A stretch of 60,269 bases of DNA from Synechococcus sp. J7-Johnson. GTDB taxonomy: Bacteria > Cyanobacteriota > Cyanobacteriia > PCC-6307 > Cyanobiaceae. Positions 1 to 60,269 of this stretch are shown here, one piece after another. Within the stretch, counting starts at the first letter, position 1, and each line of letters begins with the position of its first letter. The notes beneath the pieces are model-generated. The model was not told the origin of the DNA and did not search any database. It worked only from the letters and a program-made list of their open reading frames with translations. The stretch spans positions 1 through 60,269 of the forward strand of contig NZ_JAGQBU010000017.1 in the NCBI RefSeq assembly GCF_024345795.1, written 5' to 3'. The translations under genes were made by a program, and so were the position numbers.

Positions 1-159
1 GGCGATGGACGTGTTGGTTTCGCCAGCACCGCAGGCCAGGACGATCTGGGCGCGCTGCACGATCGAATGCGGGAGCGAGCGAGAGCTGGCGATGGCCTGC
101 AGTTGCTGAACCTCGCCATCGCTGAGGACCAGCGGTGGCATCGGACGACCAAGCGCCAC
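1..159 (-). CDS. IS630-type transposase, N-terminal fragment (runs off the left edge)
   Basis: The reverse strand is open from a GTG at 159 to the window edge (53 codons). It begins MALGRPMPPLVLSDGEVQQL and continues with a segment ending QRAQIVLACGAGETN. This matches the N-terminal helix-turn-helix region of IS630-family transposases, where an L-S-x-x-E segment is followed by R-A-x-I-V-L-A-C-A-x-G. An internal ATG at 141 is an alternative start. The catalytic DDE part would lie outside the window, so whether the element is intact cannot be judged. The family assignment rests on motif resemblance only. Confidence 0.7.
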   Translation of the reverse strand, partial: MALGRPMPPLVLSDGEVQQLQAIASSRSLPHSIVQRAQIVLACGAGETNTSIA

Positions 160-201
160 GGAGCACCTCGGGAGATACTCCGCATTCTAGAGGTTATTTC
201 C

Positions 202-215
202 GGGACGGCACACTA
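202..215. repeat. Possible IS630 terminal repeat ending at a TA target dinucleotide
   Basis: About 45 nt upstream of the transposase start the sequence reads GGGACGGCACAC followed directly by TA at 214-215. IS630/Tc1 elements insert at TA and carry short terminal inverted repeats close to the transposase ends. The matching repeat on the other side is outside the window, so this boundary is inference. Confidence 0.3.
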
Positions 216-351
216 GCGGCAGGCGGCTTTTGAGTGGGACCCCGATTGGCCCGGCCATGTGTCGCCCTCACGACATTCCTCGAGGAATCCGTACCGACGC
301 ACACCAAACAGGCTTAAGGTTTTCTTCAGCACTTTTCATCGAGGTGATCCC

Positions 352-489
352 ATGGTCCTGATCTGCTGGGATCTGGGCGGTAACCGCTCCACCGAAACCC
401 TGCCCGTGAACCAGGTGCGTAGGCGCCGTCTTCATCTGGAGAGCCTCGGGGCAGTCATTTACTGGAGCGAGCGTCTGGTCAACGCCTGA
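352..489 (+). CDS. Small protein of unknown function, 45 aa
   Basis: The ATG at 352 is preceded by a purine-rich GAGGTG about 5 nt upstream, a plausible ribosome binding site. The frame is open further upstream (ATG-like start at 259), but no better initiation signal is seen there. The product starts MVLICWDLGGNRSTETLPVN and ends in a basic, mixed segment. There is no signal peptide and no membrane helix. I do not recognise the family. It sits alone between the transposase end and a lipoprotein gene. Confidence 0.5.
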   Translation: MVLICWDLGGNRSTETLPVNQVRRRRLHLESLGAVIYWSERLVNA

Positions 490-533
490 CGGTCTTGCTA
501 GTTGTGCGGAATCCCATCAGGTCTGCCGCCGAG

Positions 534-863
534 ATGCCCTTGCGTTCACGCCCCTCAAGACCACTTCTTGCTGGAGGCCTGGCACTGCTTGCCCTGGGTC
601 TTGCCGGCTGTCCCAGTTCCCCTTCGAAGGAGAGTCAACGCTTGGAGCAGCTGGAGCAACGGCTCCAGCAGATCGAACAGCGCCTGGCGAGTCCGGCGCG
701 CCCCGATCCCGCTGACCCCTCCGGCAACCCCCCTGCAGGTGTGGTCAAGTCGCTGACTTTCCGAATGGACAGCCAGGACGACCGCCTGCGGATCTACTGG
801 GCCGATGGCAGCTCGACCGATCTTCCCTGCACCAAGGAGCAGGGGACCTGGGCCTGTGGCTGA
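534..863 (+). CDS. Predicted lipoprotein with coiled-coil segment, 109 aa
   Basis: From the ATG at 534 the protein begins MPLRSRPSRPLLAGGLALLA. This is a basic n-region and hydrophobic core ending in the lipobox LAGC, so it should be lipidated and membrane-anchored. After the cysteine comes a short heptad-like stretch (SQRLEQLEQRLQQIEQRL) suggesting a coiled coil, then a Pro-rich linker and a small C-terminal domain with two cysteines near the end. A TTG at 495 in the same frame would put 13 extra residues before the signal peptide, so the ATG is preferred. The function is unknown. It may be co-transcribed with the secreted protein 52 nt downstream. Confidence 0.7.
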   Translation: MPLRSRPSRPLLAGGLALLALGLAGCPSSPSKESQRLEQLEQRLQQIEQRLASPARPDPADPSGNPPAGVVKSLTFRMDSQDDRLRIYWADGSSTDLPCTKEQGTWACG

Positions 864-915
864 TCTGAACACGCCCCGCCCCTGAGCCGAGCACACCTGA
901 TCCATCGTGGTTGGC

Positions 916-1338
916 ATGCGCCCATTTCTTGCTCTCACGGCCTGCCTCGCACTCCTGGCGGCCAGACCATCCGTGGCCCAGGACAGCTACGAGCTCTTCC
1001 CCTTCACCCGCCAGCGGGCCACCAATGTGGCCCGCATGTACGCCGAACGGCTGAATGGTGGCCTGACTGTCTACAGGCCTGACGCCTGCATGTACAACCG
1101 TGGTGGTGGCGCCTGCCTGGTCAAGGGCGATACCAATGGCTACATCTTCCGCTTCCTGGGGGGGCCTCCGGGCTGGCAGATCCTCGGGCTGGCTCCAACG
1201 GCCGAAAGCGAAATCGAAGTTTCAGCCGATGGACGCTCCGTTGTGAAGCTGATCTACAACGGTGCCCCCCGGCCTGCGGAGAAGAGCCCCCTGCAGACAC
1301 CAACGGCTGAGCCTGACCCAGGCGGGCCGGCCATCTGA
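916..1338 (+). CDS. Secreted protein of unknown function, about 140 aa
   Basis: The start at 916 gives MRPFLALTACLALLAARPSVAQ, a clear Sec signal peptide with a likely cleavage after VAQ or SVA. A GTG at 907 would add three residues. The mature part contains two cysteines (DACMYNRGGGACLV) spaced so that they could form a disulfide, and a central Gly/Pro-rich segment (FLGGPPGW). The C-terminus is a Pro-rich tail. It resembles small exported proteins of picocyanobacteria, but I do not recognise a named family. Confidence 0.7.
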   Translation: MRPFLALTACLALLAARPSVAQDSYELFPFTRQRATNVARMYAERLNGGLTVYRPDACMYNRGGGACLVKGDTNGYIFRFLGGPPGWQILGLAPTAESEIEVSADGRSVVKLIYNGAPRPAEKSPLQTPTAEPDPGGPAI

Positions 1339-1349
1339 GCGCTGGCCGC

Positions 1350-2288
1350 TCAACCAGGTGCAGCAATCAGCGGTTTCGCTAGCTGCTGCAGGCCCTCTGC
1401 CCAGGCTGACTCGCATGGCCAGCGTTCTCGTCTGGTGAGGCTGAGGGCGATGCCCTTCTCCCCGTAGGCCGCTTCGTTGATGAATACCGGCCAGAGCGGT
1501 CCAGGATCGGCGGACTCATAACCGAGGGTTTCACCGCCTGCTGTGACGAAGAGGGGATCGCCGGGGCGGATCGCTTGCCAGTCGCGATGCTGTCGCAGCG
1601 GATGCAGGCAAGCGGCCGGGCGTCCATCGGGGTGCCGCGGCAGATCAAGGCTGCCCAGGTGGCGGTGCACCGTGAGCCCCCGGGGCAGGACCAGATCACC
1701 ACGCCTTGCTGAGGCCAGGACCATCAGGGCCGCCTCCAGGGCCCGCTGGGTCTGATGGCAGATAGCGGAGTTGACCACCCCCTGCGGTACCGGACCCACC
1801 TCGATCACAAGGCCACAGGGCCAGCGTTCCAGCAGAAACCCCTGTTGGTTGGCATCGTCCTCATGCAGATAGATCGGCAGGCCAAGCAACGCCTGGATGC
1901 CCGCCGCCAGAGCCAGATCCGCTGGCCGCCGCCCATACACCACCAGGGAATTGCCCATGGCGGCGGTTGTGCTGTGCAGATCAAGCACCAGGGCACAGGG
2001 CTGGGTTCCGGCTGGCCCGTGCAGGGCCAGCAGCTCACGGGCCCGCTGCACCTCCCGATCAGCTGGTCCAGGGGCCTCGAGCAGGACGCTGGTGAACGAG
2101 CGGTTCAGGTCGCGATCGAGGTAGCGACGTCCTGCCGCGAAAGCTGCTGGATTGCCGATCACCAGCTGCAGCCCAAGGCCGGAGCTATCGAGGGCGCCGG
2201 GGTGAGCCAGCCAGTGCTCCAGCAGCCAGGGGGCGTTGCGCTCATTGCCATGGGTGCCGGCCACCACCAGAACCTGTGCCGCGCCCAT
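1350..2288 (-). CDS. Aspartoacylase/succinylglutamate desuccinylase family zinc hydrolase, 312 aa
   Basis: The N-terminus (MGAAQVLVVAGTHGNERNAP) carries the H-G-N-E zinc-binding motif of the AstE/AspA family of carboxypeptidase-like deacylases. Further on come DRDLNRSF (substrate-binding Arg/Asn region) and DLHSTT (the second zinc histidine), followed by IEVGPVPQG. The family removes acyl groups from N-acyl amino acids such as N-acetylaspartate. The substrate in cyanobacteria is not settled. The start at 2288 is chosen because a perfect AGGAGG lies 7 nt upstream. The frame is open for 31 more codons upstream, without a matching signal. It is divergent from the GST gene. Confidence 0.85.
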   Translation of the reverse strand: MGAAQVLVVAGTHGNERNAPWLLEHWLAHPGALDSSGLGLQLVIGNPAAFAAGRRYLDRDLNRSFTSVLLEAPGPADREVQRARELLALHGPAGTQPCALVLDLHSTTAAMGNSLVVYGRRPADLALAAGIQALLGLPIYLHEDDANQQGFLLERWPCGLVIEVGPVPQGVVNSAICHQTQRALEAALMVLASARRGDLVLPRGLTVHRHLGSLDLPRHPDGRPAACLHPLRQHRDWQAIRPGDPLFVTAGGETLGYESADPGPLWPVFINEAAYGEKGIALSLTRRERWPCESAWAEGLQQLAKPLIAAPG

Positions 2289-2295
2289 TGCAACG

Positions 2296-2301
2296 CCTCC
2301 T
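2296..2301 (-). promoter_or_regulatory. Strong Shine-Dalgarno fixing the aspartoacylase start
   Basis: The forward sequence cctcct (AGGAGG on the coding strand) lies 7 nt before the ATG at 2288. It is a consensus anti-16S match and decides the start in favour of the shorter, family-like N-terminus. Confidence 0.7.
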
Positions 2302-2379
2302 GCGGAACATATTTGCCGCCAGCCTGGCGCAGCGTGAGGCCGCTGCGGGCCAGAGTCGGAGGCAGCGCTGAACCCTGCC

Positions 2380-3351
2380 ATGGCCGTTCCTCCCCCGCTG
2401 GTCGCCGGCGTGCGTGCTGCCTGGCGATGCCAGTGGCGCCAGCTGATGAAGGGCCTGGGCCCAGCCGACGCCGCCGGGAACTACCGGCGGCCTGAAAGCG
2501 CCTTCGCCGCCACCCCAGAATTGCCTGCCACTGCCGCCACAGCTGGCGTCCATGGGCTGATCGTGGGGCGCAGCTGCCCCTGGGCCCACCGGGCCTGGCT
2601 GGTGTGGAGCCTGCGCCAGCTCGCCGCCAGCCTGGAGCTGGTGGTGGTGGAACCCGATCCAAAAGCGGGCCGCTGGCGCTTCGACACCCCCTATGAGGGG
2701 GCAGACGCCCTGGTGGAGCTCTACAGGCGCAGTGGCGGTGACCCGAAAGCCCGTGCCACGGTGCCCGCCCTCTACGACCGCCCCGGCCGCCGGATCCTTG
2801 TGAACGAAAGCGCCCGGCTGATCGAACTGCTCAACCGCTGGCCCGCCCCAGAGGGGGCTCCGGATCTGCTGCCAGAGGAGCAGGCGGAGGCTATCAGCCA
2901 CTGGCGGCAGCGGCTGCAGGGGACGGTGAACGATGGGGTCTACCGCTGCGGTTTCGCACGCACCCAGGCCGCCTACGACCGGGCCGAAGCTGAACTGTTC
3001 GCCAGCCTGGAGGCGGCGGAGACAGCCCTGGAGCAGGGAGGTCCCTGGCTGTGCGGTGAGCGGCTCACCCTGGCGGATGTGGTGCTCTTTCCGACCCTGA
3101 TCCGCCTGGAGCTGGTCTATGCCCCCCTGTTCGGCTGCAGCCGCCGCCCCCTCTGGAGCTTCCCTGCCCTGATGAGCTGGCGCGCCCGACTCCATGCCCT
3201 CCCCGGGGTGGCGGCCACCTGCTTTGCCCAGTCATGGCGCAGCGACTACTTCGGGGCCCTCTTTCCCCTCCACCCATCAGGGATCGTTCCGGCAGGGGCG
3301 GATCTGGCCACACTGGTGGCAGGCCCAGCTCCCTCGCGACCCCAGCCATGA
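2380..3351 (+). CDS. Glutathione S-transferase, glutathionyl-hydroquinone reductase-like, 323 aa
   Basis: A C-P-W-A-H-R motif at residues 66-71 is the catalytic cysteine signature of Xi-class GSTs (glutathionyl-hydroquinone reductases, YqjG/ECM4 type). These reduce glutathionylated quinones. The thioredoxin-fold half continues with VPALYDRPGRRILVNESARL, where the cis-proline and the E-S-A glutathione-binding residues are recognisable. The second half is the all-helical GST C-terminal domain (LCGERLTLADVVLFPTLIRL). At 323 aa it has the length usual for this class. Its stop overlaps the start of the DUF2301 gene in an ATGA, indicating translational coupling. Confidence 0.85.
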   Translation: MAVPPPLVAGVRAAWRCQWRQLMKGLGPADAAGNYRRPESAFAATPELPATAATAGVHGLIVGRSCPWAHRAWLVWSLRQLAASLELVVVEPDPKAGRWRFDTPYEGADALVELYRRSGGDPKARATVPALYDRPGRRILVNESARLIELLNRWPAPEGAPDLLPEEQAEAISHWRQRLQGTVNDGVYRCGFARTQAAYDRAEAELFASLEAAETALEQGGPWLCGERLTLADVVLFPTLIRLELVYAPLFGCSRRPLWSFPALMSWRARLHALPGVAATCFAQSWRSDYFGALFPLHPSGIVPAGADLATLVAGPAPSRPQP

Positions 3352-4006
3352 CCGATCGATCCCAGAACGAGGGCAGCCCTGACGATCCAGTGTTCGAGGG
3401 CGTCTATGGACCGTTCACGATCACGTCCCTCGACCGGCGCGAGGTGCTTGGCTACCGCCTGGCCCTGCTGGGGTTGGCCCTGGCCCAGGCGGGGCTGCTG
3501 CTGCAGTGGGCGCTATGGGGCAGCCAGGGTCTCTGGCCGTGGCTGGTGCTGATGGCCGTGGGACTGGGGCTGGCCCTGCGCTGGATTCACATCTACCTGC
3601 GGCCGCTGCACCGCGCCCTGCAGCTGTTCTGGTTGCTGGGCTGTGCCGGCGGGGTGGCCCTGGCCCTGCTCTCGGGACAGGACGCCATGCTCGAAACCCT
3701 GGCGGCAGACTCCCGCTGGATCTGGGCTGTGGGGCCGTTCTTCGCGGCCCTGGCGGGGGTGGGCTTCAAGGAATTCTTCTGCTTCCAGCGGCCCGAAGCG
3801 ATCGGGGTGACCCTGTTGCTGCCGGTGGCGCTGCTGGGCCGCCTGGTGGGCCTGCTCGATGACCGCTCCACCTTCACCCTGTTGTCCATCGAGGCGGCGC
3901 TGCTGCTGATCCTGACCCTGCGCAAATTCCCGATGCAGGCCGCCGCCGATGTGGGCGACAAGAGCGTCTTTGCTTATCTGGAGAGCCAGAGGCCTCCCTC
4001 GCAAGC

Positions 4007-4010
<4 letters not shown>
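3348..4010 (+). CDS. DUF2301 integral membrane protein, 220 aa
   Basis: After a soluble N-terminus (VFEGVYGPFTITSLDRREVL) there are about six hydrophobic segments covering most of the protein. These include LALLGLALAQAGLLLQWALW and LVLMAVGLGLALRW, and a conserved-looking GFKEFFCFQRPEA motif between helices. This pattern fits the cyanobacterial and plastid-associated DUF2301 family, whose role is unknown. The ATG at 3348 overlaps the upstream stop. Its own stop overlaps the GTG of the ABC-F gene (GTGA), so the three genes look like one coupled operon. Confidence 0.8.
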
Positions 4011-5947
<1,937 letters not shown>

Positions 5948-6036
5948 TCAGCTCTGGATCACATTGCCCCCAGAGCCCGGGAGGCGCCCCGTATGGTGGA
6001 CCCGATAAGCCCCGGTAGCCGAAGGCCGGCCTTCCT

Positions 6037-6255
6037 ATGACTTCCATCGACGAGCACATCCGCAAGGATCAGATCGAAATCGAAACGGCGAAGGCCGTCG
6101 GCAACGTGGCGAAAGTCCGCCACCTTGAAGACGAGCTCAAGTCGCTCGAGGAATACAAATCGCATCACCCCGAAGACGATCACGATCCCAATTCACTTGA
6201 GGTCTATTGCGATCTCAACCCCGAGGCTCCCGAGTGCCGGGTCTACGACGACTGA
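6037..6255 (+). CDS. cp12: CP12-type Calvin cycle regulator, 72 aa, lacking the N-terminal Cys pair
   Basis: The C-terminal part CDLNPEAPECRVYDD is the highly conserved C-terminal redox loop of CP12, the small disordered protein that bridges glyceraldehyde-3-phosphate dehydrogenase and phosphoribulokinase in the dark. In the canonical protein an N-terminal cysteine pair binds PRK. Here the first 50 residues contain no cysteine. The usual AWD-VEEL motif is replaced by a charged helix (KVRHLEDELKSLEEYKSHHP). It is therefore an N-terminally divergent form, of a kind I recall from marine picocyanobacteria. An intrinsic terminator follows 48 nt after the stop. Confidence 0.88.
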   Translation: MTSIDEHIRKDQIEIETAKAVGNVAKVRHLEDELKSLEEYKSHHPEDDHDPNSLEVYCDLNPEAPECRVYDD

Positions 6256-6302
6256 CCAGCCTCTCGTCCTCCTGGTCTCCAGACCGTTGAAATGCGGACA
6301 TC

Positions 6303-6326
6303 ACCCCCCTGAGCGGGGGTTTTTTG
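6303..6326 (+). terminator. Rho-independent terminator after CP12
   Basis: CCCCCC-TGAGC-GGGGG is followed by six T residues at 6320-6325. It is a GC-only stem with a short loop and a U-tract, positioned 48 nt after the CP12 stop and before the convergent obgE gene. Confidence 0.85.
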
Positions 6327-6354
6327 ATGGAACCCCATGCTGGTCTCCTGGCAT

Positions 6355-7347
6355 TCACTGGATTCCCAGTTCTTTCCAGACCTCAGCAAGCAGTCCATCA
6401 AGGCCCCAGTTGGTGGCTGCCGAGATCAGCAGCACCTCGCCGCCCCAGAGAGCAGCCAGGGCGGCACGGGCTGCCTCAAGCTGATCGGGCAGCAGCAGCT
6501 CACTTTTGTTTAGGGCCAGGATCCTGGGGCGCTGATCGAGGCCATGGCCGTAAGCCACCAGCTCCTGCTCCACCACTGCCAGGTCAATGGTGACATCGGC
6601 GCTGGAGGCATCCACCAGATGCACCAGCAGGCGGGTGCGCTCGATGTGACGCAGGAAGTCGTGGCCCAGACCGGCTCCCTGGGCAGCGCCGGCGATCAGG
6701 CCGGGGATATCCGCGAAGACGGTGCCATCGCCACTCGGGCGGCGGACCACCCCCAGGTTGGGCACCAGGGTGGTGAAGGGATAGTCGGCGATCTTGGGCT
6801 TGGCGGCGGAGAGCACGCTGATCAAGGTGCTCTTACCGGCATTAGGCAAGCCGATGATGCCCACCTCAGCCAGCAGCTTGAGCTCCAGTTGGAGCTGGCG
6901 CTCCTCACCGTCCTTGCCTTCGGTGCATTTCTCCGGCGCCCTGTTGCGGTTGCTGAGGTAGTGGGCATTGCCGAGGCCGCCGCGGCCCCCGGCCGCCACC
7001 CGCAGCCGGTCGCCGGGTTCGGTGAGGTCACCGAGCAACTGCTCGCTCTCCTGCAGACGCACCTCGGTGCCGCAGGGCACCCGGATAACCAGGTCGTCGC
7101 CGCTGGCACCACTGCGTTTGTTAGGGCCTCCGCGGCGACCTTCCGGGGCCTCGAACAACCGCTTGTATTTGAAGTCGAGCAGGGTCTGCAGGTTCGGATC
7201 GGCCTCGAGCCACACTGTGCCGCCATTGCCGCCGTCACCGCCGGAGGGGCCACCGGCGGGCACATACTTTTCACGTCGGAAAGCGACGATGCCATCTCCG
7301 CCACGGCCGCCCTGGACCGCGATGCGGGCTTGATCAATGAACTGCAA
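6355..7347 (-). CDS. obgE: GTPase ObgE/CgtA, 330 aa
   Basis: The N-terminus ([20 protein letters not shown]) and the glycine-rich run [17 protein letters not shown] are the Obg fold. The G domain has P-loop [10 protein letters not shown]3 DIPGLI, G4 LNKSE and G5 SAA. The protein ends soon after the G domain, so it is the short form without a C-terminal OCT domain, normal for many cyanobacteria. ObgE acts in 50S ribosome assembly and stress control. It converges with CP12. On the other side it is divergent from the ABC ATPase gene, 67 nt away. Confidence 0.95.
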
Positions 7348-7414
7348 GGGAAGACCGCAGGGACTGGGCCAGATGGATCACCAACCCTAGGATCGGCCGG
7401 TCAGAGGGCTGATC

Positions 7415-8683
7415 TTGGCTGAGGTGCGCTTCCAGAAGGTCAGCAAGACCTTCCCTCCCCGGCGGGGGAGTGCACCGGTGGAGGTGCTGCGGCAGCTGGA
7501 TCTGACCGTGCACGACGGTGAATTCCTGGTGCTGGTGGGTCCCTCCGGCTGCGGCAAAAGCACCCTGCTGCGCATCCTGGCGGGCCTGGAAACTCCCAGC
7601 AGCGGTGAGATCCGGGTGGGGGAGCGCGCCGTGAGCGGCTTACGGCCGGCCCAGCGCGATGTGGCGATGGTGTTTCAGAGCTACGCCCTGTACCCCCACC
7701 TGAGCGTGGCCGACAACATCGGCTTCGGGCTGCGGCGCAGCCGGCCCAGAAACACCGTCCAGCAGCTGCAGGACGGACTTCACAAGTTCACGCGGCGCCT
7801 GCCCGCCAGGCTGCGGGTCCCGTCCGAGCGGGAGCGGCGGATTGAGGAGCGGATCAAGGCTGTGGCCGAGCAACTGGAGCTCACCCCGCTGCTTGAGCGT
7901 CTGCCCAAGGAACTCTCCGGCGGCCAGAAGCAGCGGGTGGCCCTGGGCCGGGCCATCGCCCGTCAGCCGAAGGTGTTCCTGATGGATGAACCGCTCAGCA
8001 ACCTCGACGCCAAGCTGCGCACCGGCACGAGGGCCCAGATCGTGGCGCTGCAGCGGGAGCTGGGCATCACCACCCTCTACGTCACCCATGACCAGGTGGA
8101 GGCGATGACCATGGGCCACCGCATCGCCGTACTGAACCAGGGACGGCTCCAGCAACTGGGAACGCCGATGGAGCTCTACCAGCATCCCGCCAACCTGTTC
8201 GTGGCGCAGTTCATCGGCAGCCCGCCCATGAACCTGCTGCCTGTGGAGCAGGTCGGAGCCGATCAGGTACAGCTCGCCGGTCGTCGGTTTCTGGTGGAAG
8301 GGGAGATGGCCCTCGCCCTCGAAGCCCGCGCCGGTGGTGGTGGGGGCGGCAGTCTCACAGCCGGGCTGCGAGCGGAGCACTTCAAGCTGGCGCCCGCCAC
8401 CAACCGCAACCTGGCGGCGGAAGTCACCCATCTCGAGGCCCTGGGTAACGAACTGCTGATCAGCTGCCGCCTGATCGATGGCAGCCATCTGATTCAGGTG
8501 CGCACGGACCCTGACCAGCGCCTGAAGGCAGGTCAGAGGATCCACCTGGAGATCGATCCTCAGGGATGGCGCTTCTTCGAGGCCGACGGCGAGGCTTTGC
8601 CCAGGTTCGAGCCCATGCCTGTGAAGGGCGGCGCCAAGGGACACCAGGACGAGATGGAGGTGGTGTTGCCGGAACTGGGTTGA
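7415..8683 (+). CDS. ABC transporter ATPase of the MalK/UgpC/GgtA type, 422 aa
   Basis: Walker A is GPSGCGKST at residues 42-50, with Q-loop VFQSYALYPH, signature LSGGQKQRVALGRAI, Walker B VFLMDEPLSNLD and H-loop YVTHDQVEAMTMG. A C-terminal TOBE/OB domain is present, the layout of ATPases for sugar or osmolyte importers. In cyanobacteria GgtA serves glucosylglycerol, sucrose and trehalose uptake. Residues about 109-141 form a basic insertion between the Q-loop and the signature that MalK lacks. No permease genes are adjacent, consistent with a shared or unlinked ATPase. The start is a TTG at 7415. The substrate is not determinable here. Confidence 0.85.
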   Translation: MAEVRFQKVSKTFPPRRGSAPVEVLRQLDLTVHDGEFLVLVGPSGCGKSTLLRILAGLETPSSGEIRVGERAVSGLRPAQRDVAMVFQSYALYPHLSVADNIGFGLRRSRPRNTVQQLQDGLHKFTRRLPARLRVPSERERRIEERIKAVAEQLELTPLLERLPKELSGGQKQRVALGRAIARQPKVFLMDEPLSNLDAKLRTGTRAQIVALQRELGITTLYVTHDQVEAMTMGHRIAVLNQGRLQQLGTPMELYQHPANLFVAQFIGSPPMNLLPVEQVGADQVQLAGRRFLVEGEMALALEARAGGGGGGSLTAGLRAEHFKLAPATNRNLAAEVTHLEALGNELLISCRLIDGSHLIQVRTDPDQRLKAGQRIHLEIDPQGWRFFEADGEALPRFEPMPVKGGAKGHQDEMEVVLPELG

Positions 8684-8692
8684 GGCGACGCC

Positions 8693-11113
8693 TCATTTCG
8701 GCCAGATCACGCTGCAGCCCTGGCCGCCATCGCCACGCTCGGCATCGCTGACCCGCTCCACCCAGGGCACGGTGGCCAGCCACTGGCGCAGGCCGCGTTT
8801 GAGCTTGCCCGTACCGATGCCATGGATCACCCAGAGCGGGCCATTGGCGTTACGCAGTTGCTCCTCCACAGCGGCTTCCGCCTCATGCACCCGCATACCG
8901 CGCACATCGACGGTGTTGCGTTCGCCGCGCACCTGGGGGCCTGAGCCGCCCAGGTGGCGCCCGCTGGCGCGCACCTCGATCACCGGCTGAGCCGGCTCTG
9001 GCGGAGCGGGCTTCTCCCCCTGCAGGCTCTCAATGCCGGAGAGATCCACCTGCAGCCGCAGCACGCCGCAGCGCAAGCTCAGTTCGCGGCCATCGGCGCT
9101 GATCGCCAGCACCTGGGCCGCCTTGCCCAGGGAAAGCAGGCGAATGCGCTCCCCCACCACCGGCCGCCAGCCGCTGGTGGCCCGGCGCTGGGGCTGGGGG
9201 GTGTGCTCCAGCTGGAGCTGCTTGAGCCGCATGCCCGCCTGGCGTGCTCGCTCGCCATCGCCACCGCCCTGGCGCAGGCGCCGGATGATCCGGCGCACCT
9301 CCTGCTGCCCGTCGCGGATCGAGTGTTCCAGTGCCTGACGCCGCTGCTCCTGCAGTTCCACCGACTGCTCCTGCTGCTGCTGCCAGCGCTGCAGCAACTC
9401 CTCATGCAGCAGTTCGGTGCGCGCCAGGAGGGCCGCCGCCTCCTCTGCTGCCTCCTGCTGGCGGCGGCGCTGATCTTCGAGGCCCCGGATCACCTGATTC
9501 AATTCCCCCTCGCCCCGGGGCGCGAGCAGGCTGTTGGCCTCGGCGATCACCGCCGAATCCAGCCCCAGCCGCTTGGCAATCGCCAGGGCGTTGCTGCGGC
9601 CAGGGATGCCCCATTGCAGGTGATACGTGGGGGAGAGGGTGTCGCTGTCAAAGGCCACCGAGGCATTCTCGAAGCGACTGTCGGCGTACTTGAGCGCCTT
9701 GAGTTCACCGAAGTGGGTGGTGGCGATGGTGAGTCGGGCCCGCTCCGCCAGGTGGCGCAGCAGGGCGATCGCCAGGGCTGTGCCTTCGGTGGGATCGGTG
9801 CCGGCACCCACCTCATCCAGCAGCACCAGAGTGGCTCCAGGCGACGACGGGGGGGCGTCCAGCGCTTCGAGGATGCGGGCGATGCGACGGACGTGGCCGC
9901 TGAAGGTGGAGAGGTTCTGCTGCAACGACTGCTCATCACCGATGTCGGCCAGCACCAGGGAGCACCAGGGCAGTTGAGGAGTGCCGGAGCAGGGCAGGAA
10001 CAGCCCGGCCCGCGCCATCAAGGCAGCCAGGCCAACACTCTTGAGGGTCACGGTTTTGCCGCCGGTGTTGGGGCCGGTGATCGCCACCACCCTCAACTCC
10101 GCGCTCACGGACACCGTGACGGGCACCACCGTGGCCTCCCCGCCGCGGTGCTCCTGCCAGAGCAGCAGCGGGTGGCGCAGGTCACGCAGCAGAACCGGCG
10201 CCTGAGGGTCGGCGGAGAGTTCTGGGCACACGGCACCCAGCCACCGGCCGTAGCGGGCTCTGGCAAGGGCGACGTCGAGGGCCAAAAGCACCCGGTGCAG
10301 CTCCTCAAGGGCTGGCACCTCTTCGGCCACCAGGGCACTGAGGCTGGAGAGCACCCGCCATTCCTCCTGGCGCTCCCGTCCTTCCAGCTCCCGGATCTGG
10401 TTGCCGAGAGTGATCACGGCCTTCGGCTCGATGAACACCGTGCTGCCCGAGGCGGAACTGTCATGCACCAGCCCCGGCAACTGGGAGGCAGCTGTCACCT
10501 TCACTGCCAGCACCGGGCGGCCATTGCGCTCGGAGATCACGCTGTCCTGCAGCAGCCCTCCCTGGCGGCGCATCAACTCCTGGAGGCGATCCCGCCGCTG
10601 CTGACGCAGGCCAGAGAGCTGCTGACGCACGCCGGCCAGCTCGGGGCTGGCGCGGTCCGCCACCCGGCCGCCCTCCTCCAGGCAGAAGCGCAGGCGCTGC
10701 TCCAAATCCGGCAGTGTGCGCAGATCGCGCATCAGCAGGCCGCAGACGGGGCGAAGCTCGGGAGCCTCGATCTGTCGGCGCAGGCGTCGGGCCACCGCCT
10801 GGGTGGAGGCCACCGCCAGCAGGTCTTCGCCTCCGGCCGTGCCTCCCTTGGCGCAGTGGCGCAGGGTGCCGCTGAGATCGGCGGCACCCTGGAAGCTGAG
10901 CCCGCCCTCGATCAGGCCATCGAGGTCAAGCAGCTCGCTGGTTTCCGCGAGCAGGCGCAGACTCTCGGCGCGATCATCAGCGAGGGGCAGGGCCCGGCAG
11001 TGGGCAGCGCCGGCGCTGGTGCTCGCGAAGCTGGCCAGGTGCTGCCCCAGCCGCTCCCACTCGAGCAGCTCGAGGGTTTCGGCGGCAATCGCCGTCGTGG
11101 CGGAGGGGCTCAA
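8693..11113 (-). CDS. mutS2: Endonuclease MutS2, 806 aa
   Basis: A MutS-like core with Walker A ITGPNTGGKTVTLKSVGLAA, Walker B LVLLDEVGAGTDPTEG and a long charged coiled coil (ARTELLHEELLQRWQQQQEQ) is followed by a C-terminal Smr nuclease domain. That domain carries VDVRGMRVHEAEAAV and WVIHGIGTGKLKRGL. The mismatch-recognition domain of MutS is absent, which defines MutS2. Family members act in recombination suppression and, in some bacteria, on stalled ribosomes. The start is a TTG at 11113 that overlaps the stop of the upstream VOC gene (TTGA), so the two are translationally coupled. Confidence 0.95.
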   Translation of the reverse strand: MSPSATTAIAAETLELLEWERLGQHLASFASTSAGAAHCRALPLADDRAESLRLLAETSELLDLDGLIEGGLSFQGAADLSGTLRHCAKGGTAGGEDLLAVASTQAVARRLRRQIEAPELRPVCGLLMRDLRTLPDLEQRLRFCLEEGGRVADRASPELAGVRQQLSGLRQQRRDRLQELMRRQGGLLQDSVISERNGRPVLAVKVTAASQLPGLVHDSSASGSTVFIEPKAVITLGNQIRELEGRERQEEWRVLSSLSALVAEEVPALEELHRVLLALDVALARARYGRWLGAVCPELSADPQAPVLLRDLRHPLLLWQEHRGGEATVVPVTVSVSAELRVVAITGPNTGGKTVTLKSVGLAALMARAGLFLPCSGTPQLPWCSLVLADIGDEQSLQQNLSTFSGHVRRIARILEALDAPPSSPGATLVLLDEVGAGTDPTEGTALAIALLRHLAERARLTIATTHFGELKALKYADSRFENASVAFDSDTLSPTYHLQWGIPGRSNALAIAKRLGLDSAVIAEANSLLAPRGEGELNQVIRGLEDQRRRQQEAAEEAAALLARTELLHEELLQRWQQQQEQSVELQEQRRQALEHSIRDGQQEVRRIIRRLRQGGGDGERARQAGMRLKQLQLEHTPQPQRRATSGWRPVVGERIRLLSLGKAAQVLAISADGRELSLRCGVLRLQVDLSGIESLQGEKPAPPEPAQPVIEVRASGRHLGGSGPQVRGERNTVDVRGMRVHEAEAAVEEQLRNANGPLWVIHGIGTGKLKRGLRQWLATVPWVERVSDAERGDGGQGCSVIWPK

Positions 11114-11544
11114 ACCGGCTCCTGCCCTGGCGCGGCCTGCCCTCGCGCCTTGAGCGGCATCACCGGTTGGCCGGTGTTGGAGGCGATGCCGGCGGGTGGC
11201 TCATAAAGCATCTCCAGCCAGTTGCCCTCGGAATCCTGCAGATAAAAGGAGGCGGTGCCGTCGCGATGGTCATGAATGGGCCCGACCCGGTGCCCTGAGG
11301 CCTCCAGCTGGGCATGGACCTGATCCACCCCGGCGCGGTCCTCGAAATGGAACGCGAAGTGGGGTCCGGCCTGGCGGTAGCTGGGGGCGAGCAGGGCGAT
11401 GCCATCGCCGGATTCGGGCGACTGGAGATAGGCCCAGTCGTCGGCATCCCAGGTGACACGCAGACCGAGCGCCTCATAAAAGGCCTTGGCCCGGGCCATG
11501 TCCTGCACCTGCACGGCCACATGGCCCAGTCGCTGTACGGCCAT
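11110..11544 (-). CDS. VOC/glyoxalase-fold protein, 144 aa
   Basis: The chain MAVQRLGHVAVQVQDMARAK with AFYEALGLRVTW is the first beta-alpha-beta module of the vicinal oxygen chelate fold. HFAFHFEDRAG and YLQDSEGNWLEMLY form the second, with the metal-type His and Glu (H in LGHVAV, E in NWLEML). It resembles glyoxalase I-like and bleomycin-resistance-like proteins, and the substrate cannot be deduced. The C-terminus is a low-complexity tail. The ATG at 11544 is preferred over an upstream in-frame start because the fold begins there. It is coupled to mutS2. Confidence 0.8.
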   Translation of the reverse strand: MAVQRLGHVAVQVQDMARAKAFYEALGLRVTWDADDWAYLQSPESGDGIALLAPSYRQAGPHFAFHFEDRAGVDQVHAQLEASGHRVGPIHDHRDGTASFYLQDSEGNWLEMLYEPPAGIASNTGQPVMPLKARGQAAPGQEPV

Positions 11545-11626
11545 GGCCCATCCCTGTCGCTGGCGCCATTCTGATCGGCCGGTGGGCCCGTCGGGGCTGG
11601 TCCGGCGTCTCTGCACGCTGCCGTGC

Positions 11627-12628
11627 TCAGCCTTCCCGCAACCAGCGGGCTGCCTCACAGGCGTGATACGTGAGGATCAGATCGGCCCCGGCCCGTTTGA
11701 AGCAGAGGAGGGTTTCCAGCACCACAGCCCGCTCATCGATCCAGCCCCGCTCGGCGGCCGCCTTGACCATGGAATATTCACCACTGACGTTGTAGGCGGC
11801 GATCGGCAGTTCGGTTTCACCGCGCAGGCGGTGGATGATGTCGAGGTAGGCCAGGCCTGGCTTCACCATCAAGATGTCGGCCCCCTCCTGTTCGTCAAGC
11901 AGGGCTTCGGTAAGCGACTCCCGACCATTGGCCGGATCCATCTGGTAGGTGCTCTTGTCCTTGGGAATGGGCTTGCTGGAGTCGGTGCGCGGGGCGGAAT
12001 CCAGGGCCTCACGGAAGGGGCCGTAATACGCGGAGGCGTACTTGGCGGTGTAACTGATGATCCCCACGTGCTCGAAACCCTCCTCATCGAGGGCTTCGCG
12101 GATGGCGCCGACACGGCCATCCATCATGTCGCTGGGGCCGATCAGATCAGCTCCTGCCCTGGCCTGGGCAACCGCCTGGCGGCAGAGGATCGCGACAGTG
12201 TCGTCGTTGAGCACCACGCCTTCAGAGCTGACGATGCCGTCATGACCGTCGCAGGAGTAAGGGTCAAGGGCCACATCGGTCATGATCGCCATGCCGGGAT
12301 GGTCCTGCTTGAGCCGCCGGATCGCGCGGGGGATCAGGCCACCCTCGTTGAAGCATTCAGCGCCGTCCTCGGTTTTGAGGCCGTCGGCGACCTTGGGAAA
12401 GAGCACCACACAGCGGATGCCGAGATCCCAGGCACGGCCAACCTCCTCCACCAGCCCGTCCAGGCTCCAACGCTGGGCACCGGGCATGGCAGCGATCGGC
12501 TCGTTGCTGGCCCCCTCATGCACGAACAGGGGGTAGATGAAATCGGCGGGGCTGAGCTGGAACTCGCGCACCATGGCCCTGAGGGCTGGCGTGCGGCGCA
12601 GGCGCCGCGGACGGTAGGTGAGTTCCAT
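11627..12628 (-). CDS. hemB: Delta-aminolevulinic acid dehydratase (porphobilinogen synthase), 333 aa
   Basis: HemB condenses two 5-aminolevulinate molecules to porphobilinogen for heme, chlorophyll and bilins. Both Schiff-base lysines are visible, in SYTAKYASAYYGPF and ILMVKPGLAYLD. The metal site region DVALDPYSCDGHDGI lacks the three-cysteine zinc cluster of the Zn enzymes, so this is the Mg-type enzyme of plants and cyanobacteria. The start at 12628 (MELTYRPRRLRRTPALRAMV) matches the family. The frame remains open upstream with no homologous residues. The length is normal. Confidence 0.95.
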   Translation of the reverse strand: MELTYRPRRLRRTPALRAMVREFQLSPADFIYPLFVHEGASNEPIAAMPGAQRWSLDGLVEEVGRAWDLGIRCVVLFPKVADGLKTEDGAECFNEGGLIPRAIRRLKQDHPGMAIMTDVALDPYSCDGHDGIVSSEGVVLNDDTVAILCRQAVAQARAGADLIGPSDMMDGRVGAIREALDEEGFEHVGIISYTAKYASAYYGPFREALDSAPRTDSSKPIPKDKSTYQMDPANGRESLTEALLDEQEGADILMVKPGLAYLDIIHRLRGETELPIAAYNVSGEYSMVKAAAERGWIDERAVVLETLLCFKRAGADLILTYHACEAARWLREG

Positions 12629-12707
12629 GCAACCGGAATGGGTATCTCGATCGTAAAGCCCCACAGGCTCAGAATAACTTGTAAAAACAACGTGAGGCAA
12701 TTTGCCT

Positions 12708-13814
12708 TCAAACAAGCCAGGCAAGAATGGCGACAACAAAGAATCCAGTCAGTGCACTTAGTTGAAATATTTTATCTACACTATTAATTTTCTTCAAGGC
12801 GTCACCTTTCTGATGATCAAGCGATGTCGCATAAACATTGCTGCCCCACAGAAAGAACACAAACAACACAAGCGCAACAATATAGGAATATGCATAGAGA
12901 TAATCGAGGAAGGTAAGATAACTCAGGGATGGCAACTCAGCCTTGTATGATTGCTGGAGGAAGATCAGAGTCAGTAGGGCGGTAGAAGGAATGGCCAGGC
13001 GGATCTCACCGAGTTCCCCATCCAGCAGGGGGGCCAGCAACACAATCAGCATCACGATCAGAAGCGGCAGGATCCAGGTCACGAAACTGGAGAACGGATC
13101 GCCCCTCATCACCACCTGAACACTGAGGCGCGAGTAATCCAGATCACCCTGATCCAGCCCCCAGTTTGTCCCGTAGGAATGGAGCGACGATACAGATCGA
13201 ACTGACTCAATATCATAACCATTGATCGATGCATAACTACCAACCTTGCTGTTGCCTGAATCGGTATCGGGAACAAGCACAACATTCCCCAGTTGGCGCG
13301 CCAATGCGTCAGGAACAACTTCAAGAACCAGTGGCAACACCAAGCGTTCAAAAGGTGACCGCCTGAGATCAACGTCGGGAATGTAAAGACTCGTGGAAAA
13401 ACGAAAGAGTTGATAAAAACGATCTCCAGGCCTGGCCACCGGGGCCGCCGCATCCGGCTGGATCAGGGCCGACGACGAGTTCACCTGATTGGTAATCTCC
13501 ACCAGCTGAAGCGGGGTGATTCCCTTAGCCTCCATCAGGTTCTGCACCTGCCTTGGCCATTCCAGCCAATAGAACCCCTCAGCATTGAAGATCCTCTGCC
13601 GCAAGGACAAGCTGTGAAGGTTCTCGATAAACGTGCCGACCTCGATCCCGATTGCGTTCGAGTCGACAAGTTCCGTCCCAGGATTCACCAACCTGGACTC
13701 TTCGTGAACCAGTCCCGTTGGCAAACCTCGCTCCGGCGGAACAACTGCCTTCAGGGCCACCAAGACTCCTATCACCAGGAGCGCCAACCAAAGCCACCAC
13801 CGTTGCCGACCCAA
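12708..13814 (-). CDS. Pentameric ligand-gated ion channel (Cys-loop receptor superfamily) homologue, 368 aa
   Basis: The chain starts with a hydrophobic N-terminal segment (residues 6-23, signal or anchor). An extracellular domain then carries IEVGTFIENLHSLSL and, at 143-165, YIPDVDLRRSPFERLVLPL. The latter corresponds to the conserved D-x-R-x-x-P-F-x-x-Q Pro-loop of pLGICs. Four helices follow at about 244-264, 271-291, 303-327 and 348-367. The M2-M3 loop ELPSLSYLTFLD matches the LP-x-x-x-Y-x-T-x-x-D pattern of ELIC-type channels. There is no cysteine in the protein, as in other prokaryotic members. The start is a TTG. Base composition is lower in GC than its neighbours, suggesting acquisition. 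The ligand and ion are unknown. Confidence 0.78.
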   Translation of the reverse strand: MGRQRWWLWLALLVIGVLVALKAVVPPERGLPTGLVHEESRLVNPGTELVDSNAIGIEVGTFIENLHSLSLRQRIFNAEGFYWLEWPRQVQNLMEAKGITPLQLVEITNQVNSSSALIQPDAAAPVARPGDRFYQLFRFSTSLYIPDVDLRRSPFERLVLPLVLEVVPDALARQLGNVVLVPDTDSGNSKVGSYASINGYDIESVRSVSSLHSYGTNWGLDQGDLDYSRLSVQVVMRGDPFSSFVTWILPLLIVMLIVLLAPLLDGELGEIRLAIPSTALLTLIFLQQSYKAELPSLSYLTFLDYLYAYSYIVALVLFVFFLWGSNVYATSLDHQKGDALKKINSVDKIFQLSALTGFFVVAILAWLV

Positions 13815-13875
13815 GCTCAGAACAATCTCTCTAGGGAGAAGTCTGCTGGATCAACCGATGGTCCGTCGCGTGGCT

Positions 13876-14865
13876 TCAGAGCCTGGCGGCCTTCATCCAG
13901 TCACGGCGGGGATCAAGGCTGCGGGCCTCACGCAGCTTCTCCAGCAGCTGCCGCTCTGTGTCGCTGAAGCACTCCGGCAGCTTGAGGGTGAGGCTGAGCA
14001 GGAGATCACCCCGCCCATCCTTGATTGGCCAGCCCTTGCCTTTGAGTCGCAGGCTGCGACCCAGGGCCACACCGGGGGGTACCTGCACGGTGGCTTCCCC
14101 ATCGGGGGTGGCCACCCTCACCTCCCCGCCAAGAGCCAGCTCATCGAGGCTGAGAGGCAGATCGGCGCGTAGCTGATCGCCATCCAGGCGCCAGATCGGG
14201 TGGTCCTGGAGCTGAAGATTGAGGTAGAGATCGCCGCGGCGGCCGGTGCCGGGCTGCAGGTTGCCCTTGCCCTTGAGCCGCAGGCGGCTGCCGCTCCGCA
14301 CCCCGGCCGGAACACGCACCTGCACCCGCTCCTCGTTGACGGCCAAGGTGCGCTCACAGCCACGGAAGGCTTCAGCGAAGCTGAGGCTGATGGTGGCTTC
14401 CGCATCCAGATTGAGGACGCCACTTCGGCCTGTCGCTGGCCCGCCGAAACCGCTGGCGAAGCCTCCGGGAAAACCGCCCGAGAACCCGAACCCACCGGGG
14501 CCTGCCCCGAAACCGGAACTTCCCTGGGCCCCGCCGAAGCGGCCGAGCAGGTCGTTTATGAATTCGTCGAAGTTGCCGTAGCGGCCGAAATCCACATCGA
14601 AGCCCGGGGCTGCGCCGGCACCTGCACCGGCCTGGCTCCAGTACTGGCCGAACTGCTCGTAGCGCCGACGCTTGTCGGGGTCGGAGAGCACCTCATAGGC
14701 CTCACTGATCTCCTTGAACTTGGCCTCGGCCGTGGCATCACCTGGGTTCACATCCGGGTGGTACTGACGGGCCAGCTTGCGAAACGAGCGCTTGACGGCA
14801 TCGGCATCAGCACTGCGCTCGACGCCCAGCACCTTGAAGTAGTCGCGGTAGCCGTTGGCATTCAT
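13876..14865 (-). CDS. DnaJ/CbpA-type J-domain co-chaperone, 329 aa
   Basis: An N-terminal J domain ([20 protein letters not shown]) with the HPD motif in [12 protein letters not shown] stimulates Hsp70 ATPase. It is followed by a Gly/Phe-rich region (about residues 90-150). The two beta-sandwich DnaJ C-terminal substrate-binding domains come next ([19 protein letters not shown] and [19 protein letters not shown]). The cysteine-rich zinc finger is absent, so it is a type II (CbpA-like) DnaJ. The start at 14865 ([10 protein letters not shown]) is set by the J domain. It is divergent from the thioredoxin-like gene. Confidence 0.92.
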
Positions 14866-14999
14866 CGAGGCAAGCCCATCGGTACGCGATTCGTCGCATG
14901 AGCTCCAGTGTCCCAGCCAAAGGTTCGAACAGGTGGCCCCCAAAAGGGCGGAAGCCCGAACGCAGCCCTAATCTCGGAGTATCTGAGACTGGGATTTTC

Positions 15000-15482
15000 A
15001 TGCCTGATGCCACCCTGGGATCCCGCCAGCCGATTCGGCTGCTCCCCCTGGTGCTGATAAGCCTGAGTCTGGCGTTGGTGGGCGCCGTCGGCAGCAGCCG
15101 CAACCTGGCTCTCGCCCGTGGTGGCAGTCCATCGGGCAGCAGCAGCGGCAGCCTGGGCGAAGCCGTGAGCCCCTCCACGACGGAGCAGAAGGCGCTGGTG
15201 GAGCACCTGCGCACCCGCGGAGCGATCTTTTATGGCGCCTGGTGGTGTCCCGCCTGCTTTCACCAAAAGAATCAGTTCGGCACTGAAGCGGGTCGGCGCT
15301 TGCCCTACGTGGAATGCGACAAAGACCAGGCCGGGCGAGAACGCTGCCAGTCGGCCAAGATCCGTGCCTTTCCCACCTGGGATCTCGATGGCGAGCGCCG
15401 TGAAGGCACGTTGACCATCGAGGAACTGGCTGTCTGGAGTGGCTTCAAGACCAAGGCCGGGGGCAGCTCCAGCAGCCGCTGA
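15000..15482 (+). CDS. Exported thioredoxin-like protein with a C-P-A-C centre, 160 aa
   Basis: A signal or anchor helix (RLLPLVLISLSLALVGAVGS) is followed by a Ser/Gly-rich linker. A compact domain then contains FYGAWWCPACFHQKNQFG, with the redox motif C-P-A-C, and a later cis-proline position in IRAFPTWDLDG. This is like the thioredoxin domain fused to VKOR in cyanobacteria and suggests a role in periplasmic or thylakoid-lumen disulfide formation. Two further cysteines (VECDKDQAGRERCQ) could form a structural disulfide. No VKOR domain is present in this chain or next to it. Confidence 0.8.
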   Translation: MPDATLGSRQPIRLLPLVLISLSLALVGAVGSSRNLALARGGSPSGSSSGSLGEAVSPSTTEQKALVEHLRTRGAIFYGAWWCPACFHQKNQFGTEAGRRLPYVECDKDQAGRERCQSAKIRAFPTWDLDGERREGTLTIEELAVWSGFKTKAGGSSSSR

Positions 15483-15487
15483 AACGA

Positions 15488-15922
15488 TCAGCTGAAGCCG
15501 TAGGGAGCGGTGGTGTCGCGCAGCCGCTGGGCCAGCTCCTTGATGACGGCCTGAACAATCTCGGGGTGATCGGCCATCAGGGCCTGCAAGGTGGCCTGCT
15601 CGATGCGATAAAGCGTTGTGGGATCGATCGCGCTCACGGAAGCCGAGCGAGGTTCCGGATCGAGGGCGGCAAGCTCTCCCACGATTTCGCCATCCTCGAG
15701 TTCGACCACGGTCTGCTCACCGATGTGGATGCGCACTTTGCCGGCCGCGATCACATACATGGAGGTGCCGAGATCCCCCTTGGCAAAAAGCTGCTCACCG
15801 GCAGCGAGATGCACTTCCTCCAGCGCTTCAGCCAGCTGAAGCAGCACTTCAGCCGGCGTGGCCGCGAAGATACCGACGGTTTGAAGCCTCAGCAGCTTTT
15901 CTTGCGTGGCCGCGCTGGTCAT
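15488..15922 (-). CDS. Cyclic-nucleotide-binding domain protein, 144 aa
   Basis: A single cNMP-binding beta-barrel domain is present. AGEQLFAKGDLGTSMYVIAAG is the entry, and GEIVGELAALDPEPRSASVSA corresponds to the phosphate-binding cassette, in which the glutamate and the arginine that contact cyclic AMP are kept. There is no helix-turn-helix or other output domain, so it probably acts through protein partners, unlike CRP. The start at 15922 is the first methionine near the domain. Its stop faces the thioredoxin-like gene only 5 nt away (convergent). Confidence 0.8.
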   Translation of the reverse strand: MTSAATQEKLLRLQTVGIFAATPAEVLLQLAEALEEVHLAAGEQLFAKGDLGTSMYVIAAGKVRIHIGEQTVVELEDGEIVGELAALDPEPRSASVSAIDPTTLYRIEQATLQALMADHPEIVQAVIKELAQRLRDTTAPYGFS

Positions 15923-16044
15923 GGGGTTGGGGGAATGGCGGCCTAAAGCCTGGGCAGACCGTTGAGTGAGGAAGCGATGGCGCTGTCCTGCCGCCAAGTA
16001 TGTCGTCAAAGTGGGGGCTATTCCAGCTGGTGCGCGGCTGCGGC

Positions 16045-16221
16045 TCAGCCGGATTCAGCGAGGGCATGGCGGATGGTGATCAATAACCGCTCAAAACCAT
16101 CGCTGTCTTCCAGTCCCTTCCAGAACCACTGGGTTTCGGGATTGCACTGCTCCACCTGCTTCCTCAGATCCTCCGGCAGGGCGGACCAATCGGGAAGGAG
16201 GGGAAGCTCAGGACGGCTCAT
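16045..16221 (-). CDS. Small acidic protein of unknown function, 58 aa
   Basis: An intact frame from ATG at 16221 encodes MSRPELPLLPDWSALPEDLR and ends HALAESG. It has several tryptophans, no signal peptide and no membrane helix. It lies 14 nt downstream of the 68-aa secreted-protein gene on the same strand, so it may be the last gene of the DUF2092 operon. No strong ribosome binding site is visible. The family is not recognised, although the W-F-W-K-G-L-E-D segment looks like a small conserved domain. Confidence 0.5.
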   Translation of the reverse strand: MSRPELPLLPDWSALPEDLRKQVEQCNPETQWFWKGLEDSDGFERLLITIRHALAESG

Positions 16222-16235
16222 AGCGGGCCGTTGGT

Positions 16236-16442
16236 TCAGCAGTCGTAGACACCAACGGCGCAGCGACGCACGGTGCGCCGGGCCACTCCAGCCACGCTGA
16301 CGGGCGTGAGAGGACGGCCGACGCGGGCCTGCGCCGACGGCGCCAAGGCATTCAGGAGTTGACCTGGGAGCGCCTGCAGCGAGCCTGAGCCAGCCAGGGC
16401 AAGGGCAGCAAGCAGAGCAGCAGTTTTGCGGGTGGTCGTCAT
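16236..16442 (-). CDS. Small secreted protein with a C-terminal Cys pair, 68 aa
   Basis: The N-terminus (MTTTRKTAALLAALALAGSG) is a Sec signal peptide. The mature part is about 40 residues, basic, ending RRTVRRCAVGVYDC, with two cysteines eight residues apart that could form a disulfide in the periplasm. The ATG at 16442 overlaps the stop of the DUF2092 gene by 4 nt (ATGA), so it is translated with it. The function is unknown. Confidence 0.7.
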   Translation of the reverse strand: MTTTRKTAALLAALALAGSGSLQALPGQLLNALAPSAQARVGRPLTPVSVAGVARRTVRRCAVGVYDC

Positions 16443-17269
16443 GGAGTTCCTCCTTGAGTGAAGTGACTGGGCAGTTCGACCATGGACTTGATCGTCTTCA
16501 ACTCATCCTTGCTGATGGCCCTGGCCCCCTGGGGTGGCACAAAGGTGAAGCTTTGGCCGATAGCCGCCGATCCCGTCTGAAAGTTGCTGATCTGAACCCT
16601 GTACTGAGGTGAGCCAGGCACCGTCGTGGAGGTGATCATGTAGCGGCAGGGATAGGGGCGCTGTCCCTGGGCAATCCAGATCTGGAAATCGACATCCTTT
16701 TTGCGGAACGCAAGGTGATCACACTCCACACCACCGACCACGCCGCTGCCTAGATCCTTGACATCCGTGACGCCCTCAGTGAGTTCGGCGTAGGCCTTAG
16801 GCAGCAGCAAATCAGCTGCGGGGAGAGGTCTGCGGTACTTGTCCTTGAGCTCATCCACCAGGGTTTCGATCGTGCCCTTGAAAGGAACCTGCATGTAGAC
16901 GTTGGCCCTTTTGCCAAGCAGGGTGAAGGTCGAGCCATCGAAGACCGTTTCGATGTCGGCGAAACCGGTGGAACGGGTGGAACGGATGCGACCGGGGCGA
17001 GCCAGCGACACCGTTCCAGAGCTGGCCAACGTGAGTCGTTGCTGTTGCGTGGTAACGACATCAAAATCGGCGTCGTAACGGAATGACATGGTCTGCTGAG
17101 CTGCCATGTAGGTGGTCATCCCCTTGAGCAACGCCAGGGCTTCAGCCTCTGCCGCACTCGCCCCGGGGAGGCCAACCGCCCCTGCAGCAATAGCAAGCAG
17201 ACCTGCACAAGCCCCAGCACGGAGGCCACGGCCAGGCTGCTTGAACATGCTCAAAAATCTTGTTGACAT
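16439..17269 (-). CDS. DUF2092 exported protein, about 276 aa
   Basis: After a signal peptide (LRAGACAGLLAIAAGAVGLPGASA) the mature chain carries LLKGMTTYMAAQQTMSFRYD, IRSTRSTGFADIETVFDGST and GGVECDHLAFRKKDVDFQIW. The pattern is typical of DUF2092 proteins, periplasmic LolA-like folds that may bind lipid. The start at 17269 (MSTRFLSMFKQPG) leaves a normal n-region. ATG codons at 17296 and 17248 are alternatives. It heads an operon with the 68-aa and 58-aa genes. The upstream region is the AT-richer gap 17300-17900. Confidence 0.8.
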   Translation of the reverse strand: MSTRFLSMFKQPGRGLRAGACAGLLAIAAGAVGLPGASAAEAEALALLKGMTTYMAAQQTMSFRYDADFDVVTTQQQRLTLASSGTVSLARPGRIRSTRSTGFADIETVFDGSTFTLLGKRANVYMQVPFKGTIETLVDELKDKYRRPLPAADLLLPKAYAELTEGVTDVKDLGSGVVGGVECDHLAFRKKDVDFQIWIAQGQRPYPCRYMITSTTVPGSPQYRVQISNFQTGSAAIGQSFTFVPPQGARAISKDELKTIKSMVELPSHFTQGGTP

Positions 17270-17296
17270 TCTTCTCGATTGACTCGTTGAGGGCAT

Positions 17297-17904
17297 GATG
17301 ACCCTGGCCTCAGTGGAACACTGTGAGCGGAGTCAAGCTCAGCCTAGGCCGCTGGAGCGCCCCGCCCACAAATTGCTGCATTTTGGTGGAATAAAGAAAA
17401 ATTTTCGCGATGAATGAAACCTTTTCATCACAAACGCATAGACTGACAGCCTCATGTTGGGCCTGCGAACCGTGCATGCCGGCCCGTTGTTGATGGCATG
17501 GCTACAACAACCTCATTGAAAATTGCAGCAAGGCAGCAAACAACCAAATTCTCAGCACTCCTGCAAATGACGGAGACCCTGTCAAAGTTGAGACATACGA
17601 TGATCGCCCATGCAGGCTCAGTTGCCTCCCTGAATTCCTCGTCATGACTGGGCCCTCCCATCAACTGTCTTCGCTGATGTCCTGAGAGCTTTCACCCATT
17701 CCTCCGCCAACACCTTCCTGTGATGCTGATCAAAAGCCAAGGAGCACCTGCCATGACCATCCGGGCAACCCTTCCGCTCACCCCGTCCATGCTGGCTCTG
17801 GCGATGCTCTGAGCTGGGTGGGCCAATGCCCATCTGATTTGGGCCGATACTCCCTTGAGTAGACCGGTTCGCGACACCGTGAAGGATCAAGGGGGCCGAT
17901 CGCG
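17297..17904. other. 608-nt gap, AT-richer; no convincing gene
   Basis: The stretch between the DUF2092 gene and the bestrophin-like gene has lower GC than its surroundings and only short, unconvincing frames. At 17753-17812 a good AAGGAG precedes a 19-codon hydrophobic peptide (MTIRATLPLTPSMLALAML). It stops, and the same frame then continues AGWANAHLIWAD, as if a signal peptide had acquired a stop codon. Promoters for the two flanking genes must lie here, but none stands out by eye. Confidence 0.4.
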
Positions 17905-18675
17905 ATGGTGATGCGCCGCTTGGGCATGCTGCTGAAGCTGGTTCTGGTTCTGGTGCCCCTGGTAGCGCTCAAGGTGCTGGCCATGGCCCGGGGCTGGGAG
18001 GTGCTCGCGGCCACACCCCTGTTCGCCGGACTGATCACCTCCAATGTCTTTCTGATCGGCTTCCTGTTCAACGGCGTGCTCACCGACTACAAGGAAAGTG
18101 AGAAGTGTCCCGCCCAGCTCGCCGAAACCCTGTTGAGCCTGGTTGCGGAGTTACAGGCGCTGGGCTGGGCACGGCCAGAAGCCGACCCGTCGGCGGCCCT
18201 GGGCACCCTGGCTCAGCTCGGGCCAGGCTTCCTGGGCTGGTTCCATGGCACCACCTGCGCCAACCAGCTGTTCGAGCTGATGGATCGGCTCAATGCCGAC
18301 CTGGCGCAGCTCCGCGACAACTGTGAGTCACCCTTCATGACACGGTTGCTTCAAGAGCTGGCGTCGCTTCGGAGCCAGTTGCTGCGCATGGAGACGATCC
18401 GTTCGATTCCCTTCGTCCCCACGGTGTACTGGTTATCAGCCACCAGCACCACCGTGTTGTGCGCCGGCCTGGTACTGACCCACATGGAGGGCTGGGCGGA
18501 GATCTTCTTCTATCTCGGTGCGATCGCCTTTCTGATGGTGTTCATCCTGCTGATGATCTGGGATCTGGACAATCCCTTCGGCCATGGCGAGTTCTCCTCG
18601 TGCGAGAACATCAGCCTGGAGCCCCTGGAGCGGACGCTGGCCCGGATCATCAACCCACAGAACCCCGAGAGTTGA
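17905..18675 (+). CDS. Membrane protein with bestrophin-like (DUF4239-type) layout, 256 aa
   Basis: Two N-terminal helices (LLKLVLVLVPLVALKVLAMA and TPLFAGLITSNVFLIGFLFN) are followed by VLTDYKESEKCPAQLAETLL. A soluble, Leu-rich middle comes next, then two helices (STTVLCAGLVLTHM and IFFYLGAIAFLMVFILLMIW), directly followed by DLDNPFGHGEF. The order of two helices, helical domain, two helices and a D-N-P-F motif resembles the bestrophin-like DUF4239 family, which is proposed to form channels. The assignment is tentative. GGGGG at 17891-17895 upstream may be the ribosome binding site. A 43-aa membrane peptide gene follows. Confidence 0.55.
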   Translation: MVMRRLGMLLKLVLVLVPLVALKVLAMARGWEVLAATPLFAGLITSNVFLIGFLFNGVLTDYKESEKCPAQLAETLLSLVAELQALGWARPEADPSAALGTLAQLGPGFLGWFHGTTCANQLFELMDRLNADLAQLRDNCESPFMTRLLQELASLRSQLLRMETIRSIPFVPTVYWLSATSTTVLCAGLVLTHMEGWAEIFFYLGAIAFLMVFILLMIWDLDNPFGHGEFSSCENISLEPLERTLARIINPQNPES

Positions 18676-18723
18676 GGGGGCGCGGACCGCGCTCAGGCAG
18701 CATGGTCTCCCGCACCTGGCTCG

Positions 18724-18855
18724 ATGGCTTCACGCCGCGGTAATCCCTGGCCAATACTGGCCCTACTGCTCCTGGGACTGGGACTGGCGGTGCAGGTATT
18801 CCACTGGAAAGAGGGCAGCCAGCGTGATCCCCGGCGGGAATTGCGGAAGTTCTGA
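18724..18855 (+). CDS. Single-pass membrane peptide, 43 aa
   Basis: An ATG at 18724 opens a 43-residue protein beginning MASRRGNPWPILALLLLGLG. It continues with LAVQVFHWKEGSQRDPR and ends in a basic tail. It has one transmembrane helix with positive residues on both sides. It lies 48 nt downstream of the bestrophin-like gene on the same strand and could be a partner subunit. No family is recognised. Confidence 0.5.
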   Translation: MASRRGNPWPILALLLLGLGLAVQVFHWKEGSQRDPRRELRKF

Positions 18856-19026
18856 TCGCTGAAGAGCGAGGGCAAACGGCCTTGATCAACCGAATCTCGC
18901 CCGCTTCTCCTTGCGCAGGTTTTCCGCCGAGCGCTGCACCATCTCGACCGCAAAGCGCTCCAGCGAATCGATCGTGTTCAACAGTGGCCGGCGGGGCTGA
19001 AGGCATGGTTTATTCACCCGTTCGTC

Positions 19027-19227
19027 TTGTTCGACCAGCTGATCAGCGCCCGACACCACCTCTGCCGCTGGCAAGGACAACTGTCCCAACGCATGGGAAC
19101 AACCCGCACGGCCATTTCACGACTGGAGAGCACTAGAAAGCATGAGCACTGCCTGGGCCTTCTGTGCCGCTATGGCGAGGTCGTCAACTTCGAGCCGGAG
19201 GTGGCCATCGAACTTCTGCCCCACTGA
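19027..19227 (+). pseudogene. Degenerate XRE-type helix-turn-helix (antitoxin-like) remnant
   Basis: The frame reads LSQRMGTTRTAISRLES, which is the recognition-helix part of a Cro/CI-type HTH (L-A-x-x-M-G-x-x-Q-x-x-I-A-R-L-E). A degraded RYGEVVNFEPEVAIELLPH then stands where antitoxins of the HigA type have their C-terminus. The first HTH helix is disrupted, no toxin gene is adjacent, and the start has no ribosome binding site. It borders the 3' end of ssrA. It could still be a short expressed protein. Confidence 0.45.
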
Positions 19228-19244
19228 GCCTTGCTATCGCCATT

Positions 19245-19267
19245 GAAATGGGGGCCTTCCAGCCCCC
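19245..19267 (-). terminator. GC-rich hairpin at the 3' end of the tmRNA coding piece
   Basis: GGGGGC-TGGAAG-GCCCCC on the minus strand (stem 19250-19255 with 19262-19267) is followed by ATTTC. The stem is strong but the U-tract is weak. It may instead be the last structural hairpin of the tmRNA. Confidence 0.5.
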
Positions 19268-19315
19268 GTGAGTCAATTGGGTGATAAGGCTGACTTACCC
19301 CATCTCCCTAAGGAG

Positions 19316-19366
19316 TCAGGCGGCCACAGGGGCGGGCTGACGGGAGAAAGCAACGATGTTGTTCGC
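19316..19366 (-). other. tmRNA proteolysis-tag reading frame
   Basis: Sixteen codons and a TGA encode ANNIVAFSRQPAPVAA with resume codon GCG at 19364-19366. The start (A-N-N-I-V) and the hydrophobic end V-A-A, recognised by ClpXP-type proteases, are characteristic of picocyanobacterial tags. Confidence 0.9.
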
Positions 19367-19602
19367 TGTTACGGATTTGCTCTTACCGAGCAGGCTTCAG
19401 TCACCCTCCTCATACCCCGTCGAAACCATTGCAGCCCCTTGAAGTGGAGCTGAGCGGAATCGAACCGCTGTCCGAAGAACCGGTGTGAGCCACCTAGTCC
19501 GCCCGAAGACGGACATATGCATTGTGGCACCTGCGGCTGCTGAGCGCCCACCGCCGGGCAGGTGGGAATCCCCGAACCGAGGCCGAAGGCCACCATGGAG
19601 CG

Positions 19603-20847
19603 ATGGAGACCCCACGCCCCGATCTGCCTTTCGATGTGATCGCCGTGGTGCCGCCGGGTCTGGAGGAGGCGAGCGCCATCGAGCTGGCGGCCCTCGGCGC
19701 TGAAGCGGTGCAGCCGCTGCGGCGGGCCGTGGCCTGCCGCGCGGACCTGGCCAGCTTCTACCGCCTGCATCTGCAGGCACGGCTGCCTTTCCGGTTCCTG
19801 CGCGAGCTGGCCCGCTTTCCCTGCCGAGGCCGCGAGGATCTCCACGCCGGCGTACAGCTGGCTGCTGACTGGCAGCACTGGCTGCCCCCGGAGCGCAGCT
19901 TCAAGGTGGAGGCCAGCGGCAGCGCGCCCGGCCTCAGCCACAGCCACTACAGCGCCCTGCAGGTGAAGAACGCCCTGGTGGATCTGCAGAGGCAGCACTG
20001 GGGGCAGCGATCATCCATAGACCTGGACGACCCCGACCTTGTGCTCCACCTGCACCTGGGCACCCCCAAAGGGGGCACCTCCAGAGGAGGCGCCGGTCCC
20101 TGGGGGGCGGCGGCCGAAGCGGTGCTCAGCCTCGATGGTGGTGGCGCCAGCCTGCACCGCCGCGGCTACAGGGCCGCCATGGGCCTGGCCCCGCTCAAGG
20201 AAAACCTGGCCGCCGGGCTGATCGCCCTCACCGGCTGGGATGGCCGTGTGCCCCTCGCCGACCCCCTCTGCGGCTCCGGCACCCTGCTGATCGAGGCGGC
20301 CTGCATGGCCCTGGGCCGCTCTGCAGGCCTGGAGGGCGGCGGGGCGAACCGGCCGGGACGCGCCAGGAGTTTCGCCCTGCAGCGCTGGCCGGATTTCAAT
20401 CCGATTCTCTGGCAGCAGGAGGTGGAGGCCGCCACAGCCCTGGCCCGCGACGGGCTGGCCGATGGTCACCCGCTTGCCCCGATCGTGGGCATGGAGGCGG
20501 AAGCGGCTGTGCTGGAGCAGGCCCGCGCCAATGCCGAAGCGGCCGGAGTGGGGCGCTGGCTGGATCTGCGGCCGGGCGATTTCCGCAGCTTCGAGCCGCC
20601 CAGCGGTGTCCCGGGGCTGCTGGTGTGCAATCCCCCCTACGGCGAGCGGCTCGGCGGTGGTGAGGAGTTAGAGGCGCTCTACTCCGATCTGGGTCGGATG
20701 GCCAGGGAGCGCTGCTGCGGCTGGACGCTGTGGCTGCTCAGCGGCAACGCCGACCTCACCGCAGCGCTGCGAATGAAGGCTAGCCGCCGGATCCCGGTGA
20801 GCAATGGTGGCATCGACTGCAGGTGGCTGCGCTACGAGATCCGCTGA
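19603..20847 (+). CDS. THUMP-domain class I SAM-dependent RNA methyltransferase (RlmL N-terminal type), 414 aa
   Basis: The N-terminal half has the THUMP fold start (FDVIAVVPPGLEEASAIEL) and the conserved HSHYSALQVKNALVD. The C-terminal half is the Rossmann methyltransferase. DPLCGSGTLLIEAACMALGR is the SAM-binding motif I region, and LLVCNPPYGERLG is the catalytic N-P-P-Y motif for base amino-group methylation. By family it should methylate a guanine N2 in 23S rRNA, the YcbY/RlmL N-terminal activity. The start at 19603 matches the domain border and lies about 90 nt from ssrA, divergently arranged. Confidence 0.88.
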   Translation: METPRPDLPFDVIAVVPPGLEEASAIELAALGAEAVQPLRRAVACRADLASFYRLHLQARLPFRFLRELARFPCRGREDLHAGVQLAADWQHWLPPERSFKVEASGSAPGLSHSHYSALQVKNALVDLQRQHWGQRSSIDLDDPDLVLHLHLGTPKGGTSRGGAGPWGAAAEAVLSLDGGGASLHRRGYRAAMGLAPLKENLAAGLIALTGWDGRVPLADPLCGSGTLLIEAACMALGRSAGLEGGGANRPGRARSFALQRWPDFNPILWQQEVEAATALARDGLADGHPLAPIVGMEAEAAVLEQARANAEAAGVGRWLDLRPGDFRSFEPPSGVPGLLVCNPPYGERLGGGEELEALYSDLGRMARERCCGWTLWLLSGNADLTAALRMKASRRIPVSNGGIDCRWLRYEIR

Positions 20848-21237
20848 ATTGCAGTGGCCGGCACTATTGAACCCTTCACAAAAACCCCTAAAGAGATCCC
20901 ATCTGCATCCTCCCTGGAGGATGGCCGTGCATGCCGTCAGCTCAGCGGCCTGAAGAACAATCCAGCCGAGGCTCTGCGCCAGTCCAAACACGACATGGTC
21001 GTGGAGCTCAACCGGGATCATCCCGACGCGATATTGATCGGCCTGGATCAGGGCGGCCTGCTGCAGGCACCGGATGTGCGGCTGGCCTTGGTCAGGACCA
21101 CGCGCTGGTGGACTTTTGCTTACAACAGTTCATCGCCGGGCTGGAGGTGCAGGGCGGCGCGAACCGGCTGTGGAATGGTGATCTGGGCTTTCGTCACCTC
21201 TCTGCAAGCGGCCTGGGGGTAGGCCTCGCCATGGCCT
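20848..21237. other. 390-nt stretch with decayed reading frames, no intact gene
   Basis: Two plus-strand frames look protein-like and join around 21090. The first reads DHPDAILIGLDQGGLLQAPD and VRLALV. A one-base shift leads into DHALVDFCLQQFIAGLEVQG and ANRLWNGDLGF. No start with a ribosome binding site is present. This suggests a short frameshifted relic, but I cannot name its parent family. Confidence 0.3.
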
Positions 21238-22019
21238 TCAGCCCTCTGCCCCGACGTCCGGCTCCGGTTCTGGCTCCAGCTCCGGCGGCGGGGTGGTGAT
21301 CACGCCATACAGCTCCACCAGCCCCTGCGCCAACGGCTCCGGCACAGGGATCGGCCCCAGGCGCTCCAGCACCCGAGCCGGTGGATCCGGCGGCAGGGCG
21401 TCGGGGACCACCAGGCGCTCGCCAGGGCGGGCCACAAGACCCCGGGGCCACCACGGGGGCAACCCCTCCTCAGACTCGGCGGCCGCCGCGGCCTTCGCGG
21501 TCGGCCGCAGCCGTTGCATCAGCGCCTCCCGCTCTCGGCCGCGCCAAAGCACCAGTTGCCAGGGGTCGTCATCGAGCCGCTGGGCGAACAAATGCAGGCT
21601 GGCGGCGATGTGCTTGCAGGGCACCTCCCAGTCCGGGCAGCTGCACTCGGCCTCTAGGTCGGCCCAGTCCGCGGGGAACAGATCCACCCCCGCCTGGCGG
21701 AAGCCTGCTTCGAGATCCTCTGGCACCTCGCCGGCCAGCAGCTTCGCCGCCCAGCCCAGCCGCTGGCGGAACACCGCCTCGATCGCCTGCCACTCCTCTT
21801 CATCGGGCAGCTCTGTTTCCACCGTGACCTTGTACGGGGTGCGCCGCGAACCCTGCACCCGGGCCTTCAGCAACCCAGGGCACACCTCCAGGCTCAGCAC
21901 CTGGCCGCTTCTGGCGTAGCGCCGGCCCCGCTCCATCCGGCCGCCCAGTCCGTAGCCTTCGAGCACGTCGATGAACCTCTGCGACCACCAGCGCCGGGCC
22001 GGGGGCTGCTTGCGCGGAC

Positions 22020-22023
<4 letters not shown>
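21238..22023 (-). CDS. SWIM zinc-finger protein paired with SNF2 helicase, 261 aa
   Basis: The central motif CSCPDWEVPCKHIAASLHLF is a SWIM zinc finger (C-x-C-x(n)-C-x-H), a DNA- or protein-binding module. The N-terminus (ARRWWSQRFIDVLEGYGLGG) and the RRYARSGQVLSLEV segment are typical of SWIM proteins encoded beside SNF2 ATPases. The C-terminus is a Pro/Glu-rich tail. The ATG at 22023 overlaps the SNF2 stop in an ATGA. The much longer open frame continuing upstream is antisense-like noise over the helicase gene. It is probably an accessory subunit of the helicase. Confidence 0.85.
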
Positions 22024-24683
<2,660 letters not shown>

Positions 24684-24728
24684 GGATCGGCTCGATGGGC
24701 GATCACCGTGACCCTGAACCTAGGGGCG

Positions 24729-25523
24729 ATGACCTCTGCTGGAACCCCTTGGTTCAGCCGGCTCCTGCCGCTCAGCCAGGGGCTGATGGCGGCTGGTCCG
24801 CTGGTGGCCCTGCTGGTGGTGGCGGTGCTGATCGCCCTGACTGTCCTGCTGCCATCGCTGCTGATCCGTTACGTGCTGGCCCCCCTGGCCCCCGGGGTGA
24901 CCTTCTGCGGTTCCGCTGCCGAGCTTGAGCTGGCGCTCACGATCGATGACGGACCGAGCGGCGAGGGCTCCGACGCCCTGCTGGATCTGCTGGGGGAGCT
25001 GGGGGTGTCGGCCACCTTCTTTCTGATCGGATCCAACCTGCGCCGAAATCCCCAGTTCGCGCGGCGGGCGGTGGCCGAGGGACACCAGCTGGGGAACCAT
25101 CTCTGGGTGGATTCGCGCTCGGCCCTGCTGCCGAGGCGAGAGTTCCAGCGCCAGTGCGACGGCACCGAGCGCCGCATCCGCCGCAGCGCCTCACCGCTGA
25201 CGCCCCCACTGCACTGGCTGCGTCCTGGCGGTGGCTGGTTCCATCCACCGCTGCTGGCCTGGGCGGCGGCACGGAACTACCGCCTGGTGCTGGGTTCGAT
25301 CTTTCCCTGGGACACCTTTCGGCCGCCGACCTGGTTTCAGCGCTGGTTCATCCTCGCCAACGCCCACCCCGGCGGGATCCTGGTGCTGCACGACACGCCC
25401 GAGCTCAACAGGCAGACCCTCACCACCCTGGGCCAGGTGGTGCCGGAGTTGAAGCAGCAGGGGTATCGCTTCGTGAACCTCGACAGCCTCAGCGGCCCAG
25501 CAGGGCCCGGGTGGTCTTGCTGA
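24729..25523 (+). CDS. Membrane-anchored polysaccharide deacetylase (NodB fold), 264 aa
   Basis: An N-terminal transmembrane helix (ALLVVAVLIALTVLLPSLLI) is followed by ALTIDDGPSGEGSDALLDLL, the catalytic T-x-D-D-G-P motif. GHQLGNHLWVDSRSALL is the metal-binding H-x-x-x-H region, WLRPGGGWFHP the arginine motif, and ILVLHDTP the final histidine motif. NodB-family enzymes remove N-acetyl groups from polymers such as peptidoglycan or poly-N-acetylglucosamine. The substrate here is unknown. The start at 24729 is the ATG closest to the anchor. Its 3' end overlaps the convergent holin-like gene by 35 nt. Confidence 0.88.
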   Translation: MTSAGTPWFSRLLPLSQGLMAAGPLVALLVVAVLIALTVLLPSLLIRYVLAPLAPGVTFCGSAAELELALTIDDGPSGEGSDALLDLLGELGVSATFFLIGSNLRRNPQFARRAVAEGHQLGNHLWVDSRSALLPRREFQRQCDGTERRIRRSASPLTPPLHWLRPGGGWFHPPLLAWAAARNYRLVLGSIFPWDTFRPPTWFQRWFILANAHPGGILVLHDTPELNRQTLTTLGQVVPELKQQGYRFVNLDSLSGPAGPGWSC

Positions 25524-25902
25524 GACCAGCGGTGGTCTGGGGCAGGTAGGGGCCCTTGATCAGCTGCCCGCCAATACGCAGCAGCACACCCGCCAGCACC
25601 AGATCCCCCACCAACAGCAGCAGCACCGCCTGCAGCCACCCCCAGCCAAAGCTCTGGTGCAGCCACAACACCAGGGCGACATGGCCGGCCACCGAGGCCA
25701 GCAGCATCAGCGTGCCGCCGGCCGCCAGCAGAACGCCTCCGCTGATCAGCCTTCGCTTCTCCTGGTCCACCTCCTGCAGGGCGATGCGCACATGCAGGTC
25801 CATCACAGAAGTCACCAGGGCTGTGACGCGACCCGCTGCCACTCGGCCCACACCGGCGCCGGCGGAGCGCCGACCCCGGCGCTCGTCGTCGGCCGAACTC
25901 AT
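25489..25902 (-). CDS. Phage-holin-superfamily-like (PF07332-type) membrane protein, 137 aa
   Basis: A polar N-terminus, then an amphipathic segment (LHVRIALQEVDQEKRRLISG) leading into two helices (GVLLAAGGTLMLLASVAGHV and WLQAVLLLLVGDLVLAGVLL), is the arrangement of the putative actinobacterial/cyanobacterial holin-III family. Despite its name, that family is chromosomal and of unknown envelope function. It starts 4 nt inside the upstream DUF883-like gene, so they form a pair. Confidence 0.7.
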   Translation of the reverse strand: MSSADDERRGRRSAGAGVGRVAAGRVTALVTSVMDLHVRIALQEVDQEKRRLISGGVLLAAGGTLMLLASVAGHVALVLWLHQSFGWGWLQAVLLLLVGDLVLAGVLLRIGGQLIKGPYLPQTTAGLSKTTRALLGR

Positions 25903-26315
25903 GAGGAACGCCGGCCCGGAGCCAGGAGCAGCCCGACGATCAGGCCAACCGCCGCCGCCACGCCGACCGCCAGCAGGGGGCGCTCGCGCACGGGCTTCTC
26001 GATCCGGGGCCTGAGGCTGGTGTTGAGCTCGTCGAGAAGATTCTCGAGCTGCTCCTCAAGCGGACCGATGCGATCCACCAGGTCGCGGGTGCGGTCACCG
26101 GCCACATGGACCAAGTCGAGCAGTTGCTCCTGCACACCGTGGGCGGTGCGGCCGGTCTGCTCGGCGATCACCGACACCACTTCATCGAGGCTGCCGCGGG
26201 TGGCCTCCAGGGTTTCGCGGGCCACCTGGGGCCACTCACGCTGGATGGTGGGCAGCAGGGCGTCGAAGCGCTCCCTGAAGCGATCCCGATTGATGGTGGG
26301 GGTTTCAGGTTCCAT
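25899..26315 (-). CDS. DUF883/YqjD-like membrane-anchored protein, 138 aa
   Basis: About 100 residues of charged, helical sequence (RERFDALLPTIQREWPQVAR, VHVAGDRTRDLVDRIG) precede a single C-terminal helix (PLLAVGVAAAVGLIVGLLLA) ending GRRSS. This tail-anchored layout resembles YqjD/ElaB/DUF883 proteins, which in E. coli bind ribosomes at the inner membrane. The match is of architecture, not of a strict motif. Its stop overlaps the start of the holin-like gene (ATGA). Confidence 0.65.
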   Translation of the reverse strand: MEPETPTINRDRFRERFDALLPTIQREWPQVARETLEATRGSLDEVVSVIAEQTGRTAHGVQEQLLDLVHVAGDRTRDLVDRIGPLEEQLENLLDELNTSLRPRIEKPVRERPLLAVGVAAAVGLIVGLLLAPGRRSS

Positions 26316-26419
26316 GACGTGACGATCCTGGGGGGACTCTTGCTCCCACGATAGGTAGGGGCTTGAGATCGTCAGCAGCTCCGCTAGGTTTCAGCTGCTC
26401 AGCACTGCACGCGGGCCTG

Positions 26420-29400
26420 TTGGTTTACATCAATCAGGTCGAACTCGCCCAGTTCAAGTCGTTCGGTGGAGCGATGGCGATCCGGCTGGAGCCATCTTTC
26501 ACAGTGATCACCGGTCCGAACGGCTCAGGCAAGAGCAACATCCTCGATGCCGTTCTGTTCTGCCTGGGGCTGGCCAGCAGCCGCGGCATGCGCGCCGAGC
26601 GACTCCCCGACCTGATCAACAGCGCCACGGTTCGACAGGGCAAAGCTGCCGAAACGGTGGTGAGTGTGCGCTTCGACCTCAGCGACTGGCAGCCCGACCC
26701 AGCTGAAGCGGGACTGGAGGCCCCGGCGGAGGGCCCCTGGATTCAGACCGGGCAGAAGGAATGGACCGTGAGCCGGCGGCTGCGGCTGGCTCCCGGCGGT
26801 ACCTACAGCAGCAGCTTCAGCTCCGATGGGGTCCCCTGCAACCTGCAGCAGTTGCAGACCCAATTGCGCCGGCTGCGGGTGGATCCCGAGGGCAGCAACG
26901 TGGTGATGCAGGGGGATGTGACCCGGATCGTGTCGATGAGTGCCCGCGACCGCCGCGGCCTGATCGATGAACTGGCCGGGGTTGCCCTGTTTGATTCCCG
27001 CATCGAGCAGACCCGCGCCAAACTCGATGAGGTACAGGAGCGCCAGGAACGCTGCCGGATCGTCGAGCAGGAGCTGCTGGGGAGCCGCCAGCGGCTGGAG
27101 CGCGACTGCGCCAAGGCCCGCACCTACCAGGAGCTGCGCCTGCGCCAGCAGCTCGGCCGCCTGCAGGAGCAGGTGCTCGCCCACGAGCAGGCAGGCGGCC
27201 AGCTGGAGGCCCTGCGCAGGCGTCAGCAGGCCCTCGAGGCCCAGGAACAGAGCGACCGCACGGCTCTGGCCACCGCCCAGGAAGCCATGGAGCAGGCCAG
27301 CAGTGAGCTCGCCCTGCTCCAGGCCGAAGTCAAGGCTCTCGGAGAAGACAGCCTGCTGGTGGTGCAGGCGGAGCTCGCCGGCCTGGAGACCAGCGCCCGC
27401 GAGCTGCAGCGCCAGGCGGAGCGACAGCAGCAGCAGGCTGAGGCGCTGCAGGGCCAGCGCCAGGGCCTGCAGCGCCAGCGCCAGGAACTGCAGCGTCAGC
27501 GGCTGGAGCTCAGCGCCGATGAGCAGCACGCCGCCGCCCTGGATTCAGCTGCTCAGGCCTGCCTGAGCGCCGAAGCTGCCGTGGAGCTCTCCCGCCGGCG
27601 GCTGGGGGAGGTGGCGGGCCGCTCCGGCACCTGGCTGGAGGAGCAGAAGCGCCGCAGCCAGCGGCGGCAGGAGCTGCAGCAGGCAGTGGCTCCCCTGCTG
27701 GCGGAACAGCAGCAGCTCACCGAGAGGCTGCGCCAGGCCGAGGAGCGTCTGATGGAACTGGAGGCGGAGCTGGCCAGCGGGGACAGCGCCGACCACGACC
27801 AGCAGCGGCGCCTGCAGGAGCTGTTGAGCGAAGCCGAAGCCGTCCAGGACCTGGTGGACCAGCAACAGCGCCAGGCCCAAGACCTGGCCGAAGCCCTCGC
27901 GCTGCAGCAACGCACCCGCACCCGACTAGAGCAGGAGCAGACCCAGCTGGAGCGGGAGATTGCCCGGATCGAAAGCCGCCGCGACACTCTCCAGGAAACC
28001 CGTGGCACGGGCGCCCTGCGCCTGCTGCTGGAGGCCGGCCTCGGCGGGCTGCATGGTCCAGTGGCCCAGCTCGCCGAGGTGGAGGAGCGCTTCCGGCTGG
28101 CCCTGGAGGTGGCCGCCGGCGGCCGCCTGGCCCAGGTGGTGGTCGACGACGACCGCATCGCTTCAACGGCGATCGAGCTACTCAAGAGCCGCCGGGCCGG
28201 TCGACTCACCTTTCTGCCACTCAACAAGATCCGCGGTAGTGGCAGCAGCAGTGGCAGTGGCGGCAGCGCCGCCCTGGAGCGGGGCGGTGCCGGTGGGCGC
28301 TCCGGCGGTGGCGGACTGGTGGGGCGCGCCGTCGATCTGCTCCGCTTCGAGCCCGTCTACACGGAGGTCTTCCGCCACGTCTTCGGCGACACCCTGGTTT
28401 TCGAAGACCTGGCCAGCGCGCGCCGCGAGCTCGGCCGCTGCCGGGCCGTGACCCTGGAGGGGGAACTGCTGGAACGCAGCGGGGCCATGACCGGCGGCAG
28501 CCTGCAGCAACGCTCCGGCCAGCTCAGCTTCGGGCGAGCGGGGGAGCAGGACGAGGCGGAGCCCCACCGGCAGCGCCTGCTGGAGCTGGGGGAGAGCCTG
28601 GTGGCCTGCCGTCGCCGCGAGGCCGACCTGGGCCGCCAGCTGGAGCAGCTGCGCCCGGCGCTGCAGGAGGGCCAGCAGCGCCGGGCCGCTCTGACGGCGG
28701 AGCGGGCGGCGGCAGAGCGCGCACTGGGGCCCCAGCTGCAACGGCTGGAGCAGCTCCAGCAACGGTGCAGCCATCACCAGGCCAGCCTGGAGAGCGGCCG
28801 GCAGCGCAGCCAGCAGCTGGAGCGCGAGCTGGCCCCCTTGCTGCTGGAGCTGGCCGGACTGGAAGTGGCCGAGGCCCAGGCCCAGGAGTCGGGAGACAGT
28901 GCCCGCTGGCAGGGCCTGCAGCACGACCTGGAGACGGCCGATCAACGGCTGGCCGCCGCCCGCGAGCAGCGGGACGGTCTGCTGCTGGCCCAGCGGGAGC
29001 GCAGCTTGAGCCTCACCCGTCTCGGTGATCAACTCGAAGCCCTCACCCTGGAGGAAGCGCGGCTTCAGCAGGCCGTGGTCAACCTGGCCGAGGAACACCG
29101 CCTGCGCCGCGAGCAGGAATGCCAGGGCCAGAAGCGGCGGGCGGAACTGGAGGTGCAACAGCAGCAGTTGCAGGAACGCTTCGGCGAACGGCGCCGGGCT
29201 CGCGATGCCGCCGAAGCCCAGCTGGGCCAGCAGCGGCAGGCCGTCCAGCAACGACAGTGGGAGCTGCAGCGGCTGGGGGAGGAGCGCCTGTCGCTCAGCG
29301 AGCAGGAGCGGGCGCTGGCCCTGCGGCTGGAGGCGATGGAACGGGCCCTGCCCGATCCTCTCCCCGAGATCTCCGAGGAGCTGCGCTCAGCAGGCCTGGA

Positions 29401-30040
29401 GGCGCTGCAGCAGGAGTTGCAGCGGCTGCAGCAGCGCATGGAAGCGCTCGAGCCGGTGAACATGCTGGCCCTGGAGGAACTGGAGCAGCTGGAGCAGCGC
29501 CTGGCCGACCTGGCCGGCCGGCTGGAGGTGCTCTCCAGCGAACGGGAGGAGCTGCTGCTGCGCATCGAAACCGTTGCCACCCTGCGCCAGGAGGCTTTCC
29601 TGGAGGCCTTCCACGCCGTGGATGGCCATTTCCGCACAATCTTCGCCGGGCTGTCCGAAGGCGAAGGCCACCTGCAGCTGGAGAACGAGGCCCAGCCCCT
29701 TGAGGGAGGTCTCACCCTGGTGGCCCACCCCAAGGGCAAGACCGTGCGCCGCCTGGCTTCGATGTCGGGTGGGGAAAAATCGCTCACAGCCCTGAGCTTC
29801 CTGTTCGCCCTGCAGCGCTTCCGCCCCTCTCCCTTCTATGCCCTCGATGAAGTCGACAGCTTTCTCGATGGGGTCAATGTGGAGAGGCTGGCCGCTCTGA
29901 TCGCCAGCCAGGCCGACCAGGCCCAGTTCCTGGTGGTCAGCCACCGCCGGCCGATGATCGCCGCAGCCACCCGCACGGTGGGGGTGACCCAGGCCCGCGG
30001 CGCCCACACCCAGGTGGTCGGGATGCCCACCGCCGCCTGA
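26420..30040 (+). CDS. smc: Chromosome segregation protein Smc, 1206 aa
   Basis: The head has VELAQFKSFGG and Walker A in FTVITGPNGSGKSNILDAVL. The C-terminal head has signature RLASMSGGEKSLTALSFLFA and Walker B FYALDEVDSFLDG. Between them lie two very long Gln/Glu/Leu/Arg-rich coiled coils around a hinge (GLHGPVAQLAEVEERFRLAL, then RAGRLTFLPLNKI). The hinge contains a Gly/Ser-rich insertion (about 28233-28322). Smc, with ScpAB, compacts and segregates the chromosome. The TTG at 26420 gives the family N-terminus (M-V-Y-I-N-Q-V-E). The longer upstream opening is not needed. Confidence 0.95.
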   Translation: MVYINQVELAQFKSFGGAMAIRLEPSFTVITGPNGSGKSNILDAVLFCLGLASSRGMRAERLPDLINSATVRQGKAAETVVSVRFDLSDWQPDPAEAGLEAPAEGPWIQTGQKEWTVSRRLRLAPGGTYSSSFSSDGVPCNLQQLQTQLRRLRVDPEGSNVVMQGDVTRIVSMSARDRRGLIDELAGVALFDSRIEQTRAKLDEVQERQERCRIVEQELLGSRQRLERDCAKARTYQELRLRQQLGRLQEQVLAHEQAGGQLEALRRRQQALEAQEQSDRTALATAQEAMEQASSELALLQAEVKALGEDSLLVVQAELAGLETSARELQRQAERQQQQAEALQGQRQGLQRQRQELQRQRLELSADEQHAAALDSAAQACLSAEAAVELSRRRLGEVAGRSGTWLEEQKRRSQRRQELQQAVAPLLAEQQQLTERLRQAEERLMELEAELASGDSADHDQQRRLQELLSEAEAVQDLVDQQQRQAQDLAEALALQQRTRTRLEQEQTQLEREIARIESRRDTLQETRGTGALRLLLEAGLGGLHGPVAQLAEVEERFRLALEVAAGGRLAQVVVDDDRIASTAIELLKSRRAGRLTFLPLNKIRGSGSSSGSGGSAALERGGAGGRSGGGGLVGRAVDLLRFEPVYTEVFRHVFGDTLVFEDLASARRELGRCRAVTLEGELLERSGAMTGGSLQQRSGQLSFGRAGEQDEAEPHRQRLLELGESLVACRRREADLGRQLEQLRPALQEGQQRRAALTAERAAAERALGPQLQRLEQLQQRCSHHQASLESGRQRSQQLERELAPLLLELAGLEVAEAQAQESGDSARWQGLQHDLETADQRLAAAREQRDGLLLAQRERSLSLTRLGDQLEALTLEEARLQQAVVNLAEEHRLRREQECQGQKRRAELEVQQQQLQERFGERRRARDAAEAQLGQQRQAVQQRQWELQRLGEERLSLSEQERALALRLEAMERALPDPLPEISEELRSAGLEALQQELQRLQQRMEALEPVNMLALEELEQLEQRLADLAGRLEVLSSEREELLLRIETVATLRQEAFLEAFHAVDGHFRTIFAGLSEGEGHLQLENEAQPLEGGLTLVAHPKGKTVRRLASMSGGEKSLTALSFLFALQRFRPSPFYALDEVDSFLDGVNVERLAALIASQADQAQFLVVSHRRPMIAAATRTVGVTQARGAHTQVVGMPTAA

Positions 30041-30105
30041 ACGGGTGCCGTGGGCCACAATGACTTGAGCACCCACCTTGCCGACACCCGCCCGGGAACT
30101 GGCCT

Positions 30106-31116
30106 TTGACCTCTTCTTTCCCTCCGTCCGCCGACCCATCCGGCGGCGCCCCCAGCGACAGGCTCTGGCTGCGCTCCGAGCTGATGGGGACTCAGGTGAT
30201 CACCCGCGACACCGGCCGTCGGCTGGGAGTGGTTGGCGAAGTGGTGGTCGACATCGACCGGCGTGAGGTCGTGGCACTCGGCCTGCGCGACAACCCCCTC
30301 ACCCGCTTCCTGCCGGGCCTGCCCCGCTGGATGCCGCTGGACCGGATACGCCAGGTGGGCGATGTGGTGCTGGTCGACTCCGCCGATTCCCTGGCCGAGG
30401 GGTTCAACCCCGACCGCTACAGCAAAGTGATCAACTGCCAGGTCATCAGCGAATCGGGCGAACAACTGGGCCGGGTGCTCGGCTTCAGCTTCGACATCGA
30501 AACCGGCGAGCTCACCACCCTGGTGCTGGGGGCCCTCGGTGTTCCCCTGCTCGGCGAAGGGGTACTGAGCACCTGGGAACTGAACGTCGAGGAGATCGTC
30601 AGCAGCGGCCCTGATCGGATAATTGTCTACGAGGGTGCCGAAGAGAAACTCAAACAACTGGGCAGCGGCCTGCTCGAGAAACTGGGCATCGGTGGCCCCA
30701 GCTGGGAGCAGGAGGAGCGGGATCGCTTCCGCCAGACCATGGTGCCGGTGGAGAACCAGCTGGCTTCCGGACAGCCCAATGTTCAGGAACAACGCCGAAT
30801 CCAGCCCGCCTCCAGCCGCGCCGTGCAGGTGGAGGAGCAGGAGGAACTTGAGTATGTGGAGCTGGAACGCCGCCGGTCGGAACCCCTCCGCCAGCGTCGC
30901 TATCTCGACGAGGACGAATACGACGACGAGCCGCGCCGCCGCAGCCCCTTGCCCCAGCAGCCCCGCCAGGCATCGTTGCGCCCCAGGGAAGATGAGCGCC
31001 AGCCCCTTGATGTGGAGCCCGAGCCCTACCGGGAAAGGCAGGACCCGGAAGCGGAGGTGCTGGATCCCCCAGCCCGGCCGCGCACTAATGAGGAGCGGTT
31101 CAGCGATCCCTGGTGA
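30106..31116 (+). CDS. Tandem PRC-barrel domain protein, 336 aa
   Basis: Two PRC-barrel-like repeats are visible. LRSELMGTQVITRDTGRRLG leads to VVGEVVVDIDRREVVALGLR (residues about 25-100). INCQVISESGEQLGRVLGFS leads to IETGELTTLVLGALG (about 105-190). The remaining C-terminal third is disordered, highly charged and rich in Arg/Pro/Glu. PRC barrels occur in photosynthetic reaction centre subunit H and RimM and mediate protein or RNA contacts. The cyanobacterial role is unknown. The TTG at 30106 is the likely start. It follows smc after 65 nt on the same strand. Confidence 0.82.
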   Translation: MTSSFPPSADPSGGAPSDRLWLRSELMGTQVITRDTGRRLGVVGEVVVDIDRREVVALGLRDNPLTRFLPGLPRWMPLDRIRQVGDVVLVDSADSLAEGFNPDRYSKVINCQVISESGEQLGRVLGFSFDIETGELTTLVLGALGVPLLGEGVLSTWELNVEEIVSSGPDRIIVYEGAEEKLKQLGSGLLEKLGIGGPSWEQEERDRFRQTMVPVENQLASGQPNVQEQRRIQPASSRAVQVEEQEELEYVELERRRSEPLRQRRYLDEDEYDDEPRRRSPLPQQPRQASLRPREDERQPLDVEPEPYRERQDPEAEVLDPPARPRTNEERFSDPW

Positions 31117-31152
31117 GTCCAGGGATCGGCCAGCCAGGGGACCAGCCAGTCC

Positions 31153-31569
31153 TTACGAGGCCGGCTTGAAGTTCAGAGAAGCCGAGTTGACGCAGTAGCG
31201 CAGGCCCGTGGGACCGGGGCCGTCGTGGAAGAGGTGACCCAGGTGGGCCTCACACTTGGCACAGCGAATTTCCGTTCGCACCATGCCGTGGCTGCGGTCC
31301 TCAATGGTTGTGATCGCTGCGGGATCGAGCCCATCCCAGAAGCTGGGCCAGCCCGTGCCGGAGTCAAACTTGGCATTGGAGCCGAACAGGGGAGAGCCGC
31401 AGCAGATGCAGTCGTAGCGGCCCTCCTGCTTGGTGTTCCAGTAAGCGCCGGTGAAGGCCCGCTCGGTACCTCCACAACGTGCCACCTGGTACTGCTCCGG
31501 TGTGAGGCGCTCGCGCCAGTCGGGATCTGAGGGGGATGGCGAGGCGGCAACCGCATCTGGGCTGGTCAT
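31153..31569 (-). CDS. msrB: Peptide-methionine (R)-S-oxide reductase MsrB, 138 aa
   Basis: MsrB reduces methionine-R-sulfoxide in proteins. The hallmark [20 protein letters not shown], the zinc-binding CxxC pairs (CICC and CAKC), [12 protein letters not shown], and the catalytic cysteine in RYCVNSASL are all present. It ends immediately after the catalytic region, as usual. The ATG at 31569 is preferred over a TTG three codons upstream. It is convergent with the PRC-barrel gene. Confidence 0.95.
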
Positions 31570-31596
31570 GGTGCGCAAGGTTCCGTTGATGTCAAT

Positions 31597-32880
31597 TTAG
31601 GCAGCGGGCAGAAGCTCCTGCACCATCGCGGCCAGGGCCGCCACAGCCCCGGGCTGACCCCGCAGACTGCGCAGATCGTCGCGCTGACCCCGCAGCCGCT
31701 CGGGATGGGCCAGCCACTCGTTGGCCTCGGCGGCGATCTCCGCCGGCGTGATCGCTCCTACCCGCTCAGGCACCACGGCACGGCCAGCCGAGATGTTCGG
31801 CCAGGCCAGAAACCCCCGTTGGCGCATGCGCCAGGCCGTCAGCGCCAGGCCCAGCAACCAGCGCAACAGGGGCAGGCGCGCCACCAGACCGAGCCAGCCG
31901 TCCCAGGCCTGCATCACCTGCAGATGCTGGGTGGGCACCAGAACGATCATCGGCACCCCGAGGGCCCCCAGCTCGGCGGTGTTCGCCCCCACGGTGGTGA
32001 GCGCCAGAGCGCACTGGCTGAGGGCGGCGTGGGCCGGGTGCTGCTCGAACAGCAGGATGGGCGTGCCGGCACCGCTGATCAGCCAGCGCTGGCCGGAATC
32101 CGGCTCCGGCGCCAGCAGCCGCGGCGGCTGGCCGCCGTAATAACGCTGAATCGGGTTACCACTGTCTCCGTAGGCCAGCAGATCGGCCACGCTGGTGGTG
32201 GGCGCCACCGGCAGGAGGAACCGACACCCCGGCCGCAGGCGGGCAAGGCGATCGGCTGTGTCGAGCAGGAAGGGAACACCCACCTGCAACTTGGCCCGTT
32301 TCGAGCCGGGCAGCAGGGCCACCCATTCCCCTTCGGGCAGGGGGGCCACCGCCCGCGCCTCCTCGGAGAGATCAGCCATCAGATCACCCACCACGGTGCA
32401 GCGCTGACGCCAGCGGGGAGGCAACCGGGTAGCGGCCTGGGGACCCATCGCGGCGATGCGGTCGTTCCAGCGCGGCCACCGGGCCACCCATTCGGCGTAG
32501 GTGAGGTGGCGGTAACCCAGGCGAGCCGAAAGCAGCACGGTCCAGAACTGATCACCCCCCAGGAACACCACCACCCCATGGGCCGGCCAGGGCCCATGGC
32601 GGCGGGGGCTGAGCAGCAGTCCCCAGAACCGGCGAGCGGGCACGATGCGGGAGAAGAAACCAAGGTCGCGCGCCACCCGCGCCTCGGATCCGGTGGCGTT
32701 GGGACAGGGCACCAGCACCAGCTCCAGAGAGCAGGCCGCTCCAGGAACAACGGGCTGAAGCGCCAGCTGCCTGTGCAGGCGCTGGGCCAGGGGCCGAACC
32801 CAGGTGGTGAGCTCGCCCGGTCCGTTGCACACCAGCACGATCGCTGTGGTGGGCGGGAGGCTCGGGGGCGGCTCTCTCAA
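31597..32880 (-). CDS. Lipid-A-disaccharide synthase-related glycosyltransferase, 427 aa
   Basis: The GT-B-like chain starts AIVLVCNGPGELTTWVRPLA. In its C-terminal half it has WVALLPGSKRAKLQ and the nucleotide-sugar side with LALTTVGANTAELGALGVPM followed by IVLVPTQ. This corresponds to the cyanobacterial/plant LpxB-related family, distinct from true LpxB and of unknown acceptor. A transmembrane-like patch near LPLLRWLLGLALTAWRMRQR may attach it to the membrane. The start is a TTG at 32880. tRNA-Leu lies 18 nt upstream. Confidence 0.85.
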   Translation of the reverse strand: MREPPPSLPPTTAIVLVCNGPGELTTWVRPLAQRLHRQLALQPVVPGAACSLELVLVPCPNATGSEARVARDLGFFSRIVPARRFWGLLLSPRRHGPWPAHGVVVFLGGDQFWTVLLSARLGYRHLTYAEWVARWPRWNDRIAAMGPQAATRLPPRWRQRCTVVGDLMADLSEEARAVAPLPEGEWVALLPGSKRAKLQVGVPFLLDTADRLARLRPGCRFLLPVAPTTSVADLLAYGDSGNPIQRYYGGQPPRLLAPEPDSGQRWLISGAGTPILLFEQHPAHAALSQCALALTTVGANTAELGALGVPMIVLVPTQHLQVMQAWDGWLGLVARLPLLRWLLGLALTAWRMRQRGFLAWPNISAGRAVVPERVGAITPAEIAAEANEWLAHPERLRGQRDDLRSLRGQPGAVAALAAMVQELLPAA

Positions 32881-32898
32881 ATTGTGGGAAAGAAAAAT

Positions 32899-32979
32899 GC
32901 GGATGGCGAGACTTGAACTCGCAAGGCCGAAGCCACACGCCCCTCAAACGTGCGTGTCTACCAATTCCACCACATCCGC
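32899..32979 (-). tRNA. trnL: tRNA-Leu (anticodon GAG)
   Basis: The minus strand reads GCGGATGTGGTGGAATTGGT at its 5' end and closes with GCGAGTTCAAGTCTCGC and CATCCGC. The acceptor strands GCGGATG and CATCCGC pair fully. The anticodon arm is CACGT-TTGAGGG-GCGTG, giving anticodon GAG. The long variable arm is typical of tRNA-Leu, and the D and T loops are canonical. No CCA is encoded. Confidence 0.95.
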
Positions 32980-33105
32980 GTGGCCGTCAGGAGTCTGCAC
33001 TCCCTCCGGCTCGTCAATATACCCATCAACCGTTCCAGACTCCGCCCCACTGAGGCGGCAAGGGTCAGCGCTGATACAGTCCGCAGCGGCCTGGACCAAC
33101 CACGG

Positions 33106-34458
33106 ATGCCCATCGGCAAGCTGCTGATCGCCAACCGTGGCGAAATCTCTCTCCGCATTTTGCGGAGCTGCCGCGAAATGGGCATCAGCACGGTGGCGGT
33201 CTACAGCACCGTCGACCGCAACGCCCTGCACGTGCAGCTGGCAGATGAAGCGGTCTGCGTGGGGGAAGCTCCCAGCAGCAAGAGCTATCTCAATATCCCC
33301 AACATCATTGCCGCGGCGATCTCCCGGGGCGCCGATGCGATCCACCCCGGTTACGGCTTCCTGGCCGAGAACGACCGCTTCGCGGAGATCTGCGCGGCCC
33401 ACGGCCTCACCTTCGTCGGTCCCTCCCCAGAGGCGATCCGGGCCATGGGGGACAAATCCACCGCCAAGACCACCATGCAGCGGGTGGGGGTTCCCACCAT
33501 CCCCGGTAGTGAAGGTCTGCTGGAGGACAGCCAGGAGGCCTCCGTGCTGGCGGCACGCATGGGCTTCCCCGTGATGATCAAGGCCACGGCCGGCGGTGGC
33601 GGCCGTGGCATGCGCCTGGTGCAGGAGCCCGAGCAGCTCGAGGGCCTGTTCAAGGCGGCCCAGGGTGAAGCGGAAGCGGCCTTCGGCAACCCGGGCCTCT
33701 ACATGGAGAAGTTCATCGAGCGGCCCCGCCACGTCGAGGTGCAGATCCTGGCCGATCGCCACGGCAACGTGGTTCACCTCGGCGAGCGCGACTGCTCGAT
33801 CCAGCGGCGCCACCAGAAGCTGCTGGAGGAAGCCCCAAGCCCAGCCCTGGATCCGGAGCTGCGTCGGCGCATGGGCGAGGCAGCGGTGGCTGCGGCCCGG
33901 AGCATCACCTACGAAGGCGCCGGCACCGTTGAGTTTCTGGTGGATCGCAGCGGCAGCTTCTATTTCATGGAGATGAATACCCGCATCCAGGTGGAGCATC
34001 CCGTCACCGAGATGGTCACCGGTTTCGATCTGATTGCCGAGCAGCTGCGCATCGCCGGAGGTGAGCCCCTGAGCATGCGCCAGGAGGACGTGCAGCTGCG
34101 GGGCCATGCGATCGAATGCCGCATCAATGCCGAGGATCCCCAGCAGAATTTCAGGCCGGCCCCGGGGCGCATCACCGGCTGGTTGCCACCGGGGGGGCCA
34201 GGCGTGCGGGTCGATAGCCACGTGTACACGGGCTACGAAATCCCCCCCTTCTACGACTCGCTGATCGGCAAGCTGATCGTCTGGGGGGTCGATCGAGAGG
34301 CGGCCATCAAGCGCATGCGCCGGGCCCTGAGTGAATGTGCGATCACGGGCATCCCCACCACGATCGAGTTCCACCTGGCCCTGCTGGATCGGCCCGAGTT
34401 CCAGCGCGGCGATGTTCACACGAAGTTCGTGGAGCAGGAGATGCTGCCGCCCAGCTGA
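33106..34458 (+). CDS. accC: Acetyl-CoA carboxylase, biotin carboxylase subunit, 450 aa
   Basis: AccC carboxylates biotin on AccB using ATP and bicarbonate, the first step of fatty-acid synthesis. The N-domain begins [20 protein letters not shown]. The ATP-grasp domain has [15 protein letters not shown], the bicarbonate/biotin region [15 protein letters not shown], and catalytic residues in [20 protein letters not shown]. The C-domain ends normally. The ATG at 33106 fits the family. The open frame upstream (from 32950) crosses the tRNA region and is ignored. Confidence 0.96.
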
Positions 34459-34492
34459 TCCACGGCCCGATTCGGCCACGAAACGCCAGGAT

Positions 34493-34819
34493 TCAGGAAA
34501 GGGAATGGCTGTGGCGCAGCACCTGGGTGAGCAGTCCCTGCTGACCCACCACCAGCTCCCGCAGCAGGCTGATCAACCCCACCCAGATCACCGGTGTCAC
34601 GTCGACACCGCCGATGGCGGGGATCAACCGCCGGCTGAAGCGCAGCAGACCCTCCGTCGGCCAGCCGATCAACTGCATCGCTCCCCGATTCAGGTCCACC
34701 TGCGGATACCAGGTGAGCACGATGCGGAACAGGAACAGCAGGGTCCAGGCCGCCAGGGCCAGGGCCAACACGGCATGCAGCAACGGCAGGCCAGAGGCCA
34801 GCACGGAAACGGCCGTCAC
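34493..34819 (-). CDS. YggT/Ycf19 (YlmG) family membrane protein, 108 aa
   Basis: Two hydrophobic helices flank the conserved [20 protein letters not shown] and [20 protein letters not shown] region, which is the YGGT signature. [20 protein letters not shown] follows. YlmG proteins affect chloroplast or thylakoid nucleoid and membrane organisation and, in other bacteria, cell division. The start is a GTG at 34819. It is divergent from psbX, and in picocyanobacteria these genes tend to stay together. Confidence 0.88.
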
Positions 34820-34896
34820 AAAGCGGTAAGCAGGGGCAACTCCATCGTAGGAAGTGGGCGCTGCTGCCTAAGATCCCAATCGGATCTCATGGCGCC

Positions 34897-35019
34897 ATGA
34901 CCCCCTCCCTCTCCAACTTCCTGAGCAGCCTCGTCTACGGAGCGATGATCGTGGTGATTCCGATCAGCATCGCCTTGGTACTGATCAGCCAGAACGACCA
35001 GGTTGATCGCAAGCTCTGA
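34897..35019 (+). CDS. psbX: Photosystem II protein PsbX, 40 aa
   Basis: The 40-residue product begins [20 protein letters not shown] and ends [11 protein letters not shown]. It has a single helix with the PsbX pattern ([13 protein letters not shown]). PsbX is a low-molecular-weight PSII subunit near cytochrome b559 that influences quinone exchange at QB. The ATG at 34897 is the only sensible start. It lies 77 nt from the divergent YggT gene. Confidence 0.93.
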
Positions 35020-35112
35020 GCTGACGCTGGTATCGCGGGTCAAGGTCCCTAAACTGGAATCAACCGTTCACCCCTGGCGGACGGAACAAGTTGTTCGCCT
35101 GAGGTTTCAGAC

Positions 35113-36060
35113 GTGGTCAATGCCAGCCTGAACTGGGCCAGCATCGTCGGCATCGTATTGGCCGTCGGTGGTGCGTTCCTCTATTTCATGAGGAGCTTCA
35201 AGCCAGCCCTCGCCCGCGACTACGACGTCTTTTTCGCCGCCATCGGTCTGTTGTGCGGCGGGATTCTCTTCTTCCAGGGCTGGCGGCTCGATCCGATCCT
35301 TCAGTTCGGCCAGTTCCTGCTGGCAGGTACCACGGTCTTTTTCGCTTACGAAAGCGTTCGCCTGCGGGGCGTCACCACTGAGCAGGCCAGGCGCTCCTCC
35401 TATTTCGACGACGACGAACCCTTGCCTGCCAAGCCCAGGATGGGCGGCCGCGCCGGCTGGGATGACGACACTGACCGCTTCGAGGAACCCCAGCCCCTGC
35501 GGCGGCGGATCCGCTCCCCACTCACCGAAGAGGTGGAGGACGATGCCAGTTTCTACCGGCCCCGTCGTGAGGCGGCCAGGCCTGCCATTCCCGAGCGGGC
35601 CGCCAGCCGTCGCCCTTCAACCGACAGCAGCTGGGATGCAGCCGAGCCCAGCCCCCGCGGTGAACCTGAGTCCTACGGCAGCCGCAGCGTTGCGCCCTCC
35701 GGTGCCGCAGCCTCGGGAGCGGCCTTCGGCTCCCGCCGGCGCGAGCGCGACAGCGGAGTAGAGCCCCGCCGCGGCAGCCGTCCGATGCCCAGCTCCGAGT
35801 CCATGCCCCGCTCCAGCCGCCGACCTGGCCCTGCTGGTGCCACGGAACCCCTCGGCACCCCCCCTGGAGTTCCCCAGGGCACACCGATCCGCAGCCGCCC
35901 CAGCGCCGCAGCCACCAACAGCCCGATCTCAAGCTCCGCAACGGGATCCGCCCCTGCTGCCAGCCCGGCCACCCCCGTGAGCGACGCCGACTACACCCCC
36001 CTGCGTCCTGCCCCCTCCAGCAGCCGCCCTCGGGACAACAGCTCCCGGTTCGACAGCTGA
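35113..36060 (+). CDS. ycf66: Ycf66 family protein with long disordered tail, 315 aa
   Basis: The first 90 residues are the Ycf66 membrane domain, with helices in WASIVGIVLAVGGAFLYFMR, YDVFFAAIGLLCGGILFFQG and FLLAGTTVFFAYESVRLRG. The remaining roughly 220 residues are a low-complexity tail rich in Arg, Ser, Pro and acidic patches. The function is unknown, although ycf66 is a plastid-genome gene in some algae and mosses. The start is a GTG at 35113. Its stop overlaps the proposed CTG start of the next gene (CTGA). Confidence 0.88.
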   Translation: MVNASLNWASIVGIVLAVGGAFLYFMRSFKPALARDYDVFFAAIGLLCGGILFFQGWRLDPILQFGQFLLAGTTVFFAYESVRLRGVTTEQARRSSYFDDDEPLPAKPRMGGRAGWDDDTDRFEEPQPLRRRIRSPLTEEVEDDASFYRPRREAARPAIPERAASRRPSTDSSWDAAEPSPRGEPESYGSRSVAPSGAAASGAAFGSRRRERDSGVEPRRGSRPMPSSESMPRSSRRPGPAGATEPLGTPPGVPQGTPIRSRPSAAATNSPISSSATGSAPAASPATPVSDADYTPLRPAPSSSRPRDNSSRFDS

Positions 36061-36626
36061 TCAGACTGCCGAGGACCGCCTCCCTGGCGGCGATCGTGGC
36101 AGCAGCCCTGGCCACTTTTCTGAGTGCTTGCTCACTGCCTTGGTCCGGCCGTTCCCGTCCGGCTCCATCGCCTGGCTGGCAATCGAACCTCAGCCGTCAG
36201 GATCCAGCCCTGAGCGGTGACGGTCGCCTCCTGGCCAGCATGATCGAACGCCAAGGCCGATCGACTGTGCTGCTGCAGGAGCGCATCAGTGGGCGGGTGC
36301 TGCCTCTGCGCCACCTCAGTCGCTGGCAGCCGCACAGTTCCCCTTCCCTCAGCTGGAGGGGCCGCTATCTGGCCCTGATCGTGCAGCGGGGTGACCGGCG
36401 CCTTGCGGTGATTGAAGACCGGCTCACCAATCGGCTTGTGCCTTTGCCCTTGCCGGGCGGACTGGAACCGGTGAGGCTGAGCCTGGCGCCTGACGGCCAG
36501 AGTCTGGCCCTTCAACTGGTGGCCGCTGGCCGCTGGCAAGTGGAGCTGTTCGATCTGGGAGGGGTTCTTGAGATCGACCCGCCGGCTGGAGAGGTGCTGC
36601 GCACTCCAGCATTGGCGCCGCCGTGA
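36057..36626 (+). CDS. TolB/beta-propeller-like lipoprotein A, about 189 aa, probable CTG start
   Basis: From GTG at 36096 the product begins MAAALATFLSACSLPW, a lipobox (LSAC) with no positive n-region. If translation starts at the CTG at 36057, overlapping the Ycf66 stop as CTGA, the N-terminus becomes MIRLPRTASLAAIVAAALAT, a perfect lipoprotein signal. The mature part has repeating blades (DPALSGDGRLLASMIERQGR, SPSLSWRGRYLALIVQRGD, VRLSLAPDGQSLALQLV), the TolB/WD40-like propeller pattern but only about three blades. It is paralogous to the following gene. The start codon is an inference. Confidence 0.7.
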   Translation: MIRLPRTASLAAIVAAALATFLSACSLPWSGRSRPAPSPGWQSNLSRQDPALSGDGRLLASMIERQGRSTVLLQERISGRVLPLRHLSRWQPHSSPSLSWRGRYLALIVQRGDRRLAVIEDRLTNRLVPLPLPGGLEPVRLSLAPDGQSLALQLVAAGRWQVELFDLGGVLEIDPPAGEVLRTPALAPP

Positions 36627-36644
36627 CACCCCTGGGGCGCAACC

Positions 36645-37148
36645 GTGACATCTGACATCGTCCAGGTAAGGCTGGCGCAGCTGGGCCTGGCCCTCATGGC
36701 CGTCAGCCTGCTCGGAGCCTGTGCGTCCACGCCCATGCGGCCCCTGCCCGCCATCAACCAACAGTTGGAGCAGAGTGGCGGCAACCGCGACCCTTCCCTC
36801 AGCGGTCGCTGGCTGGCCCTGATCAGAGGCCGCGACGGGCGAGAGAGGATTGAGCTGGTCAACCTGGATCAGAACCGGCCAATACCCCTGCCGGGCCTGA
36901 ACCGCCCAGATGCCCAGCCCCTGAACGTAAGTGTCGATGCCGCAGGGGAGCGCATGGCCCTGATCCGCCAGCGCGACGGCCGAACCGAACTGGCGCTCTA
37001 TCGACGCAGCCGGGAAAGCCTGCAGCCGCTGCCGCTAGAGCCGCCCGGGGTGCCCAGGCAGGTGCAGCTCAGCGCCGATGGCCGGGTGCTAGCCGTTCAG
37101 GTCAGCCGCGGCGGCCTCTGGCAGGTAGACCTGATTGAGCTGCCCTGA
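36645..37148 (+). CDS. TolB/beta-propeller-like lipoprotein B, 167 aa
   Basis: The signal peptide has hydrophobic core LGLALMAVSLLGAC with lipobox LGAC. The mature chain has blade-like repeats DPSLSGRWLALIRGRDGRE, LNVSVDAAGERMALIRQRDG and VQLSADGRVLAVQVSRGG, ending WQVDLIELP. This parallels gene A, whose last blade ends WQVELFDL, so the two are tandem duplicates. They follow ycf66 on the same strand. The start is a GTG at 36645, 18 nt after the previous stop. Three or four blades are too few for a closed propeller, so the chains may dimerise. That is inference. Confidence 0.75.
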   Translation: MTSDIVQVRLAQLGLALMAVSLLGACASTPMRPLPAINQQLEQSGGNRDPSLSGRWLALIRGRDGRERIELVNLDQNRPIPLPGLNRPDAQPLNVSVDAAGERMALIRQRDGRTELALYRRSRESLQPLPLEPPGVPRQVQLSADGRVLAVQVSRGGLWQVDLIELP

Positions 37149-37151
37149 AAA

Positions 37152-37352
37152 TCAGGGCACCAGGCCCGCCCAGTGCAGGAAGGTGTCGCCGCTGAGGGCC
37201 TCAATCAGCAGCACGGCAGCAAAGCCGAGCATCGCGAAGCGCCCGTTCACCCGCTCCGCATAGCCACTCCAGCCGAAGGCCGGAACGTCAGAGGTGGTGG
37301 CACTGGTGGTGAGGGTTGCCTCAGGTTCACTGGCAGGAGCTGGGGAGGACAT
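37152..37352 (-). CDS. hli: High-light-inducible protein (HLIP/SCP), 66 aa
   Basis: The C-terminal helix segment YAERVNGRFAMLGFAAVLLI is the chlorophyll-binding E-x-x-N-G-R-x-A-M-x-G-F signature of the LHC-like one-helix proteins. They protect PSII assembly and chlorophyll under excess light. The N-terminal half is a flexible Ser/Thr/Ala region. The start codon at 37352 follows the ABC transporter stop with no gap (TGAATG), so hli is the distal gene of the HIT-ABC-hli operon. Confidence 0.93.
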   Translation of the reverse strand: MSSPAPASEPEATLTTSATTSDVPAFGWSGYAERVNGRFAMLGFAAVLLIEALSGDTFLHWAGLVP

Positions 37353-39380
37353 TCAGGTCTCATGGTTGCGGCCAAAGTCATAGCCCTCGGTTGGCAGCAG
37401 CCGCCAGCCCCCCTGGCCGTCGAGCTCGAGCACGGTGTCGTGGAAGGCAACCAGGGTGGGCCTGTGCCCCACACTCACGAAAGCCATCTCTCGCTCCACA
37501 AGCAGATTGTAGAGGGCCTTCTCGGTGGCCACGTCAAGGGCACTGGTGGCTTCGTCGAGGACCACGAAGCGGGGGGAGTTGAGCAGCAGCCGGGCAAAGG
37601 CGAGGCGCTGCTGCTCGCCGAGAGAAAGCAACCGGGGCCAGTCCTGCTTGATGTCCAGATCGGGGTAGCGCCCCACCAGTTCGGGCAGGCGCACCTCCTC
37701 AAGCACGTGGCGCAGCTGTTCGTCGCTGAAGCGATCGGCGGGCTGGGGGTAGCAGAGCTGCTCCCTGAGGCTGCCCAGGAGCATGTAGGGCTTCTGGGGA
37801 ATGAACATCAGCTCGCCCACCGGAGGGCGCTGCACATGGCCCGCGGCCGGAGGCCAGAGCCCACTCACCAACCGCAGGAAGGAGGTCTTGCCGCAGCCCG
37901 AAGGCCCGACCACCAGCAGCCGTTGGTTGGCGGTCACCTCCAAGCTGAGATCGCTCACCAGCAGACGGTTGGTGCGGGGCGGCACCAGATCCACGTGGCT
38001 CACAAGGATCGATTCGGGCCGCACTGCACCGGCCCCGGCGCCAATAGAACCACCAGCGGAGGCCTGCTCGGCGGCCACGAACTCAGCCATCTCGGCAGTG
38101 ATCGCCTCCACCTTGCCCTGGAAGCCTTCGAGGCGGCTGATGGAGGCGGAGAAGGCAGCCAGCCGATCGATGTTATTGACGATGTAGCTGACCGAGAACA
38201 GCACCTGTGAGAAGGCGATGCTGGCCTGGCCGAAGACACCGAAGTCGACCTGCTTGGCGAAGTAGATCGGCGCAATCACCAACCAGGGAAGAAAGCGGGA
38301 GAAGTAGTCGTAGGAGCGCTGGATGACACTGATCAGCGCCTCCCAGATGATCAGTCGGTTGTAGTTGACGATCACCCCGTCAAGGCGGCGTTCGCCCTCC
38401 TTCTGCTCCTGGCGCTCGCCCTGGTAGAAGGCGATCGACTCGGCATTGTCACGGATGTGAACCAGGCCGTAGCGGAAATCCGCCTCCAGTTTCAGCTGCT
38501 GATAGTTCAGGTTCACCAGCTTGCGGCTGGCGAACACGATCAGGGCCGTGCCGCCCACCGAATAGCCCAGCAGCCACAGAGCCAGAGTCTGGTTGATGCT
38601 CCAGAGAACGATGATGAAGCTGAAGAAGGTGAGCAAGGCGGAGATGATCTCCACCGTCACGCTCAGGCTGGTGGCGGTGAAGCTGGCCGCGTCCTGGGAG
38701 ATCCGCTGGTCCGGGTTATCGATCTCCTCAACGCTTTCATCGTTGGGGTTGAGAACGTAGTAAGCCCGGTTGGTGAGGTAGCGGCCCAGCATGCGGCCGC
38801 TAAGCCACTCCCGCCACAGCAGACCGAGCTTGGGAATCAGATAGCTCTGGATGGCGCGGATCGGCAGGGCCAGCACCAGGCAGAAGGCGTAGATCGCGAC
38901 GATCTTCCAGAACTCCTCCGCCTTGTAGGCCACCAAGGCGTTTTCGATATTCCGGGCGATGTAGCTGATGCCCACGTTGATGCCGTTGATCACCAGGATC
39001 AGCAGGGCGATCACACCGAGCAGCAACCAGGGCAGCCAGCGCCCCTGACGCAGCTTGGCCCGCAGGCTGATGAAGGCGGCAAGCCCAGCCGCGAACAGCA
39101 CCATCACCACGATGCCGATCGGCCCGCCCCAGACCGCGGCCACCTGCTCGGGCACCCCGGGCAGGAAGCGGTTGCGCAGCTCGGGGATCCAGGCGCCGGC
39201 CGCGGCGACCACACCGGTGAGCAGCAGCAGGGTGAAACCCACCACCACCGCCAGCAGGGCCACCACCAGAAGCAGGAACTGGCCGCTGCCACCGCCGTCT
39301 TCGTCAAGAGGCAGGAAGTAGGGCTGGGCCAGGCGCTGCAGCTTGGCCAACTGCTCGCGAAGGGCCTTGAGGGGTCGCAT
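37353..39380 (-). CDS. ABC transporter, fused permease-ATPase of the ABCD/SbmA-like type, 675 aa
   Basis: Several N-terminal helices (FLLLVVALLAVVVGFTLLLL and others) are followed by an ABC_membrane_2-type permease. That region carries RAYYVLNPNDESVEEIDNPDQRISQD, the N-P-D-Q-R motif of the peroxisomal ABCD family. The C-terminal ATPase has Walker A VVGPSGCGKTSFLRLVSGLW, signature LSLGEQQRLAFARLLLNSP (a variant LSLGEQ as in ABCD proteins) and Walker B FVVLDEATSALD. A substrate such as fatty acid, cobalamin or lipid is possible from the family but not shown. It is zero-gapped with hli downstream. An HIT gene lies 40 nt upstream. Confidence 0.88.
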   Translation of the reverse strand: MRPLKALREQLAKLQRLAQPYFLPLDEDGGGSGQFLLLVVALLAVVVGFTLLLLTGVVAAAGAWIPELRNRFLPGVPEQVAAVWGGPIGIVVMVLFAAGLAAFISLRAKLRQGRWLPWLLLGVIALLILVINGINVGISYIARNIENALVAYKAEEFWKIVAIYAFCLVLALPIRAIQSYLIPKLGLLWREWLSGRMLGRYLTNRAYYVLNPNDESVEEIDNPDQRISQDAASFTATSLSVTVEIISALLTFFSFIIVLWSINQTLALWLLGYSVGGTALIVFASRKLVNLNYQQLKLEADFRYGLVHIRDNAESIAFYQGERQEQKEGERRLDGVIVNYNRLIIWEALISVIQRSYDYFSRFLPWLVIAPIYFAKQVDFGVFGQASIAFSQVLFSVSYIVNNIDRLAAFSASISRLEGFQGKVEAITAEMAEFVAAEQASAGGSIGAGAGAVRPESILVSHVDLVPPRTNRLLVSDLSLEVTANQRLLVVGPSGCGKTSFLRLVSGLWPPAAGHVQRPPVGELMFIPQKPYMLLGSLREQLCYPQPADRFSDEQLRHVLEEVRLPELVGRYPDLDIKQDWPRLLSLGEQQRLAFARLLLNSPRFVVLDEATSALDVATEKALYNLLVEREMAFVSVGHRPTLVAFHDTVLELDGQGGWRLLPTEGYDFGRNHET

Positions 39381-39420
39381 GAATGTTTACGAGTCGGCTC
39401 ATTGTCGCCGCTGGCGGGGG

Positions 39421-39765
39421 TCAGCCGGGGGGCCAGAGCAGGGGGCGGCCTCCGATCACATGCACATGCAGGTGAAAGACCGTCTGTCCGGCTTCAGCGC
39501 CGTTGTTGATCACGGTGCGCCAGCCGACAAGACCCTCCTGCTTCGCCACCTGAGCCGCCACCAGCAGAAGATGGCCAAGGAGGGCCTGATGGCGCGGCTC
39601 GGCGTCGGCGAGGTTTACCAGGGGCTCGCGCGGAATCACGAGCACATGCACCGGTGCCTGGGGCTGGATGTCGCGGAAGGCCAGGCACAGTTCATCGGCA
39701 TGAACCTGATCACAGGGGATTTCACCGCGCAGGATGCGCGCAAAGATCGTCTCGCTCTCGGCCAT
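39421..39765 (-). CDS. HIT-family nucleotide hydrolase, 114 aa
   Basis: The histidine triad HLHVHVIGGRPL is complete near the C-terminus. SETIFARILRGEIPCDQVHA, HVLVIPREPLVNL and WRTVINNGAEAGQTVFHL are the HinT-like core. HINT enzymes hydrolyse AMP-N-linked substrates. The ATG at 39765 excludes a Pro/Gly-rich extension of the open frame. It is first in an apparent operon with the ABC exporter and hli. Confidence 0.92.
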   Translation of the reverse strand: MAESETIFARILRGEIPCDQVHADELCLAFRDIQPQAPVHVLVIPREPLVNLADAEPRHQALLGHLLLVAAQVAKQEGLVGWRTVINNGAEAGQTVFHLHVHVIGGRPLLWPPG

Positions 39766-39844
39766 GGCGCCTCCGCCGGAACCCGGCAACGGATGGGGAT
39801 GAGACAGGCAGGGCACTCACTGGGTGTCCGATGCCCCAAAGCTG

Positions 39845-41437
39845 ATGTTGGCACGCTGCAGCAGCGCCGCCCTCCAGGGACTGGAAGGCCGAGAGGTAGC
39901 GGTTGAGGTGGACATCGCCCCAGGTCTGCCCGGGATCCAGATCGTTGGTCTGGCGGAAGCGACTGTGCGCGACGCCCGCGAGCGGGTGCGAGCCGCCCTG
40001 CGCAACAGCGGCTTTCGCGTGCCCCTCACCCGGGTGATCGTGAGCCTGGCCCCGGCGGATCTGCGCAAGGAGGGGCCGGCTTTCGATCTGCCGATCGCCC
40101 TGGGGCTGCTGCTGGCTTCGGGCCAGCTTCCGCCCGAGCGAATGAAGGGGATCTGGAGCGCCGGAGAGCTGGGCCTCGACGGCAGCCTGCGGCCCGTGCG
40201 AGGGGTGATGGCCCTGGCCCTGGCCGCCAGGCGTGGCGGGGCTCGGGCCCTGGTCGTGCCCCAGGCCAATGGCGGCGAGGCGGCGCTGGTGACGGAGCTG
40301 GCGGTGTGGCCGGCGAATGACCTGGCGCAGCTGATGGGCTGGCTGGCGGATCTACGGGGCATACCGGTACCGGTGCCCGCCCTGGCCCAGCCGGGCTCAG
40401 GCCAACCAGACCTCGCCGAGGTGATCGGTCAGGCCCACGGCCGGCGGGCCCTGGAGATCGCCGCGGCCGGTGGCCACCACCTGCTGCTGGTGGGTCCACC
40501 GGGCAGCGGCAAAACGATGCTGGCTCGACGCCTGGCGGGCCTGCTGCCGCCCCTGCCACGCCAGGAGGCTCTGGAGCTCACCCAGCTCTATTCGGTGGCA
40601 GGACTGCTGCCTGAGGGTGGCGCCCTGATGTGCTCAAGGCCCTTCCGCTCGCCCCACCACAGCTGCACGGCCACGGCCCTGGTGGGCGGCGGCGCCACGC
40701 CAAGACCGGGGGAGTTGTCGCTGGCCCACCACGGCGTGCTCTTCCTCGATGAACTGGCGGAGTTTCGCCGCGAGGTGCTCGAGCAGCTGCGCCAACCCCT
40801 GGAGGAGGGAGAGGTGTGGATCAGCCGCTCAAGGCAGCAGAGCCGCTTTCCCTGCCGCGCAACCCTGGTGGCAGCCACAAACCCCTGTCCCTGCGGCTGG
40901 TTCGGCGATCCTGAGCGGACCTGTGTCTGCGGCGAGGCTCAGCAGCGGCGCTACTGGTCACGGCTCTCAGGCCCTCTGCTCGATCGCCTCGATCTGCAGG
41001 TGGTGATGGGCAGGCTGGAGCCCGGCGCCCTGGCACGCAGCTACGGCTTGGAGGCAGAGCGGGCGGCCGGGAGGGGGAAGCGGCCCGAGAACTCGGCTGT
41101 GGTGGCAGCGCGGGTACTGAAAGCACGACAAAGGATGGTCCGTCGCAATCCTGACGGCAGGGCCAATGGCCAATTGACGGGCAGGTGCCTCAGGAGCGTG
41201 GTGCAGCTCAGTGAAGGGTCCCTGCAGCTCTGGCAACAGGCGATCACCCGTCGGGGTCTGAGTGCCCGGGCTGGAGAACGCCTGCTGCGAGTGGCCCTCA
41301 CCCTGGCGGATCTGGAGGACACCCAGGCAGTGAGCGCTCAGCACCTGGGTGAAGCGCTGTCGTACCGATCGTTCGACCAGATCGGCAACGACTCATCGTT
41401 GAAAACGGCTGGCAGGCATGAAGCCGAGCGCAGGTGA
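39845..41437 (+). CDS. YifB/ComM-type magnesium-chelatase-like AAA+ ATPase, 530 aa
   Basis: The N-terminal LonC-like domain (MLARCSSAALQGLEGREVAV through VEVDIAPGLPGIQIVGLAEA) is followed by the AAA+ module with Walker A LLLVGPPGSGKTMLARRLAG, Walker B GVLFLDELAEFRREVLEQLR, and ATNPCPCGWFGDP. The C-terminal Mg_chelatase_C domain has the LTGRCLR and SARAGERLLRVALTLADLE segments. ComM is a branch-migration helicase in natural transformation, which fits picocyanobacteria with competence genes. ATG 39845 gives the family start. A GTG at 39824 would add seven residues. The gene is divergent from the HIT gene. Confidence 0.9.
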   Translation: MLARCSSAALQGLEGREVAVEVDIAPGLPGIQIVGLAEATVRDARERVRAALRNSGFRVPLTRVIVSLAPADLRKEGPAFDLPIALGLLLASGQLPPERMKGIWSAGELGLDGSLRPVRGVMALALAARRGGARALVVPQANGGEAALVTELAVWPANDLAQLMGWLADLRGIPVPVPALAQPGSGQPDLAEVIGQAHGRRALEIAAAGGHHLLLVGPPGSGKTMLARRLAGLLPPLPRQEALELTQLYSVAGLLPEGGALMCSRPFRSPHHSCTATALVGGGATPRPGELSLAHHGVLFLDELAEFRREVLEQLRQPLEEGEVWISRSRQQSRFPCRATLVAATNPCPCGWFGDPERTCVCGEAQQRRYWSRLSGPLLDRLDLQVVMGRLEPGALARSYGLEAERAAGRGKRPENSAVVAARVLKARQRMVRRNPDGRANGQLTGRCLRSVVQLSEGSLQLWQQAITRRGLSARAGERLLRVALTLADLEDTQAVSAQHLGEALSYRSFDQIGNDSSLKTAGRHEAERR

Positions 41438-41462
41438 GTGCACACGGTTCAGAGGAAGGTGA

Positions 41463-41633
41463 TCAGCGGCGACGACGGCGCTGCTGGGCCTTGCGCTTGT
41501 ACTTCTCTGTAGGCGTCTCATGGTGACGCAGGCGCTTGAGGTCGGCGAAGATGCCGGCTTTGGACACCTGCCGCTTGAAGCGGCGCAGGGCCGATTCGAT
41601 GCCTTCGTTTTCGCCGACGGTGACCTGGGTCAT
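41463..41633 (-). CDS. rpsU: 30S ribosomal protein bS21, 56 aa
   Basis: The 56-residue protein begins [20 protein letters not shown] and continues with [20 protein letters not shown] before a basic end ([11 protein letters not shown]). These are diagnostic of bS21, which sits at the mRNA-binding platform of the small subunit. The start is the ATG at 41633. It lies convergently behind yifB. Confidence 0.95.
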
Positions 41634-41691
41634 GAACCACGCAGTGGGGCTAGTTGAACGTCAATGTAGCAATCGGCTCAGCGGGCCCCAA

Positions 41692-42411
41692 TCACGGCTG
41701 GGCCTTGATGCTGGGGATGGCGATCGGTGAAGGGGCCCCAGGCGCAGCGGAAGCAGGAGGATTGGTTGCAGGAGCGCCAACGACAGGCGGATTGGCTATT
41801 GGGGCCTGAGCCTCGGGCAGGGAGGCCTCCTGGCCGGGCCAGGTGTCCCGGTAGATGTAGACGTGGCCGAGGGCGCGGTTGCCGTAGTGGCGGCGCATGA
41901 GCTTCCAGCCCGGTTCGGGAACGAACTGCAGAAAGCCATCGCTGTGACCCTGGGTGCGGGCCACCACTACCTCGGGACCCGCCTGGTTGCGGCCCGGTGC
42001 CGCCAGCAGGATGTTGTCGCTGCCCTGCCGCACAACGCTCAGCCTGTACACAGTGGCCAGATCGCTGCCACCCACCCGCAGGGAGTAGCCGTTGGCATCC
42101 ATGTAGCGGGAGCAGATTCCGGTGAAATCAAAGCTGCCCAGCAGGGGCTCCACCCGGGCCGGGGACGAGCCGCTGGTGGAAAAACAGGGGCGGCGATCGC
42201 TCACCTGCTCGTAGATGTTCAGCTGGGCGCGCACACCATCACCGATAGGTGCCGCCACCAGCACGAACTTCGACTGATCCAGATCACGGGCACTGAAGAG
42301 AGCCCCCTGGGCCGCAACGGGTCCAACAGCCGCGAGGCCCAGCAACACCGACAGGGACGGCACCAGCGAGCTGAGCGATCGCAGGAAGAGCGGCAATGGC
42401 GCGACGCGCAT
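41692..42411 (-). CDS. DUF3747 exported protein, 239 aa
   Basis: An N-terminal signal (LSVLLGLAAVGPVAAQ) is followed by the DUF3747 hallmark: FSARDLDQSKFVLVAAPIGD, RAQLNIYEQVSDRRPCF and FDFTGICSRYMDANGYSLRV. Two or three cysteines are in disulfide-compatible positions. The tail is Pro/Ala-rich and repetitive (ANPPVVGAPATNPPASAAPG). The family is cyanobacterial, probably envelope-located, and of unknown role. The ATG at 42411 is chosen over an upstream TTG. Confidence 0.85.
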   Translation of the reverse strand: MRVAPLPLFLRSLSSLVPSLSVLLGLAAVGPVAAQGALFSARDLDQSKFVLVAAPIGDGVRAQLNIYEQVSDRRPCFSTSGSSPARVEPLLGSFDFTGICSRYMDANGYSLRVGGSDLATVYRLSVVRQGSDNILLAAPGRNQAGPEVVVARTQGHSDGFLQFVPEPGWKLMRRHYGNRALGHVYIYRDTWPGQEASLPEAQAPIANPPVVGAPATNPPASAAPGAPSPIAIPSIKAQP

Positions 42412-42471
42412 CGGTGGACGAGGCAAGGTGAGCCCGATCGTAGAAGTGAGATCCAGCGACGCCAGGGGGGG

Positions 42472-42669
42472 TCAGCTGGCCTTGTTGAGACGAATTGCGA
42501 CCAGCAGGCTGATCACCGTGCCCGGCAGACAGGCCGCCAGGATCAGCCTGGTGGTGAGGACGCCCAGGTCGGGGTCGCCGTAGGAGAGCTCGAAGACGGA
42601 ACCGGTGGCGGCGATGCCAAGCAGGCAGGCCAGTCCGAGAAAGACCCCGGCGAGGGGTTGCATCGGCAT
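42472..42669 (-). CDS. Small two-helix membrane protein, 65 aa
   Basis: Two hydrophobic helices (PLAGVFLGLACLLGIAATGS and LTTRLILAACLPGTVISLLV) are separated by a short loop (FELSYGDPDLGV), ending AIRLNKAS. No family is recognised. It starts 6 nt after the end of def on the same strand and is probably co-transcribed with it. Confidence 0.7.
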   Translation of the reverse strand: MPMQPLAGVFLGLACLLGIAATGSVFELSYGDPDLGVLTTRLILAACLPGTVISLLVAIRLNKAS

Positions 42670-42675
42670 GGGGGA

Positions 42676-43281
42676 TCAGCGCTGGGAGTGGACATCATCA
42701 CGGCGGAACCCGTGATCCTTGAGCTCCTCGTTGAGGCTGAGCTCATCGCTGACCAGATCGACGAAAAGCACACCTTTGAGGTGGTCCATCTCGTGCAGGA
42801 TGCAGCGGGCAAGCAGGCCATCTGCCTTGATGCGACGAGGACGGCCCTGCTCATCGCGGTAACTCACCTCCGCCTCGCTCGGGCGCACCACGGAGAGGTA
42901 CACGCCGGGGATGCTCAGACAGCCCTCCTCGTAGGTATTGAGCGCAGCGCTGGTGGCGTTGATTTCCGGGTTCACCAGCACCATCGGCGGCGTGGCCGCA
43001 TTCTCCGGATCGAGGTCGATCACCAGAAGTTGTTTGTGAACGCCCACCTGAGGAGCGGCCAGGCCGATGCCGTGGGCGCTGTACATGCTGCGCAGCATGT
43101 CGCGGGCCAGTTCGCGCACCGATTCATCCACCTTGCTGATGCGCTTTGCGGGCTGGCGCAACACCTGATCACCGAGCTTGTGGATCGTCAGCGGTGGTGC
43201 ATCCAGCACCTGCTTGGGAACCTGGACCGTGCGGCTGGTCTGCTCCGCCTGACGGGCCATCTTGGCGAAGCTGCTGGCCAA
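42676..43281 (-). CDS. def: Peptide deformylase, 201 aa
   Basis: Def removes the formyl group from nascent proteins. All three catalytic motifs are present: GIGLAAPQVG, EGCLSIPG and HEMDHLKG (metal ligands Cys and two His). The start is a TTG at 43281, because the N-terminal SSFAKMARQAEQT is conserved in cyanobacterial Def. An ATG at 43260 would remove part of it. Confidence 0.95.
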   Translation of the reverse strand: MASSFAKMARQAEQTSRTVQVPKQVLDAPPLTIHKLGDQVLRQPAKRISKVDESVRELARDMLRSMYSAHGIGLAAPQVGVHKQLLVIDLDPENAATPPMVLVNPEINATSAALNTYEEGCLSIPGVYLSVVRPSEAEVSYRDEQGRPRRIKADGLLARCILHEMDHLKGVLFVDLVSDELSLNEELKDHGFRRDDVHSQR

Positions 43282-43323
43282 AAAGCGTCACCTGAAACGA
43301 TGTGGTGATTGTAGGAGCCGCTG

Positions 43324-45270
43324 GTGGGGCACGGTTCAAGCCAGGGTTCAGACGCCAACCCGGGTCGGCCCCTGCCGGCAAGGGCTGTGGTGGGTCGCAC
43401 ACCCCGGATCAAGGAGCCCCAGCTGCACCGAGACCGGCTGTTCTGGCTGGAGCAACGCCCTGCCGAGCAGGGACGAACCACCTTGATGCTGAGGCCCTCG
43501 CCGGGAGCGGAGGCCATCGAGCTCACCCCCGGCGAGTGGAACCTGCGCAGCCGCGTCCATGAGTACGGCGGCGGGGTGGTGGCCGTGGACCGAGGGCCCG
43601 ATGGAGCTGGCACGGGCGAGCTGGTGGTGGTGGTGGTGAACGATCGCGATCGCTGCCTCTGGCGGCTGGAGACCGACCAGCCGGGAGGGGAGCCCAGGCG
43701 GCTCACCGAGCCGGGGGAGCGGGCCTTCGCCGATGGGCTGATCGATGGACGGCGGCGGCGCTGGATCGGAGTGATGGAGGCCGGTGGGCTCGATCAGCTG
43801 GTGGCCGTGCCGCTGGAGGGGGGTGAACCGCAGCTGCTGCGCCAGGCCCTCGACTTCTGCGGCTATGCCGCGCTCAGCCCCGATGGCGCCCAGCTGGCCT
43901 GGGTGGAGTGGCAGCAGCCGCACATGCCCTGGGACCGCAGCCAGTTGTGGCTGGCGGACGTGGAGCCCGGGGGAGGACTGGGCCCTGCTCGCCTGATCGC
44001 AGGCTCAGGCGCACCTGGGCAGCCGGAGGCCTGTTCGGTCTTCCAGCCCCTGTGGCTGCCGAACGGGGATCTGGTGGTGGCCAACGACCGGCATGGCTGG
44101 TGGAACCTTGAGCGGCTGGAGGCCGCCGGCTCGGGTCCATGGCAGCGGCTGTTGCCGATGGAGGCGGAGTTCGCCATGCCGCAGTGGGTGTACGGGATGC
44201 GCACCACCGTCTGTGATGGCCAGCAGCTGGTGGCTGCTGCCTGCGTGCAGGGCCGCTGGCAGCTGGGCCGCGTGCTGCTCAACGACCCAGGCCCAGGTGG
44301 CTCGAAGGATGGGCCCCTGGCGCGCTGGGAGCCGATCCCCTGTCCCTTCGATGATCTCGAGGCGCTCTGGGCCGAGAACGGCCAGCTGGTGGCGGTGGCC
44401 GCCAACGGCAGCACCGAGGCTGGCCTACTCAGCCTTGATCTGAACAGCAACCGCTGGCGGCACCAGCCGGCGGCGCCGGGCCAGGCAGCGGTGAGCGGCA
44501 GCCCGGCGGAGGCGCTCTGGTTCGAGGGCTACGGCGGCCGCCCCACCCATGCCTGGTATCACCCGCCCAAGGGGGGGGACCACGCCGACGCGCCACTGCT
44601 GGTGAAGGGTCACAGCGGACCCACGGGCATGGCCCACACCGGCCTCAACCCGGCGATCCAGTACTGGACCAGCCGGGGCTGGGGCGTGGTGGATGTGAAC
44701 TACGGCGGCTCCACGGGTTTCGGGCGGGCCTATCGCGAACGGCTCGATGGGCTCTGGGGCGTGGTGGATGTGGCCGACTGCGCCGCGGCGGCACACGCCC
44801 TGGTGGCGGCGGGCCGTGCCAGCTCAGAGCGGGTCGCAATCGAGGGAGGGAGCGCCGGCGGATTCACAGTGCTGGCCGCCCTCTGCTTCAGCGATGGGTT
44901 CCGTGTGGGTGCCTGCCGCTACGCCGTGGCCGACCTCGCCGGCCTGGCCAGCAGCAGCCACCGCTTCGAGGCCCGCTACCTGGATGGTCTGGTGGGACCG
45001 TGGCCGGCGGAGCGGTCCACCTATGAGGCTCGCTCGCCCCTGCGCCATGCCAATCGGATCCGCTGCCCGGTGATCTTCTTTCAGGGACTCCAGGACCAGG
45101 TGGTGCCCCCGGAGCAGACCGAGCGGATCGTCGCGGCGCTCGCCGCCAACAGGATTCCGGTGGAGCTGCATCGATTTGCCGCTGAAGGGCATGGATTCCG
45201 CAGCGGCGCCGTGCAGATTGAGGTGTTGGAGTCCACGGAAGCCTTCTTCCGGAAACACCTCGCCCTCTGA
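43324..45270 (+). CDS. S9 family prolyl-oligopeptidase-like serine peptidase, 648 aa
   Basis: The first roughly 370 residues form a beta-propeller (repeats such as LSPDGAQLAWVEWQQPHMPW, WLPNGDLVVANDRHGWWNLE). The C-terminal alpha/beta-hydrolase domain carries the nucleophile elbow IEGGSAGGFTVLAAL, the acid in FFQGLQDQVVPPEQTERIV and the histidine in EGHGFRS, the S9 catalytic triad. DVNYGGSTGFGRAYRERL is the family substrate-domain motif. There is no signal peptide, so it is cytosolic and cleaves short peptides. The start is a GTG at 43324. Its stop overlaps the next start (TGATG). Confidence 0.9.
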   Translation: MGHGSSQGSDANPGRPLPARAVVGRTPRIKEPQLHRDRLFWLEQRPAEQGRTTLMLRPSPGAEAIELTPGEWNLRSRVHEYGGGVVAVDRGPDGAGTGELVVVVVNDRDRCLWRLETDQPGGEPRRLTEPGERAFADGLIDGRRRRWIGVMEAGGLDQLVAVPLEGGEPQLLRQALDFCGYAALSPDGAQLAWVEWQQPHMPWDRSQLWLADVEPGGGLGPARLIAGSGAPGQPEACSVFQPLWLPNGDLVVANDRHGWWNLERLEAAGSGPWQRLLPMEAEFAMPQWVYGMRTTVCDGQQLVAAACVQGRWQLGRVLLNDPGPGGSKDGPLARWEPIPCPFDDLEALWAENGQLVAVAANGSTEAGLLSLDLNSNRWRHQPAAPGQAAVSGSPAEALWFEGYGGRPTHAWYHPPKGGDHADAPLLVKGHSGPTGMAHTGLNPAIQYWTSRGWGVVDVNYGGSTGFGRAYRERLDGLWGVVDVADCAAAAHALVAAGRASSERVAIEGGSAGGFTVLAALCFSDGFRVGACRYAVADLAGLASSSHRFEARYLDGLVGPWPAERSTYEARSPLRHANRIRCPVIFFQGLQDQVVPPEQTERIVAALAANRIPVELHRFAAEGHGFRSGAVQIEVLESTEAFFRKHLAL

Positions 45271-46697
45271 TGCCCTACTTACCCGTCAGCATCAGGATTC
45301 TGGTTGAGGCTGTCGAGACCCCAGCCGTGGCGCTGGTGGCCCTGGGCCTGGTGCTGGTGGTGGGCCGCAGCCTGGGCCACGTGCTGGGGCTGCGCCACTG
45401 GGGCATCCCGGAAGCTCTCCTGGCCGGCGTGCTGGGCCTGCTGGTGGCACCGGCGGGACTGGTACCCCTGCTCAGCCAACCCGTGATCGAAATCTGGGAG
45501 CAGCTGCCGATGGTGCTGCTCACCCTGGTGTTCGGCACGCTGCTGCTGGCCAAGCCCCTGCCCAAGCTGGCGGGGCTCTGGCGGCCGCTGTCGGCCCAGG
45601 TGCTGCTGGCCCTCACGCTGGCCTTCGGCCAGTACATGGTGGGAGGGCTGGTGGTGCTGCTGGTGCTGCAGCCCTGGCTGGGGGTCCATCCCCTCATGGC
45701 CTGCCTGATCGAAGTGGCCTACGAGGGTGGGCACGGCTCGGCTGCCGCGATGGGCGCCAGTTACGCCAGCCTGGGCTTCGAAGGCGGTGAGGCCCTGGGT
45801 CTGGCCATGGCCACGGTGGGATTGCTCATCTCCACGGTGGTGGGGGGGCTGGTGGTGCTGCTGGCTCGCAGCCGTGGCTGGCTGATGGGGGGCTCCACGA
45901 TCGCCTCAGGAGTGGCGCCCCTCCCCGAAGCAGAGCCCGGTGCAAGCTCCGATCCGGGGGAAGCCGCTCCAGTCCAGGCCATGTTGCCGCTGCCACCACC
46001 GCCAGAGCTGAGATTTCCGGCCCTGGCCCTGAACCTGGCCCTGACGGGGATCGCCGTGGCGATCGGCGTGGTGGCTCTGGCCGGCTTGCGCCTGGTGGCC
46101 GACCACGTGGGCGGTGGACTGGCGCTGGTGGTCGATGTGTTCCCTGTGTTTCCACTGGCCCTGGTGGGATCGCTGCTGGTGCGCTGGCTGCTGGAGCGTT
46201 TCGGCAAGGACCACTGGGTCTCGACCCGGGTGCAGAACCGCCTGGCAACGGTGTCGGCTGATCTGCTGATCGCGGCGGCCACGGCCTGCCTGGATCTGTC
46301 CCTGCTGGCCCACGACTGGAAGTCGCTGACGGCCCTGGCCTTAGCAGGGCTGGCCTGGAATCTGGGGGTCGTGCTGCTGCTGGGTCCGCGGATCCTGCCC
46401 TCGGCCTGGTTCGAGCGGGGGATCCTCGAGTTCGGCCAGGCCACCGGCGTGGCGGCCAGCGGCTTGCTGCTGCTGCGCATGGCTGATCCACTGGATCAGA
46501 GCGAGGCCTTGCAGCCGTTTTCGATCAAGCAACTGATGCTGCAACCGTTCGTGGCCGGGGGAGTGATCACCGTGGTGGCTCCGCTGGCGGTGAGTAACTG
46601 GGGCCTGCCGGCCTGGACCGGGTTCTGCCTGGTCCTGGTGCTGATCTGGGTCAGCCTGGGCCTGGGCCTGATGGCCGGCTCCCGAAGCGCCAGCTGA
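45270..46697 (+). CDS. gltS: GltS-type sodium/glutamate symporter (ESS family), 475 aa
   Basis: It has ten or more transmembrane helices. The two pore-type motifs of the ESS family are IEVAYEGGHGSAAAMGASYA (G-G-H-G-[ST]-A, first reentrant loop) and FGQATGVAASGLLLLRMADP (second, G-x-x-T-G). The centre has a hydrophilic loop rich in Glu/Pro/Ala. ESS transporters import glutamate with sodium. Ion coupling and substrate are by family only. The ATG overlaps the stop of the peptidase gene, suggesting that peptide-derived amino acids and transport are co-regulated. Confidence 0.8.
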   Translation: MPYLPVSIRILVEAVETPAVALVALGLVLVVGRSLGHVLGLRHWGIPEALLAGVLGLLVAPAGLVPLLSQPVIEIWEQLPMVLLTLVFGTLLLAKPLPKLAGLWRPLSAQVLLALTLAFGQYMVGGLVVLLVLQPWLGVHPLMACLIEVAYEGGHGSAAAMGASYASLGFEGGEALGLAMATVGLLISTVVGGLVVLLARSRGWLMGGSTIASGVAPLPEAEPGASSDPGEAAPVQAMLPLPPPPELRFPALALNLALTGIAVAIGVVALAGLRLVADHVGGGLALVVDVFPVFPLALVGSLLVRWLLERFGKDHWVSTRVQNRLATVSADLLIAAATACLDLSLLAHDWKSLTALALAGLAWNLGVVLLLGPRILPSAWFERGILEFGQATGVAASGLLLLRMADPLDQSEALQPFSIKQLMLQPFVAGGVITVVAPLAVSNWGLPAWTGFCLVLVLIWVSLGLGLMAGSRSAS

Positions 46698-46702
46698 GGC
46701 CC

Positions 46703-48787
46703 TCAGCGCACCATCGCCGCCACGTTGCCCCCATCAACGGTGAGCACCGCGCCGGTGGTGCGCTCCAGCAGGGCCAGGGCCACGAAGGCCTCGGCCACAT
46801 CACTGGCCCGCACCTCTTCGCCCAGCAGGTTGCCGGCCATGTAGGCCTCCTCGCTGACGCCCCTGGCGGCCGACCGCTCCTGGATCATGGATTCATCAAG
46901 CAGGCCGGAGCGGATGCGATCGGCATTGATGGCATTGGCGCGCACCCCTTCGCTGCCACCTTCGAGGGCGTACTGGCGCATCAGGGCCAGCAGGGCCGCC
47001 TTGGCGATGCCGTAGGCGCCGAAGCCGGGGCCGGGGTTGAGCGCCTGCTTGCTGACGTTGAAGAGCAGCTGACCACCCATGCCCTGGGCTCGGAAGATGG
47101 CCATCGCCGCCTGGGCGACGCTCTGATGGGCGAAGAGGTTGAGCTCGAAGCTGGCGCGCAGGTCGGCGTCGCTGAGCTCGGCGATGGCACCACTCCAGGC
47201 CGCACCGGCATTGCTGACCACGATGTCGAGGCCACCGAAGTGGGCCGCCACCGCCGCCAGCGCCTGACGCACCGACTGGGGATCGGTGAGATCACAGGCC
47301 AGACCAAGGGAGCGGCGCCCGCAGGCGGCGGCCACCGCCTCCGCCTGCTCCCCCTGGCGATCCAGCACCGCCACATCGGCGCCGCGCTGGGCGAAGGCGC
47401 GGGCGGTGGCCTCGCCGATGGCGCCGGCCCCGCCTGTCACCAGCACCACCTGGCGGGCCAGGGGCTTCTCAGCTGCCTTGCCGAGCTTGGCCTGCTCCAG
47501 GCTCCAGTACTCCATGTCGAAGGTGTCGGCCTCGTTCACCGGCTCGAAACGGCCGACGGCCTCGGCAGCCAGCAGGGTCTGCGCCCAGGCTTCGGCCACG
47601 TCGGCCACCACGGCCGCCTCAGCGGCTGATCTGCCGATGCCGACGAGCCCCAGGCCGGGGATCGCCACCAGTCTCGGCAGCGGATCAAGCGGTTTCTTCT
47701 GGCCTCCGGCGCGGGCGTTCTGGCGCGCGAAATAGCTGCTGTAGTCGGCTCCATAGGCCGCGAGCGCCGCCTCGATCGCGGCCCCTGCGCCAGCCCCGAG
47801 CCCGGCAGGCAGTACCAGCGGCCGGGCCTTGGTGCGGATCACGTGGTCGGGGGTCGCGACACCACGGCCGGCCCAGTCACTGAGACGGGGATCGTCGCTC
47901 ACGGCACGGGTGAGCGGCGTGTCACGCAGCGCCAGCAGCCAGCGGCCTGGTGCCCCCTCCGCCTCGGCGGCCCGGCTGAGCCCCCCGCGCAGCAGCGGCA
48001 GCACCGCCGCCGCGCCACCCGCGGGCTCCAGCACGGACGGCGGCAGGCTGAAGCCCCCGGCGCACCGCGCCTGCTCGATGCGCCGCTCGGCCTGCCTCAC
48101 CAGCGCAATCATCCGCTGGTAGCTCTGCTTCGCAGTGGCGCCGAAGGAGAAGAGGCCGTGCTTGAGCAGCACCATCCCCTCCAGCTCCACACCAGCGGAG
48201 CGGGCCCGGTCTGCGGCCTGCTCGTAGGCGCTGGCCGCGGCCAGGGCCAGATCGAAGCCAGGCATCACATACGGCACCAGCGCCACCCGCTCGCCATACA
48301 CCGCCTGACACAGCTCGGCGGCGTCCGGCTGATCGGCCAGCGCCAGCAGGGCGATCGAATGGGTGTGGTCAACGAACCTGTGGGGCAGGAAGGCATGCAG
48401 GAGCGCCTCCACCGAAGGGTTGGGGGACGCCGGGTCGATCAGGTTGCAGCGCTGGGCCGCCACCATCTCCTCGTCGCTGAGGGCCGGCAGGGCCCGCAGG
48501 GCCTGCAGCGGCTCGAGGCGCACCGCCGGGTGGCCGGGGGGCTCGATCGTGGCCAGATCCCAGCCGGAACCCTTCACGCACAGCACCGGGATCGTCTCGC
48601 CCAGGAGCCCCGTGACGGTGGTCTTGACGGACGTATTGCCGCCGCCATGCAGCACCAGGGCAGGGTCGGCGCCGAGCAGGCGGGCCGAATAGGTGCGCAG
48701 AGCCAAGTCCTCCCCCACGCCCTCGGCGGCGTAGCGCGTCACCGCCGCGGCGGCCTCGGCGTCCGACCAGCGATCGAGCACGGACAT
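46703..48787 (-). CDS. Bifunctional aldolase/short-chain dehydrogenase (RhaD-like fusion), 694 aa
   Basis: The N-terminal half is a class II aldolase: LVLHGGGNTSVKTTVTGLLG, the zinc histidine cluster in VDHTHSIALLALADQ, and the catalytic lysine/histidine region EGMVLLKHGLFSFG. The C-terminal half is an SDR: VVLVTGGAGAIGEATARAFA (NAD-binding T-G-x-x-x-G-x-G), VSNAGAAWSGAI, and catalytic FGAYGIAKAALLALMRQYAL (Y-x-x-x-K). In bacteria such fusions act on rhamnulose-1-phosphate and lactaldehyde. No rhamnose genes are adjacent, so the sugar is open. It is convergent with gltS. Confidence 0.9.
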   Translation of the reverse strand: MSVLDRWSDAEAAAAVTRYAAEGVGEDLALRTYSARLLGADPALVLHGGGNTSVKTTVTGLLGETIPVLCVKGSGWDLATIEPPGHPAVRLEPLQALRALPALSDEEMVAAQRCNLIDPASPNPSVEALLHAFLPHRFVDHTHSIALLALADQPDAAELCQAVYGERVALVPYVMPGFDLALAAASAYEQAADRARSAGVELEGMVLLKHGLFSFGATAKQSYQRMIALVRQAERRIEQARCAGGFSLPPSVLEPAGGAAAVLPLLRGGLSRAAEAEGAPGRWLLALRDTPLTRAVSDDPRLSDWAGRGVATPDHVIRTKARPLVLPAGLGAGAGAAIEAALAAYGADYSSYFARQNARAGGQKKPLDPLPRLVAIPGLGLVGIGRSAAEAAVVADVAEAWAQTLLAAEAVGRFEPVNEADTFDMEYWSLEQAKLGKAAEKPLARQVVLVTGGAGAIGEATARAFAQRGADVAVLDRQGEQAEAVAAACGRRSLGLACDLTDPQSVRQALAAVAAHFGGLDIVVSNAGAAWSGAIAELSDADLRASFELNLFAHQSVAQAAMAIFRAQGMGGQLLFNVSKQALNPGPGFGAYGIAKAALLALMRQYALEGGSEGVRANAINADRIRSGLLDESMIQERSAARGVSEEAYMAGNLLGEEVRASDVAEAFVALALLERTTGAVLTVDGGNVAAMVR

Positions 48788-48899
48788 GGCAAGCGGTGGA
48801 GGGCGACCAAGAGGTTACGGAGGCTGCCGCCGCAGGCCGGGCCGGGGGGCGTAGCGTCAACTTCGCGCCGTCAGGCCCGGAGGCCTTCGAGCTGAGCCG

Positions 48900-49919
48900 A
48901 TGAGAGCCGTCGCCGCCACCCGATCCCTGCCTAGCGGCGATCCCGCCTGCCTGATCGATCTGGAACTGCCGCTGCCGGTGCCCGGCGAGCACGACCTGCT
49001 CGTGCGGGTGGCGGCGGTGAGCGTGAACCCGATCGACACCAAGGTGCGGGTGTCACTGCCCGCCGGCGGCAACCCTGAACCGCGCGTGCTCGGCTGGGAT
49101 GCAGCCGGCGTTGTGGAGGCCGTGGGTCCGGCGGTGCGCCGCTTCCGGGCCGGTGATGCGGTGATCTTCGCCGGAGCCCTGAACAGGCCCGGCACCAATT
49201 CCGAATTCACGCTGGTCGACGAGCGGATCACGGGCCGCAAGCCGCGCTCCTTCTCCTTCACCGAGGCGGCAGCCCTGCCGCTCACGGGCCTGGCGGCCTG
49301 GGAGGCGCTGTTCGAGCGGCTGGGGCTGGATCCCGACGGCGGCGACGCTGGCCGCTCACTGCTGCTGATCGGCGCGGCCGGTGGGGTGGGCTCGATCGCC
49401 ATCCAGCTGGCCAGGCAGGCCGGCCTCACCGTGATCGCCACCGCCTCGCGACCCGAAAGTCAGGCCTGGGTGCGCGAACTTGGGGCCGACTTCGTGATCG
49501 ACCACAACGCCGCGCTGCCGCCGCAACTGGCAGAGCTAGGCCTGCCGCAGGTGGATGCGATCGCCAACCTCCACGACACCGCTGCCTACTGGGACGCCAT
49601 GGCAGAGGTGATCCGGCCGCAGGGGGCGATCACGGCACTGGTGAGCTGCAACCAGCCCGTGAATCTCGACCAACTGAAGAACAAGAGCGTGCGCTTCGCC
49701 TGGGAATTCATGTTCACCCGCTCGCTCTACGCCACTCCCGATCTGGCGGAGCAGGGCAAGATATTGGCGGCCATCGCCACCCTGGCGGACAGCGGCAAGC
49801 TGCGCAGCACACTCACCTCTGTGCTCGGGCCGATCGATGCCGCCAACCTGAGGCGGGCCCACGCCCAGCTCGAAACCGGATCCACCATCGGCAAGCTGGT
49901 GGTCTCGAATGAAAGCTGA
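48900..49919 (+). CDS. Zinc-type alcohol dehydrogenase-like quinone oxidoreductase (MDR family), 339 aa
   Basis: The medium-chain dehydrogenase fold begins MRAVAATRSLPSGDPACLID. The GroES-like domain carries VAAVSVNPIDTKVRVSLPAG and LGWDAAGVVEAVGPAVRRF. The Rossmann NADPH-binding loop is LLIGAAGGVGSIAIQLARQA. Zinc-binding cysteines are absent, so it is the zeta-crystallin/quinone-oxidoreductase type. The substrate is unknown. It overlaps the start of the longest CorA frame. Confidence 0.9.
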   Translation: MRAVAATRSLPSGDPACLIDLELPLPVPGEHDLLVRVAAVSVNPIDTKVRVSLPAGGNPEPRVLGWDAAGVVEAVGPAVRRFRAGDAVIFAGALNRPGTNSEFTLVDERITGRKPRSFSFTEAAALPLTGLAAWEALFERLGLDPDGGDAGRSLLLIGAAGGVGSIAIQLARQAGLTVIATASRPESQAWVRELGADFVIDHNAALPPQLAELGLPQVDAIANLHDTAAYWDAMAEVIRPQGAITALVSCNQPVNLDQLKNKSVRFAWEFMFTRSLYATPDLAEQGKILAAIATLADSGKLRSTLTSVLGPIDAANLRRAHAQLETGSTIGKLVVSNES

Positions 49920-49923
49920 ACCC

Positions 49924-49927
49924 GGAG
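49924..49927 (+). promoter_or_regulatory. Shine-Dalgarno deciding the corA start
   Basis: GGAG lies 8 nt before the ATG at 49936. The earlier ATG at 49909, inside the upstream gene, has no purine-rich match, so translation from 49936 is favoured. Confidence 0.55.
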
Positions 49928-49935
49928 AACACGCC

Positions 49936-51072
49936 ATGCCAGGTTCCTCGCGAAAACGTTCGAGCCCAGTTGGAGACCAGAAGCGCAAAGTGCGAGGCGA
50001 GAGCATCGCGCAGACGATCAGGCGAGGCTCCCACAAGGCCGGGATGGCCCCGGGCACGATGGTGTTCATCGGCGAGCAGAAGCTCGCCAGACCGCGGATC
50101 GAGATCTTCGACTTCAACGCAGAGACGCTTAAAGAACTTCCGGATGTCGGGCTACATGACTGCTTCGACCTCAACATCGATGAGAGCAGCGTGGTCTGGA
50201 TCAACGTGAACGGAGTTCACGACATCGGCGTGATCCAGGCAATCGGAGAGCACTTCGGCCTCCATCCGATGACGCTGGAAGATCTCGTGAACACGGCACA
50301 ACGCCCCAAGCTCGAAGATTTCCCTCACTATCTCTTCATCGTGCTCAAGATGATGGAGTTCAGTGAGGCAAGCCAGACGATCGCTACAGAGAACGTGAGC
50401 ATGGTCCTAGGCAGCAACTATCTGCTCACCTTTCTGGAAGACGAGGGGGACGTGTTCGATTCCGTGCGGGAGCGTCTGCGCGCTGTCAAGGGGCGGGTGC
50501 GCCTGATGAAGGCCGACTATCTCGCCTTCAGCCTCATGGATGCGATCGTGGATCACTATTTCCTGGCGATTGAGCGCGTTGGCGATCGCATCGAGGAGAT
50601 CGACGACCGGATCCTGGATAATCCGCAGAAAGGTGACATGAATGAGATTCACCATCTAAAACGCGGCATCCTGGGCCTGCGCAAGGCCGCCTGGCCGTGC
50701 CGCGAAGTGCTTGGAGCGATTGAGAAGAGCGAATCAACGATTCTTCGGCCCGTCACGAAGGTGTTCTGGCGTGATCTCTACGATCACAGCATCCAGGTGA
50801 TCGACATGGTGGAAACCTACCGCGATATTCTCGGCAGCATGCACGACACCTACCTCTCCAGCATCAGCAACCGGATGAACGAGGTGATGAAGACCCTCAC
50901 GATCATGTCATCGATCTTCATCCCGCTCACGTTCATCGCCGGTGTGTACGGCATGAACTTCGAGAACATGCCGGAACTGAAGTGGCCGCTCGGATACCAC
51001 GCCATCCTGGCCGTGATGCTGTTGATCGGGGCAGTACTGGTGATGTATTTCAAACGTCGGAAGTGGCTCTGA
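49936..51072 (+). CDS. corA: CorA-type magnesium/cobalt channel, 378 aa
   Basis: The large cytoplasmic domain (VVWINVNGVHDIGVIQAIGE, FGLHPMTLEDLVNTAQRPKL) and a long helix precede two C-terminal transmembrane helices. The first is capped by the selectivity motif in FIAGVYGMNFENMPELKWPL (Y-G-M-N). The last is YHAILAVMLLIGAVLVMYF, followed by a basic tail. CorA mediates magnesium and cobalt uptake as a pentamer. The N-terminal roughly 35 residues are basic and extra to the core. An ATG at 49909 is the alternative start. Confidence 0.92.
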   Translation: MPGSSRKRSSPVGDQKRKVRGESIAQTIRRGSHKAGMAPGTMVFIGEQKLARPRIEIFDFNAETLKELPDVGLHDCFDLNIDESSVVWINVNGVHDIGVIQAIGEHFGLHPMTLEDLVNTAQRPKLEDFPHYLFIVLKMMEFSEASQTIATENVSMVLGSNYLLTFLEDEGDVFDSVRERLRAVKGRVRLMKADYLAFSLMDAIVDHYFLAIERVGDRIEEIDDRILDNPQKGDMNEIHHLKRGILGLRKAAWPCREVLGAIEKSESTILRPVTKVFWRDLYDHSIQVIDMVETYRDILGSMHDTYLSSISNRMNEVMKTLTIMSSIFIPLTFIAGVYGMNFENMPELKWPLGYHAILAVMLLIGAVLVMYFKRRKWL

Positions 51073-51082
51073 GGGCATAGCG

Positions 51083-51310
51083 TTGCGCCCTGGCTTCGCT
51101 GGCGGCCTGCTCAATACCGCCTCGGGGCCCAGCTGGGTGAACACGCAGCGGCGGGCCTACCTGCAAGCGCTCACAACCTGGGGGTGCGGGGCTTTCGGAT
51201 CGATGCCGCCAAGCGGATGCCGCCGGCCGCGATCCGGGCGTTCGTACCCGACACGATCACGCGCCACTCCCATGTATTCGCCGACGCCTGCTGTGACGGC
51301 GCAGCACGGA
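51083..51310 (+). pseudogene. Alpha-amylase (GH13) remnant, frameshifted
   Basis: One frame reads GLLNTASGPSWVNTQRRAYLQALTTWG. After a one-base shift near 51182 the next reads VRGFRIDAAKRMPPAAIRAF. The second carries G-F-R-x-D-A-x-K, conserved region II of GH13 with the nucleophile aspartate. It is normally preceded at this spacing by N-x-x-x-x-x-V and a Y-L helix, as seen in the first frame. Nothing else of a roughly 500-residue enzyme remains. The 3' part is covered antisense by the C-terminus of mtnA. Confidence 0.6.
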
Positions 51311-52438
51311 TGTGGTGGGTGGGGGTACAAACTCGCCATACAGCCCTCGAAGCCCTTCCTCACTCGCCGGGGCCACGCCCCGCTCTGTGATCAATGCCGT
51401 CACCAGCCGTGCCGGCGTCACATCGAAGGCGGGGTTGAAGCCCTCGCTGCCCTGAGGCGAGAGCTGGACCGTGACGAGCTCACCAGCGGCGGATCCAACC
51501 GAGGACAGCCCCTGGATGTGGGTCACCTCCTCGGAGGAGCGGGCCTCGATCGGGATCTCGGCCACGCCATCGGCGAGGGTCCAGTCGATGGTGGAGGCGG
51601 GCAGGGCCACGTAGAAGGGCACGCCGTTATCGAAGGCAGCGAGGGCCTTGAGGTAGGTGCCGATCTTGTTGCACACATCACCCGTCCGGGTGGTGCGATC
51701 GGTGCCCACGATCACCGCATCCACCAGGTCGTGCTGCATCAGGTGGCCGCCGGCGTTGTCGACGATCACGGTGTGGGGCACCCCCTCGCGGCCGAGTTCG
51801 AAAGCCGTGAGGTTGGCACCCTGGTTGCGGGGGCGCGTTTCATCCACCCAGACATGGATGGCCAGCCCGGCGCGGTGCGCCTTGTAGATCGGGGCCAGGG
51901 CGGTGCCCCAGTCGACGGTGGCCAACCAGCCGGCGTTGCAGTGAGTGAGCACATTCAGGGGCTCCTGTCGCCGCTCGGGAGGCCGCTCGTCCGCCAGCTG
52001 CCGCAACAGGGCCAGACCGTGATCCCCGATCGCCTCGCACATGGCCACATCCTCATCGGCGATGGCGGCAGCCTCCGCCGCCGCCGCGGCGGCCCGCTCG
52101 GCAGGCGGCAGCGGCGCCACCCGATCGCGCACCCGCTCCAGCGCCCAGCGCAGGTTGATGGCGGTGGGGCGGGTGGCGTTGAGCTGCTCAAAGGCGGCAG
52201 CGAGCGAGGCATCGCCTGGATCCGCCTGCAGGGCCAGCATCAGCCCATAGGCGCCGGTGACACCGATCAAGGGGGCGCCGCGCACCACCATGGTGGCGAT
52301 CGCCTCGGCGGTCTGATCGAGCGTGGCGAGCGAGCGGATGCTGAAGCTGTGGGGCAGCTGGGTCTGATCGATCACCCCCACCGAGCGGCCACCCTGCTCC
52401 AGCCAGATCGTGCGCCAGGCCTTGCCGTCGATGTTCAT
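51257..52438 (-). CDS. mtnA: Methylthioribose-1-phosphate isomerase with a non-homologous C-terminal tail, 393 aa
   Basis: MtnA isomerises methylthioribose-1-phosphate to the ribulose form in methionine salvage. The core includes MNIDGKAWRTIWLEQGGRSV, MVVRGAPLIGVTGAYGLMLA, LNVLTHCNAGWLATVDWGTA (active-site Cys), DRTTRTGDVCNKIGTYLKAL (catalytic Asp) and FNPAFDVTPARLVTALITER. Homologues normally end soon after the ERG-x-x-x-x segment. Here about 23 residues rich in Arg/Ser/Thr follow, read antisense through the amylase remnant. The start at 52438 fits the family. The open frame upstream is ignored. Confidence 0.92.
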   Translation of the reverse strand: MNIDGKAWRTIWLEQGGRSVGVIDQTQLPHSFSIRSLATLDQTAEAIATMVVRGAPLIGVTGAYGLMLALQADPGDASLAAAFEQLNATRPTAINLRWALERVRDRVAPLPPAERAAAAAAEAAAIADEDVAMCEAIGDHGLALLRQLADERPPERRQEPLNVLTHCNAGWLATVDWGTALAPIYKAHRAGLAIHVWVDETRPRNQGANLTAFELGREGVPHTVIVDNAGGHLMQHDLVDAVIVGTDRTTRTGDVCNKIGTYLKALAAFDNGVPFYVALPASTIDWTLADGVAEIPIEARSSEEVTHIQGLSSVGSAAGELVTVQLSPQGSEGFNPAFDVTPARLVTALITERGVAPASEEGLRGLYGEFVPPPTTSVLRRHSRRRRIHGSGA

Positions 52439-52590
52439 CGGATGCCACGTGCCACCAGAAGCCGAATCATGCTGACAAACGGTCCGCCAGCGCCCTGGTG
52501 AACCCGGCCCAGCGGGAGGGCGGACAGCACCTGGGACCAAAGGGTCTCACAACGCCGCTTAGGCTGGTCCTGCACTTGGCCAGACGAGAG

Positions 52591-52962
52591 ATGCCGATCA
52601 ATCCCGTCACCTGGTTCGAGCTGAACGTGCACGACATCGAACGTGCCAAGGCTTTTTACGCCGCGGTTTTCCAGGTGGAGTTCCAGGACATGTCGAACCC
52701 TGAGATGGACTACTGGTGCTTTCCGATGGACGACAAGCAGATGGGCGCCGGAGGCGCGCTGATGCGCATGGCCGGCTGCGAGCCCGGCAAGGGCGGAACC
52801 ATGGTGTACTTCAGCTGCGACGACTGCGCCGTGGAAGAAAGCCGCGTGGTGCCCGCCGGCGGTCAGGTCTGCCGCCCGAAAATGGCGATCGGCGAATTCG
52901 GCTTCATCTCGGTGGTGCTCGACACGGAGGGCAATCCGATCGGGCTCCATTCCATGCGTTGA
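52591..52962 (+). CDS. VOC-family protein, 123 aa
   Basis: INPVTWFELNVHDIERAKAF and YAAVFQVEFQDM form the first beta-alpha-beta unit. MVYFSCDDCAVEESRVVPAG and GFISVVLDTEGNPIGLHSMR form the second, the pattern of the glyoxalase/bleomycin-resistance superfamily of the YdcG/PhnB-like kind. Neither the substrate nor metal binding can be assigned. The ATG at 52591 is set by the domain start. The open frame upstream has no homology. The gene is divergent from mtnA. Confidence 0.82.
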   Translation: MPINPVTWFELNVHDIERAKAFYAAVFQVEFQDMSNPEMDYWCFPMDDKQMGAGGALMRMAGCEPGKGGTMVYFSCDDCAVEESRVVPAGGQVCRPKMAIGEFGFISVVLDTEGNPIGLHSMR

Positions 52963-52979
52963 TCCCGTATGTCGCGACT

Positions 52980-54947
52980 TCAGCGCACACCTGCTGGATC
53001 CCACGCCTCGGGACCGATCACGAAGAGGATGTCGCCCGCCATCAGGCGAGTGTGGCCGTGGGGATGCGTGATGGGTTCGCCGGTGCGGGTGATCGCCAGG
53101 ATCGTGACATTGTGCTCTGCGCGAAGGCCGCAACTGGCGATGGTGTGGCCCACCAGCGGTGACTGCTCGCCCAGGCGCAGGGAGTGGGTGGTGAGGTGGG
53201 GAACTGCCACGCGCAGGTCGCTCACCGCCGTTGACTCCGGCGAGAGGCTGCGAGCCATCTGGCGCCAGTCGCCGCGCACCTCACCGATCAGACGCTTGAT
53301 GTCGTCGCGGGGCACGAGCATCCGCGCCAGCACGCGGGAGAAGACCTCGATCGACACCTCGAGTTCATCGGCGATCACCTCATCGGCCCCAAGGGCCAGC
53401 AGGGTTTCCACCTCGCGCAGGTAGCGGCTGCGAACGAGGATGAAGGCGTCGGGAGCAAAGCGGCGCGCCAGTTCCACGATGCGCCGGGCACCGGCGGGAT
53501 CATCGATCACCACCACGATGGCGCGGGCCTGATCGGCATGCACCAGACGCAGGATCGGCTCCTGGCTGGCATCGCCGTAGTGAATCGGCTCGCCAGCGCT
53601 GAGGGCATCGCGCACGATCGCGGCGTTCACATCCAGCACGGCATAGGGGATGTCGCAGCGGCGGGCCGTGCGGGCCAGGTTGGCGCCGGTGACGCCGAAG
53701 CCCACGATCAGGATGTGGCCGCTGAGGCCATCGGTGCTGCCTGAACTGACCGGCACCAGGCGGCGGCGCTCAAGCCGCCGCAGTGGGGTGGTGGCCACCC
53801 AGGCTGCCAGCCTGGGACCAGCGGCCACAAGCGCCGGGGTGAGCATCATGCTGAGCACGGCCACATCGAGCACGATCTGGAAGATGTCTGGCCCGAGCAG
53901 GCCGGTGCTCACGCCGGCCTTGGTGGCCACCAGGGAGAATTCACCCACCTGGGCGAGCGCCAGGCCGGTGAGCACGGAGCCGCCCAGGGGCAGGCCCACC
54001 ACCAGGGCCGAGCCGGCGGCCACCAGGGGTTTGACCAGCACCACCCCCAGGGTGAGGAGCAGCAGATCGAGCGGGTTGGCGAGGAAGAACTGGATGTCGA
54101 GCAGCATGCCGATCGACACGAAGAACAGACTCATCAACACATCGCGGAAGGGCAGCATCACCGCCACTGCCTGATGGGAATACTCCGACTCCGAGAGAAT
54201 GAAACCCGCCAGAAAAGCACCCAGCGCCAGTGACAATCCCAGCGACTGGGTCATCATCGCGATCCCCACGCAAAGGCTGAACACTCCGAGCAGAAAGGCT
54301 TCCGAACTGCGGGTGCGGGTGATGCGCTCCAACAGCCAGGGCACGATCCAGCGCCAGGCCAACCAGGCCACCAGGGCCACCAGGGCAATCCTCCCCAGCA
54401 GGGCCAAAATCGCCCCTGCTCCCGTCGCCGCCCCCACGCCCGCGAGCAGGGGAGCCATCAGCATCACCGGAACCACACCCACATCCTGATAGATCAGGAT
54501 TGCCAAAGTGGTGCGCCCATGCGGTGTTTCCAGCTCGGCACGCTCCTGAAGCATGCGCAAGACGATGGCCGTGCTGGAGAGCGCCACCACGAAGCCCACA
54601 TACAGCCCCTGGCCGGGGGAGAGCCCCAGCCCCGTGCAGATCGCCCCCACCAGGGCTGCCGTTCCAAAGAACTGCAAGGATCCGCCGATCAGAAAGTGTC
54701 GTCGTAGACGCGCCACATCCGCCAGAGAGATCTCAAGCCCGATCACGAACAGCAGCAGCACAACTCCGATCTCGGCCAGCAGTTCGATCTCGTGCACGTT
54801 CTGCACCAGCCGGAACAGATCCGGCCCCGCCAGAACACCAGCTACCAGTAGGCCGATCGAACTGGGAATGCTGAAGCGGTGACAGAGCACCACCGCCACG
54901 GCCGACATCGTGAAGATCACGACAATGTCGAGCAGGAGGGATGTCAT
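52980..54947 (-). CDS. Kef-type cation/proton antiporter with RCK domain, 655 aa
   Basis: The N-terminal Na+/H+ exchanger-type membrane domain has about 12 helices. These include VIFTMSAVAVVLCHRFSIPS, VLLLFVIGLEISL and LSLALGAFLAGFILSESEYS. A TrkA-N/RCK Rossmann domain follows (ILIVGFGVTGANLARTARRC, IHYGDASQEPILRLVHADQA), and then a TrkA-C-like domain at the end (EQSPLVGHTIASCGLRAEHN). It is a CPA2-family antiporter, probably K+/H+, regulated by nucleotide binding. ATG 54947 excludes a short non-homologous extension. Confidence 0.9.
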   Translation of the reverse strand: MTSLLLDIVVIFTMSAVAVVLCHRFSIPSSIGLLVAGVLAGPDLFRLVQNVHEIELLAEIGVVLLLFVIGLEISLADVARLRRHFLIGGSLQFFGTAALVGAICTGLGLSPGQGLYVGFVVALSSTAIVLRMLQERAELETPHGRTTLAILIYQDVGVVPVMLMAPLLAGVGAATGAGAILALLGRIALVALVAWLAWRWIVPWLLERITRTRSSEAFLLGVFSLCVGIAMMTQSLGLSLALGAFLAGFILSESEYSHQAVAVMLPFRDVLMSLFFVSIGMLLDIQFFLANPLDLLLLTLGVVLVKPLVAAGSALVVGLPLGGSVLTGLALAQVGEFSLVATKAGVSTGLLGPDIFQIVLDVAVLSMMLTPALVAAGPRLAAWVATTPLRRLERRRLVPVSSGSTDGLSGHILIVGFGVTGANLARTARRCDIPYAVLDVNAAIVRDALSAGEPIHYGDASQEPILRLVHADQARAIVVVIDDPAGARRIVELARRFAPDAFILVRSRYLREVETLLALGADEVIADELEVSIEVFSRVLARMLVPRDDIKRLIGEVRGDWRQMARSLSPESTAVSDLRVAVPHLTTHSLRLGEQSPLVGHTIASCGLRAEHNVTILAITRTGEPITHPHGHTRLMAGDILFVIGPEAWDPAGVR

Positions 54948-54948
54948 G

Positions 54949-55356
54949 TCACTGCCACGTGCGGCCATCGGTGCTGCGGTAGGTTCCACCTCCCTGATTG
55001 CCGCCGCCGGCTCCCAGGGCCTGCATCAGCAGGTAGACCTCCAGGCTGTCTCCCTTGCGATCGATGGTCTGCTTGAAGCAGAACGCAAAGGGATAGAAGT
55101 CGGGCTTGAGCACCAGCTCGCGGAGGAGACTGCGGCGGGTGACCTCAAGCTTGTAAAGCTTGCAATCCTTGAGCAGAAATGCCAGATCCTGGCCGTTGAG
55201 GGTGGTCTTGAACACGCGGCCGCCCTTTTGGGCCACCTCCTGCTGCAGCCGCTCAAGCCGCCGGGCGGGTGAGTTCCAGACGTGCAGCGTTGTGATCAGC
55301 ACCAGGACAAAACCGCCCACCAGGGCCAGGGCAGGGAGGGGCCTGAATGCAGCCAT
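54949..55356 (-). CDS. Membrane-anchored protein of unknown function, 135 aa
   Basis: A single N-terminal helix (PLPALALVGGFVLVLITTLHVW) precedes a soluble domain (RRLERLQQEVAQKGGRVFKT, YPFAFCFKQTIDRKGDSLEV) with a Gly-rich C-terminus. Its stop is one nucleotide from the Kef-type antiporter start on the same strand, so it is probably a co-expressed accessory protein. The family is not recognised. Confidence 0.65.
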   Translation of the reverse strand: MAAFRPLPALALVGGFVLVLITTLHVWNSPARRLERLQQEVAQKGGRVFKTTLNGQDLAFLLKDCKLYKLEVTRRSLLRELVLKPDFYPFAFCFKQTIDRKGDSLEVYLLMQALGAGGGNQGGGTYRSTDGRTWQ

Positions 55357-55493
55357 GGGCGAAGCCCGGGCGAAGTTTCAGGCTACCGGGGCTCAGGTGG
55401 GAGCCCTGAGACGATCTCAGCCTGGTGTCCGAGGACCGTGCTGTCGGCAAGACGGCACCGGACTTGCCGGGTCACGGCGTCTGGATGGAAGGG

Positions 55494-56072
55494 TCAGGCA
55501 GTGCCTGGCCGCCGCTGGAACAAGACTGCATAACCCATGGCCATAAGCCCACTGTTTCGGAGCGCACTACCGATCGTCTGAAGGATGTCTGGGGAGGGAA
55601 TGAGCGCCAGAAGCAGATTCAGGGAGAGACCCGATGCAAAGAGCAGCAGGGGCCACCGGGGCCGCCAGCCCGCAAGCAGTGCCGACCAGCCGAACAGGAA
55701 GCCTCCGATCACCATGACGGCACCGTGGACCGTGTACAGGGTGCCCAAACGAGACCACAAGGCCTCGTAGGTGGGAATTCCCTCAGCGATGGCATACAGA
55801 GTTGTGTGGGCAAAGTAAGTGAAAGCAACTCCATAGAGACCTGCACCGATGAGGCCAAGCAGGTTTTGCCGCGGTTCATACACGGCGTAGAGACCGAGAA
55901 GCAACCAGGGCATCGGCAGGAAGGCGACGTAGTTGAGCCAGAGCTGGGCTGTCGAGAAGCCGCCGTGGAACCACTCCAAGACGTCCGTGGTCAAGTGCAG
56001 CGCTGGTGCGACAACAGCGGCGATACCCACGGCCATGGCCAACTGGGACCGGGGAGGTTCACGATGGTTCAT
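55494..56072 (-). CDS. Six-helix membrane protein of unknown function, 192 aa
   Basis: Hydrophobic helices (AMAVGIAAVVAPALHLTTDV, LWLNYVAFLPMPWLLLGLYA, LLGLIGAGLYGVAFTYFAHT and others) cover most of the chain, with conserved-looking charged residues DVLEWFHGG. No family is recognised. It follows the next-upstream gene (56085-56510) after 12 nt on the same strand, and both look like one operon. GC is lower than in the core region. Confidence 0.65.
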   Translation of the reverse strand: MNHREPPRSQLAMAVGIAAVVAPALHLTTDVLEWFHGGFSTAQLWLNYVAFLPMPWLLLGLYAVYEPRQNLLGLIGAGLYGVAFTYFAHTTLYAIAEGIPTYEALWSRLGTLYTVHGAVMVIGGFLFGWSALLAGWRPRWPLLLFASGLSLNLLLALIPSPDILQTIGSALRNSGLMAMGYAVLFQRRPGTA

Positions 56073-56084
56073 CGGCAGAAAGGA

Positions 56085-56510
56085 TCAGGCCACATGCTCC
56101 TGGCTGGCGAAGGCCTGATGCCTGGAAAGGCGAAGCCTTGGCATGGCGGCGAAGACGAACAGCATGACCATGTAGACCGAGCCTGAGACTTGATCTCGGC
56201 TGCTGATGGACTGCGCGATGGACCGTTCCTGAAGGATCATGGCGAGGGTTAACTCCGCTGCAATGACAAGGACCAGGGCCAGGCCGCCAGTGATCAGCGA
56301 GCGGATCGGTGAGCAGATTGCAGGAAAGCGGCGAAGAATATGCCCGGCTGCCAAGTAGATGACCACAGCCATGATCGGCATCTCCGCAAGTTCCGCCCAT
56401 CGTTCACCGATGCGCGGGACAACGAGGGGGACCCTGAGCAGGCCGAGCAGGAACCCGGCACCCAGAACGATGACGGCATACGCGAGACCAGCCTGGATGA
56501 CTTTTGACAT
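56085..56510 (-). CDS. Four-helix membrane protein of unknown function, 141 aa
   Basis: The protein starts MSKVIQAGLAYAVIVLGAGF. Helices alternate with charged loops (RIGERWAELAEMPIMAVVIY, SISSRDQVSGSVYMVMLFVF). The G-x-x-x-x-x-x-R-x-x-L-V-P-R-x-G-E-R-x-A-E-L-x-E-x-P pattern resembles a small conserved membrane family common in proteobacteria, without known function. The ATG at 56510 is chosen over one 12 codons upstream. It is probably co-transcribed with the six-helix gene. Confidence 0.65.
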   Translation of the reverse strand: MSKVIQAGLAYAVIVLGAGFLLGLLRVPLVVPRIGERWAELAEMPIMAVVIYLAAGHILRRFPAICSPIRSLITGGLALVLVIAAELTLAMILQERSIAQSISSRDQVSGSVYMVMLFVFAAMPRLRLSRHQAFASQEHVA

Positions 56511-56813
56511 GGCTGAGCAGGGCAAGGATATTTGATTAAAAGACATCCCGTGCTCCCATTATCTGACGCCTGAACTCAGCCGCGACGAGAAGAGGCTCGG
56601 CCGGAGTGAATGGATAGAACACTTCACGTCAACTCCGTGAGCACCCTCAACTGAGCCAGTTCCTGGACCCGCGAGTGGCTTGCTCGTCAACGAACTGGCT
56701 GGTGAACACATCAGTGAGCCTGACTGACTTCTCGTTGACGGTGTATGGAGACCCATGGCGCCGCTCCTGCCAGCCATCCAGACTGCAAAGGCAGCTCAGC
56801 CACCCCCGGGGCC
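56511..56813. other. 303-nt gap without a recognisable gene
   Basis: Only short, unremarkable frames are present, and base composition is more AT-rich than in flanking core genes. It must contain the promoters of the divergent flanking genes. Confidence 0.4.
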
Positions 56814-57563
56814 ATGGGTCCACTCTCCCCGCTCGTGAACACCCTGCGCCGCACGCCACCGCTGGTTTTCGCCATGGCGTTGCTGGCCACGGGTCTGGTG
56901 GTGGCCAGCAGTGTGCTTGTGAAGGGGATCCGCCGCGGCAACGACACCATCACCGTGACCGGTTCCAGCACCGAGCGCATCACCAGCGACTTCGTGGACT
57001 GGACCGTGGAAGTGGCCCGGAGCGCACCGACCCTGCAGGCCTCCTATCAGGAGCTGCAGCCGGAGGTACAGCGCACCATCGCCTTCCTGCGGCAGCAGGG
57101 CATCGCCGCCGATGCCATCAGCCGCAACCCGATCAAGTCTGAAAAGGCAGACGTGCGCGACTCACGCACCGGTGTGCTGCAATCCACCACCTTCACCACC
57201 CGCCAGCAGATCCGCATCAGCAGCCCTGAGGTGGAGAAGGTGGCCACGGTGGCCCAGCAGATCGGTGAGCTCGTGGGCCAGGGGGTGCCTCTCACCATCA
57301 ACGATCCGGCCTACACATACACCAGGCTCTCCGAAAAGCGGGTGGACATGCTCGCCAAAGCCACCCGCGATGCCCGGCAACGCGCCCGCGAGATCGCGCG
57401 CCAGGCCGGCTCCCGCATCGGCGTGATCACCCAGGCCGACACCGGCTCCTTCCAGATCACCGTGCCCAACTCCACAGAGATGAGCAGCTACGGCTCCTAC
57501 GACACCACCACGATCGAGAAGGACATCACCGCTGTGATGGGTGTGACTTTCCGGGTGGAATGA
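56814..57563 (+). CDS. SIMPL domain (DUF541) periplasmic protein, 249 aa
   Basis: After an N-terminal helix (LVFAMALLATGLVVASSVLV) come ITVTGSSTERITSDFVDWTV and EVARSAPTLQ, then a central helical segment (FLRQQGIAADAISRNPIKSE) and KATRDARQRAREIARQAGSR, ending DITAVMGVTFRVE. This is the typical SIMPL/DUF541 fold found in oxidative-stress and envelope-related proteins. The ATG at 56814 leaves a short basic n-region. Confidence 0.88.
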   Translation: MGPLSPLVNTLRRTPPLVFAMALLATGLVVASSVLVKGIRRGNDTITVTGSSTERITSDFVDWTVEVARSAPTLQASYQELQPEVQRTIAFLRQQGIAADAISRNPIKSEKADVRDSRTGVLQSTTFTTRQQIRISSPEVEKVATVAQQIGELVGQGVPLTINDPAYTYTRLSEKRVDMLAKATRDARQRAREIARQAGSRIGVITQADTGSFQITVPNSTEMSSYGSYDTTTIEKDITAVMGVTFRVE

Positions 57564-57599
57564 GCCGGGTGGAGTGAGGGGCCGGCCCAGAGTCAGGCG

Positions 57600-58232
57600 T
57601 CACCTCGCCCCGATGGCGACAACGGCCTGCAGGAGTTCTGTCGCCCGTTGAATGATGGGTGCGGCCATCGGTTCTCGCTGCATGACGTTCATCGGACCTT
57701 CGCCAAAGTACAGACCATCGGAGACAAGGAAGGTCAGGCGGATGTTGTCGCGTTCCGGTGGCGCCCGCCTTGCCTCCTTCCAGGGACCGATGGCGTTGAC
57801 GACAGGTTGGGACATCGCGAAGAGGCCCTGAACCAGGCGCGCCATCGCTGGAGCGTCGTCGAGCACAGATATCCTGCCGCTCTGATTGACGTAGCGAACG
57901 CCTCCATCGGAATAAGCCGCCAGCGTATCCAGGCCTCCAGCAAGAGGGACTTCGATGATCACGCCGAACAGTTGTCTGGAAGACACTGACTCACCGAGAT
58001 AGCGCAATTTCTGATAGGCCAGGTACCGGATCCGCCCGTCCTGGCTCTCATCAGCCGCCAGGGTCCGAAGCGCCTGGAGATCCGGCAGAGCCGACGCCAG
58101 AGTGGCTTGCCACGGTGCTGGCTCCTCACCTGAACGTGCCAGGAAGGCTGAGGCGTCGTCGCAGAACAACAGGTTGTAGATCGTGTTAGCCACCTCGGAG
58201 GGATAAGGGAAATACGGGGGGTGAGGAGGCAT
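57600..58232 (-). CDS. Protein of unknown function, 210 aa
   Basis: The intact frame begins MPPHPPYFPYPSEVANTIYN, has a soluble alpha/beta character with GVIIEVPLAGGLDTLAAYSD and LTFLVSDGLYFGEGPMNVMQ, and lacks membrane helices. Codon use is ordinary for the region. I do not recognise a family. The segment IYNLLFCDDASAF may be a useful search seed. Confidence 0.6.
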   Translation of the reverse strand: MPPHPPYFPYPSEVANTIYNLLFCDDASAFLARSGEEPAPWQATLASALPDLQALRTLAADESQDGRIRYLAYQKLRYLGESVSSRQLFGVIIEVPLAGGLDTLAAYSDGGVRYVNQSGRISVLDDAPAMARLVQGLFAMSQPVVNAIGPWKEARRAPPERDNIRLTFLVSDGLYFGEGPMNVMQREPMAAPIIQRATELLQAVVAIGAR

Positions 58233-58376
58233 GATCGCCGCTGGCGGGGAGCTTTTGCAGGATGTGAGTGTGAGGCAGGCGAGAGGGGCAGGAGTTCAGC
58301 CATGGGGAAAGGCCCATGGGATGGCGATGCAACCCTCCCTTGGCATGGCCGCCGGAGAGCAGAAACCTGAAACGGC

Positions 58377-58958
58377 TCAAGCCGTTGGCTCGGGTGAATG
58401 CCGCAGACACTCACCCTGTGGCTGCATCAGGCAGCGTTGCCGAAGCCTCTCAAAATAACTGTCCTGGAGGATATACATCCTCCTCACATCCTGGTAGCGG
58501 CCACCACTGAAGAACTCCTTGACGAAATAACCCTCTTCGGTAAAGCCACAGCTTTCATAAAGGCGAATCGCTCTTTGGTTCTCGATGGCAACCAGGAGAT
58601 AGACCTTGTGGAGGTTCATGATGCTGAAAGCATAGTCCAGCGCTCTGCCGATGAGATCCCTGGCAAAGCCCTTCCCTTGATGAACAGGGTCAATGATAAT
58701 CTGGAATTCAGCCCGGCGGTGGATGTAATCGATCTCAATGAGCTCAACCAGTCCGACAAGCTGCTGCTGGCTGTCTTCAGCAATGAATCGACGCTCGGCG
58801 TTATCGTGAATATGCCTGTTGTAGAGCTCTTCAAGTTCATCAAAAGATTCATAGGGCTCTTCGAACCAGTAGGACATGATTTGTCGATTATTGTTCAGGC
58901 GATGAACAAAGCGCAGGTCCTTGCGTTCAAGCGCGCGAAGCGAAAGATCACTGCTCAT
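58377..58958 (-). CDS. speG: SpeG-type spermidine N-acetyltransferase, 193 aa
   Basis: The GNAT chain begins MSSDLSLRALERKDLRFVHR. It has YWFEEPYESFDELEELYNRH, the polyamine-binding RRFIAEDS region, IDYIHRRAEFQIIIDPVHQG and the acetyl-CoA P-loop HQGKGFARDLIG. Residues ENQRAIRLYESCGFTEEGYF complete the fold. This matches SpeG, which acetylates spermidine/spermine to relieve polyamine stress. The C-terminus is slightly extended. The gene is AT-rich compared with neighbours, hinting at horizontal acquisition from a proteobacterium. Confidence 0.88.
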   Translation of the reverse strand: MSSDLSLRALERKDLRFVHRLNNNRQIMSYWFEEPYESFDELEELYNRHIHDNAERRFIAEDSQQQLVGLVELIEIDYIHRRAEFQIIIDPVHQGKGFARDLIGRALDYAFSIMNLHKVYLLVAIENQRAIRLYESCGFTEEGYFVKEFFSGGRYQDVRRMYILQDSYFERLRQRCLMQPQGECLRHSPEPTA

Positions 58959-58998
58959 GGCGACAATCTGTCCTGGATGTAAGAGTCATACCAGTGGC

Positions 58999-59355
58999 TC
59001 ACTCCGCAGTGCGCACAGGATCGCGGCAAAAGCCGCTGCTGCTGATCAGCCCGGCAGGCAGGTAACCCCAGGCTGGGTCGGAACTGAAGCTGTACATCTG
59101 CCGACCGGCGCGTTCCACCTTGAACAACGTCCAGCTGTTGCGCTCGCAGCTGAGGCCGATCACCGCCCGGCCATCAGCCAGGGGCACCTCCACGTGCCGG
59201 ATGCCGTCATACACGTAGAGCAGGCGTGCCTTGGCATGCTCCAGCAGCGCCGTCAGGGGCTGACCCTGGGCCTGGGGCTGGGCAGTTGCAGCAAGCGGCA
59301 GGCACAGCACGATCGCCAGCGACACCAGCTTCGCCACGCCAAGACCACAAGCCAT
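58999..59355 (-). CDS. Secreted protein of unknown function, 118 aa
   Basis: ATG 59355 gives MACGLGVAKLVSLAIVLCLP and LAATAQ, a clear signal peptide. The mature part carries YDGIRHVEVPLADGRAVIGL, a cysteine pair spaced far apart (LSCERN and GFCRD), and WGYLPAGLISSSG. No family is recognised. The open frame upstream of the ATG lacks a signal and is ignored. Confidence 0.68.
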   Translation of the reverse strand: MACGLGVAKLVSLAIVLCLPLAATAQPQAQGQPLTALLEHAKARLLYVYDGIRHVEVPLADGRAVIGLSCERNSWTLFKVERAGRQMYSFSSDPAWGYLPAGLISSSGFCRDPVRTAE

Positions 59356-59639
59356 GGGAAAAGGATCCGCTTTCCACCAGCCTGCCAGTCCTGTGGCCGC
59401 AAGCGAACCCCGCCATGCCAAACGACATCCCGACGCCGGGGCAATGACTAGGTTGCCGAACAACAGCATGGTCAGCCGATGAACGACCAATCCTGGGATC
59501 GGGGGGTGAGTAAGGGACTCACCCGCTCGATCGAGTCTGTGCGCAACTCGTGCCGTAGCCCTCGCCTAGCTCCTACACCAGTCGAGGCTCTTCAGCTGAT
59601 GCGCTGAAACGACACAAGACACGCCAACTCACTTTGGCA

Positions 59640-59745
59640 AAGAACCTCAAAGAGATATCCCCAAATGCGGAAGATCACTGGACAACATTGATGCAAACTC
59701 CAGGCAGACCAACTCGCCACGGCCTGGGATAGAGGGAGAGGATAT
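59640..59745 (-). pseudogene. MazF-like toxin fragment
   Basis: On the minus strand, SIPGRGELVCLEFASMLSS resembles the MazF/PemK N-terminus (Y-I-P-x-R-G-D-L-V-W-L-D-F). The similarity stops after about 15 residues and the frame ends at a stop. It follows the MazE-like remnant in the correct gene order. Confidence 0.4.
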
Positions 59746-59792
59746 CAAAAGGCTTCAAGTGCGACAAGCTCTCCGCTTTCTGCAGAGGAATG

Positions 59793-59985
59793 TTGATCAT
59801 CAGATGTCATCCCCGGCAGCCAGCAGATCATCCGTCTAGAGGCGAAGGGAAATCGCTGGTTTCAGAACCAACTCACAATCATGAGTGGTCAGGCTCAACT
59901 TGATACCAACCACAATGCCTATCTGCTCAGCCAACCTACGCGGGATCTGACGCCAAGGCTGTTCCACCACTTTTGACTCGAGTCT
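59793..59985 (-). pseudogene. MazE/AbrB-type antitoxin, frameshifted
   Basis: The minus strand gives QKWWNSLGVR in one frame (compare K-K-W-G-N-S-L-G-V-R). After a frameshift IPRRLAEQIGIVVGIKLSLT and VLKPAIS follow, and then, past an in-frame stop, TDDLLAAGDDI. These are the AbrB-like DNA-binding region and the C-terminal toxin-binding start of MazE antitoxins. One frameshift and one stop show it is a relic. Confidence 0.6.
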
Positions 59986-60269
59986 GCGTGCGAATGGAAA
60001 CGCTATACAGAATGCTTACCCGCTTTGGGCTGCAATCGCTTGTGCTCCCATCTGCTCCCATCTCTCAACGGCCAAGATCAGAAGCGGGCTGGACTTGATT
60101 GGGATTGCAGACAGCCAAGGCTCCCGTCTTCTGCATCTGGATGTTGGACTAAGCCGCTGCGCGGCAGATTCAAAGCCAGCATAGTCAGAGTCATGCAAGA
60201 TGGCCAGAAACTGATGAGTTGATTGGCGGGCAGCCTGGGCTCCAGCAGCAGGCTCGTTCGCCAGTCGAT

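Follow-up and report, generated by a model that had tools for sequence, protein, structure and literature searches.

Among prokaryotic pentameric ligand-gated ion channels (pLGICs, or Pro-loop receptors), the structures closest to the protein described here are GLIC of the cyanobacterium Gloeobacter violaceus, sTeLIC, and ELIC of Erwinia/Dickeya, each of which works without a binding protein. That a periplasmic binding protein might cooperate with such a channel is not a new principle, since passages of Tasneem 2004 (PMC549065) propose that bacterial pLGICs are helped by fused PBP-I domains and by neighbouring PBP-II or Cache proteins. A figure legend in the same paper places Synechococcus among the species with pLGICs, as does a passage of Jaiteh 2016 (PMC4795631), which also states that none of the pLGICs from unicellular organisms has a known biological role.

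Here we describe a pLGIC homologue, built on the plan of animal nerve receptors, from the freshwater-type cyanobacterium Synechococcus sp. J7-Johnson, encoded within 60,269 nucleotides of contig NZ_JAGQBU010000017.1, the whole of which we call the window. It is not the first cyanobacterial pLGIC: GLIC comes from Gloeobacter, and lists of 2004 and 2016 already include Synechococcus. The novelty that an earlier note on this DNA had expected for this group of phototrophs does not hold up against those two listings or against the relatives carried by 60 of the 201 sampled genomes of the window's family, where one genome may have as many as four matches, fragments included. Our best reading is that the window protein is a cation channel whose family is frequently linked to sensing by binding proteins; the genes of urea- or amino-acid-type binding proteins beside those of its relatives suggest that such channels may report dissolved nutrients.

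Gene and predicted structure

The gene is an intact ORF of 368 amino acids with a TTG start (12708..13814, minus strand) and is the one channel match in its own genome. It shares its strand with the genes on either side, a dnaJ-type ORF upstream (13876..14943), whose true start may be internal, and hemB downstream (11627..12628), both of which serve as flanking anchors outside the channel. As the earlier note had observed, its GC content (0.52) is below that of hemB (0.647) and dnaJ (0.66), and also below that of the window (0.663); the cysteine count of the product is zero, again as described.

The Cys-loop receptor plan that had been read from the letters, a beta-rich extracellular half followed by four helices, is borne out by sequence and structure comparison, the sequence match lying beyond chance. 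A single-protein phmmer search of the PDB recovered a GLIC-GABA chimera (E 2.3e-7, residues 45-321), and a 66-row family profile matched ELIC (E 9.7e-31, profile positions 38-349) and, along the receptor, GLIC (E 2.8e-22). From a 66-member family alignment AlphaFold2 returned a monomer model (pLDDT 92.2, pTM 0.83) in which beta strands precede four long helices at 240-263, 266-291, 302-330 and 333-367. Foldseek ranked GLIC and sTeLIC ahead, the top PDB match being GLIC (6.8e-20; TM-score 0.67 by query, 0.79 by target), and VIA-align, applied solely to chains that Foldseek had placed high, gave GLIC a Z of 23.3 (rmsd 3.1 over 285 residues), tied with sTeLIC (23.2), ELIC (22.7) and several animal receptors near 22.7. 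Calling the channel ELIC-type is fair, with the family profile favouring ELIC, Foldseek putting GLIC and sTeLIC first and the Z scores of GLIC and ELIC tied. The product of 12708-13814 is a pLGIC homologue, matched over nearly its full length and comprising a beta-sandwich extracellular domain and a four-helix transmembrane domain; its assembly as a pentamer is predicted.

Library profiles, which the earlier note had put forward as a check, behaved differently. A Pfam scan of the window protein gave no match to Neur_chan_LBD or Neur_chan_memb up to E 10, Neur_chan_memb was matched below the cut-off in two of ten relatives scanned, and the NCBIfam matches to LGIC_1 (7e-4) and TIGR00860 (0.01) fell far under their cut-offs. 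These libraries are unsuited as a deciding test because they are too weak for so divergent a family.

The chain begins with a hydrophobic helix (residues 2-24; 13743..13811) that is present in the AlphaFold2 model and absent from the earlier description, and that may, to judge from predicted secondary structure, be a signal peptide or an uncleaved anchor. The extracellular beta-sandwich domain, placed by the model and alignments (residues 39-238; 13101..13700), contains the Pro loop DVDLRRSPFERLVLPL (residues 147-162; 13329..13376), in which the translation and a 128-row alignment identify P154 and, at the canonical Asp position, E156. The model and alignment then delimit M1 (residues 240-263; 13026..13097), with P250; the pore helix M2 (residues 266-291; 12942..13019), continuous in the monomer model, a feature that the earlier note had named as support for the call; the M2-M3 loop ELPSLSYLTFLD (residues 292-301; 12912..12941), with P295; and M3 (residues 302-330; 12825..12911), whose D304 occurs in 128/128 rows. 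M4 (residues 333-367; 12714..12818) is placed by the model, and all these segments lie on the minus strand. Both loops stand in the translation as the earlier note had quoted them. Counted in prime numbers from the 0' Arg, M2 carries E270 (-2'), R272 (0'), P276 (4'), T278 (6'), L281 (9'), F285 (13') and Q287-Q288 (15'-16').

Elsewhere in the window, 17905-18675 encodes a membrane protein whose Bestrophin-like match is weak (6.5e-5, under the cut-off) and which is another possible channel.

Pore and coupling residues

GLIC and the window channel share the fold, the Pro-loop Pro, the beta9 aromatic, the M1 and M2-M3 prolines and a cyanobacterial source, but they are about 20% identical, GLIC's loop-A WxP is missing from the window channel, and GLIC Asp122 and Arg192 correspond to E156 and G238. 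ELIC, the best family-profile match, has in common with it the LPxLxY of the M2-M3 loop, R at 0' and L at 9'; by contrast, the window channel lacks ELIC's loop-A WxP and pre-M1 Arg, and the two pores differ at 4' (S in ELIC, P here), 13' (A, F) and 15'/16' (A/F, Q/Q).

Conservation was counted over 128 family rows aligned with ELIC and the GLIC-GABA chimera, and compared with Table 1 of Jaiteh 2016. Seven partial channel ORFs were removed before counting, as was the L117 ORF, a presumed shadow frame set aside with no further check, which left 128 of 129 rows; the chimera has a GABA-A pore, and the pore comparison therefore excludes GLIC's own M2. The Pro-loop Pro (P154) is found in 128/128 rows, the beta9 aromatic (Y200) in 123/128, the M1 Pro (P250) and the M2-M3 Pro (P295) in 126/128 each, R/K at 0' (R272) in 128/128 and Leu 9' (L281) in 126/128. 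Aromatics are also retained in the loop C region, with Y at window residue 214 in 99/128 rows and F/Y at 227 in 99/128.

The Pro-loop Asp and pre-M1 Arg, a common pair, are mostly lost from the subfamily as aligned. Table 1 of Jaiteh 2016 (PMC4795631) gives 100% for the Pro-loop Pro, 93% for the Asp of F/YPxD and 94% for the pre-M1 Arg; in our rows the Asp position holds D in 30/128 and E in 25/128, and the pre-M1 position R in 7/128 and K in 8/128. The window channel retains the acid as E156, with Asp absent, and has G238 in place of the Arg; a one-column shift would bring R237 to the pre-M1 position, where R/K then occurs in 43/128 rows. Five distant outliers (L055, L057, L058, L059 and L060) have both Asp and Arg. 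The group linked to LIV-type binding proteins has neither acid nor base at the pair (23/23 rows), and the group lying between dnaJ and hemB has an acid (D/E) in 10/14 rows and a base in 0/14.

The subfamily carries a pore signature of D/E at -2' (112/128 rows), Pro at 4' (125/128), Phe at 13' (117/128), Gln at 15' (124/128) and Gln at 16' (108/128), which is complete in the window channel. Work on GLIC has tied an acidic -2' ring to cation selectivity. Given its acidic -2', Leu 9' and Phe 13' rings, the predicted pore is probably cation-selective and closed at rest.

Six family ORFs span 655-885 codons from stop to stop; an N-terminal sensor fusion was considered for them and rejected, Pfam giving no second domain at E<=0.1, and we take the extra length as open frame alone.

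Binding-protein genes beside related channels

A scan of contigs yielded 109 relatives. The best 80 of the 109, which make up 79 loci, come from Synechococcus, Cyanobium, Vulcanococcus and WH7803 and from records titled Myxococcota, Gammaproteobacteria (Luminiphilus, Halieaceae) and Verrucomicrobiales, phylum labels that are partly unsure, one Verrucomicrobiales contig (L093) clustering among gammaproteobacterial ones. In a sample of Myxococcota, the L091 channel had matches in 30 of 282 genomes; seven strong places (E<=1e-143) lay in six genomes already known and added no independent pair, and the remainder stood at E 4e-28 and worse. A virus origin was also considered and rejected, a single-protein scan of viral contigs giving no relative. 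Groupings below refer to a quick tree of 106 rows, from which the GLIC chimera and rows more than 88% identical had been dropped; its branches are long and many of its forks open, and it is used for well-supported local groups alone.

At 22 loci (two in one MAG) a gene of ~440 amino acids directly adjoins the channel on the same strand. In 19 of the 27 non-cyanobacterial loci this UrtA-like partner lies upstream of the channel, and in three loci of marine Synechococcus (L134, L135 and L137) it lies downstream; the other 8 of the 27 have no UrtA-like partner, and at L127, on the same contig as L019, UrtA is convergent with the channel. An in-frame channel start overlaps the partner's stop by 4 bases in seven of the 19 upstream cases. 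A clade separate from that of the window (SH-aLRT 99) has the partner in 15 of its 17 rows. Channel and partner distances are correlated (r 0.93 over 22 pairs, with 0 of 2000 permutations as high), and a single clade of channel-linked UrtA-like proteins has a p-AU of 0.21. One of these contigs (L135, 8.5 kb, a Synechococcus MAG) bears several channel ORFs, one of them broken, one adjoining the UrtA-like gene and one on the opposite strand.

All six partners tested match Peripla_BP_5 at E 7.6e-124 or better, and the partner resembles UrtA, the substrate-binding protein of the urea ABC transporter (8HIC; E 4.6e-109 and 5e-140 in two tested). The UrtA residues W120, S122, Y141, Q144, E146, Y190, N246 and S274 are given as conserved at the urea site in a passage of PMC10392092; all eight are retained in 23/24 partner rows, and L139 differs at two. 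A lipobox-like cysteine is visible by eye in about half of 24 partner N-termini. Close as they are to UrtA, the partners differ from it in score, with 437-462 bits in three tested against an NCBI UrtA cut-off of 492.75, and in setting: no UrtB-E gene was found at E<=1e-40 in the pair loci, where flanks extend at most 6 kb and some contigs are shorter, and the same queries did recover such genes in L222. UrtB homologues occur in 4/19 pair-bearing genomes, the four with a second, more distant UrtA, and are absent from 15/19; strong urease alpha (>180 bits) is likewise present in 4/19 and missing in 15/19. The urease search gave matches in 13/21 genomes, 11 above the curated 23 bits, and we infer that the weak ones (21-27 bits) are other amidohydrolases. 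In WH7803 the channel is followed directly by the UrtA-like gene (L137, 5935-8363), and that genome, titled complete, has no UrtB or urease-alpha match. Most pair-bearing genomes have no detected transporter for the UrtA-like protein. Many are MAGs, in which the lack of UrtB or urease genes may reflect gaps and the phylum assignments may be mistaken.

A second subclade (25 rows, SH-aLRT 100) is linked to a different binding protein, with the channel divergent from a LIV-type Peripla_BP_6 gene in 18/25 rows (L144-L158 and several of L029-L069 show this arrangement). The LIV gene was not found in 7/25 rows, four of which form one branch and one of which lies at a contig end. Across the 201 family genomes, 27 of the 33 closest LIV-type proteins (E<=1e-78, set against 89 main channel places with split fragments excluded) adjoin a channel, 26 of them divergently; six have no channel nearby. 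Here, too, channel and partner distances are correlated (r 0.82 over 18 pairs, excluding L104, L069 and near-copies; 0 of 2000 permutations as high). Such correlated distances show co-inheritance, not contact.

These arrangements share with the systems treated in passages of Tasneem 2004 (PMC549065) the idea of a periplasmic binding protein cooperating with the channel, and differ in that the UrtA-like and LIV-type proteins are free-standing and that the urea site is intact in the UrtA-like ones. Among the matches listed, we found no paper in the open-licence literature on a pairing of UrtA-like or LIV-type proteins with a pLGIC.

At the window locus no UrtA-like or LIV-type gene lies next to the channel, in keeping with the earlier remark that an obvious partner gene is lacking. 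Peripla_BP_6 was matched twice in the window's genome, each time in an operon that also encodes a permease and an ATPase: one is an urt operon beside urease genes and the other a liv-type operon on C68. In a search of the Peripla_BP_6 family alone, a dedicated unlinked partner was thereby rejected, both matches belonging to transporter operons. With UrtA found in 147 of the 201 family genomes, it says little that all nine genomes in which the channel sits between dnaJ and hemB have it too. Within the window's genus UrtA occurs in 9/9 genomes and any channel match in 3/9, and G081, whose channel L008 groups with that of the window in a 10-row clade, falls outside the 147; the presence of UrtA thus does not track the channel. 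The same genome as the window also has an acetamidase/formamidase gene (L160, 10191-11444) beside urt and urease accessory genes.

Proposed mechanism and alternatives

What might these channels sense? Two binding-protein types on two subclades of one channel family are most simply read as periplasmic solute sensing through binding proteins. Building on the observed family membership, subunit fold, pore composition, conservation and gene pairing in relatives, we tentatively propose, giving it a little under an even chance, that the subfamily links nutrient sensing by a binding protein to cation permeability, and that the window member is a homopentameric channel keeping this mode with a binding protein encoded elsewhere. 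The window gene would supply one subunit of a plasma-membrane homopentamer whose ligand-sensing half is periplasmic and whose M2 pore, with its three rings, is predicted to pass cations and to be shut at rest. A binding protein would read the periplasmic level of a nutrient (urea, a small amide or an amino acid) and, once loaded, would gate the channel and change cation permeability; the window member may operate in the same way. If true, this would parallel animal glutamate receptors, in which a binding-protein-like domain gates the channel, although here the sensor would be a protein of its own and the channel would have another fold. A conserved pair whose binding protein has a predictable ligand, such as that of WH7803, provides a concrete candidate agonist.

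For the window copy, nutrient sensing through a binding protein is an extrapolation from relatives, and several results argue against it: no binding-protein gene lies beside the channel and both Peripla_BP_6 genes belong to transporter operons, the window clade is separate from the UrtA-linked one, the presence of UrtA fails to follow that of the channel, unpaired members are found (6/33 lone LIV-type proteins, 7/25 LIV-clade rows, 8/27 loci), and adjacency with correlated distances can stem from joint inheritance without contact. We consider it unlikely, if far from implausible, that these are two-component ionotropic receptors, in which a loaded urea binder (or, in the LIV-linked clade, an amino-acid binder) docks on a pLGIC devoid of the Asp-Arg pair and the window channel is an orphan borrowing a transporter's binder. 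A serious contender, to which we would give somewhat less than an even chance, is a self-contained pLGIC like GLIC or ELIC that responds to protons or a small free ligand on its own extracellular domain, so that the pairing of its relatives is irrelevant to the window clade. The three closest structures all work without a binding protein, the loop C aromatics are retained, a same-clade relative sits in a genome without UrtA, and neither the window channel nor any other between dnaJ and hemB directly adjoins an UrtA-like or LIV-type gene (that of L104 lies ~4 kb off, beside a second channel). Against this stand the two related subclades with adjacent binding proteins of two different types, and the absence in 14/14 dnaJ-hemB rows of the pre-M1 Arg, half of the pair thought to couple the ligand site to the pore. 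Sensing through a binding protein encoded elsewhere remains the reading that we tentatively, and narrowly, prefer for the window channel.

Two further explanations concern the history of the gene. From its GC content and position the earlier note had proposed that it was acquired, and a GC deficit of -0.146 together with patchy presence in the genus would fit a recent horizontal arrival; we now regard this as very improbable. The dnaJ-channel-hemB order recurs in at least nine family genomes of at least six genus codes (g1, g48, g6, g31, g44, g19) and on further contigs, a tally that is a lower bound, taken from the subset of channel places that was fetched, and the closest orthologues are similarly GC-poor (L002 -0.110, L003 -0.150, L004 -0.098, L083 -0.116), so that low GC is no mark of recent arrival. 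The remaining dnaJ-hemB loci lie between -0.192 and +0.054, and the mean over 124 other loci is -0.052 (sd 0.048). Could the gene instead be degenerate or dying, its fold kept and its gating or conduction gone? In the window's genus 7/9 genomes have no channel between dnaJ and hemB; of the two that do, one (Synechococcus sp. 1G10, G124) has the orthologue L002 split over two frames, with the switch close to residue 315, inside M3. Other copies are broken (G005, with a TAG, and G090) or reduced to remnants (G142:C17). The window copy argues against such decay, being intact, complete in its pore signature and under purifying selection, with dN/dS of 0.12 against L003, 0.14 against L004 and 0.085 against L083 (dS is high, 1.3-2.6, and saturated against L005), and we think decay improbable. 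We read the dnaJ-hemB channel as an old locus, repeatedly lost and maintained under selection in the window. On the tree the dnaJ-hemB label changes six times, at least four of them by starred branches, which indicates that relocation or repeated transfer also occurred.

In one genome of the window's genus (G182; L224, 4352-5386) a DDE transposase lies between dnaJ and hemB, at the site of the channel in the window. The channels of Vulcanococcus type (L112 4748-5794, and similar ones in L105, L122 and L124) are divergent from a conserved gene, which in L112, the one scanned, carries DUF4912.
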